Source of the DNA: a virus
Length of the DNA: 40,852 nt
IMG/VR virus record: IMGVR_UViG_3300010373_000082
Location: 1-40,852 of that record
Strand: one strand, 5' to 3'
The position numbers were made by a program, and so were the translations under genes. The notes below the pieces were generated by a model. That model saw nothing but the letters and a program-made list of their open reading frames with translations, was not told the DNA's origin and made no database searches. This document shows positions 1 through 40,852 of the stretch, one piece after another; positions within the stretch are counted from its first letter, which is position 1, and each line of letters opens with the position of its first letter.

Positions 1-257
1 CATTCTCCATTAATAATTAAAACAGGCTGACGTTGTTGCGCGTCATTTAAGCTATCCGATATAGCACCTGCTATCAGCTCACTGTCTGGCTAGGGGGATA
101 GCAACAGCAAGCTAATCTCAAAACTGCCCCTTCATGTCTACGATCCTAGCGACAATCCGGGATTAACTCTGCTAGGCTAGAGCATTCACACCAATGTTTG
201 AAGTCTGACCTTTTGGCTAGCCCGTGATCTACTTCCGGCACACATTGATGTAAATTT
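1..257. other. Non-coding stretch after the ParB-like gene
   Basis: No convincing gene is visible here; minus-strand frames hold only peptides of under 20 codons without a good ribosome binding site. The sequence carries several GCTATC/GATAGC elements: GCTAT and ATAGC pair around a 5-base loop near 51-65, and a second GCTATC/GATAGC pair follows at about 75-110. Some structured RNA or the 3' leader of the minus-strand operon is possible. There is no T-run that would make it a clear terminator. Confidence 0.4.
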
Positions 258-1064
258 CTAAAGCTTCAAAGCACTCCTGATAAACTCAAATTCATCCAGC
301 GGCATTTGAATTGTGACATAACCAGTTTCAGAGCTATTTTCACTATCGATGTCGCTATTGTCAAAACATTCTTTAAAGGTGAAGGTCTGCTTTCCGCTCG
401 CTTCAGCAACATCAGTCGGCTTGATCTTAGACTTGCCATTCTGCGCCGCCTTATCGACCGCAGCCTGTAGCGTCTCAGCAGCCTTTGCAGGAGTGTCAGC
501 AGCTTTAACCGTCTGCTGAGCCAGTGACGGCGAGATGTGGCCGTTTGACACCATCATTTGAACTTGCGCGGGCATCGTCAGCAAGTCCAAAATCTGGCTG
601 ACACGACCATTCGACATGCCGATTTTCTTGGCAATGTCGGCTTGGTTCCATCCCATGTCAAGCAATTTTTTAAAAACCTTAGCTTGCTCCATCGTCGTCA
701 AAGGCTTGCCGCTATTGCTGATGATCTGGTTCAAGATCAAATCAGCATCATTCGCGTAACGATCTACACTGACAACAGGAACAGTCTTGATTTCAGCCTT
801 GTAAACTTCAATGGCACGGATAGCCGCTCTGGTACGGCAATGACCGTCCTTAACAACTAACTTACCATCTTCCAGCTTAACTTCAATTGGCTTACGAACA
901 CCAACTTCAGCAATCGACTGAGCTAGCATATCGATATGAGCAGCTAGTTCTTCGCTTTCATCGCGAGTATTCCAGCCATCAGTGATAACCAACAGCTTAG
1001 GATCGACACGATGGATATCTGATCGTCCAATGCTGAATTGTGCAATTCCTGTAACTTTAGCCAT
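258..1064 (-). CDS. ParB/KorB-like DNA-binding protein
   Basis: A 268-residue protein of the ParB/RepB/Spo0J type. Residues 18-115 look like a ParB N-terminal domain: the stretch VKDGHCRTRAA (71-81) corresponds to the GHRR-type arginine patch that binds CTP in ParB proteins. Residues 139-163 form a KorB-like helix-turn-helix (QADIAKKIGMSNGRVSQIL). The C-terminus is basic and less conserved. A GGAG motif 8 bases before ATG supports the start. It is the last gene of the minus-strand early block. No ParA partner is visible in the window, so it may be a phage transcription or replication regulator rather than a partition protein; a plasmid-like life stage cannot be excluded. Family assignment is firm, role is inferred. 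Confidence 0.85.
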   Translation of the reverse strand: MAKVTGIAQFSIGRSDIHRVDPKLLVITDGWNTRDESEELAAHIDMLAQSIAEVGVRKPIEVKLEDGKLVVKDGHCRTRAAIRAIEVYKAEIKTVPVVSVDRYANDADLILNQIISNSGKPLTTMEQAKVFKKLLDMGWNQADIAKKIGMSNGRVSQILDLLTMPAQVQMMVSNGHISPSLAQQTVKAADTPAKAAETLQAAVDKAAQNGKSKIKPTDVAEASGKQTFTFKECFDNSDIDSENSSETGYVTIQMPLDEFEFIRSALKL

Positions 1065-1099
1065 GATACGTTCTCCAACGTTTGAATGTGATTTAACTT

Positions 1100-1294
1100 C
1101 TAAATGGTCGCTTCAAACTTGTCAATAGCCCTTCTGATAAAAATAGCAGCCAATTGAACTTTTTTACAGCTATACCTATAATAATAGTTTTCAATCTTAC
1201 CTTTTGTAGCATCGCGCTTAACAATTAGCTTGTCAACAGCATCTTCCAGAACATTTAAAAGCTGATATAGCAGTTGCTTGCTTTCACGATCCAT
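1100..1294 (-). CDS. Hypothetical protein, 64 aa
   Basis: I do not recognise this protein. It is basic and helical, starting MDRESKQLL. An upstream ATG at 1327 is open too, but AGGA lies 7 bases before the ATG at 1294, so the shorter form is preferred. The start overlaps the end of the preceding 33-codon gene by 11 bases, which suggests coupled translation in the early operon. Confidence 0.6.
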   Translation of the reverse strand: MDRESKQLLYQLLNVLEDAVDKLIVKRDATKGKIENYYYRYSCKKVQLAAIFIRRAIDKFEATI

Positions 1295-1385
1295 TTTTAT
1301 TTTCCTTTTTTCTTTCCAATGCTTCACGTTGCCAGCGTGACACCATCAGTAACATTTGTTCAGCTATTACGTCAGGAGCCAGCAT
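1284..1385 (-). CDS. Hypothetical small protein, 33 aa
   Basis: A short frame with a strong AGAGGA motif 8 bases before its ATG. It starts inside the last codons of the gene at 1372-1569 and ends inside the first codons of the gene at 1100-1294, so it fills the only space between them. The product begins MLAPDVIAEQMLL and ends in a lysine-rich tail. Function unknown. Position, overlaps and ribosome binding site are the only evidence that it is real. Confidence 0.5.
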   Translation of the reverse strand: MLAPDVIAEQMLLMVSRWQREALERKKENKNGS

Positions 1386-1569
1386 TGCTATTTTCCTCTA
1401 ACCAAGCTTTAACGTGACGCTTCAAATCCTCAATATCAACATCTTCACAATCATAAGCGAAACATTTAAGATCATATGCAATTTCATCAACTGTCCAACT
1501 GACAATAGTATACCTGTTATCAGCAGCATTATTTAGATTATTGTATACGATATCTTTAAGGACTGTCAT
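1372..1569 (-). CDS. Hypothetical protein, 65 aa
   Basis: An acidic 65-residue protein, unrecognised. Its ATG overlaps the TGA of the upstream 130-residue gene as ATGA, a typical sign of translational coupling. No membrane segment or metal motif is visible. Confidence 0.65.
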   Translation of the reverse strand: MTVLKDIVYNNLNNAADNRYTIVSWTVDEIAYDLKCFAYDCEDVDIEDLKRHVKAWLEENSNAGS

Positions 1570-1958
1570 TTTGACCTAGGGCCTCCTTTTTCCCATCCTT
1601 CACTGATATACTTATCAACTTCGCTTTGGTCAACTCTAATCTTAGCTCTAGTAAATGAATGGATCATCCAGACTTTGCCCACAAAATGACTGCCACGACC
1701 GGATCGTTCGATTGAAATGGCTTTTACCGTGGTTAAATTTTCTTTTGCATTATTAAAGTCACTAGCAGCTTTTTGATAATTGGCTGTAACTTTAGATTTC
1801 TCATTCTCATACAAGTCTGTAATCTTCTCTACCGCTTCAGCTTCGGTAGTTCCATAACTATGTACTAGCCACTTTTGACCATTCGACATAATGACTTGAG
1901 CCAGCCACTCTTGACCAGCAGGAGCATTCTGCGACTGATATGTGATGGTGTTAGTCAT
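1566..1958 (-). CDS. Hypothetical protein, 130 aa
   Basis: Unrecognised. GGAG lies about 10 bases before the ATG. The N-terminal half contains a tryptophan-rich strand region and the middle (about residues 45-80) is a charged helix that may form a coiled coil. It is the first gene behind the promoter-operator element at 1992-2021 and heads a coupled string of four genes ending with the ParB-like gene. Confidence 0.65.
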   Translation of the reverse strand: MTNTITYQSQNAPAGQEWLAQVIMSNGQKWLVHSYGTTEAEAVEKITDLYENEKSKVTANYQKAASDFNNAKENLTTVKAISIERSGRGSHFVGKVWMIHSFTRAKIRVDQSEVDKYISEGWEKGGPRSK

Positions 1959-1991
1959 TTTGTGCTTTCTCCAAAGCTATTTTCAATAATT

Positions 1992-2021
1992 ACACTGTAG
2001 AGGTTTAATCTACAGTGTCAA
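1992..2021 (-). promoter_or_regulatory. Promoter with overlapping 10-bp palindromic operator
   Basis: On the minus strand TTGACA (2016-2021) is followed by a 16-base spacer and TACAGT (1994-1999), a fair -10 box. The same stretch is a perfect inverted repeat: ACACTGTAGA at 1992-2001 and TCTACAGTGT at 2009-2018 with a 7-base centre. The palindrome fills the spacer and both box edges, the layout of a repressor operator. It faces the gene at 1566-1958. Confidence 0.6.
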
Positions 2022-2029
2022 GCTTTAAT

Positions 2030-2230
2030 TTATTTAGCTAATGCAAAAGCTGATGTACCACATTCGCGCATATCTTTAGCAAATGACTGCCACTGATTAT
2101 GATTAAGAACGATTGCCTTTTCAATATCGGTCACATAACCCCAGTCTGCTCCACCATCACCTTTGAGATTACCGACATACATAGGGCGAGAAGCTTTAGA
2201 AAAGAACCTATATGCGATCTGCTTTGACAT
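2030..2230 (-). CDS. Hypothetical protein, 66 aa
   Basis: Unrecognised. The frame is open up to 2281, but GGAG stands 9 bases before the internal ATG at 2230 (MSKQIAYRF), and the longer form would run across the -10 region of the promoter just upstream. It has its own promoter at 2264-2292 and the palindromic promoter lies directly after its stop, so it may be a single-gene unit. Confidence 0.6.
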   Translation of the reverse strand: MSKQIAYRFFSKASRPMYVGNLKGDGGADWGYVTDIEKAIVLNHNQWQSFAKDMRECGTSAFALAK

Positions 2231-2263
2231 CTTGCTAATCTCCATTAGCGTTTCAGTGTTTAA

Positions 2264-2292
2264 ACAATAAACGGCTGACAAACCAATGTCAA
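2264..2292 (-). promoter_or_regulatory. Sigma70-like promoter with imperfect palindrome
   Basis: Minus strand: TTGACA (2287-2292), 17-base spacer, TATTGT (2264-2269). GGTTGACA and TGTCAGCC form an imperfect inverted repeat over the -35 box and spacer, which may be an operator. It faces the gene at 2030-2230. Confidence 0.55.
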
Positions 2293-2305
2293 CCGTCTAT
2301 TTTAA

Positions 2306-2446
2306 TTATTTTGAGCCTGATAACCAAAGAATGACAAAGGCTTCCGCATTTTTTAATTCATTAAACCAAAATGTCTTATACCTTGTCATGACTTTATATC
2401 TTTTAAAGTGATTGTCGTATTCAGGATTATTGATATCAGGTTCCAT
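2306..2446 (-). CDS. Hypothetical small protein, 46 aa
   Basis: A 46-codon frame with AAGG about 9 bases before its ATG, lying immediately behind the strong promoter at 2515-2543. The N-terminus is acidic (MEPDINNPEYDN) and the C-terminal third is hydrophobic and aromatic, so it might touch the membrane. Function unknown. Real-gene evidence is the promoter, ribosome binding site and the otherwise empty space. Confidence 0.55.
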   Translation of the reverse strand: MEPDINNPEYDNHFKRYKVMTRYKTFWFNELKNAEAFVILWLSGSK

Positions 2447-2514
2447 TTCAGCTAACCTTCACAACTATTCCATTAACCAACTCAGATTGAGCACACTTAT
2501 CGTCTGCTAAAATC

Positions 2515-2543
2515 ACCATAGTCCATTAGTTTTTAGTTGTCAA
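2515..2543 (-). promoter_or_regulatory. Strong sigma70-like promoter
   Basis: Minus strand: TTGACA (2538-2543), exactly 17 bases, TATGGT (2515-2520). The -35 box overlaps the stop codon of the 35-residue gene before it. It would drive 2306-2446. Confidence 0.65.
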
Positions 2544-2647
2544 CTAAAAATTCCAATAAAAAATCCATAAACACAAACCATAGCAACACCAATTACTAGC
2601 AAATCACGAGCATCGATGATGAAGTCAAGAAAGCTGTAGCGCGTCAT
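2540..2647 (-). CDS. Small membrane protein, 35 aa
   Basis: A 35-codon frame whose ATG overlaps the previous stop as ATGA and has GGAG 8 bases upstream. A charged N-terminus (residues 1-16) is followed by a single hydrophobic segment of about 18 residues (LLVIGVAMVCVYGFFIGIF). It is probably a one-pass inner-membrane peptide. Function unknown; small phage membrane proteins include lysis regulators and superinfection factors, but nothing points to either. Confidence 0.55.
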   Translation of the reverse strand: MTRYSFLDFIIDARDLLVIGVAMVCVYGFFIGIFS

Positions 2648-2868
2648 TTGTCTTTCTCCACAATTTTAAGACCAGCTTTATCTAAAGCTGAAATTATACG
2701 TTCTGGAAAAGATGAAAAATAGCTCAGAGTTTTAACAGCCTTCAATTCAATAGTCTTTTCTTCTTCAACCTTTAGCATACCAATTTCAATGAAGAAGTCA
2801 ATGTATCCTTCAATGCCATTTCCGACAGCTTTAGCATAATACAATTTAATTGCTTCGTTTCTAGTCAT
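2644..2868 (-). CDS. Hypothetical protein, 74 aa
   Basis: Start chosen at MTRNEAIKL because AGGA lies 8 bases before it. The frame stays open to 3003, but that extension overlaps another small gene and contains a run of nine T. A mixed alpha/beta, lysine-rich protein without a recognised domain. It is coupled to the 35-residue membrane protein by ATGA. Confidence 0.6.
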   Translation of the reverse strand: MTRNEAIKLYYAKAVGNGIEGYIDFFIEIGMLKVEEEKTIELKAVKTLSYFSSFPERIISALDKAGLKIVEKDK

Positions 2869-2962
2869 TCTATTCATCCTTTCATTTAATAGCAGTGTAA
2901 ATAACAAACGCAAAAGCCAAAAAAAAACAGCAACTGTAACAAATGCTTCTGAACAACCTATT

Positions 2963-3046
2963 TTATTCCTCTGTTGATAACAAATAAGCTGAAATAAACA
3001 CATAGCTCAAAATTGTTAACAAAATAATAAGCTGAGCATTTGTCAT
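2963..3046 (-). CDS. Very small membrane peptide, 27 aa
   Basis: AGGA stands 5 bases before the ATG, directly after the gene at 3048-3251. The product is almost entirely one hydrophobic helix with a short polar head (MTNAQ) and an acidic tail. Function unknown. The good ribosome binding site and exact fit between neighbours are the support; length alone would not be enough. Confidence 0.4.
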   Translation of the reverse strand: MTNAQLIILLTILSYVFISAYLLSTEE

Positions 3047-3047
3047 G

Positions 3048-3251
3048 TTAATCCTTAATCATTCCTTGACTGTTCAATTCATTTAAAGCTTTAGCTATAA
3101 TCTCAGCGGTTTCCATATTTCTACATTCACACACAATGACGTAATTTTGTTCATTTAAAACATCATCGTAAGGTCTTGGCTTATTAAGATCAATAACAGA
3201 CACAGCATAGCAACAGCTATGCTCAACTTGAGTTGAAGCTTTATATCTCAT
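3048..3251 (-). CDS. Hypothetical protein, 67 aa
   Basis: Unrecognised. The ATG overlaps the TGA of the upstream zinc-ribbon-like gene as ATGA. It shows an alternating strand pattern with Cys13-Cys14 and Cys-Glu-Cys, and a C-terminal amphipathic helix (METAEIIAKALNEL). This helix resembles the closing helix of small alpha/beta phage proteins, but no family can be named. Confidence 0.65.
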   Translation of the reverse strand: MRYKASTQVEHSCCYAVSVIDLNKPRPYDDVLNEQNYVIVCECRNMETAEIIAKALNELNSQGMIKD

Positions 3252-3403
3252 TCTACCTTCTCACCCTTTTGCCTAGCACCAGCATTAGGATTCCAAGCTG
3301 CATAAGCATCAGAACACTTTTTAATACAATATGGTTGCTTTGTATAAGTCAGCTTAAAATTACTACGTACAAGCGAACTATGTCCACAATTAACACAAGT
3401 CAT
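3248..3403 (-). CDS. Small zinc-ribbon-like protein, 51 aa
   Basis: A 51-codon frame with AGGA 8 bases before the ATG. Two cysteine pairs, C-V-N-C near residues 3-6 and C-I-K-K-C near 26-30, can bind one zinc ion. The C-terminus is basic. It sits between two genes without spare bases and is coupled to the next by ATGA. Nucleic-acid binding is plausible but not shown. Confidence 0.6.
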   Translation of the reverse strand: MTCVNCGHSSLVRSNFKLTYTKQPYCIKKCSDAYAAWNPNAGARQKGEKVE

Positions 3404-3404
3404 T

Positions 3405-3632
3405 TTAATCTTCCTTCAGCTTCCAATAACAACGCGGATTGCGAACATACTCAGACAGAGTGTAGACGTTTTCTTGATCTTTAACAGTCAATCCGTAAGC
3501 TGGTTCGCCAGCCATGTTCACATACTCAGTAATTTCACCATATTGAGGATTGTCTGGGCCATCATAATTCAATTCATAATAGCCGTTATTCTTTACAATC
3601 CTATCAGCGATCTTTTTATCTACTGTACCCAT
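3405..3632 (-). CDS. Hypothetical protein, 75 aa
   Basis: AGGAG lies 6 bases before the ATG, one of the best ribosome binding sites of the block. The protein is tyrosine- and asparagine-rich with a predicted beta character. No known domain recognised. Confidence 0.65.
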   Translation of the reverse strand: MGTVDKKIADRIVKNNGYYELNYDGPDNPQYGEITEYVNMAGEPAYGLTVKDQENVYTLSEYVRNPRCYWKLKED

Positions 3633-3634
3633 GG

Positions 3635-3805
3635 TTAGCTCCTAAATGCCTTTTCCATTCGCTCTAGCTTCTTTGACAGAAACAATACCGTTTCAGGTGC
3701 ATTGAAACTTCCAGTATGAATAGCAATAGTTAAAGCTTTACGTAATAGCTGCACATCTTCTTTGCTCAACTTTTCTTGCTGTCTCAACTTACCATTAAAA
3801 GACAT
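3635..3805 (-). CDS. Hypothetical small helical protein, 56 aa
   Basis: A frame of 56 codons with AGGA 8 bases before the ATG. It fills the space between the genes at 3405 and 3818. The product is basic and likely all-helical. Its stop is 2 bases before the next start, and the AGGAG of that gene is embedded in its last codons. Function unknown. Confidence 0.6.
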   Translation of the reverse strand: MSFNGKLRQQEKLSKEDVQLLRKALTIAIHTGSFNAPETVLFLSKKLERMEKAFRS

Positions 3806-3817
3806 TTAATCATTCCT

Positions 3818-4006
3818 TCAATTCCACCTATCATATTCAGCCTTAGCATTTTCATAATCTTTATACCAACGATGCCAACGATTGTTACCATTAGCGTCCC
3901 ACTGATCAACGTCAAATCCGTCATTAGGACCAACATTTAACGTCATTACTTCGCCAGACTTCATTACCTTTTCAAGATAGCTGTCTTCTAAATCATTTGG
4001 TTTCAT
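3818..4006 (-). CDS. Hypothetical acidic protein, 62 aa
   Basis: GGAGG stands 5 bases before the ATG, inside the end of the preceding gene; the two genes abut without a gap. The protein is acidic and rich in Trp, Asp and Asn. Not recognised. Confidence 0.65.
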   Translation of the reverse strand: MKPNDLEDSYLEKVMKSGEVMTLNVGPNDGFDVDQWDANGNNRWHRWYKDYENAKAEYDRWN

Positions 4007-4249
4007 TCATTCCTCCACTGTATATCTCCAACCAATCATATCAGCGACTTCACTATCTGTCAATAAATTACGTCTATGTAACGCTTGAATAAGCTTACCT
4101 AAAATCTCAGCAGCTTTATTAGCTTTTTCATTTCCCATTTCAGCGATACCGCATTCATCAGCAGCATCGCTAATTGTTCCTTCTATAGCTGTAAAGATAC
4201 AGACTTCACATTCGCGGCCATGCCAACTTTTATTTTGAATGATTTTCAT
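4007..4249 (-). CDS. Hypothetical helical protein, 80 aa
   Basis: Overlaps the upstream zinc-binding gene by 20 bases; no clear ribosome binding site is seen, so it probably depends on reinitiation. Helices predominate in residues 25-75. Not recognised. Confidence 0.6.
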   Translation of the reverse strand: MKIIQNKSWHGRECEVCIFTAIEGTISDAADECGIAEMGNEKANKAAEILGKLIQALHRRNLLTDSEVADMIGWRYTVEE

Positions 4250-4409
4250 TTTTATTAGGTTTTCTAGATTTAATCTTAGGCATCTTTATCTCACCACAGG
4301 AAAATAAAGAAATTACGCCATGACCACAACATTGTGGACAATCCCACCAAACCTTACTGTTGTTCTGAATACAGAACAGTGAACCAAATCCATTACAAAG
4401 CTTACACAT
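4230..4409 (-). CDS. Small zinc-finger protein, DnaJ-like CxxCxG repeats
   Basis: Start at the ATG 4409; a TTG two codons earlier is also in frame. The product has CKLCNGFG at its N-terminus and CPQCCGHG in the middle, the CxxCxGxG pattern of the DnaJ central zinc domain. This predicts one zinc site. The tail is lysine-rich (KIKSRKPNKNEN). Such single-repeat proteins are common in phages and their targets are mostly unknown. It is the fourth gene of the operon behind the promoter at 4963-4990. Confidence 0.65.
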   Translation of the reverse strand: MCKLCNGFGSLFCIQNNSKVWWDCPQCCGHGVISLFSCGEIKMPKIKSRKPNKNENHSK

Positions 4410-4415
4410 TGTCAA

Positions 4416-4571
4416 TTACTCTATTTCAATTTCTACGTATCTGTTACGATAATCCAACTTTTTCCAAGCTTCTGCATCTTTACGATACCAGAACACTTTC
4501 TCAACTTTTCCAGTATCGTCATCGTGCCAATAATAAGTCGTGTCAGTGACTACACATACATAGCATTTCAT
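4416..4571 (-). CDS. Hypothetical protein, 51 aa
   Basis: The frame is open much further upstream, but that part is out-of-frame shadow of two real genes. The ATG at 4571 overlaps the preceding TGA as ATGA and follows a GGAG. The product is rich in Tyr, Trp and acidic residues. Unrecognised. Confidence 0.55.
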   Translation of the reverse strand: MKCYVCVVTDTTYYWHDDDTGKVEKVFWYRKDAEAWKKLDYRNRYVEIEIE

Positions 4572-4723
4572 ACGTTCCAACTCCACACCAAACCACCTTG
4601 AGCATAAAGCTCTTTCAAGACTACTCCAAACGCTTTCTGATAGCTGCCATAGTATTTGACACAACGAGCTTTGGTAATCAAATGAGCGTATTTGAATAGC
4701 TCTGAACGGTTGAGGTAGCGCAT
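4568..4723 (-). CDS. Hypothetical protein, 51 aa
   Basis: Starts by TAATG overlap with the stop of the gene at 4723-4932 and ends by ATGA overlap with the next gene. The product is basic and helical (MRYLNRSELFKYAHLI). The two tight junctions make it more credible than the longer frame that crosses it. Function unknown. Confidence 0.55.
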   Translation of the reverse strand: MRYLNRSELFKYAHLITKARCVKYYGSYQKAFGVVLKELYAQGGLVWSWNV

Positions 4724-4932
4724 TACATTTCACCACGAATGAAGCGCTCAGCTTCAGCATAAGTTGAATACAGCTTATATTTACCAGCCAAAATTTTGAC
4801 GTGATAACCGTGCTTTTCACCCTTTGCTTTAAAAGTCCAAATCTGCCCGAATGGCTTACCGTTCAAATCAACGTTATACGCAATGCGATTTGAACCTTTA
4901 GCAACAACTTTTGTGATTGTGATGTTTTGCAT
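4723..4932 (-). CDS. Hypothetical protein, 69 aa
   Basis: First gene behind the promoter at 4963-4990, with GGAG about 10 bases before ATG. A small beta-rich protein (ITKVVAKGSNRIAYNVDLNG) with a closing helix; no known family. It opens the long coupled operon that runs down to about 2540. Confidence 0.65.
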   Translation of the reverse strand: MQNITITKVVAKGSNRIAYNVDLNGKPFGQIWTFKAKGEKHGYHVKILAGKYKLYSTYAEAERFIRGEM

Positions 4933-4962
4933 TTGCTCTGTTCTCCAACAGTTGATAGCAGC

Positions 4963-4990
4963 ACTATATCACGACTTTTAAGCAAGTCAA
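4963..4990 (-). promoter_or_regulatory. Sigma70-like promoter
   Basis: Minus strand: TTGACT (4985-4990), 16-base spacer, TATAGT (4963-4968). It lies between the gene ending at 4991 and the start at 4932 and probably drives the dozen small genes below. Confidence 0.6.
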
Positions 4991-5272
4991 CTAGTCTTTT
5001 AAACTTTTTATGAAATTTATCGCGTCATCTTCATAGTTAAAATACGCAATTTGTTTAGGGCGCTTTCCTGCTTTGACCTCAGCGTCACTAACAGTAGCAG
5101 CGTCACGAATAGAATAACCAGTATCAGCATGACGATTAATGTCATAAATGCGAACTTCAACAATAGCATAACGACTATTGTGTAAGCGGCACACAGCTTG
5201 ATTAAGCTCAGCACCTTTCACCATGAACTTAGGTGAATTACTAGGCGTCAATGATTGCCAGTTAAGCTCCAT
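4991..5272 (-). CDS. Hypothetical protein, 93 aa
   Basis: The frame opens at 5290, but GGAGG stands 7 bases before the ATG at 5272, which also overlaps the preceding stop as TGATG. The protein is beta-rich with a C-terminal basic helix (FNYEDDAINFIKSL). Not recognised. Confidence 0.65.
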   Translation of the reverse strand: MELNWQSLTPSNSPKFMVKGAELNQAVCRLHNSRYAIVEVRIYDINRHADTGYSIRDAATVSDAEVKAGKRPKQIAYFNYEDDAINFIKSLKD

Positions 5273-5430
5273 CACACTGCCTCCGCCCAAGCTTCGATAA
5301 TATCCACACCAAACCGCTTTGCGTCAGCAAACGCGCGAGCAATGCCGCTTTCTGCATCACGACACCAACGGAAGCACTCAAACTCAGAACCATCAGTCTT
5401 GCGAGCCTTGATGATGAACTTGACTTCCAT
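5272..5430 (-). CDS. Hypothetical small protein, 52 aa
   Basis: A frame of 52 codons with GGAGG about 8 bases before the ATG. It is the first gene behind the promoter at 5468-5495 and is coupled to the next gene by TGATG. Alpha/beta with several aromatic and acidic residues (FECFRWCRDAESGIARAFAD). Codon use here is less AT-rich than in the neighbouring genes. Function unknown. Confidence 0.6.
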   Translation of the reverse strand: MEVKFIIKARKTDGSEFECFRWCRDAESGIARAFADAKRFGVDIIEAWAEAV

Positions 5431-5467
5431 TTTAAACCCTCCGGTTTGTGTTGCTGTTAATGATTGA

Positions 5468-5495
5468 ACTATACCAGCTTCATTTTATATGTCAA
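5468..5495 (-). promoter_or_regulatory. Strong sigma70-like promoter
   Basis: Minus strand: TTGACA (5490-5495), 16-base spacer, TATAGT (5468-5473). Same -10 box and spacing as the promoter at 4963-4990. It faces 5272-5430. Confidence 0.65.
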
Positions 5496-5517
5496 CATAT
5501 TTGTCAGACATTTTAAA

Positions 5518-5724
5518 TTAAAAATGATGATTTTGATTTGATACATTTCCATTTTGCTTTTCTCTAAAAGCGTTCGGCCGATGCTTTTTACAATAATCAA
5601 GTCCAGAACAAACATATTTGCTCGGAACATTAACTGTTGCGCTCTGTCTACATCCTTCCCAACGATTACGTGATCTGCTCCACACTTCCTTATCACAAAT
5701 GCGCCTTCCGTCAGCGTCAATCAT
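5518..5724 (-). CDS. Cysteine-rich putative zinc-binding protein, 68 aa
   Basis: Start chosen at the ATG 5724, which overlaps the previous TGA as ATGA; a slightly longer in-frame start exists. Four cysteines (about residues 10, 25, 39 and 45) with nearby histidines, ending C-S-G-L-D-Y-C-K-K-H, suggest a small zinc fold like those in phage treble-clef proteins. A competing frame at 5469-5720 is treated as shadow. Function unknown. Confidence 0.6.
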   Translation of the reverse strand: MIDADGRRICDKEVWSRSRNRWEGCRQSATVNVPSKYVCSGLDYCKKHRPNAFREKQNGNVSNQNHHF

Positions 5725-5867
5725 TTGCAGCCCCATTGGACAACTTGGATGTCACCATACGCAGCGGCAATATCAGCTTTAGCGGATTCGATGGACACCG
5801 CCGAAACTTCGACCCACTTTGAGAAATCGCCGTCTGCGATCAGAATTGAATATGTGCGGTAGGTCAT
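5721..5867 (-). CDS. Hypothetical small protein, 48 aa
   Basis: GGGGAGAGC precedes the ATG, and the promoter at 5894-5921 lies just upstream. The product is a 48-residue alpha/beta protein (MTYRTYSILIADGDFSKWVEV). It is linked to the next gene by ATGA. Function unknown. Confidence 0.55.
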   Translation of the reverse strand: MTYRTYSILIADGDFSKWVEVSAVSIESAKADIAAAYGDIQVVQWGCK

Positions 5868-5893
5868 CTGCTCTCCCCGTTGTTTGTGTATTC

Positions 5894-5921
5894 AACATAG
5901 CAGCTTGGTTTTTATTGTCAA
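5894..5921 (-). promoter_or_regulatory. Sigma70-like promoter
   Basis: Minus strand: TTGACA (5916-5921), 16-base spacer, TATGTT (5894-5899). Faces the pair 5721-5867 and 5518-5724. Confidence 0.6.
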
Positions 5922-5950
5922 CATCTATTTTCAACTTTTTCAAATTATTT

Positions 5951-6151
5951 TTAGTCCCATGGCATCTTAGGCATTGACGGTTTGTTTCGTGGCTTCTGAT
6001 GCACTCTTAATTGAACTCTATTTAAGTCTGGCGCTATTGAGTTAAACTTATTCGTCTTAAGGTCTTTAATAGGTGGAGACTTACTATCAAACGCTATCTT
6101 TGAAATACGGCACTTTTGAATAATCAATTTCTTAAATTTATAATCTTTCAT
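5951..6151 (-). CDS. Hypothetical strongly basic protein, 66 aa
   Basis: Coupled by TAATG to the 92-residue gene before it. Very rich in Lys, Arg and Pro (for example KPRNKPSMPKMPWD), so nucleic-acid binding is possible. No known domain. Confidence 0.55.
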   Translation of the reverse strand: MKDYKFKKLIIQKCRISKIAFDSKSPPIKDLKTNKFNSIAPDLNRVQLRVHQKPRNKPSMPKMPWD

Positions 6152-6429
6152 TACAACTCCAAATTGTTTAAATAATTAACTAATTCCTCAATTTGACGTT
6201 TATCAAGCCTAATATTACCATACTTACTAAAACCTTCTTTACTCTTACCACTATCAATATAAACATTTACAAAAGTATCAGCAGGTATAATTTTTAATTT
6301 GTTTACTCTAATTGAACTTCTATCTACAAATTCAGACCTAAGTATCAATCGATTATCAGTCATCTTAACTCCTAATAGCTCTTTAGTAACATCTGTCTGA
6401 AATAGATTGCCATATTCTTCATCAATCAT
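6151..6429 (-). CDS. Hypothetical protein, 92 aa, related to the gene at 6582-6767
   Basis: Unrecognised. The C-terminal half (strand pattern VNVYIDS, then NIRLDKRQIEELVNYL) matches in spacing and residues the end of the 61-residue protein two genes upstream (VYVSIAS, then SIRLTKEQYEELRFF). The two are probably diverged copies of one small alpha/beta fold. Linked to the neighbours by ATGA-type and TAATG overlaps. Confidence 0.65.
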   Translation of the reverse strand: MIDEEYGNLFQTDVTKELLGVKMTDNRLILRSEFVDRSSIRVNKLKIIPADTFVNVYIDSGKSKEGFSKYGNIRLDKRQIEELVNYLNNLEL

Positions 6430-6554
6430 TTCTTAAGCTTTCTGATTTCTTCTGCTGTATCAGGATAATCACATAATTTAGCAGCAGCTTCAATAGCATT
6501 ATTCCAATCAAATTTAGCTATAAGCTCAGTGTATTCTAAAATACTCTTTAACAT
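6426..6554 (-). CDS. Hypothetical small protein, 42 aa or slightly longer
   Basis: A helical, partly acidic frame (MLKSILEYTELIAKFDWNN). The ATG at 6554 lacks a good ribosome binding site. The frame is open another seven codons to the stop of the upstream gene, where an AAGG precedes an ATA codon, so a non-standard start near 6575 is possible. The end overlaps the next gene by 4 bases. Confidence 0.45.
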   Translation of the reverse strand: MLKSILEYTELIAKFDWNNAIEAAAKLCDYPDTAEEIRKLKK

Positions 6555-6581
6555 CTTGTCTATAGCATCATCTATCTGGCC

Positions 6582-6767
6582 TTATCCCATCACCATAAAA
6601 AATCTTAACTCTTCATACTGCTCTTTAGTTAGCCTAATGCTAGACGACGCTATGCTAACATAGACATCTTCTTTATAAACTTCAATTCTAAAAGCAATAC
6701 ATCTGTTATCTCTCAATTCTATCTTTTTAATTATTGGATTATGATTTACATTCCATCCATCACTCAT
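6582..6767 (-). CDS. Hypothetical protein, 61 aa
   Basis: GGAG lies 9 bases before ATG. Small beta-hairpin and helix protein that ends IRLTKEQYEELRFFMVMG, shared in pattern with the protein at 6151-6429. Function unknown. Confidence 0.6.
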   Translation of the reverse strand: MSDGWNVNHNPIIKKIELRDNRCIAFRIEVYKEDVYVSIASSSIRLTKEQYEELRFFMVMG

Positions 6768-6798
6768 TTATATTACTCCATTTGCATTTTTAAAACAA

Positions 6799-7029
6799 TC
6801 ACTCTAATCTACCTACTTCATAGACATCATCATGAACAGCTACTCTAAACTTCCTATTCAACTTCCTACTCATATTGCTAGCTAAAGCTCTGAGTGTTTT
6901 AAGCTTCATTTCATCATGCTTTACTAGAAAACATTTGCCCACAATTAAGTCATTCCATGGAAAATTGTGTTTTGGCCTTTTTGGAGCCGGATTGGCTAGT
7001 TTTGCAGAAATTTGGTACATATCTCGCAT
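6799..7029 (-). CDS. Hypothetical basic protein, 76 aa
   Basis: Unrecognised. AGGAGA lies rather far (about 12 bases) from the ATG at 7029; a second ATG three codons in gives the same protein almost unchanged. The middle is basic and helical (KLKTLRALASNMSRKLNRKFRV), which suggests nucleic-acid contact. First gene after the AT-rich gap. Confidence 0.55.
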   Translation of the reverse strand: MRDMYQISAKLANPAPKRPKHNFPWNDLIVGKCFLVKHDEMKLKTLRALASNMSRKLNRKFRVAVHDDVYEVGRLE

Positions 7030-7233
7030 AAATTTAATCTTTCTCCTGAGTTAGCAGTCTATTTTGCAGAAGATTGTTTTAAAGTCAACCGAAGTTTGAA
7101 GAAAATTTTTCCATAGTTTATCAAGTTTATGGTAGATTTACAGCTCTGTATAAAGAATTGGCTGTTTTTTAAGGTTCCCTATAACTCGTAAGTCTTTGAT
7201 TTCTTTCTTATTATTATTATATAATTATTATAA

Positions 7234-7261
7234 TATATAGAATAGTACTTAAAGTAGTCAA
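7234..7261 (-). promoter_or_regulatory. Sigma70-like promoter for the small-gene block
   Basis: Minus strand: TTGACT (7256-7261), 16-base spacer, TATATA (7234-7239), inside very AT-rich DNA. It would drive 6799-7029 and the genes below. A second, weaker TTGACT lies at 7083-7088. Confidence 0.5.
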
Positions 7262-7275
7262 TTAAAGTAGTCGAT
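7250..7275. repeat. 13-bp direct tandem repeat, two copies
   Basis: TAAAGTAGTCAAT (7250-7262) is followed at once by TAAAGTAGTCGAT (7263-7275), 12 of 13 bases identical. The first copy carries the -35 box of the promoter here, so the repeat could be a protein-binding site or a slipped duplication of promoter DNA. Confidence 0.6.
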
Positions 7276-7414
7276 TAAAAACCAAATAACAATAGTGCTA
7301 ACACCTTTTATTCAGACTTAGACGTTTATAACGTAAAACTCCATAATTTGAACGATTTCAAGGACTTAGCGTTATAATCGATTTATAATTTTATATCCGC
7401 CGAAAAAACCACTT

Positions 7415-9844
7415 CTACTTTAATTCTTCTGCAAACTCATCCAACAATGACATATTCGCTATCATGTATGACATTTGCGAAGTGCCAAACTGTTGGCTCG
7501 TCTTATTCTTCGGTATCTCCACTAAGAAACCATTATCAACCAAAGCTTGAATGGTTCTTTTTATTGAATTAGTTGCTCCTAATCTATCTCTCTTAAATGC
7601 TATATCGTTACACAAACGCCTTGCAAAATAAACATGAGGTATAGTTTTAGCATGAAACATATTCTCGTGTCCTTTGATGTAAGACTTAACTTTATTCATA
7701 TCACTTAACACGTATATAGCTACAGCTTTCTTCATTTTATCAAGCTGTCTAATCTCATCAGAATTTTTACCTATAGAACCACTTTCAAATTTTGCAGACA
7801 ACGCTTTAATATCGTGTTCCACTAACTGCTTTCCCCATTCTACATGATCTAACTCTATAAGAGGATTGTAAGGACTGATACCGATAGCCACTAAAGCACT
7901 GATCTTCATCAGCTTAATGTGGGCACGGTTCCAAAGTTGACGAATGACTTCTTTATCTGTGGAATTGATTTTGTAATCAGCTAATACATTAAAAGCATCT
8001 AGCTCTTTTTTAGCTTGAATACTGATATTAACATTAACAACATCGCGATTGCTCATGACAGTTTTAGCATGAGCCATGACATCAGCAATTTTACCTATAA
8101 ATTTTTCATCTGGCTTACTGAGCATGTGATTTTCATTTAAAGCTGGACGCTTGCCATTATATTCAATCAATAAGAAACGTGGTAATAATCCTTCAGCTAT
8201 CATTTCTTCAGTCAATGCTGAATAAAATGTTTCTGGTGTACTTTCACCTAAAATAGAAAATGCTGGTGCTGATATGAGATTAGTATTCTTTTCTGCATCA
8301 GCATAAATAGACGGGCGAGCAACTTGCCCATGACCACTTTTATTATAGAGGTCTAATAACATACGCTTAAGCGACTTTTCAGCACCATTCGCGCGATGGT
8401 CTGACATAGCTTGCAAGCGCAAACCAAACTCGCCAAGAATTGACACAAAGCTTTGAGATTTAGTGGACAGATATTTTATAAGGGCTTGCCCTGAAGCTAT
8501 CTCAGACGGCCCCATAAATTCAGGTGCTACAGGAACACGCATTGATACAGCATTGACAATCTTATCAATACCACTAGCTAAAGCTTCTTTACCTGTACCT
8601 GTATTAGCTAAAAGCAATACGTATTGATTTAAACCTGTACCAGATACATTATAAGCACGGCCACAAACTCCAGCCATGAAACCTATAGCGCCAGCTAAGG
8701 CTATCTCAGGAACAGGGCGAGGCGCAGACTGATAAATAAACTGCGCGATTTCACCTAATAGACCGGGAGGTGGTAGAATGGTGGAAGTGGTAGGACTCGA
8801 ACCTACATCTGTACCGTTATGAGCGGCGGGAACTAACCGTTGTTCTACACTTCCATTATTGGTAGCGGCGCTTGGATTTGAACCAAGACTGTCAACGTCA
8901 AAGGTTGATGGGCTACCATTACCCGACGCCGCTAATTTTTGTTGTGTTAGCTTTTCTTCTAGCGCTATCTTGAAGCCTTCAGTATCTACAAGAGGAAGCA
9001 TTCTGTCAAATGATCTTTGGATCATTTGATTGACATAATCAGACCTTTTAGCTTTATCTCTAAGTCCAAGATTGCTAGCTCTAAATATTCTGGCGATTTG
9101 ATTTCTGTTTTGAGTATAGAAAGCAATAATGTCGATAATTGCGAAGTCTGCTTCGGATTGAGAACTATACAATGATTGCCAATCGCCGCTGTACAGACTG
9201 TTAAATTTGTCTCCGTTACTAGCACTCGAAGCTTGTTTGATGATTTCAGCATCGTTTTGCGTCTCCGGTTCATTACCTGTATAATTGCTAATTTTTGGCG
9301 GTGCAGCCATTTGTTCATACAATGACTGCAATAACTCTTGCCTATTAGCAATAGGCTTATTGAGATAAACATTTCCGGTCATTGTGAAATAACGACCGCT
9401 TGAATAAATCTCTACAAAAGCACGTCTGCGACCTTGAGGTACAGAGCCTTTAATAATGATGTGCAATCCTTTGCCTGAAGGTGAACACTCACTATAACTG
9501 TCAAACTCTTTAAATATATTTAGCTGTCGCTCGTAGTCTTTAGCTGCATTGGGATTAGGTTCACCGTTTGGTAAAACAGATGTATCGTCCAAATCAACAC
9601 CAGCGTAGCCAGTGTTGGTAAATATGAAACCTAATCCATCATAGCTACCGAGTTGCAAGCAATTAAAAGCGTCATCAAACTTAACCCAATTAGACGGATT
9701 AGTTACGTCACACTTATAACCATTAGGCTGATACGGAACTTTAGTAGGCTTTGATTGTTTTCCGTTAGGCCATTCGTATTTCCAAAGACACCAATTAGGT
9801 AATAGTCTCAATTCTTCAGGAATAGCGTAAAGCTTAGATAGCAT
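7415..9844 (-). CDS. PrimPol-helicase (AEP primase-polymerase plus DUF3987-like ATPase)
   Basis: An 809-residue replication protein. Residues 1-180 look like the archaeo-eukaryotic primase-polymerase domain of the NrS-1 type: DLDD at 84-87 supplies metal-binding acids and GKGLHIII (124-131) the conserved histidine. Residues 220-290 resemble the helical HBD segment that follows in that family. From about 357 a DUF3987/helicase-like ATPase follows, with Walker A ANTGTGKEAL near 415-422. A C-terminal winged-helix-like tail is possible. The linker, residues 304-356, is rich in Ser, Gly, Asn and Thr and is encoded by two sense-strand tRNA genes (8779-8854 and 8860-8933). Full length, no stop in frame. 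Expected job: priming and unwinding at the phage fork. ATG start with weak ribosome binding sequence. Confidence 0.8.
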   Translation of the reverse strand: MLSKLYAIPEELRLLPNWCLWKYEWPNGKQSKPTKVPYQPNGYKCDVTNPSNWVKFDDAFNCLQLGSYDGLGFIFTNTGYAGVDLDDTSVLPNGEPNPNAAKDYERQLNIFKEFDSYSECSPSGKGLHIIIKGSVPQGRRRAFVEIYSSGRYFTMTGNVYLNKPIANRQELLQSLYEQMAAPPKISNYTGNEPETQNDAEIIKQASSASNGDKFNSLYSGDWQSLYSSQSEADFAIIDIIAFYTQNRNQIARIFRASNLGLRDKAKRSDYVNQMIQRSFDRMLPLVDTEGFKIALEEKLTQQKLAASGNGSPSTFDVDSLGSNPSAATNNGSVEQRLVPAAHNGTDVGSSPTTSTILPPPGLLGEIAQFIYQSAPRPVPEIALAGAIGFMAGVCGRAYNVSGTGLNQYVLLLANTGTGKEALASGIDKIVNAVSMRVPVAPEFMGPSEIASGQALIKYLSTKSQSFVSILGEFGLRLQAMSDHRANGAEKSLKRMLLDLYNKSGHGQVARPSIYADAEKNTNLISAPAFSILGESTPETFYSALTEEMIAEGLLPRFLLIEYNGKRPALNENHMLSKPDEKFIGKIADVMAHAKTVMSNRDVVNVNISIQAKKELDAFNVLADYKINSTDKEVIRQLWNRAHIKLMKISALVAIGISPYNPLIELDHVEWGKQLVEHDIKALSAKFESGSIGKNSDEIRQLDKMKKAVAIYVLSDMNKVKSYIKGHENMFHAKTIPHVYFARRLCNDIAFKRDRLGATNSIKRTIQALVDNGFLVEIPKNKTSQQFGTSQMSYMIANMSLLDEFAEELK
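8779..8854 (-). tRNA. tRNA-Met (anticodon CAU), inside the PrimPol-helicase frame
   Basis: Full cloverleaf on the minus strand: acceptor GGAAGTG/CACTTCC, D stem GAAC/GTTC with GGTTA loop, anticodon loop CTCATAA, T stem GTAGG/CCTAC with loop TTCGAGT, discriminator A and an encoded CCA (8781-8779). The anticodon stem has a C-A mismatch at 27-43 and a G-U next to it, perhaps a compromise with the protein frame. Elongator Met is most likely; an Ile tRNA with modified CAU cannot be excluded. It lies 5 bases after tRNA-Gln, both transcribed with the host frame. Confidence 0.88.
8860..8933 (-). tRNA. tRNA-Gln (anticodon UUG), inside the PrimPol-helicase frame
   Basis: Full cloverleaf on the minus strand: acceptor AGCGGCG/CGCCGCT, D stem GGGT/GCCC around AATGGTA, anticodon stem TCAAC/GTTGA with loop CTTTGAC (UUG), T stem CTTGG/CCAAG with loop TTCAAAT, discriminator A and encoded CCA (8862-8860). 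All stems pair fully apart from one G-U in the D stem. The A1-U72 pair fits glutamine tRNAs, which often have a weak first pair. It overlaps codons about 304-329 of the replication gene. Confidence 0.9.
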
Positions 9845-9884
9845 AATTACACTTTCTATTTAAACTTTTATCTTAAGCTTAAAT

Positions 9885-10109
9885 TTAAACTTCTAGCTTC
9901 TTATTCATTAAAAATTCATAAAGCTTCTGTGTTTTACCAACATCAGCTAATTTTAATTTGCCTTTAGCTAAGGTTTGAAGCCATGTTGCTGACAATCCGG
10001 TTTGAGCGGCTAGCTCCTTAAGCGTTGTTGTTTCGAGCCGCTCACGGACTAAAGCCTCGGTCTTTTCCTTCAGGCTGGAGCGATACACAGGGAAATGAGA
10101 GGGACGCAC
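9885..10109 (-). CDS. Small helix-turn-helix regulator
   Basis: About 74 residues. The segment LKELAAQTGLSATWLQTLAK is a Cro/CI-like helix-turn-helix, followed by a short dimer-type tail. GTG at 10109 is chosen because AGGAG stands 8 bases before it; the frame also opens with TTG at 10166 behind GGAAAG, but that form would add a cysteine-rich, unlikely N-terminus. It borders the divergent control region with TGTGA half-sites at 10222-10247, so it probably represses or balances the two operons. That link is inference. Confidence 0.6.
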   Translation of the reverse strand: MRPSHFPVYRSSLKEKTEALVRERLETTTLKELAAQTGLSATWLQTLAKGKLKLADVGKTQKLYEFLMNKKLEV

Positions 10110-10194
10110 CGGAGAAGCTCCTGAAAGCGACGCATTAGATTGTGGGCAGCACCCTAAAACGAACAAATTCTTTCCGCAATCTGAATTTAGTGTA

Positions 10195-10222
10195 TTGACA
10201 CAGCTTTCTGAGCGTGTAGCTT
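10195..10222 (+). promoter_or_regulatory. Possible promoter for the rightward operon
   Basis: A perfect TTGACA (10195-10200) with a 16-base spacer and a weak TAGCTT (10217-10222). The -10 box matches poorly, so an activator may be needed or the start may lie elsewhere. Its -10 end touches the palindromic elements that follow. Confidence 0.35.
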
Positions 10223-10247
10223 GTGACCACTCACAGTGCGTTGTGAG
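10222..10247. promoter_or_regulatory. Operator-like cluster of TGTGA half-sites
   Basis: Three half-sites overlap in one array: TGTGA at 10222, TCACA at 10231 and TGTGA at 10242. They form TGTGA-N4-TCACA and the perfect CTCACA-N6-TGTGAG (10230-10247). A dimeric repressor such as the adjacent HTH protein could bind either pair. CRP boxes also contain TGTGA but with a different spacing. Confidence 0.5.
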
Positions 10248-10278
10248 GTGCTTTCAACCCGATTTAGGAGGCTTGCTC

Positions 10279-10296
10279 ATGCGAGGGAACACTTAA
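10279..10296 (+). other. Five-codon leader minigene with a perfect ribosome binding site
   Basis: AGGAGG is followed after 7 bases by ATG CGA GGG AAC ACT TAA. The ribosome binding site is the strongest in the region, yet the frame closes after five codons, 70 bases before the first real gene. It may be a leader peptide that affects translation of the operon; it may also be chance. Confidence 0.3.
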
Positions 10297-10368
10297 AGCC
10301 CTCTAAATATAAATCACCATAAACCCTCAATTGCTAACAAATGGAAAATTAAAATGGAGAAGTAGCAA

Positions 10369-10566
10369 ATGAAGAATGTTACACTTAGCGTTAGTTCTTT
10401 TAATTCACCTGTGCCAGCGTTTCCGTCATTGTCACCAGTACAGCTAGAAACGCCTAAAATTACTAACGTTAACTTCAGTGTGCAATTTGACAATGAAACG
10501 GAAGCTTTAGTTTTTGTGAAATTCATGATAGATAATATTCAAAATTATAAAGCTGGTGGTGTGTAA
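10369..10566 (+). CDS. Hypothetical protein, 65 aa
   Basis: First gene of the rightward operon, with GGAG 9 bases before ATG. A strand-rich N-terminus (VTLSVSSFN) is followed by a Pro/Ser linker and a helix (ETEALVFVKFMIDNI). Not recognised. Confidence 0.65.
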   Translation: MKNVTLSVSSFNSPVPAFPSLSPVQLETPKITNVNFSVQFDNETEALVFVKFMIDNIQNYKAGGV

Positions 10567-10569
10567 TTT

Positions 10570-10767
10570 ATGCAAACAAAAATGATGATTGAAAATCCTG
10601 ATGATGTTCAAATAACACTCAAAGTCACAATGAGTGTTAAAGAATGGGACGTTGTTAGGTGTGGATTGAGCCGCAGCACTTTACCTGAAATATCATTGAT
10701 TAATGCTATAACTAATGCTTTTAGCCAAATTCGTAAAATTATTTATGTTAATGAAAATGAGGAATAA
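10570..10767 (+). CDS. Hypothetical protein, 65 aa
   Basis: Starts 3 bases after the previous stop. A small alpha/beta protein (VQITLKVTMSVKEWDVV) with an N-terminal strand and C-terminal helix; in pattern similar to its upstream neighbour (strand, then helix near the end). Unrecognised. Confidence 0.65.
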   Translation: MQTKMMIENPDDVQITLKVTMSVKEWDVVRCGLSRSTLPEISLINAITNAFSQIRKIIYVNENEE

Positions 10768-10770
10768 CAA

Positions 10771-11118
10771 ATGGACATTCGCGAGGTACTCGCTGCTATT
10801 GATGAAAACGATAGACAGCTTTGGGCTAGTTGCCGCACAAATATGCGCAAAGTTTATATTTCTGCCCACAATAAGATTATTGGCACGGCTGATTGGGAAA
10901 TAATTGATGATGCTTTTTTGGATATGATTGATATTCAATTAGCAGAGTTGTTTGATCGTGCTGGTAGAATTAAAGCTACAAAACCATTGATTAATCATAA
11001 TGACGCTGATAAGCTTAAGAATGATTTGCTGAAGCGTGATGATGAAATTAAGAATAAGTTAACTTTGGTTAGTAATGGCGATGAAGCTACTGAGCTTCCT
11101 GAAAATGAATGGAAATGA
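10771..11118 (+). CDS. Hypothetical helical protein, 115 aa
   Basis: Mostly helical and acidic, with a lysine-rich region near residues 65-90 (KATKPLINHNDADKLKNDLL). Follows the previous gene by 3 bases. No family recognised. Confidence 0.65.
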   Translation: MDIREVLAAIDENDRQLWASCRTNMRKVYISAHNKIIGTADWEIIDDAFLDMIDIQLAELFDRAGRIKATKPLINHNDADKLKNDLLKRDDEIKNKLTLVSNGDEATELPENEWK

Positions 11119-11288
11119 AAATGAAATATAAATTGGAATATGAGCCTAAATATAATTATGTTTTGTATCGCTGGGAAGAAGGTTTTATCTTTGGAAGATG
11201 GAAGTATTTAACTACTTTTAGTAGTTTAGAAGATGCTGAAAAAGCTCTGGATAAAGCCAAGTCATTTCCTAAGTTTTACGAAGTTTGA
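11115..11288 (+). CDS. Hypothetical small protein, 57 aa
   Basis: The ATG overlaps the preceding TGA as ATGA; a second ATG two codons later is also possible. Rich in Tyr, Trp and Lys with a helical C-terminus (SLEDAEKALDKAKSF). The only frame that fills this stretch. Function unknown. Confidence 0.6.
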   Translation: MKMKYKLEYEPKYNYVLYRWEEGFIFGRWKYLTTFSSLEDAEKALDKAKSFPKFYEV

Positions 11289-11293
11289 TCAAA

Positions 11294-11830
11294 ATGAACG
11301 CTCCTACACCTTGGACTACTGATAAGCCAGCTTGGTTGACGCAAGAGATTGAAGCTCAACTTGTAGCCAATAAGCTTCCACTTGATAAAGATGGAATGCT
11401 TTTACTTTGGCAAAAGTCAAAGGACATGCTGACTCATTGGAAAGAGCTTGAAATGGAATGGCGCAAAGTATGCGCTGAGTTCTTAGTGCCGGACAAGACA
11501 GAAGGCACGGTCAATGTAGAATTAGGTGCTGGCTATAAAGCCAAGGTAGTTCATAAATACAATTATAAGCTTGATAGTGATAATGACAAGATTTGGGCAG
11601 CGCTAGATAAGATTAGTAAAGTAGGAAATGAAGGTCAATTTATCGCTGAACGTCTAGTGTCGTGGACGCCCAATTTCCTTAAAACTGAATATACCACATT
11701 GCAAGAGGAAGCATCTAAAGGTAGTCAGCAAGCTAAGGATATTTTGGCTATTGTTGAAACTGACATGCTGACTATCACTGAAGCTGCTCCTACGCTCAGT
11801 ATTGTTGAACCGAAAGCTAAGAAAAAATGA
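11294..11830 (+). CDS. Conserved phage protein of the replication module, 178 aa
   Basis: The sequence pattern (GTVNVELGAGYKAKVVHKYN, then helical C-terminus) is familiar from phage genes placed directly before AAA_24-type ATPases; I believe it falls in DUF7173, but this is from memory. ATG at 11294 is preferred over the TTG at 11285. It ends in a Lys-rich tail (EPKAKKK). Coupled to the next gene by ATGA. It may be a partner of the ATPase or SSB; no activity can be read from it. Confidence 0.6.
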   Translation: MNAPTPWTTDKPAWLTQEIEAQLVANKLPLDKDGMLLLWQKSKDMLTHWKELEMEWRKVCAEFLVPDKTEGTVNVELGAGYKAKVVHKYNYKLDSDNDKIWAALDKISKVGNEGQFIAERLVSWTPNFLKTEYTTLQEEASKGSQQAKDILAIVETDMLTITEAAPTLSIVEPKAKKK

Positions 11831-12063
11831 AACAAGAGCCTTTCGTAATTGAAAATCCGCTTGTCATTATGTTTAAGCAAGACGACAAGGTAACATGCCA
11901 CATTCATCCGTCTAAAGACATGACTTACGAAATGTATGGAATGGCGGTGTGCGATTTGGTACGACACGTAGCGAAAGCATTTAAAGTTCCTGAAAATGAT
12001 GTTTGGAAATGGGTTGATATAGAACGTAAAACTAATACTACTGAAATTATTCAGGCTAGTTAG
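11827..12063 (+). CDS. Hypothetical protein, 78 aa
   Basis: Starts by ATGA overlap. Begins with a strand region and ends in a helical segment (YGMAVCDLVRHVAKAFKVPE) that resembles the small DUF5076-like proteins of alphaproteobacterial phages; that match is tentative. It directly precedes the intein-bearing ATPase. Confidence 0.6.
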   Translation: MKQEPFVIENPLVIMFKQDDKVTCHIHPSKDMTYEMYGMAVCDLVRHVAKAFKVPENDVWKWVDIERKTNTTEIIQAS

Positions 12064-12065
12064 CA

Positions 12066-13739
12066 ATGAACCAGAATGATTTAAAACCGGCCGGAGACTT
12101 TGCTAAGGCTTATGGTGTTAAAAGCATCGTATATGGTGCTGCAGGATCAGGTAAATGCTTAGCTCCGGGTACACCTATTTTAATGTTCGATGGTTCAATT
12201 AAAATTGTCGAATTGATAAAAGAAAATGATTTATTGATGGGACCAGATAGCTTGCCTAGGCGAGTTGTAGGTTTGGCTCATGGCTTTGAAGAAATGTTTG
12301 ATATCATACCTAATAAAGGTGAAACTTATAGAGTTAATCGTTCTCATATTTTATCATTAAGAATGAGCACTAGAAATTATGATGTAGAAGTCACAATAGA
12401 TCAATATTTTAATGAAACTGAAAACTTTAGAAAAAATGCTAAAGGATGGAGAACAGGTGTAGAGTTTTCTACAAAAAATATAACTGTCAATCCATATTTG
12501 TTAGGCATTTGGTTAGGTGATGGTTCTAGCGATGAACTTGCTTTTCATACTAAAGATGAAGAAATTGTAAATTTTTTAAATGACCAATGTTGGTATCATG
12601 GTTTAGTTTTACGTACATATGTCAATGGCGATAAGTGTCCTAGATATAGGTTGTCTAGTACAAAATCTCAAAAAATTAATAATAAACTAAACGCTCATTT
12701 TGATAGTTACTCATTATTTAATAATAAACATATACCGTTTGTTTATAAGACTAACTCTAAGGAAATCAGACTTCAATTGCTCGCTGGTTTAATCGACAGT
12801 GATGGCTACTTAGGAACTAATTGTTTTGAAATTTCTACTAAGCTTGAAATATTAGCTGATGATATTTGCTATCTAGCTAGATCGTTAGGATTAGCTGCTT
12901 ATAAGAAAAAAACTAACAAAGAATGTGTAAATAATGGTGTATGGGGAGTTTATTGGAAAGTTTCAATTTCTGGAAATACAGATATAATTCCAACTAAGCT
13001 TAAAAGAAAACAAGCGTCTAAAAGAAAACAAATTAAAGACGCTTTAGTTACAGGTATTACTGTAAAGTCGGCAGGTTTTGGAGAATACTACGGATTTGAG
13101 TTAGAAGGCTCAAATAAATTATTCATGTTAGGAGATTTTACAGTTACTCACAATACACCACTAGCTAATACTTGTCCAAGACCTTTGATGTTAGCTTGTG
13201 AGCCGGGTATGCTATCTATGCGCGGCAGTACCATTCCGACATATCAAGCGTTTACAGAAAAAGCGATTGACGATTTTTTCCTCTGGTTCTTCGGATCAGC
13301 CGAAGTTAAAAATTTTGACACGTTGATTGTAGATAGCATTAGTCAAATGCCAGACATATATCTTCAAGCTGCTAAAGTAAACATTAAGCATGGTCTACAG
13401 CAGTATGGATATATGGCTGAAAGAACCATGACACATTTGCGCCGATTGTATTTCACTCAGCAGAAACACACTTATTTGATAGCTAAAGAAGAATTAGCTA
13501 ATATTAATGGCGTATTTACGCGTCGTCCGTACTTTCCCGGACAGCAGCTTAATGCTGATGTACCATATCTTTATGACGCTATCTTGCATCTAGCTAAAGT
13601 GCCTATTCCGGGAGTTGGAGAGGCTTTGGCTTTTAGGTGTAAAGGTGACATGAGCGTTATAGCCAGAGAAAGGACAGGAAAAGCAGCAGAGTTTGAACCG
13701 CCAAATTTCGCAGATTTGATTAAAAAAGTAATGGCTTAG
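12066..13739 (+). CDS. AAA_24 / Sak4-like RecA-fold ATPase with intein
   Basis: 557 codons, of which 333 are an intein. The spliced protein would be 224 residues, normal for phage AAA_24/Sak4 proteins, which act with SSB in single-strand annealing and recombination. The two halves join to give the Walker A GAAGSGKT; the first half ends with Lys30 and the second begins with Thr364. Walker B is DTLIVDSISQ in the C-terminal half. Without splicing the P-loop is broken, so the ATPase should be inactive until the intein leaves. Neighbours are a DUF7173-like gene before and an SSB-like gene after, which fits a recombination cassette. ATG with weak ribosome binding sequence, probably coupled to the gene before. 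Confidence 0.8.
   Translation: MNQNDLKPAGDFAKAYGVKSIVYGAAGSGKCLAPGTPILMFDGSIKIVELIKENDLLMGPDSLPRRVVGLAHGFEEMFDIIPNKGETYRVNRSHILSLRMSTRNYDVEVTIDQYFNETENFRKNAKGWRTGVEFSTKNITVNPYLLGIWLGDGSSDELAFHTKDEEIVNFLNDQCWYHGLVLRTYVNGDKCPRYRLSSTKSQKINNKLNAHFDSYSLFNNKHIPFVYKTNSKEIRLQLLAGLIDSDGYLGTNCFEISTKLEILADDICYLARSLGLAAYKKKTNKECVNNGVWGVYWKVSISGNTDIIPTKLKRKQASKRKQIKDALVTGITVKSAGFGEYYGFELEGSNKLFMLGDFTVTHNTPLANTCPRPLMLACEPGMLSMRGSTIPTYQAFTEKAIDDFFLWFFGSAEVKNFDTLIVDSISQMPDIYLQAAKVNIKHGLQQYGYMAERTMTHLRRLYFTQQKHTYLIAKEELANINGVFTRRPYFPGQQLNADVPYLYDAILHLAKVPIPGVGEALAFRCKGDMSVIARERTGKAAEFEPPNFADLIKKVMA
12156..13154 (+). mobile_element. LAGLIDADG intein in the ATPase P-loop
   Basis: Codons 31-363. It starts with Cys (CLAPGTPILMFDGS, block A), has a block-B-like NRSHILSL, and ends FMLGDFTVTHN before Thr, giving the splicing residues Cys1, His-Asn at the end and Thr at +1. 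Two dodecapeptide motifs are present, LLGIWLGDGS (145-154) and LLAGLIDSDGY (about 238-248), with both catalytic acids. So the homing endonuclease looks intact. Codon use is more AT-rich than the flanking ATPase halves. Insertion exactly inside GSGK/T is a classical intein site because the P-loop is highly conserved. Confidence 0.92.
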
Positions 13740-13750
13740 AAAGGACTAAA

Positions 13751-13966
13751 ATGAGAACGTTTAAGCTTACTATTGATGAAGAAGAATTGAAGGCGTTGAT
13801 TAATCATCATCACTATAGTGATGATGGACGTTATAGCATTGATAAGTCGTCACGTATTCACGAGCTAACTAAGCGTCTGAATAAACGTGTTGATGATAAC
13901 AATAATGATGTTGAGGAACGACCTGTTGATAAAACTGATCAGCCTAAGATTGAAGGGTGGGGCTGA
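13751..13966 (+). CDS. Hypothetical acidic protein, 71 aa
   Basis: AAGGA lies before the ATG. The N-terminus starts like a DNA-modifying or helical accessory protein (MRTFKLTIDEEELKALINHHHY) with three consecutive histidines at about 19-21; the tail is acidic. Unrecognised. Ends in TGATG overlap with the next gene. Confidence 0.6.
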   Translation: MRTFKLTIDEEELKALINHHHYSDDGRYSIDKSSRIHELTKRLNKRVDDNNNDVEERPVDKTDQPKIEGWG

Positions 13967-14157
13967 TGGACAGAATGCTTCAATTCTTTGAATATAAACA
14001 TTTGCCAGAACATCTGCAAAATGCTAGCAAAATTTTTCACGATTTAGCTCATTATATCGTGACTAACTTTCCTCAAAACCCTGAAAGAACTGTAGCTCTC
14101 AGAAAGCTTTTGGAAGCTAAAGATTGCGCTGTTCGTTCTACGATTTACAAGGATTAA
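13966..14157 (+). CDS. Small phage protein with conserved helical hairpin (possible Acb2/Tad1-like)
   Basis: 63 residues from the ATG at 13966 (TGATG overlap). It has two short blocks that I have seen in many phage proteins: LPEHLQNASKIF near residue 13 and ERTVALRKLLEAKD near 44, followed by AVR. The second forms a helix of the Arg-x-x-Ala-Leu type also found in the hairpin domain of Acb2/Tad1, proteins that bind cyclic nucleotide immune signals. I am not sure the two families are the same; if so, this would be a phage anti-CBASS/anti-Thoeris sponge encoded inside the replication operon. As a safe call it is a conserved small phage protein. Confidence 0.55.
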   Translation: MDRMLQFFEYKHLPEHLQNASKIFHDLAHYIVTNFPQNPERTVALRKLLEAKDCAVRSTIYKD

Positions 14158-14162
14158 TTACC

Positions 14163-14840
14163 ATGCCTTTCGACGCAGTTTTCAATGCTAATGAAGTAAA
14201 GCCGCAGCAGAGTGGCGGTGCGCATCCTGTTGGAAATAAGTTTCCGTTCACTATTACCAATACTGTTGTTGAACCTACCAAGGACAATAACGGTGGTAAG
14301 TTTGTGGTTGAACTGTCTTCGGCTGCTGGTAGCATCAAGATCAATTATAATCTTTGGAACCAGAGCGAAGCGGCACGTAGTGTTTCCAAGGGTCAACTTT
14401 CGGCATTGTGCCACGCTACAGGCATTTTCCAAGTTGACTTTAAAAATGATGGTGCTGCTTTGCGTGGAGGTGTTGGTTTGATGGATATTGGCTTCCAGAA
14501 GGGTCAAGAGCCATCTGCTGAAAAGCCTGAAGGTGGTTATGTTGAAGTAAAGAAGATTTACGATAAGAATGGTAATGATCCTACTCAGCAGAGTGCTCCA
14601 CAGTCCAATGCTAGCTCTGGATTTACTCAGCAGCAGCCTATAAATCAGCCTCAGACAACACAGCAGCAGAACAGTGGATTTGGACAGCAAGTGAATACAA
14701 ATCAGCCTGATAACAATGCTGCTGGTGGCTGGAATGCTGGTGGCGGTGCTGTACAGCAGCAAACTCAGCCGCAGCAGCAGGGTGGCGGTTGGCAGCAGAA
14801 TGCTGGTGGAATGCCACAGACCGCTCCATGGCAGAAGTAA
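14163..14840 (+). CDS. Single-stranded DNA binding (SSB)-like protein
   Basis: 225 residues from ATG 14163 (AAGGA about 10 bases before). Residues 1-135 show a beta-rich OB-fold-type pattern (NKFPFTITNTVVEPT ... SIKINYNLWNQS) followed by a long low-complexity tail made of Gln, Gly, Asn and Pro (about 150-225), typical of SSB-like tails. Unlike bacterial SSB, the tail ends in PWQK rather than an acidic tip. Its place after the AAA_24 ATPase, and a strong terminator 40 bases later, fits a highly expressed SSB. Identity rests on pattern and context, not on a named match. Confidence 0.6.
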   Translation: MPFDAVFNANEVKPQQSGGAHPVGNKFPFTITNTVVEPTKDNNGGKFVVELSSAAGSIKINYNLWNQSEAARSVSKGQLSALCHATGIFQVDFKNDGAALRGGVGLMDIGFQKGQEPSAEKPEGGYVEVKKIYDKNGNDPTQQSAPQSNASSGFTQQQPINQPQTTQQQNSGFGQQVNTNQPDNNAAGGWNAGGGAVQQQTQPQQQGGGWQQNAGGMPQTAPWQK

Positions 14841-14880
14841 TAGCTCCACTATAGACTAATATAAACAGGAGCTTAAACTA

Positions 14881-14921
14881 GAGTTGTTAATAGCCGCACT
14901 ATTAACAACTCATTTTTTATT
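14881..14921 (+). terminator. Strong intrinsic terminator after the SSB-like gene
   Basis: A perfect 13-bp stem: GAGTTGTTAATAG (14881-14893) and CTATTAACAACTC (14899-14911) with loop CCGCA, followed by ATTTTTTATTTTG. It should end or attenuate transcription from the upstream half of the operon. The nuclease gene after it starts only 13 bases beyond the U-run, so read-through or a promoter inside must supply it. Confidence 0.85.
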
Positions 14922-14933
14922 TTGAGGCTCACA

Positions 14934-15776
14934 ATGCCCACACAATTAAGCGACAGCGATCTAAAAGACATTGCTGATAAAATCAATGACGGGATCGACG
15001 AATTATCAGTTAAAACTTTAAAGGATAAACCTCGGACTCATTTAGGTATCTCTGAAATTGGAGAACCTTGTATGAGACAGCTTTACTATAAATTTAGATG
15101 GGTAAAATTTGAAGAATTTGACGGTCGAATGTTGCGCTTGTTCAAGCGCGGGCATCGTGAGGAAGAACGCTTTATCAATTACCTAGAAGGTATTGGCTGT
15201 AAAGTTAATAGATTTGATGAAAACGGAAAGCAATACCGCGTATCTAGTGTGATGGGGCATTATGGTGGTAGCTGTGACGGTATCAGCATCACACCTTGGA
15301 GTGATGAAAAATTTTTGTTAGAGTTTAAAACTCATAACAGCAAATCATTTATCGACCTTTTAAATAAAGGCATTCATAAATCCAAACCTAAACATTTTGC
15401 CCAAATGTCAGGCTATGCTTATCACATGAACATTAAATACGGTATCTACTTTCCAGAGAATAAAAATGATGATGACATAAAGGTTGAAGTGATCAGGCTC
15501 GATTGGCTATTAGGAAGGCAATTAGAAATAAAAGCTAATGAAATAATCACAGCAAAAGACCCGCCAGCTAAAATTAGCGAAAATTCAGCTTATTGGGAAT
15601 GTAAATTTTGTACGTTTTTAGGCATTTGCCATCAAAACGAAATCCCTCAAAAGAATTGTAGAAGTTGTAGATCAGCAGTAGCTATTGACAATGCTGAATG
15701 GTTATGCAGTAGATACAATTCTTTAATTCCTAAAGATTTCATTGCTAAAGGTTGTGAGGATTGGAATGTCATCTGA
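14934..15776 (+). CDS. Cas4-like PD-(D/E)XK exonuclease with Fe-S and zinc-type cysteines
   Basis: 280 residues. GAGG lies 6 bases before the ATG at 14934; an in-frame TTG at 14922 is not used. Core motifs in order: RGHREEERF (72-80), GSCDG with D115, LEFKTHN with E130 and K132, QMSGYAY with Q157. Cys46 in EPCMRQ plus Cys223, Cys226 and Cys232 match the four-cysteine iron-sulphur cluster of Cas4/RecB-type nucleases. A second group C242-x2-C245 ... C258 could bind zinc and is not typical for Cas4. Expected role: resecting DNA ends in phage recombination, with the ATPase/SSB before it and endonuclease VII after. Confidence 0.8.
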   Translation: MPTQLSDSDLKDIADKINDGIDELSVKTLKDKPRTHLGISEIGEPCMRQLYYKFRWVKFEEFDGRMLRLFKRGHREEERFINYLEGIGCKVNRFDENGKQYRVSSVMGHYGGSCDGISITPWSDEKFLLEFKTHNSKSFIDLLNKGIHKSKPKHFAQMSGYAYHMNIKYGIYFPENKNDDDIKVEVIRLDWLLGRQLEIKANEIITAKDPPAKISENSAYWECKFCTFLGICHQNEIPQKNCRSCRSAVAIDNAEWLCSRYNSLIPKDFIAKGCEDWNVI

Positions 15777-16164
15777 AGAAATATATTATTTTACATGGCT
15801 TCCTTGTAATAAAGGCCACATATCTTATAGATATAAATCTACGTATCAATGCGTAGAATGCCTAAAAGAATATAGAGCTATTAACAAAAGAAGGCATCGG
15901 CTAAATAAATATAATCTTACTGAAAAAGATTACGATGATAAATTGAAAGACCAAAATTTTGTTTGCGCTATTTGTAAAGAAGAAGAAACTACCATAGACG
16001 GAGCTACTCAAGAAACAAAAATTTTATCTGTAGATCATTGCCATAAGACTAAAATAGTCAGAGGGTTGCTGTGTAATAATTGTAATCATCTGCTAGGTAA
16101 AGCAAAAGACCGCATAGAAATTTTAAGTTCAGCTATTGATTATTTGAAAAAATATGCAACTTAG
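15766..16164 (+). CDS. Recombination endonuclease VII-like HNH nuclease
   Basis: 132 residues from ATG 15766 with GAGGA close before it. The part YNLTEKDYDDKL ... FVCAICKEE ... SVDHCHKT ... RGLLCNNCNHLLG is the endonuclease VII fold: C-A-I-C and C-N-N-C bind zinc, and DHCH carries the catalytic histidine. It resolves branched DNA in phages like T4 gp49. A further C-N-K-G-H and C-V-E-C pair lies in the N-terminus, giving a second zinc knuckle. The start overlaps the previous gene by 11 bases. A homing-type HNH role is also conceivable because of the broken helicase fragment that follows. Confidence 0.85.
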   Translation: MSSEEIYYFTWLPCNKGHISYRYKSTYQCVECLKEYRAINKRRHRLNKYNLTEKDYDDKLKDQNFVCAICKEEETTIDGATQETKILSVDHCHKTKIVRGLLCNNCNHLLGKAKDRIEILSSAIDYLKKYAT

Positions 16165-16258
16165 ACCTTACCAAGAAGAACAATTACAAGCACTTTGGTC
16201 ATACTTTATGACTAATAGTGGAAATCCAGTGTTGGCTAAAAATAAATCAAACAAATGA
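16154..16258 (+). pseudogene. N-terminal fragment of a helicase gene, 34 codons
   Basis: An open frame from ATG 16154 to TGA 16256-16258 whose product matches the first part of the helicase that starts at 16255: LRPYQ/LRQYQ, ALWSYF/ALWNYY, then G-N-x-V-L in both. The match stops before the Walker A region and the remaining codons (AKNKSNK) are unrelated. Its TGA overlaps the start of the intact helicase. It looks like a remnant of a second or older copy of the same gene, kept in frame, perhaps left by recombination near the endonuclease VII gene. Confidence 0.7.
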
Positions 16259-17850
16259 TAGAGCTTAGACAATATCAAATTGATGGATTGACTGCGCTTT
16301 GGAATTATTACGCCAACGGCGGTAAAGGGAACGTATTGTTATGCTGGCCTACAGGCGTAGGTAAATCGGTCTGCCCTGCTATTTTCATCAGAGAAGCGAT
16401 CAGATTATGGCCAGATCAACGCTTTATGCTATTAACTCATTCGTCAGAGTTAGTATCTCAAGACGCTGAAGCTTTAAATTCTATTTGGAATACAGCGCCA
16501 TTAGGAATATACAGCGCGAGCTTAAAAAGAAAAGATTATCATCAGCCCATAATATATGGGACTATACAAAGTGTAATTAGAAAAGGCGCTGCTCATTTCG
16601 GTCATAGAGATATTTTGTGGGTAGATGAAGCTCACATGATTTCTGATCAAGATGCTTCTATGTACATAAGGTTTATTAATGAATTAAAACAAATAAATCC
16701 CAAGCTAAAAGTGATAGGCTTAACAGCTACTCAGTTTAGATCAGGTATGGGCTTACTGACGGAAAGTAAACTTTGGGACGAAATTATTCATGATCTAACA
16801 AGCTTAGAAAATTTTAATAAGCTAGTAAAAGATGGCTATCTGTGTCCTTTAATCCCAAAAAAAACTCAAACTGAATTAAACACTCAAAACGTTGGCATTC
16901 AAAAAGGCGAATTTATTCAAAGTCAGTTACAGCATGAAGTTGATAAAGCTGAAATCACTTGGAAAGCTTTGCAGGAGGCTATTTATTACGGACAGAATAG
17001 AAAATCATGGCTAATATTTGCGTCTGGTATAGGCCATGCCGATCATATAGCAGAAATGCTTAACCAATTAGGTATTGATTGTGCATCTGTACACTCTAAA
17101 CAAAAACCAGATTACAACAAAGCTGCTATAGAAGCTTTCAAATCTTATAAGTTAAGAGCTATCGCAAACTATGGAAAATTAACCACTGGCTTTAATCATC
17201 CAGGTATAGATTTAATAATAATGCTAAGGCCGACTATGAGTGTCAGCCTTCATGTTCAAATGTTAGGTAGAGGCACTAGAACTAATACAGATAAAAAAAA
17301 TTGTCTTGTCTTAGATCATGCTCGCAATACCGCTAGATTGGGTTGTGTGAACGATCCTGTTATTCCTCGAAAGAAAGGTGATAAAGGCGGCGATCTTCCT
17401 GTAAAGATTTGTGAGGCTTGTGGCGTTTATAATCATATCAAAGCTATTACATGTGATATGTGTGGAGAGCCGTTTGCATTCCAAGTTAAAATTAAGGAAA
17501 CTGCTGGCACAGAGGTTTTAATTAAAGATTATGAGCAGCCAATTATCGAAACTTTTAATGTGACTTATGTGACGTATGGAAGAAAGCAAAAAGAAGGTAA
17601 AGCTCCTTATGTTGTCGCGACATACTTCTGTGGCTTAGATGCATATAAAGAGCTAGTATTTCCTGAAAGCAAAATGAAAAAGCATTTCTATGATTGGTGG
17701 AGAATGCGGAGTGTTACTGAGCCTCCTCAGACAACAGCAGACGCTTTATCTATGGTATCACAGTTAAGACCACCTAGACGAATAAGAGTGCATTTAAATA
17801 GAATGTATAATGGACGTAATCTACCTGAAGTTTTAAGCTCGGAGTTTTGA
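16255..17850 (+). CDS. Superfamily 2 DEAH-box helicase
   Basis: 531 residues. Motif I PTGVGKS (32-38), motif II DEAH (124-127), motif III TAT (157-159) and motif VI QMLGRGTR (335-342) are intact, as in UvsW/RecG-like phage helicases. A Cys4 ribbon (C386, C389, C400, C403) follows the helicase core, and a basic C-terminal part (RPPRRIRVHLNR) may contact DNA. Start ATG overlaps the stop of the fragment gene. It probably remodels forks or branched DNA for the recombination module. Confidence 0.85.
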   Translation: MIELRQYQIDGLTALWNYYANGGKGNVLLCWPTGVGKSVCPAIFIREAIRLWPDQRFMLLTHSSELVSQDAEALNSIWNTAPLGIYSASLKRKDYHQPIIYGTIQSVIRKGAAHFGHRDILWVDEAHMISDQDASMYIRFINELKQINPKLKVIGLTATQFRSGMGLLTESKLWDEIIHDLTSLENFNKLVKDGYLCPLIPKKTQTELNTQNVGIQKGEFIQSQLQHEVDKAEITWKALQEAIYYGQNRKSWLIFASGIGHADHIAEMLNQLGIDCASVHSKQKPDYNKAAIEAFKSYKLRAIANYGKLTTGFNHPGIDLIIMLRPTMSVSLHVQMLGRGTRTNTDKKNCLVLDHARNTARLGCVNDPVIPRKKGDKGGDLPVKICEACGVYNHIKAITCDMCGEPFAFQVKIKETAGTEVLIKDYEQPIIETFNVTYVTYGRKQKEGKAPYVVATYFCGLDAYKELVFPESKMKKHFYDWWRMRSVTEPPQTTADALSMVSQLRPPRRIRVHLNRMYNGRNLPEVLSSEF

Positions 17851-17852
17851 AT

Positions 17853-18140
17853 ATGAAATTAAAATGTATCGGTGGTAGGTGTGATGGTCAAATAATAGAA
17901 GTAGATTATGATTATCGTAAAGGAGATATCATCAGAGTACCAAACAAATTTGTATTTAGTGTAGAAAATATAATTACAAACCAGCCTCCATCTTACATAT
18001 CTGACCCGTATTCATTCTATAAAATAGAAGAATTTAATTTTAAAAATCCTGATCTTGATTTTAAATTTTTAATTCCTGAAAAATGGAATATAACTGAAGC
18101 TGTGCGTTATTTATTGGCTAGTCATCATGGCCTATGTTAA
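17853..18140 (+). CDS. Hypothetical protein, 95 aa
   Basis: GGAG lies 8 bases before ATG 17853. Starts MKLKCIGGRCDGQIIEVDY, a pattern also seen in small beta-barrel-like phage proteins of about this size that follow helicases or polymerases. Two cysteines near the N-terminus. Unnamed. Confidence 0.6.
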   Translation: MKLKCIGGRCDGQIIEVDYDYRKGDIIRVPNKFVFSVENIITNQPPSYISDPYSFYKIEEFNFKNPDLDFKFLIPEKWNITEAVRYLLASHHGLC

Positions 18141-18363
18141 ACCTAAACCAAAATTGAGAATTGACCATATTGATAATATTAAAACAACTATAGCTAGACT
18201 GTTTGACAAAAAGTCAACTGATTTTCCATATCAGAATTGTTTAAACTGTAAGCATTGGGCTTACGGCAAAGATATGTGCGGTAAGTTTAATGCTAAACCT
18301 CCTACTGAAGTTTTAATTTATAGTTGTGAAGCTTACGAGGATGATTTTGACATTCCTTTCTGA
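18127..18363 (+). CDS. Cysteine-containing protein, 78 aa, probable zinc binder
   Basis: Overlaps the previous gene by 14 bases. The centre CLNCKHWAYGKDMCGKFNAKPP followed by SCEAYEDDFDIPF in broken form carries four cysteines spaced for a small metal site. The C-terminal acidic DDFDIPF is a tail I recognise from conserved phage proteins near polymerase genes. Function unknown. Confidence 0.65.
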   Translation: MAYVKPKPKLRIDHIDNIKTTIARLFDKKSTDFPYQNCLNCKHWAYGKDMCGKFNAKPPTEVLIYSCEAYEDDFDIPF

Positions 18364-18374
18364 GATATAAATAA

Positions 18375-19358
18375 ATGAAACGGCCTAAAGCAAAAGCTAC
18401 TGATAGTAAATTATTAGCCAGCTTAAAGTCTATGTCTCCTATCTTCAAGGATGATGGTTATCCTTGGGAAACTAATGTTCTATTTCAAAACAATTGGGCT
18501 GTTGCGACTAATCATGTGATCTCTATGGGTGAGCCTATCAAAGAAGATCTGTTTGCGTATCCTAAAGCTAAGCTGATGATTGCAGCTTTAAATAAATGTA
18601 GCGAGAACCTTTCAATCACTCAACTAGATGGAAAGCTTTCTGTAAAGTCAGGTAAGTTCAGAGCGCTAGTCCCATGTATGCCAGTTGAAGATGTCATGAG
18701 AACTTCACCTGATAATGCTATAGCTAGTATAGACGACAGAATTAAAACAGCTATTTCAAATGTGTCAGCGATAACTGAAAATGAGGAAAGCGTAGTAACA
18801 GCTTCTATCTTAATCAGTGATGGATCAGTTACCGCTACAGACAGAAAATTAATTTTACAATCCTATCATGGTGTATCTTTGCCCACATTAGCTCTGCCGA
18901 AAGCCATCATCAGTCCGCTGGTGAGCAACGCAAAAGCATTAAAAAGCTTTGGCTTTAGCAATTCATCTTGCACATTTTATTACGAAGATAATAGCTGGAT
19001 TAAGAGCCAATTCTTTGACAGTCAATGGCCCGATGTTAGTTCAATTCTAGATAAGAAGTGCAACTTATGGCAATTACCAGAAGGCTTCTATGAAGCTGTC
19101 AGCAGCCTTGAACCGTTCTCAGAAGATGGAAACGTTTATTTCGATACAAATTGTATGCGCTCTCATCCTTCACCTGATAAAGGTGCTAGTTATGAAGTGT
19201 ACGGATTGCCACCGGGGCCAATCATGAACATCAAACAATTGAAAATTGTAAAACCATTTGTCAAACAAGTTGATTTTCTAGTTCCTCACCACAATTCAAA
19301 GATGATGTATTTTTATGGTGATTCGGTTAGAGGTGCTATCGCTGGGCGAGTTGAATAA
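18375..19358 (+). CDS. Sliding-clamp-like protein (DnaN fold, tentative)
   Basis: 327 residues directly before the DNA polymerase, coupled to it by TAATG. Repeated beta-alpha-beta units and the segment LSITQLDGKLSVKSGKFRA ... VPCMP resemble the first domain of beta clamps; a further GKL/SVKSG-like pattern repeats in the middle. A length near 330 is close to DnaN (about 370). Position and fold suggest a processivity factor for the polymerase that follows. No catalytic motif is expected or seen. It could also be another beta-rich replication protein. Confidence 0.5.
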   Translation: MKRPKAKATDSKLLASLKSMSPIFKDDGYPWETNVLFQNNWAVATNHVISMGEPIKEDLFAYPKAKLMIAALNKCSENLSITQLDGKLSVKSGKFRALVPCMPVEDVMRTSPDNAIASIDDRIKTAISNVSAITENEESVVTASILISDGSVTATDRKLILQSYHGVSLPTLALPKAIISPLVSNAKALKSFGFSNSSCTFYYEDNSWIKSQFFDSQWPDVSSILDKKCNLWQLPEGFYEAVSSLEPFSEDGNVYFDTNCMRSHPSPDKGASYEVYGLPPGPIMNIKQLKIVKPFVKQVDFLVPHHNSKMMYFYGDSVRGAIAGRVE

Positions 19359-21301
19359 TGCTCCTAAATGACGATGGACGCTTAATGATAGGAAAAGGCG
19401 TCCAGCTAAAACCTTATAAGCCCAGACCTATAATCAAAAGAGAATTTTTAACACAAGCTGAAATACAGAACAACACAGGTTCAGATTTAATCCTCGACTG
19501 TGAAGCGTACCCAAACTACGCTATGTTTGGATTTAAGAGCGTTAAGCTACGTAAATATCTTAAGATTGACAACAGCTTTAATCCTCAACTTCTTTCGTGG
19601 CTTTTATTCAATTATCGGACTGTTGGCTTTAATTCCATCCTTTATGATTTGCCTATGCTGTGGGCATGGTTTTTTAACGATCATCCTGAATTTCTGAAAG
19701 CCGTGAGCAACGCTCTGATCCAAAGCGGGAAGCGAACGAATGAAATAGAGAAGGAATTTGGCTTCACCTGCTACAAGGTGCCTGATCGCTCGCACGTCGA
19801 TCTTTTTAACGTCTGTCCATTAAAAGGTTCTCTCAAGCTCTATGGTGCCCGGCTTCATTCTCCACGTCTTCAAGACTTACCATTTCCAGATAATGTTGAG
19901 TTAGAAGAATGGCAAAGACCAATCGTAGACGATTACAATTACAATGATTTAGACGTTACAGAAATAATATTTAAATTTTGTAAAGAACGGTTAGAACTAC
20001 GTGAGCATATTTCATTAGAATATAATGAAGATTTGATGAGTAAGTCTGATGCTCAAATGGCTGAAGTTGTTATCAGTAAGGAAGTTGGAAAGCTCAATAA
20101 GCGATGGGTTAAGCGTCCTGAAATCGAAAGTGGCACTGTCTATAAATATTCAATACAGCCTTATTTAAAATATCAAACTCAGTCTATGCAGAAGTGTTTA
20201 GAGAGAGTAATAAAAGCTGATTTTATATTAGGTAATAATGGCAAGATCATTCCACCTAAAGAATTAGAAGAACCTGTTCAAATTGGTAACAGTTGGTACA
20301 GCTTAGGTATTGGTGGATTGCATTCTAAGGATAAATGTAAAGCTTATAAAGCTATCAATGGATACCGTTTAAAGGATATTGACGTTACTAGCTATTACCC
20401 AAACGCTATTTTAAACATGCAACTTTATCCTATAGCGATGGGACCAAACTTTCTAACCATATATAAAGGTTTTAAAGATCAACGAGTATATGCTAAAAAG
20501 AATGGATTATTTACCAAAGATAAAGGATTGAAGATTTTCTTAAACGGTGTGTCAGGTAAATTCAGTGACGAATGGTCTAAAATGTATTCTCCCGGTCACA
20601 CTATTCAAATGAACCTAACCGGACAGTTGAGCATTCTTTTGCTAGCTGAAATGTTTGAATTACAAGATATGGAAATTGTATCAGCTAATACGGATGGTTT
20701 AGTTGTATATTATAAAGATGAATACGAAGATAAAGTTTCCCACACTATTAAGCAATGGGAGACTGCGACCAATTTTCAATTGGAAGATGTCGATTATTCT
20801 GCTTATTATGCGCGTGATGTGAACGCTTACTTCGCTGTCAAGAAAGATGCTAAGAGCTTAAAGGACGTAAAGGTTAAAGGCCCTTACAGCGAGGTAGGCT
20901 CGCAATCAGGAACACAACTCGACAATAACCCTATCCATCTAATCTGTTCAGATGCTATCAAATTGTTTTTGATTAATGGTACACCTTACGAAAAGACTAT
21001 ACGAGAGTGTACAGACATCACTAGATTTATAGTGGTGCGAAACGTCAAAGGTGGAGCAGCTTTTAGAGGAGAGTATTTAGGAAAAGTTGTTCGCTGGTAC
21101 TATTCAAATAAGAGTTATGATTGTATTCAATATATAACTTCTGGTAATAAAGTAGCTGAAACTGATAATTGTATGCCTTGCATGGATTTACCTGAAAGCA
21201 TTCCTGATGATTTAAATTATGAGTGGTATATTGACAAGTGTAACGAAATATTGTACGATGTTGGTTTCTATCAACGTCAAAAACAAGTGAGTTTTTTCTA
21301 A
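19358..21301 (+). CDS. Family B DNA polymerase with 3'-5' exonuclease
   Basis: 647 residues, compact for family B. Exonuclease motifs: I with D47 and E49 (LDCEAY), II with N92 ... D97, III with Y195 ... D199 (YNDLD). A YxGG-type linker is visible (YSLGIGGLHS, 314-323). Polymerase motif A is DVTSYYPN (D342), motif B K392 ... N396-G, motif C is S-A-N-T-D-G (442-447), where the first of the two acids of the usual DTD is Asn. D446 is kept. The same variant, as far as I recall, occurs in other small phage polymerases. TAATG couples it to the clamp-like gene. No terminal-protein domain is recognisable; priming would come from the PrimPol. Confidence 0.85.
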   Translation: MLLNDDGRLMIGKGVQLKPYKPRPIIKREFLTQAEIQNNTGSDLILDCEAYPNYAMFGFKSVKLRKYLKIDNSFNPQLLSWLLFNYRTVGFNSILYDLPMLWAWFFNDHPEFLKAVSNALIQSGKRTNEIEKEFGFTCYKVPDRSHVDLFNVCPLKGSLKLYGARLHSPRLQDLPFPDNVELEEWQRPIVDDYNYNDLDVTEIIFKFCKERLELREHISLEYNEDLMSKSDAQMAEVVISKEVGKLNKRWVKRPEIESGTVYKYSIQPYLKYQTQSMQKCLERVIKADFILGNNGKIIPPKELEEPVQIGNSWYSLGIGGLHSKDKCKAYKAINGYRLKDIDVTSYYPNAILNMQLYPIAMGPNFLTIYKGFKDQRVYAKKNGLFTKDKGLKIFLNGVSGKFSDEWSKMYSPGHTIQMNLTGQLSILLLAEMFELQDMEIVSANTDGLVVYYKDEYEDKVSHTIKQWETATNFQLEDVDYSAYYARDVNAYFAVKKDAKSLKDVKVKGPYSEVGSQSGTQLDNNPIHLICSDAIKLFLINGTPYEKTIRECTDITRFIVVRNVKGGAAFRGEYLGKVVRWYYSNKSYDCIQYITSGNKVAETDNCMPCMDLPESIPDDLNYEWYIDKCNEILYDVGFYQRQKQVSFF

Positions 21302-21801
21302 TGGATACAAAAGAAGCGCTAAAGCAAAGCATTAAAGAACTTCAATATAATAGAGAATGTGGATACTCACCAGACATTACAACTATCAGAATAATTGAAA
21401 GTGTTTTAGAAGCTATGCCCCGCGAAGTCGCCCTCTCCAAGCCTACCGACGCAACCAACGCCAGCGCAGAGGCGCGGCTGCGGGAGGTGTTGAAGAAGAT
21501 CGAGTATGCGTCACGCAAAGACAGTTTGACGGATTGTGAGCGCATCCAGTCTATCCGCGCACTCGTGAACGCCGCCCTCTCCGCCTGCGGAGACGAGGCG
21601 AAGAAATCTGGGGGCGGCAAAGAACCGCGAGGATGTCCTACTCCTGATCGGCGAGAGATAGTGGCTCAAATAATTGATCCGTCTGCATTTGAACCAAACA
21701 ACCTTGCTCAAGAACCGTTCTACATAGACCTGTGGAAGCGCCGAGCACTCGCCAAAGCCGACGCCATCCTCGCCACGCTCGACGGAGGCCGCGATGCGTA
21801 G
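21301..21801 (+). CDS. Chimeric hypothetical protein, 166 aa
   Basis: Begins by TAATG overlap with the polymerase stop. The first 38 codons are as AT-rich as the phage, then base composition changes near 21415 to GC-rich codons, with one AT-richer patch at about 21655-21720. The C-terminal segment (EPFYIDLWKRRALAKADAIL) resembles small orphan proteins of alphaproteobacterial phages. Probably a fusion created by recombination: an old phage N-terminus joined to an imported C-terminus. Confidence 0.55.
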   Translation: MDTKEALKQSIKELQYNRECGYSPDITTIRIIESVLEAMPREVALSKPTDATNASAEARLREVLKKIEYASRKDSLTDCERIQSIRALVNAALSACGDEAKKSGGGKEPRGCPTPDRREIVAQIIDPSAFEPNNLAQEPFYIDLWKRRALAKADAILATLDGGRDA

Positions 21802-21949
21802 GCTGACAAGGCTATGCCTCTCTTTGTGGATGTGGTGCTTGCCGCATTGGTTCAGTTTTCGCCTCGACGCGAACGGTAGATATCATCCGTTCCCAACGGA
21901 TAGCTATGGCCGTCCCGCCAGGCCACGCCGCTCTAGCCCAATCCGATGA
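21794..21949 (+). CDS. Hypothetical small basic protein, 51 aa
   Basis: GGAGG lies 5 bases before the ATG, which overlaps the end of the previous gene, and its TGA overlaps the next ATG. GC-rich, unlike most of the window. The N-terminus (RRLTRLCLSLWMWCLPHWF) could be a membrane anchor, and the tail is Pro/Arg-rich. The junctions support it as a real gene. Confidence 0.55.
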   Translation: MRRLTRLCLSLWMWCLPHWFSFRLDANGRYHPFPTDSYGRPARPRRSSPIR

Positions 21950-22188
21950 GAAGAAGTGAGATGAATAACCAATATGCTTGGAGACTTGGTGAGGCTGCCC
22001 GCGCGGCGAAGCCAGGGGGTGATTTAATTGATCTTGGTTGGTCTCTTGCGCGTGAGCTTCATGAGCGCGGCTTTGACATCGTTCCTCGTGACCGTGGTCC
22101 GGCTGGGCTGAACCCAGCCAAGACGATCAACGAGATGTGCTGGTTCCCTCCGACCGCCACTCAACTCGACGCACTCGACAAACATTAA
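21946..22188 (+). CDS. Hypothetical protein, 80 aa
   Basis: Start at 21946 by ATGA overlap; an alternative ATG at 21961 has an AGAAG near it. GC-rich cassette gene (for example GEAARAAKPGGDLIDLGW). Not recognised. Confidence 0.6.
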   Translation: MRRSEMNNQYAWRLGEAARAAKPGGDLIDLGWSLARELHERGFDIVPRDRGPAGLNPAKTINEMCWFPPTATQLDALDKH

Positions 22189-22191
22189 TCA

Positions 22192-22407
22192 ATGCGCTAC
22201 GATAAAAACTATTTAAAGCAACAATTCACATTAAAATGCTTATCATGTGGAGATACTGAAACTAGAGAAAAAGTTACCCATCCACCAAAATATTGCTTGA
22301 AGTGCAGAGTAAAAAGAGATAAGCTGAAAAACGCGATGGACGTTAAACGATACAGAAAGAGAAATGAAAATGGAAACTGTCAACGTGAGCAATTCAAGCA
22401 TGATTAG
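22192..22407 (+). CDS. Small zinc-ribbon-like protein, 71 aa
   Basis: Return to AT-rich codons. Two Cys pairs, C-L-S-C-G and C-L-K-C, can bind one zinc, followed by a basic region (RVKRDKLKNAMDVKRYRKRN) suited to nucleic acid. It overlaps the KTSC gene by 44 bases, more than other neighbours; the C-terminus may be less constrained. Confidence 0.6.
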   Translation: MRYDKNYLKQQFTLKCLSCGDTETREKVTHPPKYCLKCRVKRDKLKNAMDVKRYRKRNENGNCQREQFKHD

Positions 22408-22585
22408 TTCAATTACTTATGATCGAGAAAGCAAAGAACTTATTGTAATGTTTAACAATGGTGGTCAATACAAATACTTTGATGTACCAGCAGAAGTATT
22501 TGATCACATGTCTACATTGACTGAAGGTCTAGGAAAGTTCTTTACGTCTGATGTTAAGACAAAGTACCAATATGAGAAAGTTTAA
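22364..22585 (+). CDS. KTSC-domain protein
   Basis: 73 residues matching the KTSC pattern: S-S-M-I-S-S-I-T-Y-D, then V-M-F-N-N-G-G-Q-Y-K-Y-F-D-V-P, ending T-K-Y-Q-Y. Such domains are found in many phage and bacterial proteins, with unknown or RNA-related function. The second ATG at 22370 would also work. Last gene of the rightward operon; its stop overlaps the convergent minus-strand gene by 4 bases. Confidence 0.75.
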   Translation: MKMETVNVSNSSMISSITYDRESKELIVMFNNGGQYKYFDVPAEVFDHMSTLTEGLGKFFTSDVKTKYQYEKV

Positions 22586-22764
22586 ATTCTTGATTGCGCT
22601 CTGATCGTATCTGACAACATAGAAGCTGCGTCAATAAACTTTGACGTGGCTTCTTTTAGCTTATCGTTAGCTAATCTTAATTTTAATTCTTCTTTTGTAA
22701 AATCTCTATCACTCTTTCCATCATCTGAAAATATACGCCTGATTTGGCTTATCACATCGTTCAT
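22582..22764 (-). CDS. Hypothetical helical protein, 60 aa
   Basis: End of the leftward late operon, overlapping the KTSC gene at the convergent junction. Entirely helical and charged (LRLANDKLKEATSKFIDAAS). Coupled to the gene before it by ATGA. May accompany the anchored coiled-coil protein upstream, but function unknown. Confidence 0.6.
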   Translation of the reverse strand: MNDVISQIRRIFSDDGKSDRDFTKEELKLRLANDKLKEATSKFIDAASMLSDTIRAQSRI

Positions 22765-23015
22765 TTGAGAGACCTCACTTCTGTCGTTAACATGTGAATA
22801 GCGTTAGCATTAGAGTGCATAGCTTCTGCTATTTGGTCAGCAGCTTCTATTCTCTCTCCATAACTTTCAGTCAGAAGATTTTCTAACATTTGTATTCTTA
22901 AATCTTTTTTTTCTTCTCTTTTTTCTGACTTCTGTAACATCACCCATAATACAATAGCAACTATGGCAGACGGTCCTAATGATTTAATCAAATCTGGTAA
23001 CGCCGTAACGTCCAT
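22761..23015 (-). CDS. Membrane-anchored coiled-coil protein of the lysis region
   Basis: 84 residues: a short N-terminus, a hydrophobic segment SAIVAIVLWVML near 16-27, then a charged coiled coil to the end. The layout resembles BhlA/UviB-type holin-like proteins. AAGG lies 9 bases before ATG. In the lysis cluster, so a holin or inner spanin-like role is possible. Confidence 0.55.
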   Translation of the reverse strand: MDVTALPDLIKSLGPSAIVAIVLWVMLQKSEKREEKKDLRIQMLENLLTESYGERIEAADQIAEAMHSNANAIHMLTTEVRSLK

Positions 23016-23036
23016 CTGCCATAGCCTTATTAGCTT

Positions 23037-23279
23037 TTAAACATCGTCAGCTTGTTGAGGAGGAACAAAATCAGGACTTTGGATTTGAGCCGACAAAGCG
23101 TTCGCTTGTGCAATTAAATTATCAATATCAGCTTGAGTCAACTCGCTGCCTTTAAACATATTAACAATAGCTTCGGCAAAAGGCTTAGCGTTTTGCTCAG
23201 CTTTGATCACAATCGGAGCAGCGGTCACAATCAAATTAGAAACGGCACTGATGATTTGAACGATTGTTGCAGCTTCCAT
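23037..23279 (-). CDS. Hypothetical protein, 80 aa
   Basis: N-terminal hydrophobic stretch (TIVQIISAVSNLIVTAAPIV) then helices and an acidic tail. It starts right at the stop of the lipoprotein gene. Perhaps another small lysis protein; not recognised. Confidence 0.55.
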   Translation of the reverse strand: MEAATIVQIISAVSNLIVTAAPIVIKAEQNAKPFAEAIVNMFKGSELTQADIDNLIAQANALSAQIQSPDFVPPQQADDV

Positions 23280-23678
23280 TTACTGTACTCCCGGCAGTTT
23301 AGCAGCCACGGCAAAATCTTTAAATGTGCTAACAGCAGCAGTGGCAGCAGTAATATAACTACTTGCATCTAAAGTAGGATTATTACGCTGAAATTCGACA
23401 GCGCGATTAATAGAAGCGTTAGCCGCTTTGTCATAAGCCTGAGCTTGTGTAAGAACACTCCACTTATAACAAACATTAGTGATCGAAAAATTATTTTCTT
23501 TAGTACAGCGCGGTAAACCACGATATGCAATAACAGCAGTATCTAAAATACCATAAGTGCTGATAGCACCAGCTAAAGTATTATTACCAACAGGATTTTG
23601 AATGCTAGCAAAAATGTTACCATTTTGACAACCAGCTAGCATAAAAGTAGCAAAACAAATTATAATTAACCTTCTCAT
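23280..23678 (-). CDS. Putative lipoprotein
   Basis: 132 residues with a lipoprotein signal: basic MRR, hydrophobic core, lipobox L-A-G-C with Cys17. Mature part has two further cysteines and helices. Located between holin and anchored proteins, so it may be an outer-membrane lysis protein of the spanin kind, though it lacks proline-rich character. Secretion prediction is secure, role inferred. Overlaps the holin stop by 4 bases. Confidence 0.65.
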   Translation of the reverse strand: MRRLIIICFATFMLAGCQNGNIFASIQNPVGNNTLAGAISTYGILDTAVIAYRGLPRCTKENNFSITNVCYKWSVLTQAQAYDKAANASINRAVEFQRNNPTLDASSYITAATAAVSTFKDFAVAAKLPGVQ

Positions 23679-23965
23679 TTCATTTGAACCTTATTAGTTG
23701 TATTGGAAACAATATTCTTTTGGGTTGTGTTATAAGCGATGTCAGGATTGGTAACAACTGTAGTATCTTTTACAGAAGCAGCTTGCTTAACAAGATTTGT
23801 AGCGCGATTAACATAATAAGCGTAAAGTGCTGCTGAAATGCCCACAATTAGCGCAATCAAATTAGCAGCGTCGCCACCAGTAACCCAACCTTTGCCAACA
23901 GCGAACATAACACCAGCGGTAATCAAACGTTCAATGACACCAGAGACTTGAGACCAATTAGGCAT
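23675..23965 (-). CDS. Putative holin
   Basis: 96 residues from ATG 23965 (AGAGGA 9 bases before; the longer frame start lies inside the endolysin stop). Two transmembrane segments: ITAGVMFAVGKGWV and LIALIVGISAALYAYYV, with a Gly-Asp turn between them, then a soluble Thr/Asn tail. The pattern resembles the Pam3-gp28-type holins. Adjacent to the endolysin. Membrane pore to release the endolysin is the expected job. Confidence 0.7.
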   Translation of the reverse strand: MPNWSQVSGVIERLITAGVMFAVGKGWVTGGDAANLIALIVGISAALYAYYVNRATNLVKQAASVKDTTVVTNPDIAYNTTQKNIVSNTTNKVQMK

Positions 23966-23981
23966 AATTAAAAATCCTCTG

Positions 23982-24587
23982 TTAAATATAAGGTTTACCA
24001 GCTTCAAATAGTTTACGAACCTGAGAAATTGATTTGTTTGTTGTAACCTCGTAGTGAGGGCGGTCCACCAGATTTTTCCAGTTTCCTCCCCAAGTTAACA
24101 GATTTCCTAATGTGGGCATGACTAACTCAGATAGATTAATATAAGCTTGTTCTTCTCTTTTATTTTTACCTGTATAATAGTTACCATTAACAAAAATACC
24201 AACGTCCCAAGCTATGCCAAAATTATGATTAGATTGCCCTCCTCTAGCGTTGGTTACTTTAGGACGTTTGTTAAATAAAATATTTTGCTCAGCATAATTT
24301 CTAGTTCCTGAAATCAATTTGACAGTAAATGGAGCATGACTAGCTAACTGCATGAAGTGTCGTGCTGCTACTTGGGCTTGTGGCAATAAAGTTTGAATGA
24401 TGCCTTCTGATCGCATATCGAATGAGCCATATTTTTTAGCATACTGATTATACAAATTTTCAAATTCATCTTCAGCAGCTTTAGTATTTTTACCATATTT
24501 ACCGTCTAATTTATCTTTATATAAATTTGCACTAGACAATAATCTTTGAGCGTACAAAATGTCAGTTTTGAATAGTGAAAATAGCAT
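23982..24587 (-). CDS. Endolysin, M15-family peptidase
   Basis: 201 residues. Residues 12-45 resemble a peptidoglycan-binding helix bundle (LYKDKLDGKYGKNTKAAEDEF). The C-terminal part is an L-Ala-D-Glu/VanY-type peptidase: zinc ligands H121 and D128 in SNHNFGIAWDVG and H178 in DRPHYEV. It cuts cell-wall peptides after holin action. No signal peptide. Next to holin and lipoprotein genes. Confidence 0.85.
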   Translation of the reverse strand: MLFSLFKTDILYAQRLLSSANLYKDKLDGKYGKNTKAAEDEFENLYNQYAKKYGSFDMRSEGIIQTLLPQAQVAARHFMQLASHAPFTVKLISGTRNYAEQNILFNKRPKVTNARGGQSNHNFGIAWDVGIFVNGNYYTGKNKREEQAYINLSELVMPTLGNLLTWGGNWKNLVDRPHYEVTTNKSISQVRKLFEAGKPYI

Positions 24588-24605
24588 TTCAAATATCTTT
24601 CTGTG

Positions 24606-27600
24606 CTAATAACAAACCCACTTGCCAACTTGTCTTAACGCCATTGCTCCTGCACCAGCAGTGCAAGGGTTAGTGCCCGGAGCGCCGTCTGACATGTAAA
24701 CACTACTTCCACTAGCCGGTGTTGCGACACCTGTTAGTGTTGCTCCAAAACCTAAATTGTTAACTAATAATGTACTACCACCAGTCTGTCCAGATACATC
24801 AGAAGTACCAGCCCCTCTCATTGAGTTATTTGAAATATTATTCACTCCAATGAAGAATTGATTGGCTGCTGAAAGACTAGATGTTGACCCTATTAACGTA
24901 TTATTTGAAAGGCTGACTTCATTAAACTTACCGGATGAAGATGATTGATATTGTACGGCAGTTGGTGCGCTAAAGTAATTACTGAGAATATCCAATCTAC
25001 TAGCGTTTGCTGTACCGCTGACAAGCGCCGACATTTGCATTCCAATGGCGCCGCCCGCGTTACTTTCGCAGTGATTGGATTGTACCGACACCTCACCAGC
25101 GTTTTGCCCGTGTAAGTTTATACATGTTTGATTTACATATCCAGAGTTGCCGATTATAGATACATCAGTTGTGTTAGCGACAACGATAGCCCCTCGCGGT
25201 AGCAAAAGATCGCTATAGGTTTCACCCACAATAAGATTATTGGTAATGCTAGATCGTGTCGTGTTATCAACTAAAGCTGTACTCGGATTTCCCACCCAAT
25301 AGATACCAGACGCTTGCGGGTTTAAGATGTAGTTTCCTGAAACAATGCCGTCCGTCGCAGGATTGCCGTCACCATTCAGATCATAGACAGATATCCCGTA
25401 TGCGTTTGTAGCATTTAGACCGTTAGTGCAGTGGTTGACTGGGGCGGTGACTCCGGGATTCAAAATCTTATTGTTGGCAAATCTGAACTTATATGTGTTC
25501 GCGAAATTTTGAATGCCAAAACACATGGAGTTAGCGTCCATGTAGTTATTGCTGACGTCCAAGTTTGTAATCTGTCCGTTCCCTGCGGTATTGCTATAAA
25601 GTACAAGAAAATAATTGGTATTGTTGATATGATTTGCATCAGTTGGAATGTTAGCTGCGACAGAAAGAAACTGATTATTATTGATAGTTACATTATAGAG
25701 CGGAAACGTTGAACTTTGCGTGCTGACGAAAAACCAGTAGGATGAATTGAAACCGGCAAACGTCATGCCGGTAAATGTGAAGCTCGATCCAGCAGCAGTA
25801 GCAGAACTATCCTGAATAAGAGCCACCGGTCCAGTCGTTGAGGTGAGCCATTGTGTGACAGCGTTGGTCCCAAGAATTTCAAAATTAGTTAAAGAAATAT
25901 TAGATTGATTTGTAATCGAAATGGCAGGGTTAGCGCTAGATTTTAGGATCGAAACGTCCCTACCACCTCCTGTTATTGAAGTGTTGGACGGCAACGTTAA
26001 AGTGACGCTTGAAAAACAAGCCGGACCCGGAGGGATGTAGATTGTTTTTCCGGCCGATGCATTAATCATAGCTTGAAGCTGCGTATGCCAATCGGTAGTA
26101 CCGTCACATGTAATACCAAAATCAGACGGCATTACATAAGGTTGAGCGCCACTCCCGCCGCTCCCACAAGGTGAAGAAGCAGCAGTGATATTTCCATTTG
26201 GATCAAATTGGACACAATTACCCGATGTAGCTGATCCTGAGACCGTTGCAAAATTAGAGGTGTTCCCGGCAATAGTACCGCTAGTAAATGGTGAAGGTAG
26301 TCTAGCTGTGTTTAAAGTACCTGAAGCAATATTTGACGCATTTGTTGTATCTGTAGTGGCTGACGGAGAAAAACCTATCCCGTTAGTTTTAGTGACAATA
26401 ACGTTACCTGTTGACGTGTTTATTGTAGCGTCACCACTAGCGGTAAAACCCCCAAAAGCCCCGCTATTATTATACTGTATTTGCCCTGATGTACCAACGG
26501 GGACACCAACAGGAATTGAACATGCTCCACCGATAGCACAAGTTTGACCATTAACTGTAGTTGCACCACCACTATGAGTAAGATTACCAGCTAAATCGAC
26601 ACCAGTGACAAATTCATTAGCCGGCGCGGTGCTTTGAAACACCCCTCCCAATGTCGTCGGAGTTGGTGTGGGGAGTGTAGAAAACACCGCAGATATTTCA
26701 TTACCAGTACACGTAATACCAGTTCCACAGGTTATAACACCATACATTCCTCCAATTGATGCTACACCAAAAAATGAATTAGGATTAGTATCTGGAATGA
26801 CTTTAATGATATAATTATATGTTTGAGTTGGCTGCACGATTGAAAGTGGAGAGCCAGAACCTAAATTATTTCCATTAAATGTGGCAGTAATCCCTGTAAA
26901 AGCCGTATTGATCGAGAAACCATTGATAGTTTGCTGGTGAGCCCCACCACCCCCGCCATAACCTTCAGTTCCACCAGCGCCCGTTAGGACACTAGAGCTT
27001 ATTAAGTTTGTCGTGCTATGAGTGTGTCCCGGATCATTTATAGCAACAGAGCCTGTAGGAGCGACAGCAGGTAATTCGGCTTGAATTAAAGTATGACTTT
27101 GAGTACCCCCACTAGCTCCTAGTGCGTCCGCGCTAGCTCCGAAATAAGTAGATGTTAAACGATTTGCGGCTACACCTCCCATGATATCATTACCAGCGAT
27201 AACGCGACCTCTCAAATCTGGCACATTAAAAGTTAAAGAACCATCGCCATTACCAAATGGGAAAAATCTAGCTGTTGTAGTAGTAGAAATGATAGCATTA
27301 GAAGATGCTGTTACAGTGGATGTAGTTTTAGAAATAATCGTCGCTCCAGAATTTAAACAAGAGCTTTCAATAGGAGAGCCTATAGGTAATTGAGTGGTAG
27401 CTCCTACTCCTGTCAAAGTTGGGCTACCAGATGAGCAGCTTACGTTTTGCTGACTAGTTAAGACTGCGAAAGCTTCAGGATAAGATGTTCTAACAAGCTC
27501 TTGTCCGTAAGCAGAAACATATCCATATGGTGCGATAAAACCAGACCAAGCTTTAACAGTGCCAACGGCGTCCCCATCGCCAACAGTGGGCGTAGTTCCT

Positions 27601-27959
27601 CCACCACTAGAACCAGCAGAAGAAGTGTAAGCATCCCAAATAATATTACCATATCTATCTTTAACAACTTGTCTATAAGAGCCATCACCTAAAATAGTGG
27701 CTCTACCAGAACTATCTAAAATCACAGGATTAGAATTAGGAACACTTTGACCAGCGTCTTTCCATGTCATCTTACGAGTGGTAGTGCCCGGAATATAAAA
27801 ATCTACTGTGCCTGAAACTAAAGGCTTGCCATTTTGATCTGAAAATGTTGTCTTAGCTGGCGGCAAAATGCTTGCAGTTTGAGCATATCCAATTTCAACA
27901 TGACCGATCAAAATTAATGAAAAAACAAAAGTTTTAAAAATGGTATACATGAATTTCAT
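24606..27959 (-). CDS. Tail protein with signal peptide, collar domain and beta-helix
   Basis: 1117 residues from ATG 27959, with AGGA 8 bases before; a longer frame opens at 27977. Domains: residues 1-27 look like a Sec signal (charged MKFMYTIFK, hydrophobic core, GYA-Q); then a tailspike head-binding-like domain (FSDQNGKPLVSGTVDFYIPG ... PVILDSSGRATI); a phage tail collar domain (VKAWSGFIAPYGYV ... FNVPDLRGRV) interrupted by a Ser/Thr-rich insert; spacer repeats (GQIQYNNSGAFGGF); a pectate-lyase-like right-handed beta-helix (SDFGITCDGTTDWH ... PSNTSITGGG); and a short end domain. It probably binds or degrades surface polysaccharide. The signal peptide is unexpected on a virion protein. Confidence 0.85.
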   Translation of the reverse strand: MKFMYTIFKTFVFSLILIGHVEIGYAQTASILPPAKTTFSDQNGKPLVSGTVDFYIPGTTTRKMTWKDAGQSVPNSNPVILDSSGRATILGDGSYRQVVKDRYGNIIWDAYTSSAGSSGGGTTPTVGDGDAVGTVKAWSGFIAPYGYVSAYGQELVRTSYPEAFAVLTSQQNVSCSSGSPTLTGVGATTQLPIGSPIESSCLNSGATIISKTTSTVTASSNAIISTTTTARFFPFGNGDGSLTFNVPDLRGRVIAGNDIMGGVAANRLTSTYFGASADALGASGGTQSHTLIQAELPAVAPTGSVAINDPGHTHSTTNLISSSVLTGAGGTEGYGGGGGAHQQTINGFSINTAFTGITATFNGNNLGSGSPLSIVQPTQTYNYIIKVIPDTNPNSFFGVASIGGMYGVITCGTGITCTGNEISAVFSTLPTPTPTTLGGVFQSTAPANEFVTGVDLAGNLTHSGGATTVNGQTCAIGGACSIPVGVPVGTSGQIQYNNSGAFGGFTASGDATINTSTGNVIVTKTNGIGFSPSATTDTTNASNIASGTLNTARLPSPFTSGTIAGNTSNFATVSGSATSGNCVQFDPNGNITAASSPCGSGGSGAQPYVMPSDFGITCDGTTDWHTQLQAMINASAGKTIYIPPGPACFSSVTLTLPSNTSITGGGRDVSILKSSANPAISITNQSNISLTNFEILGTNAVTQWLTSTTGPVALIQDSSATAAGSSFTFTGMTFAGFNSSYWFFVSTQSSTFPLYNVTINNNQFLSVAANIPTDANHINNTNYFLVLYSNTAGNGQITNLDVSNNYMDANSMCFGIQNFANTYKFRFANNKILNPGVTAPVNHCTNGLNATNAYGISVYDLNGDGNPATDGIVSGNYILNPQASGIYWVGNPSTALVDNTTRSSITNNLIVGETYSDLLLPRGAIVVANTTDVSIIGNSGYVNQTCINLHGQNAGEVSVQSNHCESNAGGAIGMQMSALVSGTANASRLDILSNYFSAPTAVQYQSSSSGKFNEVSLSNNTLIGSTSSLSAANQFFIGVNNISNNSMRGAGTSDVSGQTGGSTLLVNNLGFGATLTGVATPASGSSVYMSDGAPGTNPCTAGAGAMALRQVGKWVCY

Positions 27960-28074
27960 AGTATTAATCCTGATCATTTTAATAATTTTAAAATTTCGTC
28001 GTTATGTTTGGATGCCCACAATACTTATTGTAATTGCTTATGTCTGGTGGAAGATTGAACCTGTTTACTGGTAT

Positions 28075-29967
28075 CTACGGCTTAATTACTTGAGAAAGCG
28101 TAGAAGCTCCACGTCTGAGCAGCGATTGCTTGGGAGGTCTAGAGGCGACAGCCTCAAGGGACCTGATTAAAGCTTGGCGATCAGGTTCATTTGTGGGCAA
28201 TGCTAATTTTGTATATTGAGCATTATGTTCGCGCTGTAATTTACCTTTGATGGTATCTTTTAACTTAGATATTCCACGCAATCCATAATAAACTCCAGTC
28301 CCTAGACCGGGAGCGCCTGTTGCTATCAAGCTAGCCCCTTCCATCATAGCAGGAGGGATTAAATTGCTAGGATCGGACGGTTTAGGTAAATCAAAAGAAG
28401 CTTTGCTAGCGCTTCTCATAGCCGTTTGCGAGCCTTGAATAAGCTTATTATTAGTATCAGCTATTTTTCGCTCGTGTTCTAATTTGGTTATTAGGTTAGT
28501 AGCTTCTTTGTCGCCAAATAAAATTTTTAATTTCTCTCTGTTGAAATCTGAGCGTGACAAAGTTTCTCCTGCTAATGCAGGATTTTTAGCAACCCCAATT
28601 TCAGTAGCGATTGACGCTCTGGCACCTTCTCTAGCAGCTTGCTTCTCAGCATCAGTTAAACTATCAAACCACTTATTCATAAAGGATGGGGTATTTTCCA
28701 TAGTTTTAGAGCTAGAGAAAATGCCTTGATATCCTTCTTTAAAAGCATCACTTATGTGCATTTCATCACGATATTTGCTCAGCGCCGGTTTATATTTTCC
28801 ACCAGCAGCAACATCAATGTCAGAAACTAAATTATTTCTAACATTCATCAAAGCTTTACCGACTTCCCTAGAGCCGCCATCAGTACTCTTTAATAGGTTG
28901 CCAGCAGTCTTTCTTAAACCAGATTGAAAACTGTGTAAGTCAGACGCGTTATATTCTTTGCTAGTTCTTAAAGATTTTTGTATTGATGATAGTTCTTTTT
29001 TGACTTCTGTTAATGGCAAACTATCGCCAACTTTTAAAACGCCCGGCTTTAAAACATCGTCTATGGATTTCAATGTATTTGAAATATCAACTGGGCCAGC
29101 GTTAGCGATAGCTGGATTGATTTCTTTAGCTCCTACGGCTTTAGAAGCATCAGCTAGATCGTTGATTTTTTTCACTAAGTCTACTGACGGCCCAGCAGAC
29201 GTATCATAAATATCTTGAACAGTGTTTTTAGCTGTTGATGTTCTATTTTCAACAGCTTTTGACAATTGATTGATATGAGGGCCATCTACAGTAAATAAAT
29301 GCTGAGTGTCTTGCTTTACCTTTGGTGATAAGTCAGCAGGAGTTAAGCGAGGATTAGACTTCATTTCTCTAACAACGCTTGGAATATTTTCAGGACCGAT
29401 ACTTTCAATCAATGTCCTAAAAGCTGAATTTTTAGGAGCTAATGTAGATACAACTTTTGCGCTAGGTACCACAGGAACAGCAAAACCAGCTACTAAGGAA
29501 GCTCTTTTGCCGATGTCAGGATTACCAGTTAACTCAGTGACAGGATTTTCTACAGCAGCTTTTAAACCACCACTGACAGGCGATGTTATTGCGCCTAAAG
29601 CTCCTAATCCTATTTCACCAACACCTGTAGCTGGCTTGTTATTTCTGATATCTTTTAAGCCTTGCCCTACTGATGACAAACCAGAAGTAAAAGCTTCAGA
29701 TGTAGCTTTACCAAATTCATAAGGTAAGTTTTTAACACCCTCTATTAAATCATCATCTCTAGGATTAGCTTTAGGTTTTAAAGCTTCTATAGTTTCAGCA
29801 TCGGTAAATGGTTTTGGATAATTACCTAAATTTTGTATCGATGATTTTTCAGTGTCAGCAGGATCATTTAAATATTGATCAATGATGCTAGAATCAACGC
29901 TAGTTTTGCCTTGTGTCGATAAGTCAGCATCGTTAGAGCTTTTTAAATAATCTTCAATAATGCCCAC
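28075..29967 (-). CDS. Ejection (internal virion) protein, gp16-like
   Basis: 630 residues from a GTG at 29967 (AGG 8 bases before). Glycine/alanine-rich hydrophobic patches near 95-190 (VGEIGLGALGAITSPVSGG) and long helices afterwards are typical for podovirus internal proteins that enter the cell with the DNA. It is the last of three consecutive ejection-like genes, which matches the gp7-gp20-gp16 order of P22. No lysozyme or transglycosylase motif is visible. Identity is by context and composition. Confidence 0.6.
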   Translation of the reverse strand: MGIIEDYLKSSNDADLSTQGKTSVDSSIIDQYLNDPADTEKSSIQNLGNYPKPFTDAETIEALKPKANPRDDDLIEGVKNLPYEFGKATSEAFTSGLSSVGQGLKDIRNNKPATGVGEIGLGALGAITSPVSGGLKAAVENPVTELTGNPDIGKRASLVAGFAVPVVPSAKVVSTLAPKNSAFRTLIESIGPENIPSVVREMKSNPRLTPADLSPKVKQDTQHLFTVDGPHINQLSKAVENRTSTAKNTVQDIYDTSAGPSVDLVKKINDLADASKAVGAKEINPAIANAGPVDISNTLKSIDDVLKPGVLKVGDSLPLTEVKKELSSIQKSLRTSKEYNASDLHSFQSGLRKTAGNLLKSTDGGSREVGKALMNVRNNLVSDIDVAAGGKYKPALSKYRDEMHISDAFKEGYQGIFSSSKTMENTPSFMNKWFDSLTDAEKQAAREGARASIATEIGVAKNPALAGETLSRSDFNREKLKILFGDKEATNLITKLEHERKIADTNNKLIQGSQTAMRSASKASFDLPKPSDPSNLIPPAMMEGASLIATGAPGLGTGVYYGLRGISKLKDTIKGKLQREHNAQYTKLALPTNEPDRQALIRSLEAVASRPPKQSLLRRGASTLSQVIKP

Positions 29968-29976
29968 AATATAAAC

Positions 29977-31464
29977 CTATTGCTTGAGCTTCGGAGGTTC
30001 GATCAGTCCAGCTTGTTGAGCAAATTCTAGACTATATTCAAATTTCTTACGTTGCGATGGAGTTAAGTTTTTAATAAGTTTATCTTGAGCTTTTCTATCC
30101 ATGTCAACAAAGCCAAACGCTCTAGGATCGAACACATTTTGATTTTTAGCTACCCATTGAGAAAATTGATTTGGTGGCAAACCTTGCTCACCAAACAATA
30201 ATGTTTGAGCATGTTCCATTTTACGCAAAGCAATGATAGATTTTAAAACAGTATCAACACCAGCAGTAGACATTTTAGTGTTAGGATTAGCGTCAAACGC
30301 TGCGGCTAATTGATCATTAGTTCCTGTGTTACCTGACGTTCTAGCTACCTGAGTTAAATACTTTTTAATCTGATCAAAATTAGAAACTTGTTCAATTGTT
30401 TTAGGATCAGCGTTAGGCAGCCACGTCACAATAGCTCTTTTAAGATCGTTTAATTGATCTGTACCGGGGCCAATAGCTTGTGGCCCTAATTCATGGATTG
30501 CTTTTAAAGCAGCTTCAGCCGGATACAAATCAGCTTGGAAATTGCGTGATCGAGCCAATGCAGAAGCATAGTCTTTACCAGATTGCTCACCAACAGTTTG
30601 AATAGCTGCTGCTACTCCCGGCGCAGCACCTGTAACAACTCTATTGGGAAATGAAGAATTAAAACGATCATTGAATGAAGCTGGCTTAGTTTCTGTACCT
30701 TCTAAATCAACTCGTTCTTTAGTTCCACCAATAGGACCGCTGACAGCACGACTCAAACCTCTCCTAGCAGTAGGTGCTAGTTGTGCAGAACGACTTGTTA
30801 AATTACCTTGTGAAGGATCAGAAACCATATCATCAGGTAAAGCAGGAGCAATAGACCTAGATAGACTTCTAGGCCCCGGATTACCACTAGGACCGACATA
30901 ACCGGGCTGTAAGTAATTAGGGCTATTCGGATCGTTATTGACTGTTGGGGTAGTCGGTGGTAACTGCTGTGGTGTTACAGTCTTCGGAATAAAATCACCA
31001 CCCATCATTGGCGATGCTTGGACGCCAGTATAAACGTTAGCGTTATCACCTTGTTGTTGAATGGTACCGTAATGAGATTGAATAGCCTCTTGCATGGTTT
31101 GAGCTTGCTGCATCGCAGCTTGTAAAGGAGCTTTTAAAGCAGCAGCAGCTTGCGCAGGAGCCATTCCTTGAGTAGGAGGTAACGAATTAATAAATTTAGC
31201 AGCCATGTCGTTAGGTATGTAACCTAATTTAACCATGTCTGTTGCATACTTCCTAATTTTATCTTCATTCAAATCAGGATCAGCAGATAAGCTGGTTAAA
31301 CCCTTAGCCAGATAACCAAAACGTTGGTTGACTAAATCAAGCTTTTGTTTATCTATTCCTAGTTTTTGCTGTTGTAATCCAGCCAAATCTTTAACTTGGC
31401 TTATTAGCCCGGGAGGCTCAGTAGGCTTTGGATAACTAGAAATGTCTGCTGTTATTTCGGCCAT
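29977..31464 (-). CDS. Ejection protein, gp20-like
   Basis: 495 residues. An N-terminal helical part (KDLAGLQQQKLGIDKQKLDLV), a Gln/Pro-rich middle (about 130-200) and a helical C-terminus. The middle of variable length is typical of ejection proteins. Placed between gp7-like and gp16-like genes. Function inferred from place and composition. Confidence 0.6.
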   Translation of the reverse strand: MAEITADISSYPKPTEPPGLISQVKDLAGLQQQKLGIDKQKLDLVNQRFGYLAKGLTSLSADPDLNEDKIRKYATDMVKLGYIPNDMAAKFINSLPPTQGMAPAQAAAALKAPLQAAMQQAQTMQEAIQSHYGTIQQQGDNANVYTGVQASPMMGGDFIPKTVTPQQLPPTTPTVNNDPNSPNYLQPGYVGPSGNPGPRSLSRSIAPALPDDMVSDPSQGNLTSRSAQLAPTARRGLSRAVSGPIGGTKERVDLEGTETKPASFNDRFNSSFPNRVVTGAAPGVAAAIQTVGEQSGKDYASALARSRNFQADLYPAEAALKAIHELGPQAIGPGTDQLNDLKRAIVTWLPNADPKTIEQVSNFDQIKKYLTQVARTSGNTGTNDQLAAAFDANPNTKMSTAGVDTVLKSIIALRKMEHAQTLLFGEQGLPPNQFSQWVAKNQNVFDPRAFGFVDMDRKAQDKLIKNLTPSQRKKFEYSLEFAQQAGLIEPPKLKQ

Positions 31465-31476
31465 TTCAAAATTACC

Positions 31477-32187
31477 TTATCTAGCCATTACATCTAAATA
31501 ATTATAACCACCTGTGCCAACGCCAGAACCACCAGAGTCAGCATTATTACCGTACAACCCTTTATATATATATCCGCTAGCTACACTATCTGCTAAGTTG
31601 CGACCTGCTGTCCCCATCGCATTTGCTGCACCAGCTTGTGCGTTACCAGCAGCCATTGCAGCACTAGATGATGTATTAGCAGCGTTTGTACCAGCGGTAC
31701 CAGTTTGTGCTGCGGCATTAGAGCCAGTATCGACCAAGCTTTTAAGTCTATTGTAGGCGTTGGTTTGATTAGTCACAGCGTTTTGAAATTGGTTCTGATA
31801 GGTATTGTCAGCCAATCCAGTCGCAAATGTAGCCGCACCTTTTAAAGCCGCTCCAGAAGTGCCCAAACCCCTAGCAGCCGCAGAATTTTGAACAGACTTT
31901 AAACCTTGGTACAAATTAAATTGATAGCCGGGAGTTTTCTCCAGCGTGGCCTGATCCATGACGATAGGAGAAGTCAAGTCATCAAGGCGAGCGCTTAAGT
32001 CACTAGCAGCTTGATTTCCAATATTTCTATAAGGAGATAAATCAGAGCGAGTTTGATTATACATCGCCATGGATGTATCAGCAGCTTTATTAGCAGCAGC
32101 GGTTTGAGCATCAGCAGCTTTATTAGCAGCATAAGCGGTAGACGCTGCTCCTACAACACCAGCCCCTACAACAGCAACAGCTACCAT
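31477..32187 (-). CDS. DNA transfer / ejection protein, gp7-like
   Basis: 236 residues, Ala/Asn/Gln/Gly-rich. The part LEKTPGYQFNLYQGLK ... NSAAARGLGTSGAALKG is the block that I recognise from P22 gp7-type DNA transfer proteins in many podophages. An N-terminal hydrophobic Ala/Gly/Val segment may insert into the membrane during ejection. First of the three ejection genes. Confidence 0.75.
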   Translation of the reverse strand: MVAVAVVGAGVVGAASTAYAANKAADAQTAAANKAADTSMAMYNQTRSDLSPYRNIGNQAASDLSARLDDLTSPIVMDQATLEKTPGYQFNLYQGLKSVQNSAAARGLGTSGAALKGAATFATGLADNTYQNQFQNAVTNQTNAYNRLKSLVDTGSNAAAQTGTAGTNAANTSSSAAMAAGNAQAGAANAMGTAGRNLADSVASGYIYKGLYGNNADSGGSGVGTGGYNYLDVMAR

Positions 32188-32202
32188 TTTAAAATCTTTC
32201 AG

Positions 32203-32685
32203 TTAAAACCATTTGCAATAATGGACTTCAAAAGGTTCGTAATATAAATCTAATAATTGTTTTTGCATGTGTAATTTATGTTTTTCTTTAACGCCAAAAG
32301 TAATACGCTTGCAACCGCGTCGTTTCGCTTCACATTCTACAGCGTCCACAAGTAAAGGAAAAGCGTTCTGTCCTCTGGCCTTCAGACTAATGAACAGAAT
32401 ATCTTGAAATGCGCTCAAACAACTTTTGTAATGCAAGTCAGGAAGTATAAATCCAATGTAATAACCGACTATTTTTCCCTGATTACGTAACGTTACATAT
32501 AATAAACTACCGTCTTGCTCTAACTTAAAATATCTTTGATAATCTGGTTCTAAACGAATATCATGTTTTTTGTGTACTGAGATTTCATCATAATGATCTT
32601 TGTTCAAAGCTTGCATTTCAAGATAGCAATTACTAAATTTCTCAACATGAGTAGTTAGTAATAACTTCGGTCTATGCTTTTTCAT
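32203..32685 (-). CDS. GNAT-family N-acetyltransferase-like protein
   Basis: 160 residues. The region VGYYIGFILPDLHYKSCLSA followed by the helix KARGQNAFPLLVDAVECEAKRRGCKRITFGV has the core of phage GNAT proteins found next to ejection genes; the acetyl-CoA loop is degenerate (KARGQN). It may modify a virion protein. It adjoins the hydroxylase-like gene without a gap. Family call moderate. Confidence 0.65.
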   Translation of the reverse strand: MKKHRPKLLLTTHVEKFSNCYLEMQALNKDHYDEISVHKKHDIRLEPDYQRYFKLEQDGSLLYVTLRNQGKIVGYYIGFILPDLHYKSCLSAFQDILFISLKARGQNAFPLLVDAVECEAKRRGCKRITFGVKEKHKLHMQKQLLDLYYEPFEVHYCKWF

Positions 32686-33228
32686 CTAATCACTTCTTAA
32701 ATCTACAATCATGACAATTCTATCATCTTCAGAATTATTAATGACTGAGTGAAGAACACGATTATTGATTTGCCAAATTTCACCAGTCCTGAAACCGACT
32801 TCCTCTTGCCCACACTTAAACACATTCCCCGGCAAGCATTGGAGCGCAACTTGATAACGCTGATAGTATTCTGCTGGTGCTCCACCGTCGATATGCGGCG
32901 TTATCTTGCCACCGGGAGGTAGCTTAGTGATAATCACTCTACCTAGCCTGACAGCTTCAACCTGTCTCATTAATGCAAATATCAGTGGACGCAGTGACGG
33001 TAATTCTTTCCAAGCTCGGTATGGGATTACGTCTTTATCATCTATGATTTTATTAGCATCGTTTGGCACTTCATTGAACCAAACCCAAATATCAGACACT
33101 TCTCTGTGGGCAGTCAAAGGATGTTTGGTTCTTAAACCATTTTCGTCCCATAAATCAGAATTGCGTTGTAATTCTACCATAATAGGTAGAACATTTACAT
33201 TATCAGCTAATTTTAAAAAATTCTTCAT
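32686..33228 (-). CDS. Aspartyl/asparaginyl beta-hydroxylase-like protein
   Basis: 180 residues with a double-stranded beta-helix fold: H112-x-D114 in TPHIDGG and H160 in VLHSVINN form the iron site, with R170 positioned to bind 2-oxoglutarate. All needed residues are present, so it should be an active Fe(II)/2-oxoglutarate-dependent hydroxylase. Placed among tail and ejection genes, it may hydroxylate a virion or host protein. TAATG overlap at its start with the gene before. Confidence 0.75.
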   Translation of the reverse strand: MKNFLKLADNVNVLPIMVELQRNSDLWDENGLRTKHPLTAHREVSDIWVWFNEVPNDANKIIDDKDVIPYRAWKELPSLRPLIFALMRQVEAVRLGRVIITKLPPGGKITPHIDGGAPAEYYQRYQVALQCLPGNVFKCGQEEVGFRTGEIWQINNRVLHSVINNSEDDRIVMIVDLRSD

Positions 33229-33545
33229 TAAGCACCTAAGAAGTACACATTAGTAGCTGTAGTCCATTGCACAATATCGCTTATTGATACTGGAATTACA
33301 AATTGACCATTACCTAAAACAATCGTTGTTGAACCTCTCACTAAACTTACAACAGTACCACCTTGTATAATAACAGTACCATTTTGATTAGACTGAAATG
33401 AGCTACTGACAGTTGAAATAGTTTGGATAGCAGGCGCTTGCTGTACAAACTGTTGAAAGAAACTGTTCCAAGGTGGCAGCAAATAGACCTTGTTAAATTT
33501 AACTTCACCTATCGGAGCATTTAAGTTAAGAACAGGTCTTGTCAT
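33228..33545 (-). CDS. Hypothetical virion-region protein, 105 aa
   Basis: Start at 33545 (MTRPVLNLN) because it overlaps the preceding stop as TAATG; the frame is open a further 15 codons. The product is Ser/Thr/Gln/Val-rich and beta-prone, which suits a small tail or head accessory protein. Not recognised. Confidence 0.55.
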   Translation of the reverse strand: MTRPVLNLNAPIGEVKFNKVYLLPPWNSFFQQFVQQAPAIQTISTVSSSFQSNQNGTVIIQGGTVVSLVRGSTTIVLGNGQFVIPVSISDIVQWTTATNVYFLGA

Positions 33546-33706
33546 TACCAAGTCCACCGTTGAATTGGAAACGCCATTTGAGCCATCCATTTAAACAGAT
33601 AAGGACCGCGCTCCATAACTTCAGCAGGATGCTTGCCTATTTCGCCGCAGCGCTCCATGCGAGACCACCATCCACCACGACCTTCAAACACCTTTACATC
33701 CCTCAT
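33545..33706 (-). CDS. Hypothetical small protein, 53 aa
   Basis: The ATG overlaps the stop of the gp10-like gene as ATGA, and its TAA overlaps the next start as TAATG. Rich in Trp, Arg and Met (FEGRGGWWSRMERCGEIGK). This compact amphipathic protein resembles small conserved proteins often found after gp10 in P22-like phages. Function unknown. Confidence 0.6.
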   Translation of the reverse strand: MRDVKVFEGRGGWWSRMERCGEIGKHPAEVMERGPYLFKWMAQMAFPIQRWTW

Positions 33707-35172
33707 GTTTTAGCCTTGGTTCTTTCAACGAAACCACCGTTTAACGCGCAATTTAAATTCTCGCTCCATGACAGCTTAAAAACCCTGTCTCTAGCCATCC
33801 CTAGCCTATTCCAGCTTACCGTAGTAATATATTCACCTGTCTTACCCATCGACTGCATGACAGGATTACCATAGCTGACTCCACGATTATCAGACCAACT
33901 CAAACTGATCTGTGGGTCAGCATCTTGATCTAAAATAGTTCCAACTGAAATATCAGCATCGAAATTATGATATGTCACCCTATCGTTATTATCCATCAAA
34001 TGAGGAAATGTTCGTATTCTTGGTATCGTTCCTATGGGATTATCATTTGTGTAATCAGTATTTGTGTTAACATCTAATTGTAGCAAATTACCACTTTCCC
34101 AATCACCAACTAACAACAGACCATTAAACAACATGCACATGTTTTCGCGAGGTTTATTTAGAATACCGTTGATGTCCATCCAATTTTTTTCAGACCATTG
34201 CTTAGTTGTTAAATCGTAAACCCATCCTTTATTAGCAGTTGGGAATACCAATTCATAAAAAGCATGGTCTGAGACTTGATAGCAAAAACCTATAGCATCC
34301 TCGATTGTCGCATAGTTTTTAAATTCTTTAACTAAGCGAGGTGTAGATATTTCTACAACGTCATATCCTTGACCTTGTAGAACAAGACCATTCCCTTGCA
34401 TGTCTTGTTGAACAAAGAATGTTAAAATGTCTTGGTTAGCTATGGAGTATTTAGCAGGAGTGCCGTGATTAATGTAAGCACCTTGCACTTGCTGAAAGTA
34501 GAAATCAGCAGCACCAGTGCCAATCCAGACTTCAGATGTTAAATTTCCGATTAGCCATAACTCTCTATGGACTGACATTAAGCCCATGATAGGATCATTA
34601 AAGCCAGCTTTAGCAGCTACATCTAAAGGATCAAAAGCCGCGTTAGTTGTAAACATAGTATAATCAGCATTTGACAAGCTGATGTAAAATTGATTGGTAT
34701 TTGGTCTATTGAATATAAAGAACGTGTCTAGCAATTCAACAAAATCAGCGCCTAAGAAATTAGGATCAGTGATTTGAGCGAATGCATTGCTAACGATGTC
34801 TATGACGTAACCATTCACACCATCAACTAATATAACTACTAGACCATTATCTTTCATATAAACACGACTAGGGCGATCAGCAATAATACCTATAACTGTT
34901 AACGTACCATCTGTACCCACAAAATAAACTTGTTGACCTACGACATAATAAGCAGTATCTTTAGATGTACGGTACATTCCTCTAGCTGGAAAAATATATT
35001 CTGAGTTTTGACCAAACAATTTAGTGCCGGGAGTAGGATAATAAGTAATTGGGGTTGGTGCTTGAGGGTCGATCTTGGCGACACTTTCAGCATACAGGTT
35101 GACACACTCCTGCCCTGAAGAAATTACACTTTGGCCAGCATAAGGAACGCTGACTAATGGTAATCGAGCCAT
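33703..35172 (-). CDS. Packaged-DNA stabilisation protein, P22 gp10-like tail hub
   Basis: 489 residues, close to P22 gp10 (472). The N-terminus LPLVSVPYAGQSVISSGQECVNLYAE is characteristic, as is the beta-propeller-like remainder (for example WVYDLTTKQWSEKNW). It is one of the plug proteins that close the portal after DNA packaging. Neighbour of the gp4-like gene, the P22 arrangement. Confidence 0.85.
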   Translation of the reverse strand: MARLPLVSVPYAGQSVISSGQECVNLYAESVAKIDPQAPTPITYYPTPGTKLFGQNSEYIFPARGMYRTSKDTAYYVVGQQVYFVGTDGTLTVIGIIADRPSRVYMKDNGLVVILVDGVNGYVIDIVSNAFAQITDPNFLGADFVELLDTFFIFNRPNTNQFYISLSNADYTMFTTNAAFDPLDVAAKAGFNDPIMGLMSVHRELWLIGNLTSEVWIGTGAADFYFQQVQGAYINHGTPAKYSIANQDILTFFVQQDMQGNGLVLQGQGYDVVEISTPRLVKEFKNYATIEDAIGFCYQVSDHAFYELVFPTANKGWVYDLTTKQWSEKNWMDINGILNKPRENMCMLFNGLLLVGDWESGNLLQLDVNTNTDYTNDNPIGTIPRIRTFPHLMDNNDRVTYHNFDADISVGTILDQDADPQISLSWSDNRGVSYGNPVMQSMGKTGEYITTVSWNRLGMARDRVFKLSWSENLNCALNGGFVERTKAKT

Positions 35173-36159
35173 TTAATGAGAGTCCGCATTAAAAATATAG
35201 AAGCTCCCATTACTTCTATGATTGCGATATTGTGGTGGAACTTTTAGAGTTGGGATTTGAGCATTTGCAATTTTTATTGTATTCAAAGCTAATTTGGCTA
35301 ATGTGACTTGTGCTGGATTTACTGGTAACTGATACATAGTAGAGAGTCTGACACATAAGCTATAATGAATAGCTTCCTCGTATTCAGGAGGCATATTGAA
35401 TTCAGCGTCAAGACTATCTGTCACATCAGTAACATTATAAATAAAACCAGAACCAACACCACCCATCGGTGTGTTATCTATACCTAAATTATCATTAATT
35501 TTATAACCATCACCGGGTTCATGTATGACAATATTAGTAATAACGCCTCCAGCGACGGTAATATCTGCTGTACCGCCAGCACCAAATCCAGTTAAATTTG
35601 TAAACGGTACGTCTAAATAAGCTCCATCAACATAATCAATACCGCCAGATACAATCTCACCAGCTTCTAACTGTATAGTAAATCCAATAGGACCTTTAAC
35701 GATCAGATGAATTTCATATTGTTGTGTGGGAATAGGCCAAACGTAAACATTCCCAAACGGGAATGCTCCATCATAAAAGAAATACATAGGCCAAGAGTTT
35801 AATTGTTTTAATGATAACAGAGCGTAATCTTCATATGACCAAATTTGCCTTAATGGAAAACTAACAGGATTGGATTGACTATCTCCTGTTAGTTGAACCA
35901 TGTAAGCAGCTTGTATTTTATCTGGCCTAGCTGAATTATAATATTGACCGGGGCCGATCAGGTTAGATTTTTGATTATTACCTATATTGACGACTTCATA
36001 TAAATTTGGTACTATCCATCTTTTCTTCTGCCAATGGGCCAACATGCGGTTTAATAATGTGAAACCATCATTAACATCTTCACTTAGCAATGATTGGCCA
36101 ACGCCCAGAACACCAGCCTCTTTCATCGCCAATGTTATAAAATCGCGGGCCGTACTCAT
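35173..36159 (-). CDS. Tail accessory / head-completion protein, P22 gp4-like
   Basis: 328 residues. The N-terminus MSTARDFITLAMKEAGVLG ... LNRMLAHWQKKRW matches gp4-type proteins, as does PPEYEEAIHYSLCVRLS near the C-terminus. An extra beta-rich segment at about 175-255 (GGTADITVAGGVITNIVI ... GDGYKINDNLGI) interrupts the usual 170-residue plan. It attaches to the portal below gp10. Start abuts the gp10 gene. Confidence 0.8.
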   Translation of the reverse strand: MSTARDFITLAMKEAGVLGVGQSLLSEDVNDGFTLLNRMLAHWQKKRWIVPNLYEVVNIGNNQKSNLIGPGQYYNSARPDKIQAAYMVQLTGDSQSNPVSFPLRQIWSYEDYALLSLKQLNSWPMYFFYDGAFPFGNVYVWPIPTQQYEIHLIVKGPIGFTIQLEAGEIVSGGIDYVDGAYLDVPFTNLTGFGAGGTADITVAGGVITNIVIHEPGDGYKINDNLGIDNTPMGGVGSGFIYNVTDVTDSLDAEFNMPPEYEEAIHYSLCVRLSTMYQLPVNPAQVTLAKLALNTIKIANAQIPTLKVPPQYRNHRSNGSFYIFNADSH

Positions 36160-36459
36160 TTAAGACCACGTATCAGTTGAAGCTGGTTTCTGTACTTTAG
36201 CTGGTTCGCCAGTATGACTAGCTTCCTCAGTAGGATTGTTAACAACTACCCTTTTATTCTCAATCTTGCTGTCAATCCACTTAGGGTATTCAGTATAACC
36301 CAATTCGTTTAAAATGTTAGGGTCTTTACCATAGCCCGGATGTGGATTAGCTAAGCTATATTTTCCAAACGACTTAGCGTGAGTTGGCGAATAAATTTCT
36401 AAAATGTCAATATTCTTGTCAGCCCATTCACCGCCAACATTTTCTATAATCTTAGACAT
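36160..36459 (-). CDS. Hypothetical protein between coat and gp4-like genes, 99 aa
   Basis: GGAG lies 5 bases before the ATG. Polar protein, N-terminus SKIIENVGGEWADKNIDIL, low-complexity acidic/Thr-rich tail. Genes at this position in P22-like phages are often small head proteins. Not recognised. Confidence 0.6.
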   Translation of the reverse strand: MSKIIENVGGEWADKNIDILEIYSPTHAKSFGKYSLANPHPGYGKDPNILNELGYTEYPKWIDSKIENKRVVVNNPTEEASHTGEPAKVQKPASTDTWS

Positions 36460-36481
36460 GTTATCTCCATTTGAATTAAAT

Positions 36482-36513
36482 AGCCTAGTGAAGATTTAAC
36501 TCTCCACTAGGCT
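36482..36513 (-). terminator. Hairpin after the coat gene, probable attenuator
   Basis: Perfect 9-bp stem AGCCTAGTG/CACTAGGCT with a 14-base loop right after the coat stop. The minus-strand tail is ATTTAATT, a weak U-run, so it may reduce rather than stop transcription and keep coat mRNA abundant. Confidence 0.6.
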
Positions 36514-36524
36514 GAAATGATACA

Positions 36525-37769
36525 TCAGACCCTATCTGCGACGCAACAGAGCCACTCTGGCCTTATATAACGCTTTCCGAACAGAACATCGACTCGCGTT
36601 GCTAACTGATCAGACTGCGGTAAATAGTCTGTGATAATACGCAAGCTAATGCCATCATAGCTCGCTCTAGCACCTTCCTCCACCGCGCGCTTTGGCAGAA
36701 CCAAGTCAGCAGATGCCATCGTGACAGCCTTTTGCGTATAAGCAATCGACTTGCGATAGACTTCTCCAGCCTTAGTCACCATCAACATTTGAGCGCCATT
36801 AAGCGGCGAAGCGTCAACAGTCTGATACTGCTGATCAGCCCCACCAGCAACACCAGTCGCAGACGGGATTAATCCCGGATAGACTGGAATTAACGTGGTG
36901 CCAGCAGGGCAATCGGCAGTAACAACAAACTGGCGTAATGTACCAAGCGACTGCTTAGTGACACGGTTAACAGCATTGACACCTTGGAAAGTGATGATGT
37001 CACCTTGGCGCAAATTCTGATTAAGAGCTGTGACCAGAATGTTACCTCCGCTAGTACCAGTCGTTTGATTACCACCAGCGACAGTAGCGTCATTAGCATA
37101 GCTACCAGACGTATGAGTAATGACCGTTTGATCACGGAACCAACGATCATAACCAAGGCCAGATTTCATCATACCACTACGGAACTGAGCCGAGATTTCA
37201 GGAGTAGGATTTAAAAGTCCCTGAAGCGCAGTTGTAGTACGCGCATCAGTCTTGGGCGAGTTGACAATCCTGCGATCCATCTGATTAGCAGAGTTATCAT
37301 CAAGGATAGCGTTAGCGTCTAAGAACTGCTCAGAAGTAGGCGAGATAATATTGCCAGCACCATCAACATTGCTGACAAAGTTACAAACACCACCTTCAGA
37401 ACCCATCATAACATTGAGAGCAACCTTGCCAGCAAGGTTATTCATCATCGGTTGCATAACCAATTCAGAATAATTATCAATGCTCATGGTACGCTCAGCC
37501 GTGGTGTACGGCGTAGCAACATTAAGCTGAGTAGAAACTGTAAGAGTAGTATACTGCTGAGTATTGCTCTGAAGCTGCATAGCAGGGCCTTCAGTGACAA
37601 TAAAATCAGACGGCAGACGGATACGCAGAGTATCGCCAATCTTAGCGCCGTCGATAGCAAATTGACTATCGTATTGAGTATCAATGTTCTTAATGAAAAG
37701 ATTGCTGTTCTTGAATAAACGGACAGCCTCGCGAGTTATCATATCCACGGTCAAATAGACGTTTGCCAT
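36525..37769 (-). CDS. Major coat protein, P22 gp5-like
   Basis: 414 residues, near P22 gp5 (430). The N-terminus (ANVYLTVDMITREAVRLFKNSN) and the segment LRIRLPSDFIVTEGPAM match the family, which has the HK97 fold with an extra inserted domain. AAGGA lies 10 bases before ATG. Codon composition is less AT-rich here, as expected for a highly expressed gene. Scaffold precedes it and a hairpin follows. Confidence 0.9.
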   Translation of the reverse strand: MANVYLTVDMITREAVRLFKNSNLFIKNIDTQYDSQFAIDGAKIGDTLRIRLPSDFIVTEGPAMQLQSNTQQYTTLTVSTQLNVATPYTTAERTMSIDNYSELVMQPMMNNLAGKVALNVMMGSEGGVCNFVSNVDGAGNIISPTSEQFLDANAILDDNSANQMDRRIVNSPKTDARTTTALQGLLNPTPEISAQFRSGMMKSGLGYDRWFRDQTVITHTSGSYANDATVAGGNQTTGTSGGNILVTALNQNLRQGDIITFQGVNAVNRVTKQSLGTLRQFVVTADCPAGTTLIPVYPGLIPSATGVAGGADQQYQTVDASPLNGAQMLMVTKAGEVYRKSIAYTQKAVTMASADLVLPKRAVEEGARASYDGISLRIITDYLPQSDQLATRVDVLFGKRYIRPEWLCCVADRV

Positions 37770-37851
37770 AACTTAAAAGTCCTTTGTTTTAAAATTGATT
37801 GCCTGATAGATTGTTTTGCTGTTGCTTGTGACAGCGATTGAACAAGCTAGC

Positions 37852-37949
37852 AGGGCCAATTTTAAAACCGGACCTAGGCGGCTAAAACAGGGTCTAGTGT
37901 TTCAAAGTGAGCGAGTGATTGAGGGCCAATCGCAACTGTGAGCCGGACC
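37852..37949. repeat. Two copies of AGGGCCAAT with CCGGACC
   Basis: AGGGCCAAT occurs at 37852-37860 and 37922-37930; CCGGACC follows each, at 37868-37874 and 37943-37949, with different spacing (7 and 12 bases). Together they form two similar modules 70 bases apart. Could be binding sites for a late regulator or stem parts of an RNA. Confidence 0.5.
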
Positions 37950-37995
37950 AAGACAGCGTTAACTTTTTAAAACATGCCCAAAATGATTTGTAAAG

Positions 37996-38029
37996 AGTGT
38001 GGGCAAATTTTAAACAACTTGCCCACACT
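37996..38029. terminator. Strong hairpin after the scaffold gene
   Basis: Perfect 11-bp stem AGTGTGGGCAA/TTGCCCACACT with 12-base loop, placed 8 bases after the scaffold stop. The minus-strand tail is only CTTTAC, so it is an imperfect intrinsic terminator; it could instead protect the 3' end of scaffold mRNA. Confidence 0.55.
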
Positions 38030-38037
38030 TTAAGAAA

Positions 38038-38976
38038 TTACCAGCCACCTTTGCTCTTGCGGTATTGCTCGCTCTGACGTTCGCGTATCCTTACAAAATC
38101 TTCCATGCTTTCTTTGCCATTGATAATGTTAGTTTCAGGCTTGCCAGTCTCGCGAACAGTATTCAATGGTGCGGGTAGCCTTCTAGCGGTCTTGCCTTTA
38201 TTTTTATCGTCGCTCTTATTCGTCAGCTTGTCAGAAATCCTGATCAGCTTTTGCGTCATCTTGTGTGGTGACATATCAAAAATGTCGTCAGCTTCATCTA
38301 AATTTTCAGTCAGATAGTTTAAAACTTCACCACCATTCTTATTGTCCAAATCAGCTAGAATTGAAATAACGGTACCGGGGATAGGACGATCTAATTCCTC
38401 AATCATATCGTCAAGCTTTTCATTGAACTTAGGATCAGCCTTCTTAGCTGAAACTTCTAGCTCTTTGACACTCTTGTCAAATTCGCGCTTTTGACGCTGC
38501 TGTTCTTTCTCTTGCAGCTTTAAAGCAGCCTTCTCTTCAGCGCGTCTTTCAATTTCTTCTTCGGTCAAACCATCAGTAGAATTTTCTGCGATCTGCTTTT
38601 TAAGACGTTCGTTTTCTTCAATCACTGCGTTTCGCTCAGCCGCGATCTTATCAAACTTACGTTGACGTCGTTCTTCTTTTCTGTTCTCGCGTTCCTTTTT
38701 AGCTTCACGCTCTTTAGCTAGACGTTCTGTTTTTTCATCTTCAGTTTCGTCAGCAGGATCATCTTCTTTAGGTTCTTCTGGTTTTTCGTCATCATCATTT
38801 TCTTCATCGTTTTCATCATCATTATTATCATTTGTATCAATAGTTTTGTTTTTATCACCACTAGTTTCAACAGTGATAGCTTCGCGCTCTCGCTCCGGTG
38901 TTAAAACTGTTCCACCTTCATTATCAGGCAGCATGAGAACAGCAGCAGTATTTAAAAATCTTGACTTGATAAACAT
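38038..38976 (-). CDS. Scaffold protein, P22 gp8-like
   Basis: 312 residues, close to P22 gp8 (303). Very acidic N-terminal third (Asp/Glu/Asn runs), a long Lys/Glu/Arg coiled coil (about 85-190) and a basic C-terminus (about 250-312) that would bind the coat, as in P22. Located directly before the coat gene. Identity by composition, length and position. Confidence 0.8.
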   Translation of the reverse strand: MFIKSRFLNTAAVLMLPDNEGGTVLTPEREREAITVETSGDKNKTIDTNDNNDDENDEENDDDEKPEEPKEDDPADETEDEKTERLAKEREAKKERENRKEERRQRKFDKIAAERNAVIEENERLKKQIAENSTDGLTEEEIERRAEEKAALKLQEKEQQRQKREFDKSVKELEVSAKKADPKFNEKLDDMIEELDRPIPGTVISILADLDNKNGGEVLNYLTENLDEADDIFDMSPHKMTQKLIRISDKLTNKSDDKNKGKTARRLPAPLNTVRETGKPETNIINGKESMEDFVRIRERQSEQYRKSKGGW

Positions 38977-38977
38977 T

Positions 38978-39190
38978 TTAAATATCCATTAATTTACGTG
39001 TACGAATTTCATTTATAATTGCGGTTTTTAATTCAATGAAAGCTGGATTTGTTGGAGCAAACGCCATCTTTTTAAATTTTTCATGCTTACTTGCTTCTAA
39101 TCGTTTTGCCTCACTTTGTCGTAAATCGTCATAAGCTTGTAGTAACTCACTGTTCCATAAATCTTTAATTTCAACGTGACCATACTTCAT
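38978..39190 (-). CDS. Hypothetical protein, 70 aa
   Basis: Abuts scaffold and the next gene with only 1-2 bases between. Helical and basic (LLQAYDDLRQSEAKRLEASKHEKF). Not recognised. Confidence 0.6.
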   Translation of the reverse strand: MKYGHVEIKDLWNSELLQAYDDLRQSEAKRLEASKHEKFKKMAFAPTNPAFIELKTAIINEIRTRKLMDI

Positions 39191-39192
39191 TG

Positions 39193-39435
39193 CTAAATCT
39201 TTTTTAAATCTTGTATCTGAGACTTAGCGACTTGCTTAGCTGCGGTCATTCGTTCTTTATCTTTTTTAATTTCTTCAGCACGTTGAAGTGTTCGAATGTC
39301 ATCTTCAGCGCGATATTTCTTTTCACGAGCGATGTCCTCTTTAGAAGGTTTATAACGCTCAGCTACGCTAATTGGAGTAGCTTCAGTGAGGTTAGCAATA
39401 GCATTCTTCAAAGTTGATTTTGCTTTCTTAGCCAT
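39193..39435 (-). CDS. Hypothetical basic coiled-coil protein, 80 aa
   Basis: GAGG stands 8 bases before ATG. Lys/Ala/Glu-rich helix with basic start (MAKKAKSTLKNAIAN) and end. Might assist packaging or scaffolding. Unnamed. Confidence 0.6.
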   Translation of the reverse strand: MAKKAKSTLKNAIANLTEATPISVAERYKPSKEDIAREKKYRAEDDIRTLQRAEEIKKDKERMTAAKQVAKSQIQDLKKI

Positions 39436-39624
39436 TTAATTTACCTCTTTCAAATCAACATATTTAATTGGAACATTCTGAAATTGGCAAGCAACAGGAC
39501 CGTTCATATGCTCATCTTTATTTGATGTCCACCAATGACATTTAGGGCATTGTTGCATCAGCCCACCTTTGGTCATGAGTGGCCATGCTCGGTCATCCCA
39601 TAGCAAATTATCAATATCAGCCAT
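39436..39624 (-). CDS. Small protein with CPKC motif, 62 aa
   Basis: AAGG 8 bases before ATG. Cys-Pro-Lys-Cys followed by His-Trp-Trp and a later Cys could hold a zinc ion. Tryptophan-rich. Function unknown; typical small gene of the portal-scaffold region. Confidence 0.6.
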   Translation of the reverse strand: MADIDNLLWDDRAWPLMTKGGLMQQCPKCHWWTSNKDEHMNGPVACQFQNVPIKYVDLKEVN

Positions 39625-40017
39625 CTAATTTACCTTACGTTTGTTTAAAATATCATCTATGAGCGGCTGATCGTAAATAACAGGTTTGTCAGCTAAGAAT
39701 GGAGTGTTGTTTTCAAATACAGGAATACCGCAATTACTTAAATTTTCATCATTAGTACGCTCCATAAAAGCGTCATAAATGAAATCTTTTTGTTCCTGTG
39801 AAGTAGCAGGATTAGCGATAATATCCATCAAAAGCTCAACTGCTTTTGGTATAAACTTCTCAACATTAGCTTTCGCATAAGCTCTGGCGTCTTTGTGCTT
39901 TGAAGTCAAACCTTGACCTTTGCCAATCTCCCAAAAATTGGCCGCAAGCTCCAACGCAGTCTTTTCAATCAAAAGCGACTGGGGTGTTACAATCTTATTT
40001 TTTTGAAGTCTATCCAT
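39625..40017 (-). CDS. Hypothetical helical protein, 130 aa
   Basis: No known domain. The middle part (TALELAANFWEIGKGQGLTS ... AKANVEKFIPKAVELLMDI) is helical and the C-terminus is extended. Its place in the late operon suggests a head-assembly or packaging accessory role. Confidence 0.6.
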   Translation of the reverse strand: MDRLQKNKIVTPQSLLIEKTALELAANFWEIGKGQGLTSKHKDARAYAKANVEKFIPKAVELLMDIIANPATSQEQKDFIYDAFMERTNDENLSNCGIPVFENNTPFLADKPVIYDQPLIDDILNKRKVN

Positions 40018-40019
40018 TT

Positions 40020-40199
40020 TTATTCTTTCATTTTCTTAAGTGTTTCAGCTAGCACAGCACGCTTACGTGTAGTTGGATTTTTAGAATGCTCAGCTTTTTC
40101 TAACTTCTTAGCTGGAATATTTTCACCTTTCTTAACACCTAGCGACTTTCTTAACGCACCTTTATGCTTGATTGCCTTTTGAATGAAATTCTTAGCCAT
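40020..40199 (-). CDS. Conserved basic small protein, 59 aa
   Basis: Starts by TAATG overlap with the polyvalent gene. Begins MAKNFIQKAIKHKGALRKSL and is lysine-rich throughout; this start is common to small phage proteins near portal genes that I have seen in many genomes. Role unknown. Confidence 0.65.
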   Translation of the reverse strand: MAKNFIQKAIKHKGALRKSLGVKKGENIPAKKLEKAEHSKNPTTRKRAVLAETLKKMKE

Positions 40200-40852
40200 T
40201 ATTGTTTGTCCTTTTCAAATGGATTGTGGCTCACAGGAGTAAAAATTGGTGCAGACGCGAACAACGGAAATCCCTTCTTCAATACATGCTCACGTAATTC
40301 AGGAGTGATTTTAAGAACGTGAATAAGTTGTTTTCTACCTTCAGCTTTAGCCTTTTCCCAATCTGCAAAATCTTTAAAATCAGTTGGCTTTTTAGTATCT
40401 AAAGGTATTTCTTTTTGCGTAACCTTACCACCATATTTCTTAGTTAATGCGTTCATCTTATCTACAAGCATTTTATCATAAAATGCTTTCATACCTTGAC
40501 CACCAAATTTTAAATTTCCATGCTCCAAAGCATAGTAAAAATCTTTTCCGTTAGCAGCTCGTCGCTTACTATTTTCTTTCAACAAGCTTTCAGTAGTGTC
40601 TTTACCTATAATTGCTGGTAAGTCTTTTTCAGCTACATCTTTTTTTCTAATAACTTCTCTGTTATTTTTCCAACCTATAAGTTCTTTAGTTCTCGGATCA
40701 TATTTTAAGTTATCTACATGTTTACTCAAATCATATCTAGCAGCTTGAGCTTCACCTGGGGTCCACGAGATACTATCATAACCATTCTTGACAGCATGAG
40801 TAATAGCTTTCTTTAAAGCTAATTCGTCCCATGTCTTTTTAAATGGTGCGTC
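40199..40852 (-). CDS. C-terminal part of a large polyvalent protein (incomplete)
   Basis: Open to the right edge, 217 codons seen. The visible end contains the pattern WTPGEAQAARYDLSKHVD ... GGQGMKAFYDKML ... KYGGKV, known from the C-termini of very large phage polyvalent proteins that carry LPD-type domains, often with protease, ART or methyltransferase modules upstream. Its final product is probably injected into the host with the DNA. The start lies beyond the window, and no upstream module can be named here. Confidence 0.75.
   Translation of the reverse strand, partial: DAPFKKTWDELALKKAITHAVKNGYDSISWTPGEAQAARYDLSKHVDNLKYDPRTKELIGWKNNREVIRKKDVAEKDLPAIIGKDTTESLLKENSKRRAANGKDFYYALEHGNLKFGGQGMKAFYDKMLVDKMNALTKKYGGKVTQKEIPLDTKKPTDFKDFADWEKAKAEGRKQLIHVLKITPELREHVLKKGFPLFASAPIFTPVSHNPFEKDKQ

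Follow-up and report, generated by a model that had tools for sequence, protein, structure and literature searches.

The locus examined here raises the question of how one stretch of viral DNA can be two tRNA genes and, at the same time, part of a protein. The DNA is IMG/VR virus record IMGVR_UViG_3300010373_000082, analysed over its full 40,852 nucleotides and referred to below as the window. The original prediction had placed two tRNA genes, both with encoded CCA, in frame on the sense strand of a long open reading frame, exactly where the PrimPol and helix-bundle (HBD) part of a primase-helicase gives way to the ATPase part. We examined the two genes, the protein that runs through them, and their counterparts in uncultured viruses and cultured phages.

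Two tRNA genes within a primase-helicase frame

ARAGORN called tRNA-Gln(TTG) and tRNA-Met(CAT) and no further tRNA gene in the window, and RF00005 agreed, scoring them at 63.9 and 56.9 bits respectively. Both values exceed its gathering score of 29, so the tRNA models do not score as non-functional. The two genes occupy codons 304-356 on the sense strand of an 809-codon frame that is uninterrupted by stops, CCA is encoded in both as predicted, and shuffled linkers gave tRNAs in 0 of 1000 cases. The window's own D-stem, GAAC/GTTC, compared with GCTC/GAGC, represents a double compensatory change. The C-A mismatch of the CAU tRNA had been tentatively attributed to coding pressure, an explanation that is not needed because the pair concerned, 27-43, is also unpaired in 2 of 12 homologues. 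When several CAU tRNAs were folded in isolation, the minimum-energy fold departed from the cloverleaf by small energies.

Features of the primase-helicase locus in the window
Feature	Positions	Strand	Evidence
PrimPol-helicase ORF, 809 aa, stop included	7415..9844	(-)	ORF call, Pfam, phrog_3022, homologues
NrS-1-like PrimPol and helix-bundle domain, residues about 1-290	8975..9844	(-)	PF22763, Foldseek, PDB profile
Predicted disordered linker, residues 306-355	8780..8929	(-)	AlphaFold2 pLDDT
tRNA-Gln(UUG), 74 nt with CCA, frame starts at its second base	8860..8933	(-)	ARAGORN, RF00005, covariation
5-nt frame-keeping spacer, class 2 mod 3 for Gln-Met order	8855..8859	(-)	spacer comparison
CAU-anticodon tRNA (called Met; probably tRNA-Ile2), 76 nt with CCA, frame starts at first base	8779..8854	(-)	ARAGORN, RF00005, covariation, Ile2 likeness
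AAA+/DUF3987-like helicase part, residues 359-809	7415..8770	(-)	sub-threshold Pfam, weak Foldseek, motifs

The protein matches phrog_3022 ('DNA primase') as one gene across residues 6-788 with 741 bits. Its N-terminal part contains the NrS-1 HBD of Pfam (PF22763, residues 229-280, 33.8 bits with a cut-off of 27.9), resembles NrS-1 N300 in Foldseek (E=2e-14) and has PDB profile matches spanning residues 2-250. For the C-terminal part the Pfam match to DUF3987 (PF13148, residues 519-676) was sub-threshold and the Foldseek similarity to MCM/AAA+ ATPases was weak (E about 4e-6), and homologue alignments revealed conserved PPGL and Walker A-like GTGK motifs. An AlphaFold2 model built on an alignment of 15 relatives gave pLDDT below 50 for the linker and was confident on either side of it; this low-pLDDT stretch is very nearly coextensive with the tRNA pair, in agreement with the predicted position between the two domains. 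The linker translation is rich in Ser, Gly, Asn and Thr, and residues 304-356 include STFDVDSLGSNPSAATNNGSVEQR. Elsewhere in the window, a 557-aa ORF (12066-13739, plus strand) joins a helicase-like part to a C-terminal Sak4-like ssDNA-annealing part, and downstream of the primase in a related contig (L052, 6350-7030) lies a distinct ORF, part of which resembles the C-terminal end of the primase (query 731-795).

The nearest known architecture is that of the NrS-1-type primase-polymerases (PHROG 3022), which likewise carry a PrimPol and HBD N-terminus and a ring-helicase-type C-terminus on one chain, and in NrS-1 polymerase, too, a flexible linker joins the N-terminal part to the C-terminal part (PMC7102993). 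The window protein differs in that its C-terminus is weakly DUF3987/MCM-like AAA+, whereas NrS-1 has an SF3 domain, and in that its linker is encoded by tRNA genes. The primase-helicases of Septimatrevirus, Kilunavirus and Lokivirus (Kakheti25, KL1, Halfdan, XAJ2) are homologous over their full length (44-48% identity); their linker, at the corresponding site, is variable and contains no tRNA in the records examined.

Recurrence and double constraint in relatives

A search for related loci with the window protein alone gave no match, and an alignment query was required. Contigs were collected from IMG/VR by profile searches, which did not select for tRNAs, and by pattern searches for a T-arm near PPGL. 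We found tRNA genes in the primase-helicase linker of at least 20 distinct IMG/VR contigs including the window, with 31 tRNAs in all; five of these contigs (L013, L021, L219, L220 and L225) came only from the tRNA-selected patterns, and the other 15, among them the window, are independent of that selection. All 31 tRNAs lie inside the ORF, in sense orientation and in frame, and a systematic scan detected neither antisense tRNAs nor any that lay close to the primase ORF yet beyond its limits. The linkers carry Met/Ile2 together with Gln in either order, or either of these alone, the exceptions being L067, with a single Leu(UAA), and L147, with a Tyr-like tRNA. In 20 of 20 contigs the ORF is open through the tRNAs, with no stop or frameshift between the domains. 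A linker alignment that the original prediction had suggested as a check showed the tRNAs and the frame to be kept across uncultured relatives, with tRNA-free linkers in others. Full-length homologues are 44-63% identical to the window protein. The window is 40.9 kb long and has no end repeat; as its relatives extend to 57-60 kb, it may not be complete, and several of the contigs are partial. Two contigs deserve separate mention. The Tyr(GUA) call in L147 (3832-3909, 48.7 bits) has a class I shape, two anticodon-stem mismatches and an incomplete CCA, and is perhaps a decaying or changed tRNA. In L037 (4430-4578) tRNA-Gln and the CAU tRNA share one base, so that one transcript could not give both tRNAs their fully encoded ends.

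For covariation analysis we used 12 CAU and 12 Gln tRNAs from the linkers, in which 99.2% of stem cells form standard pairs. Pairs changed on both sides numbered 17 of 21 for Met/CAU and 17 of 20 for Gln; the observed covariation values were reached in 0 of 500 shuffles, and sliding the partners abolished the signal. The UUG and CAU anticodons, the signature bases of the D- and T-loops and the CCA are kept, and the stems vary freely. Some of this covariation may have arisen because different free tRNAs were acquired repeatedly, and not because the linker tRNAs evolved where they are; whichever origin it has, the linker tRNAs are, as far as their sequences tell, structurally intact.

The reading frame is kept as well. 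Every tRNA frame in use is stop-free and most of the 31 tRNAs have just one open frame, the product of the odds for this choice being 10^-12.4 when relatedness is ignored. Spacers between paired tRNAs range from -1 to 25 nt and always keep the frame: those in Met-Gln order (1, 4, 4, 4, 7, 7 and 25 nt) are all 1 mod 3 (7/7), and those in Gln-Met order (-1, 2, 5 and 5 nt) are all 2 mod 3 (4/4). Linker tRNAs of odd length (75, 77 and 77 nt) likewise fit the frame, and the 77-nt Gln tRNA of L225 exceeds the usual 74 nt by exactly three. These comparisons indicate that the clade maintains the frame as well as the tRNA structures.

The wider family was surveyed in cultured phages, where 482 records hold a related gene, none with more than 60% identity. 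The cultured phage collection yielded no member of the tRNA-bearing clade, and the homologues found in bacterial genomes lie only outside the clade. In alignments, cultured homologues show at the corresponding place a linker that varies but is of comparable length, and linker tRNAs were absent from L002-L010, phiAxp-1, shaaii_LB5 and R3; a tblastn match of the linker peptide to phiAxp-1 was dismissed as a tRNA candidate, there being no tRNA at that site. The cultured homologues inspected are single ORFs except in the records of Pseudomonas phage PSV3 (L003, L004 and L010), where the primase gene is frameshifted into 3-4 ORFs, likely through sequencing errors. Two other candidates were also rejected. 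Three long frames spanning other tRNAs of the same contigs proved to be upstream frame extensions rather than genes holding tRNAs, and a promoter-like site (9009-8981, 10/12) upstream of the tRNAs overlaps the conserved FDRMLPxVD codons; the region as a whole has 14 promoter-like sites compared with 11.4 in shuffles, no excess.

Gain, loss and proposed decoding role of the linker tRNAs

Trees were built without the linker, by FastTree (25 members, 16 of them tRNA-bearing) and by IQ-TREE. All tRNA-bearing members except L067 fall in one clade, with support of 0.996 in FastTree; in IQ-TREE the tRNA clade, which there includes the tRNA-free L176, has 97% support. Because L067, with its Leu(UAA), stands outside the clade, its linker tRNA was likely gained separately, as judged from the tree. 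Parsimony requires about eight changes in tRNA presence, compared with a mean of 14.4 for shuffled labels. Nine clade members are tRNA-free (L041, L122, L026, L040, L149, L119, L025, L035 and L045), and those whose contigs were scanned have no Gln or CAU tRNA elsewhere. The linker tRNAs are therefore dispensable.

Salmonella phage Melville (NC_042044, 63591-63737) has an intergenic tRNA-Met/tRNA-Gln pair, with a tblastn match that runs in one frame through both genes. A pair of this kind is a possible model of the donor, and by analogy we suggest that a permissive linker might gain such a tandem pair, in frame, by a single step.

Outside the linkers, the tRNA genes of these contigs are intergenic and belong chiefly to the species Leu(UAA), Thr(UGU), Pro(UGG) and Arg(UCU); L234 has one further tRNA that ARAGORN left without assignment. 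Gln(UUG) fits the A-ending-codon pattern of these tRNAs, and in the window Gln is written as CAA in 68% of cases and Ile as ATA in 23%. The CAU tRNA had been predicted as tRNA-Met; the anticodon stands, but the body of the tRNA is closer to Ile2. We compared the CAU tRNAs with two Ile2 references and with elongator Met references, of which the E. coli ones were verified and the B. subtilis ones are sequences that we take to be its Ile2 and Met tRNAs. With the acceptor stem excluded, the better Ile2 reference exceeded the better Met reference in 12 of 12 cases, narrowly in L039 and L108. In addition, E. coli Ile2 has an open frame and E. coli elongator Met has none. The CAU tRNA is therefore probably tRNA-Ile2, reading AUA, since the other phage tRNAs mostly match A-ending codons. 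Phage-encoded codon-supply tRNAs are similar in being mainly A-ending-codon species with encoded CCA, and Melville offers a tandem Met/Gln example; they differ in being intergenic, whereas the tRNAs of the window lie wholly within an ORF, in sense and in frame.

Proposed dual use of the linker and its alternatives

We think it fairly likely, from the sequence comparisons, that the linker segment has a dual use, providing tRNAs from some transcripts and being translated as linker from the rest. Host RNase P and 3' nucleases would excise mature tRNAs from a fraction of the primase transcripts, destroying those copies as mRNA, and on uncut copies ribosomes would read straight through the tRNA sequence to make a flexible linker. 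During infection the excised tRNAs would help to decode codons that end in A (CAA, AUA). The linker may have become a landing site for tRNA genes because almost any in-frame insert would be tolerated and because these tRNA species have a stop-free frame. It is reasonable to hold, as the original prediction did, that each transcript would yield either protein or tRNAs. Against dual use, excision would cost mRNA of a replication gene, which a free tRNA would spare, and several clade members lack linker tRNAs. A stronger form of the proposal, in which whole tRNA genes coding for the linker define a new kind of gene whose transcript is either mRNA or tRNA precursor, and in which excision doubles as a built-in brake for the replication protein, seems to us rather unlikely.

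Other readings put the weight elsewhere. If tRNA processing served to tune or shut off the primase-helicase, or to separate its halves, the tRNA supply would be a by-product; the original prediction had similarly suggested that the tRNAs split primase from helicase or set their ratio. Excision would indeed necessarily inactivate the mRNA, and a diverged clade has kept the tRNAs embedded in a replication gene, but the species, number and order of the tRNAs vary and several members have none. A split in particular is improbable, since we found no conserved internal start with a Shine-Dalgarno sequence after the tRNAs of tRNA-bearing homologues from which a separate helicase could be made, a cut would leave a 5' message without a stop codon, and the homologues, tRNA-free ones included, are fused single polypeptides. 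A regulatory switch is on these grounds quite unlikely. We give no better a chance to the view that the tRNAs are neutral passengers, harmless in-frame insertions that persist in a permissive linker and are perhaps made but bring little benefit. Their patchy presence, with about eight changes on the tree, both tRNA orders and the natural variability of the linker are what passengers would lead one to expect; the near-perfect stem pairing with its many compensatory changes is not, nor is the finding that members of the main clade nearly always have the same two species, at most one of each, with none elsewhere in the contigs checked.

That the linkers fold into tRNA-shaped structures with some other job, such as ribosome pausing, RNA stability or recognition, without being functional tRNAs, is very unlikely. 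The strong G+C-rich hairpins found in place of tRNAs in the linkers of L119 and L045, and the odd, mismatched Tyr-like tRNA of L147, would suit it. However, most tRNA-free linkers have unexceptional folding z-scores, so that a general RNA structure other than tRNA is for the most part not kept there; anticodons, loop signature bases and CCA stay constant while the stems change, and L067, a relative in the tree, has a different yet complete tRNA-Leu(UAA). The chance that assembly error or frameshift has fused two genes across a tRNA spacer is next to nil. Frameshift-broken primases do occur in the cultured relative PSV3, but tRNA-free homologous genes are in one piece and the one-frame architecture is repeated in 20 distinct contigs, a recurrence that rules out both the assembly error considered in the original prediction and a chance match.

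Overlapping and nested genes, and RNAs that act as mRNA and as a structured RNA alike, are familiar cases of one sequence under two constraints. To our knowledge, there is no case of complete, functional-looking tRNA genes as an in-frame protein segment. We found no precedent for sense tRNAs within an ORF in the open-licence literature searched, which is weak evidence of novelty. A role of phage tRNAs beyond codon supply is illustrated by tRNA-dependent lysogeny, with integration at host tRNA genes (PMC10865867), although no tRNA lies within an ORF in that system.

Should the linker tRNAs indeed be processed and the protein produced, as the dual-use reading holds, the locus would be a natural example of one sequence that is both tRNA gene and in-frame protein segment and has long been under both constraints. 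It would mean that tRNA genes can sit in replication ORFs, where gene callers may miss or mis-split them, and it would offer a system for studying the competition of RNase P and ribosomes for one RNA. It also suggests that flexible linkers can be landing sites for non-coding RNA genes.
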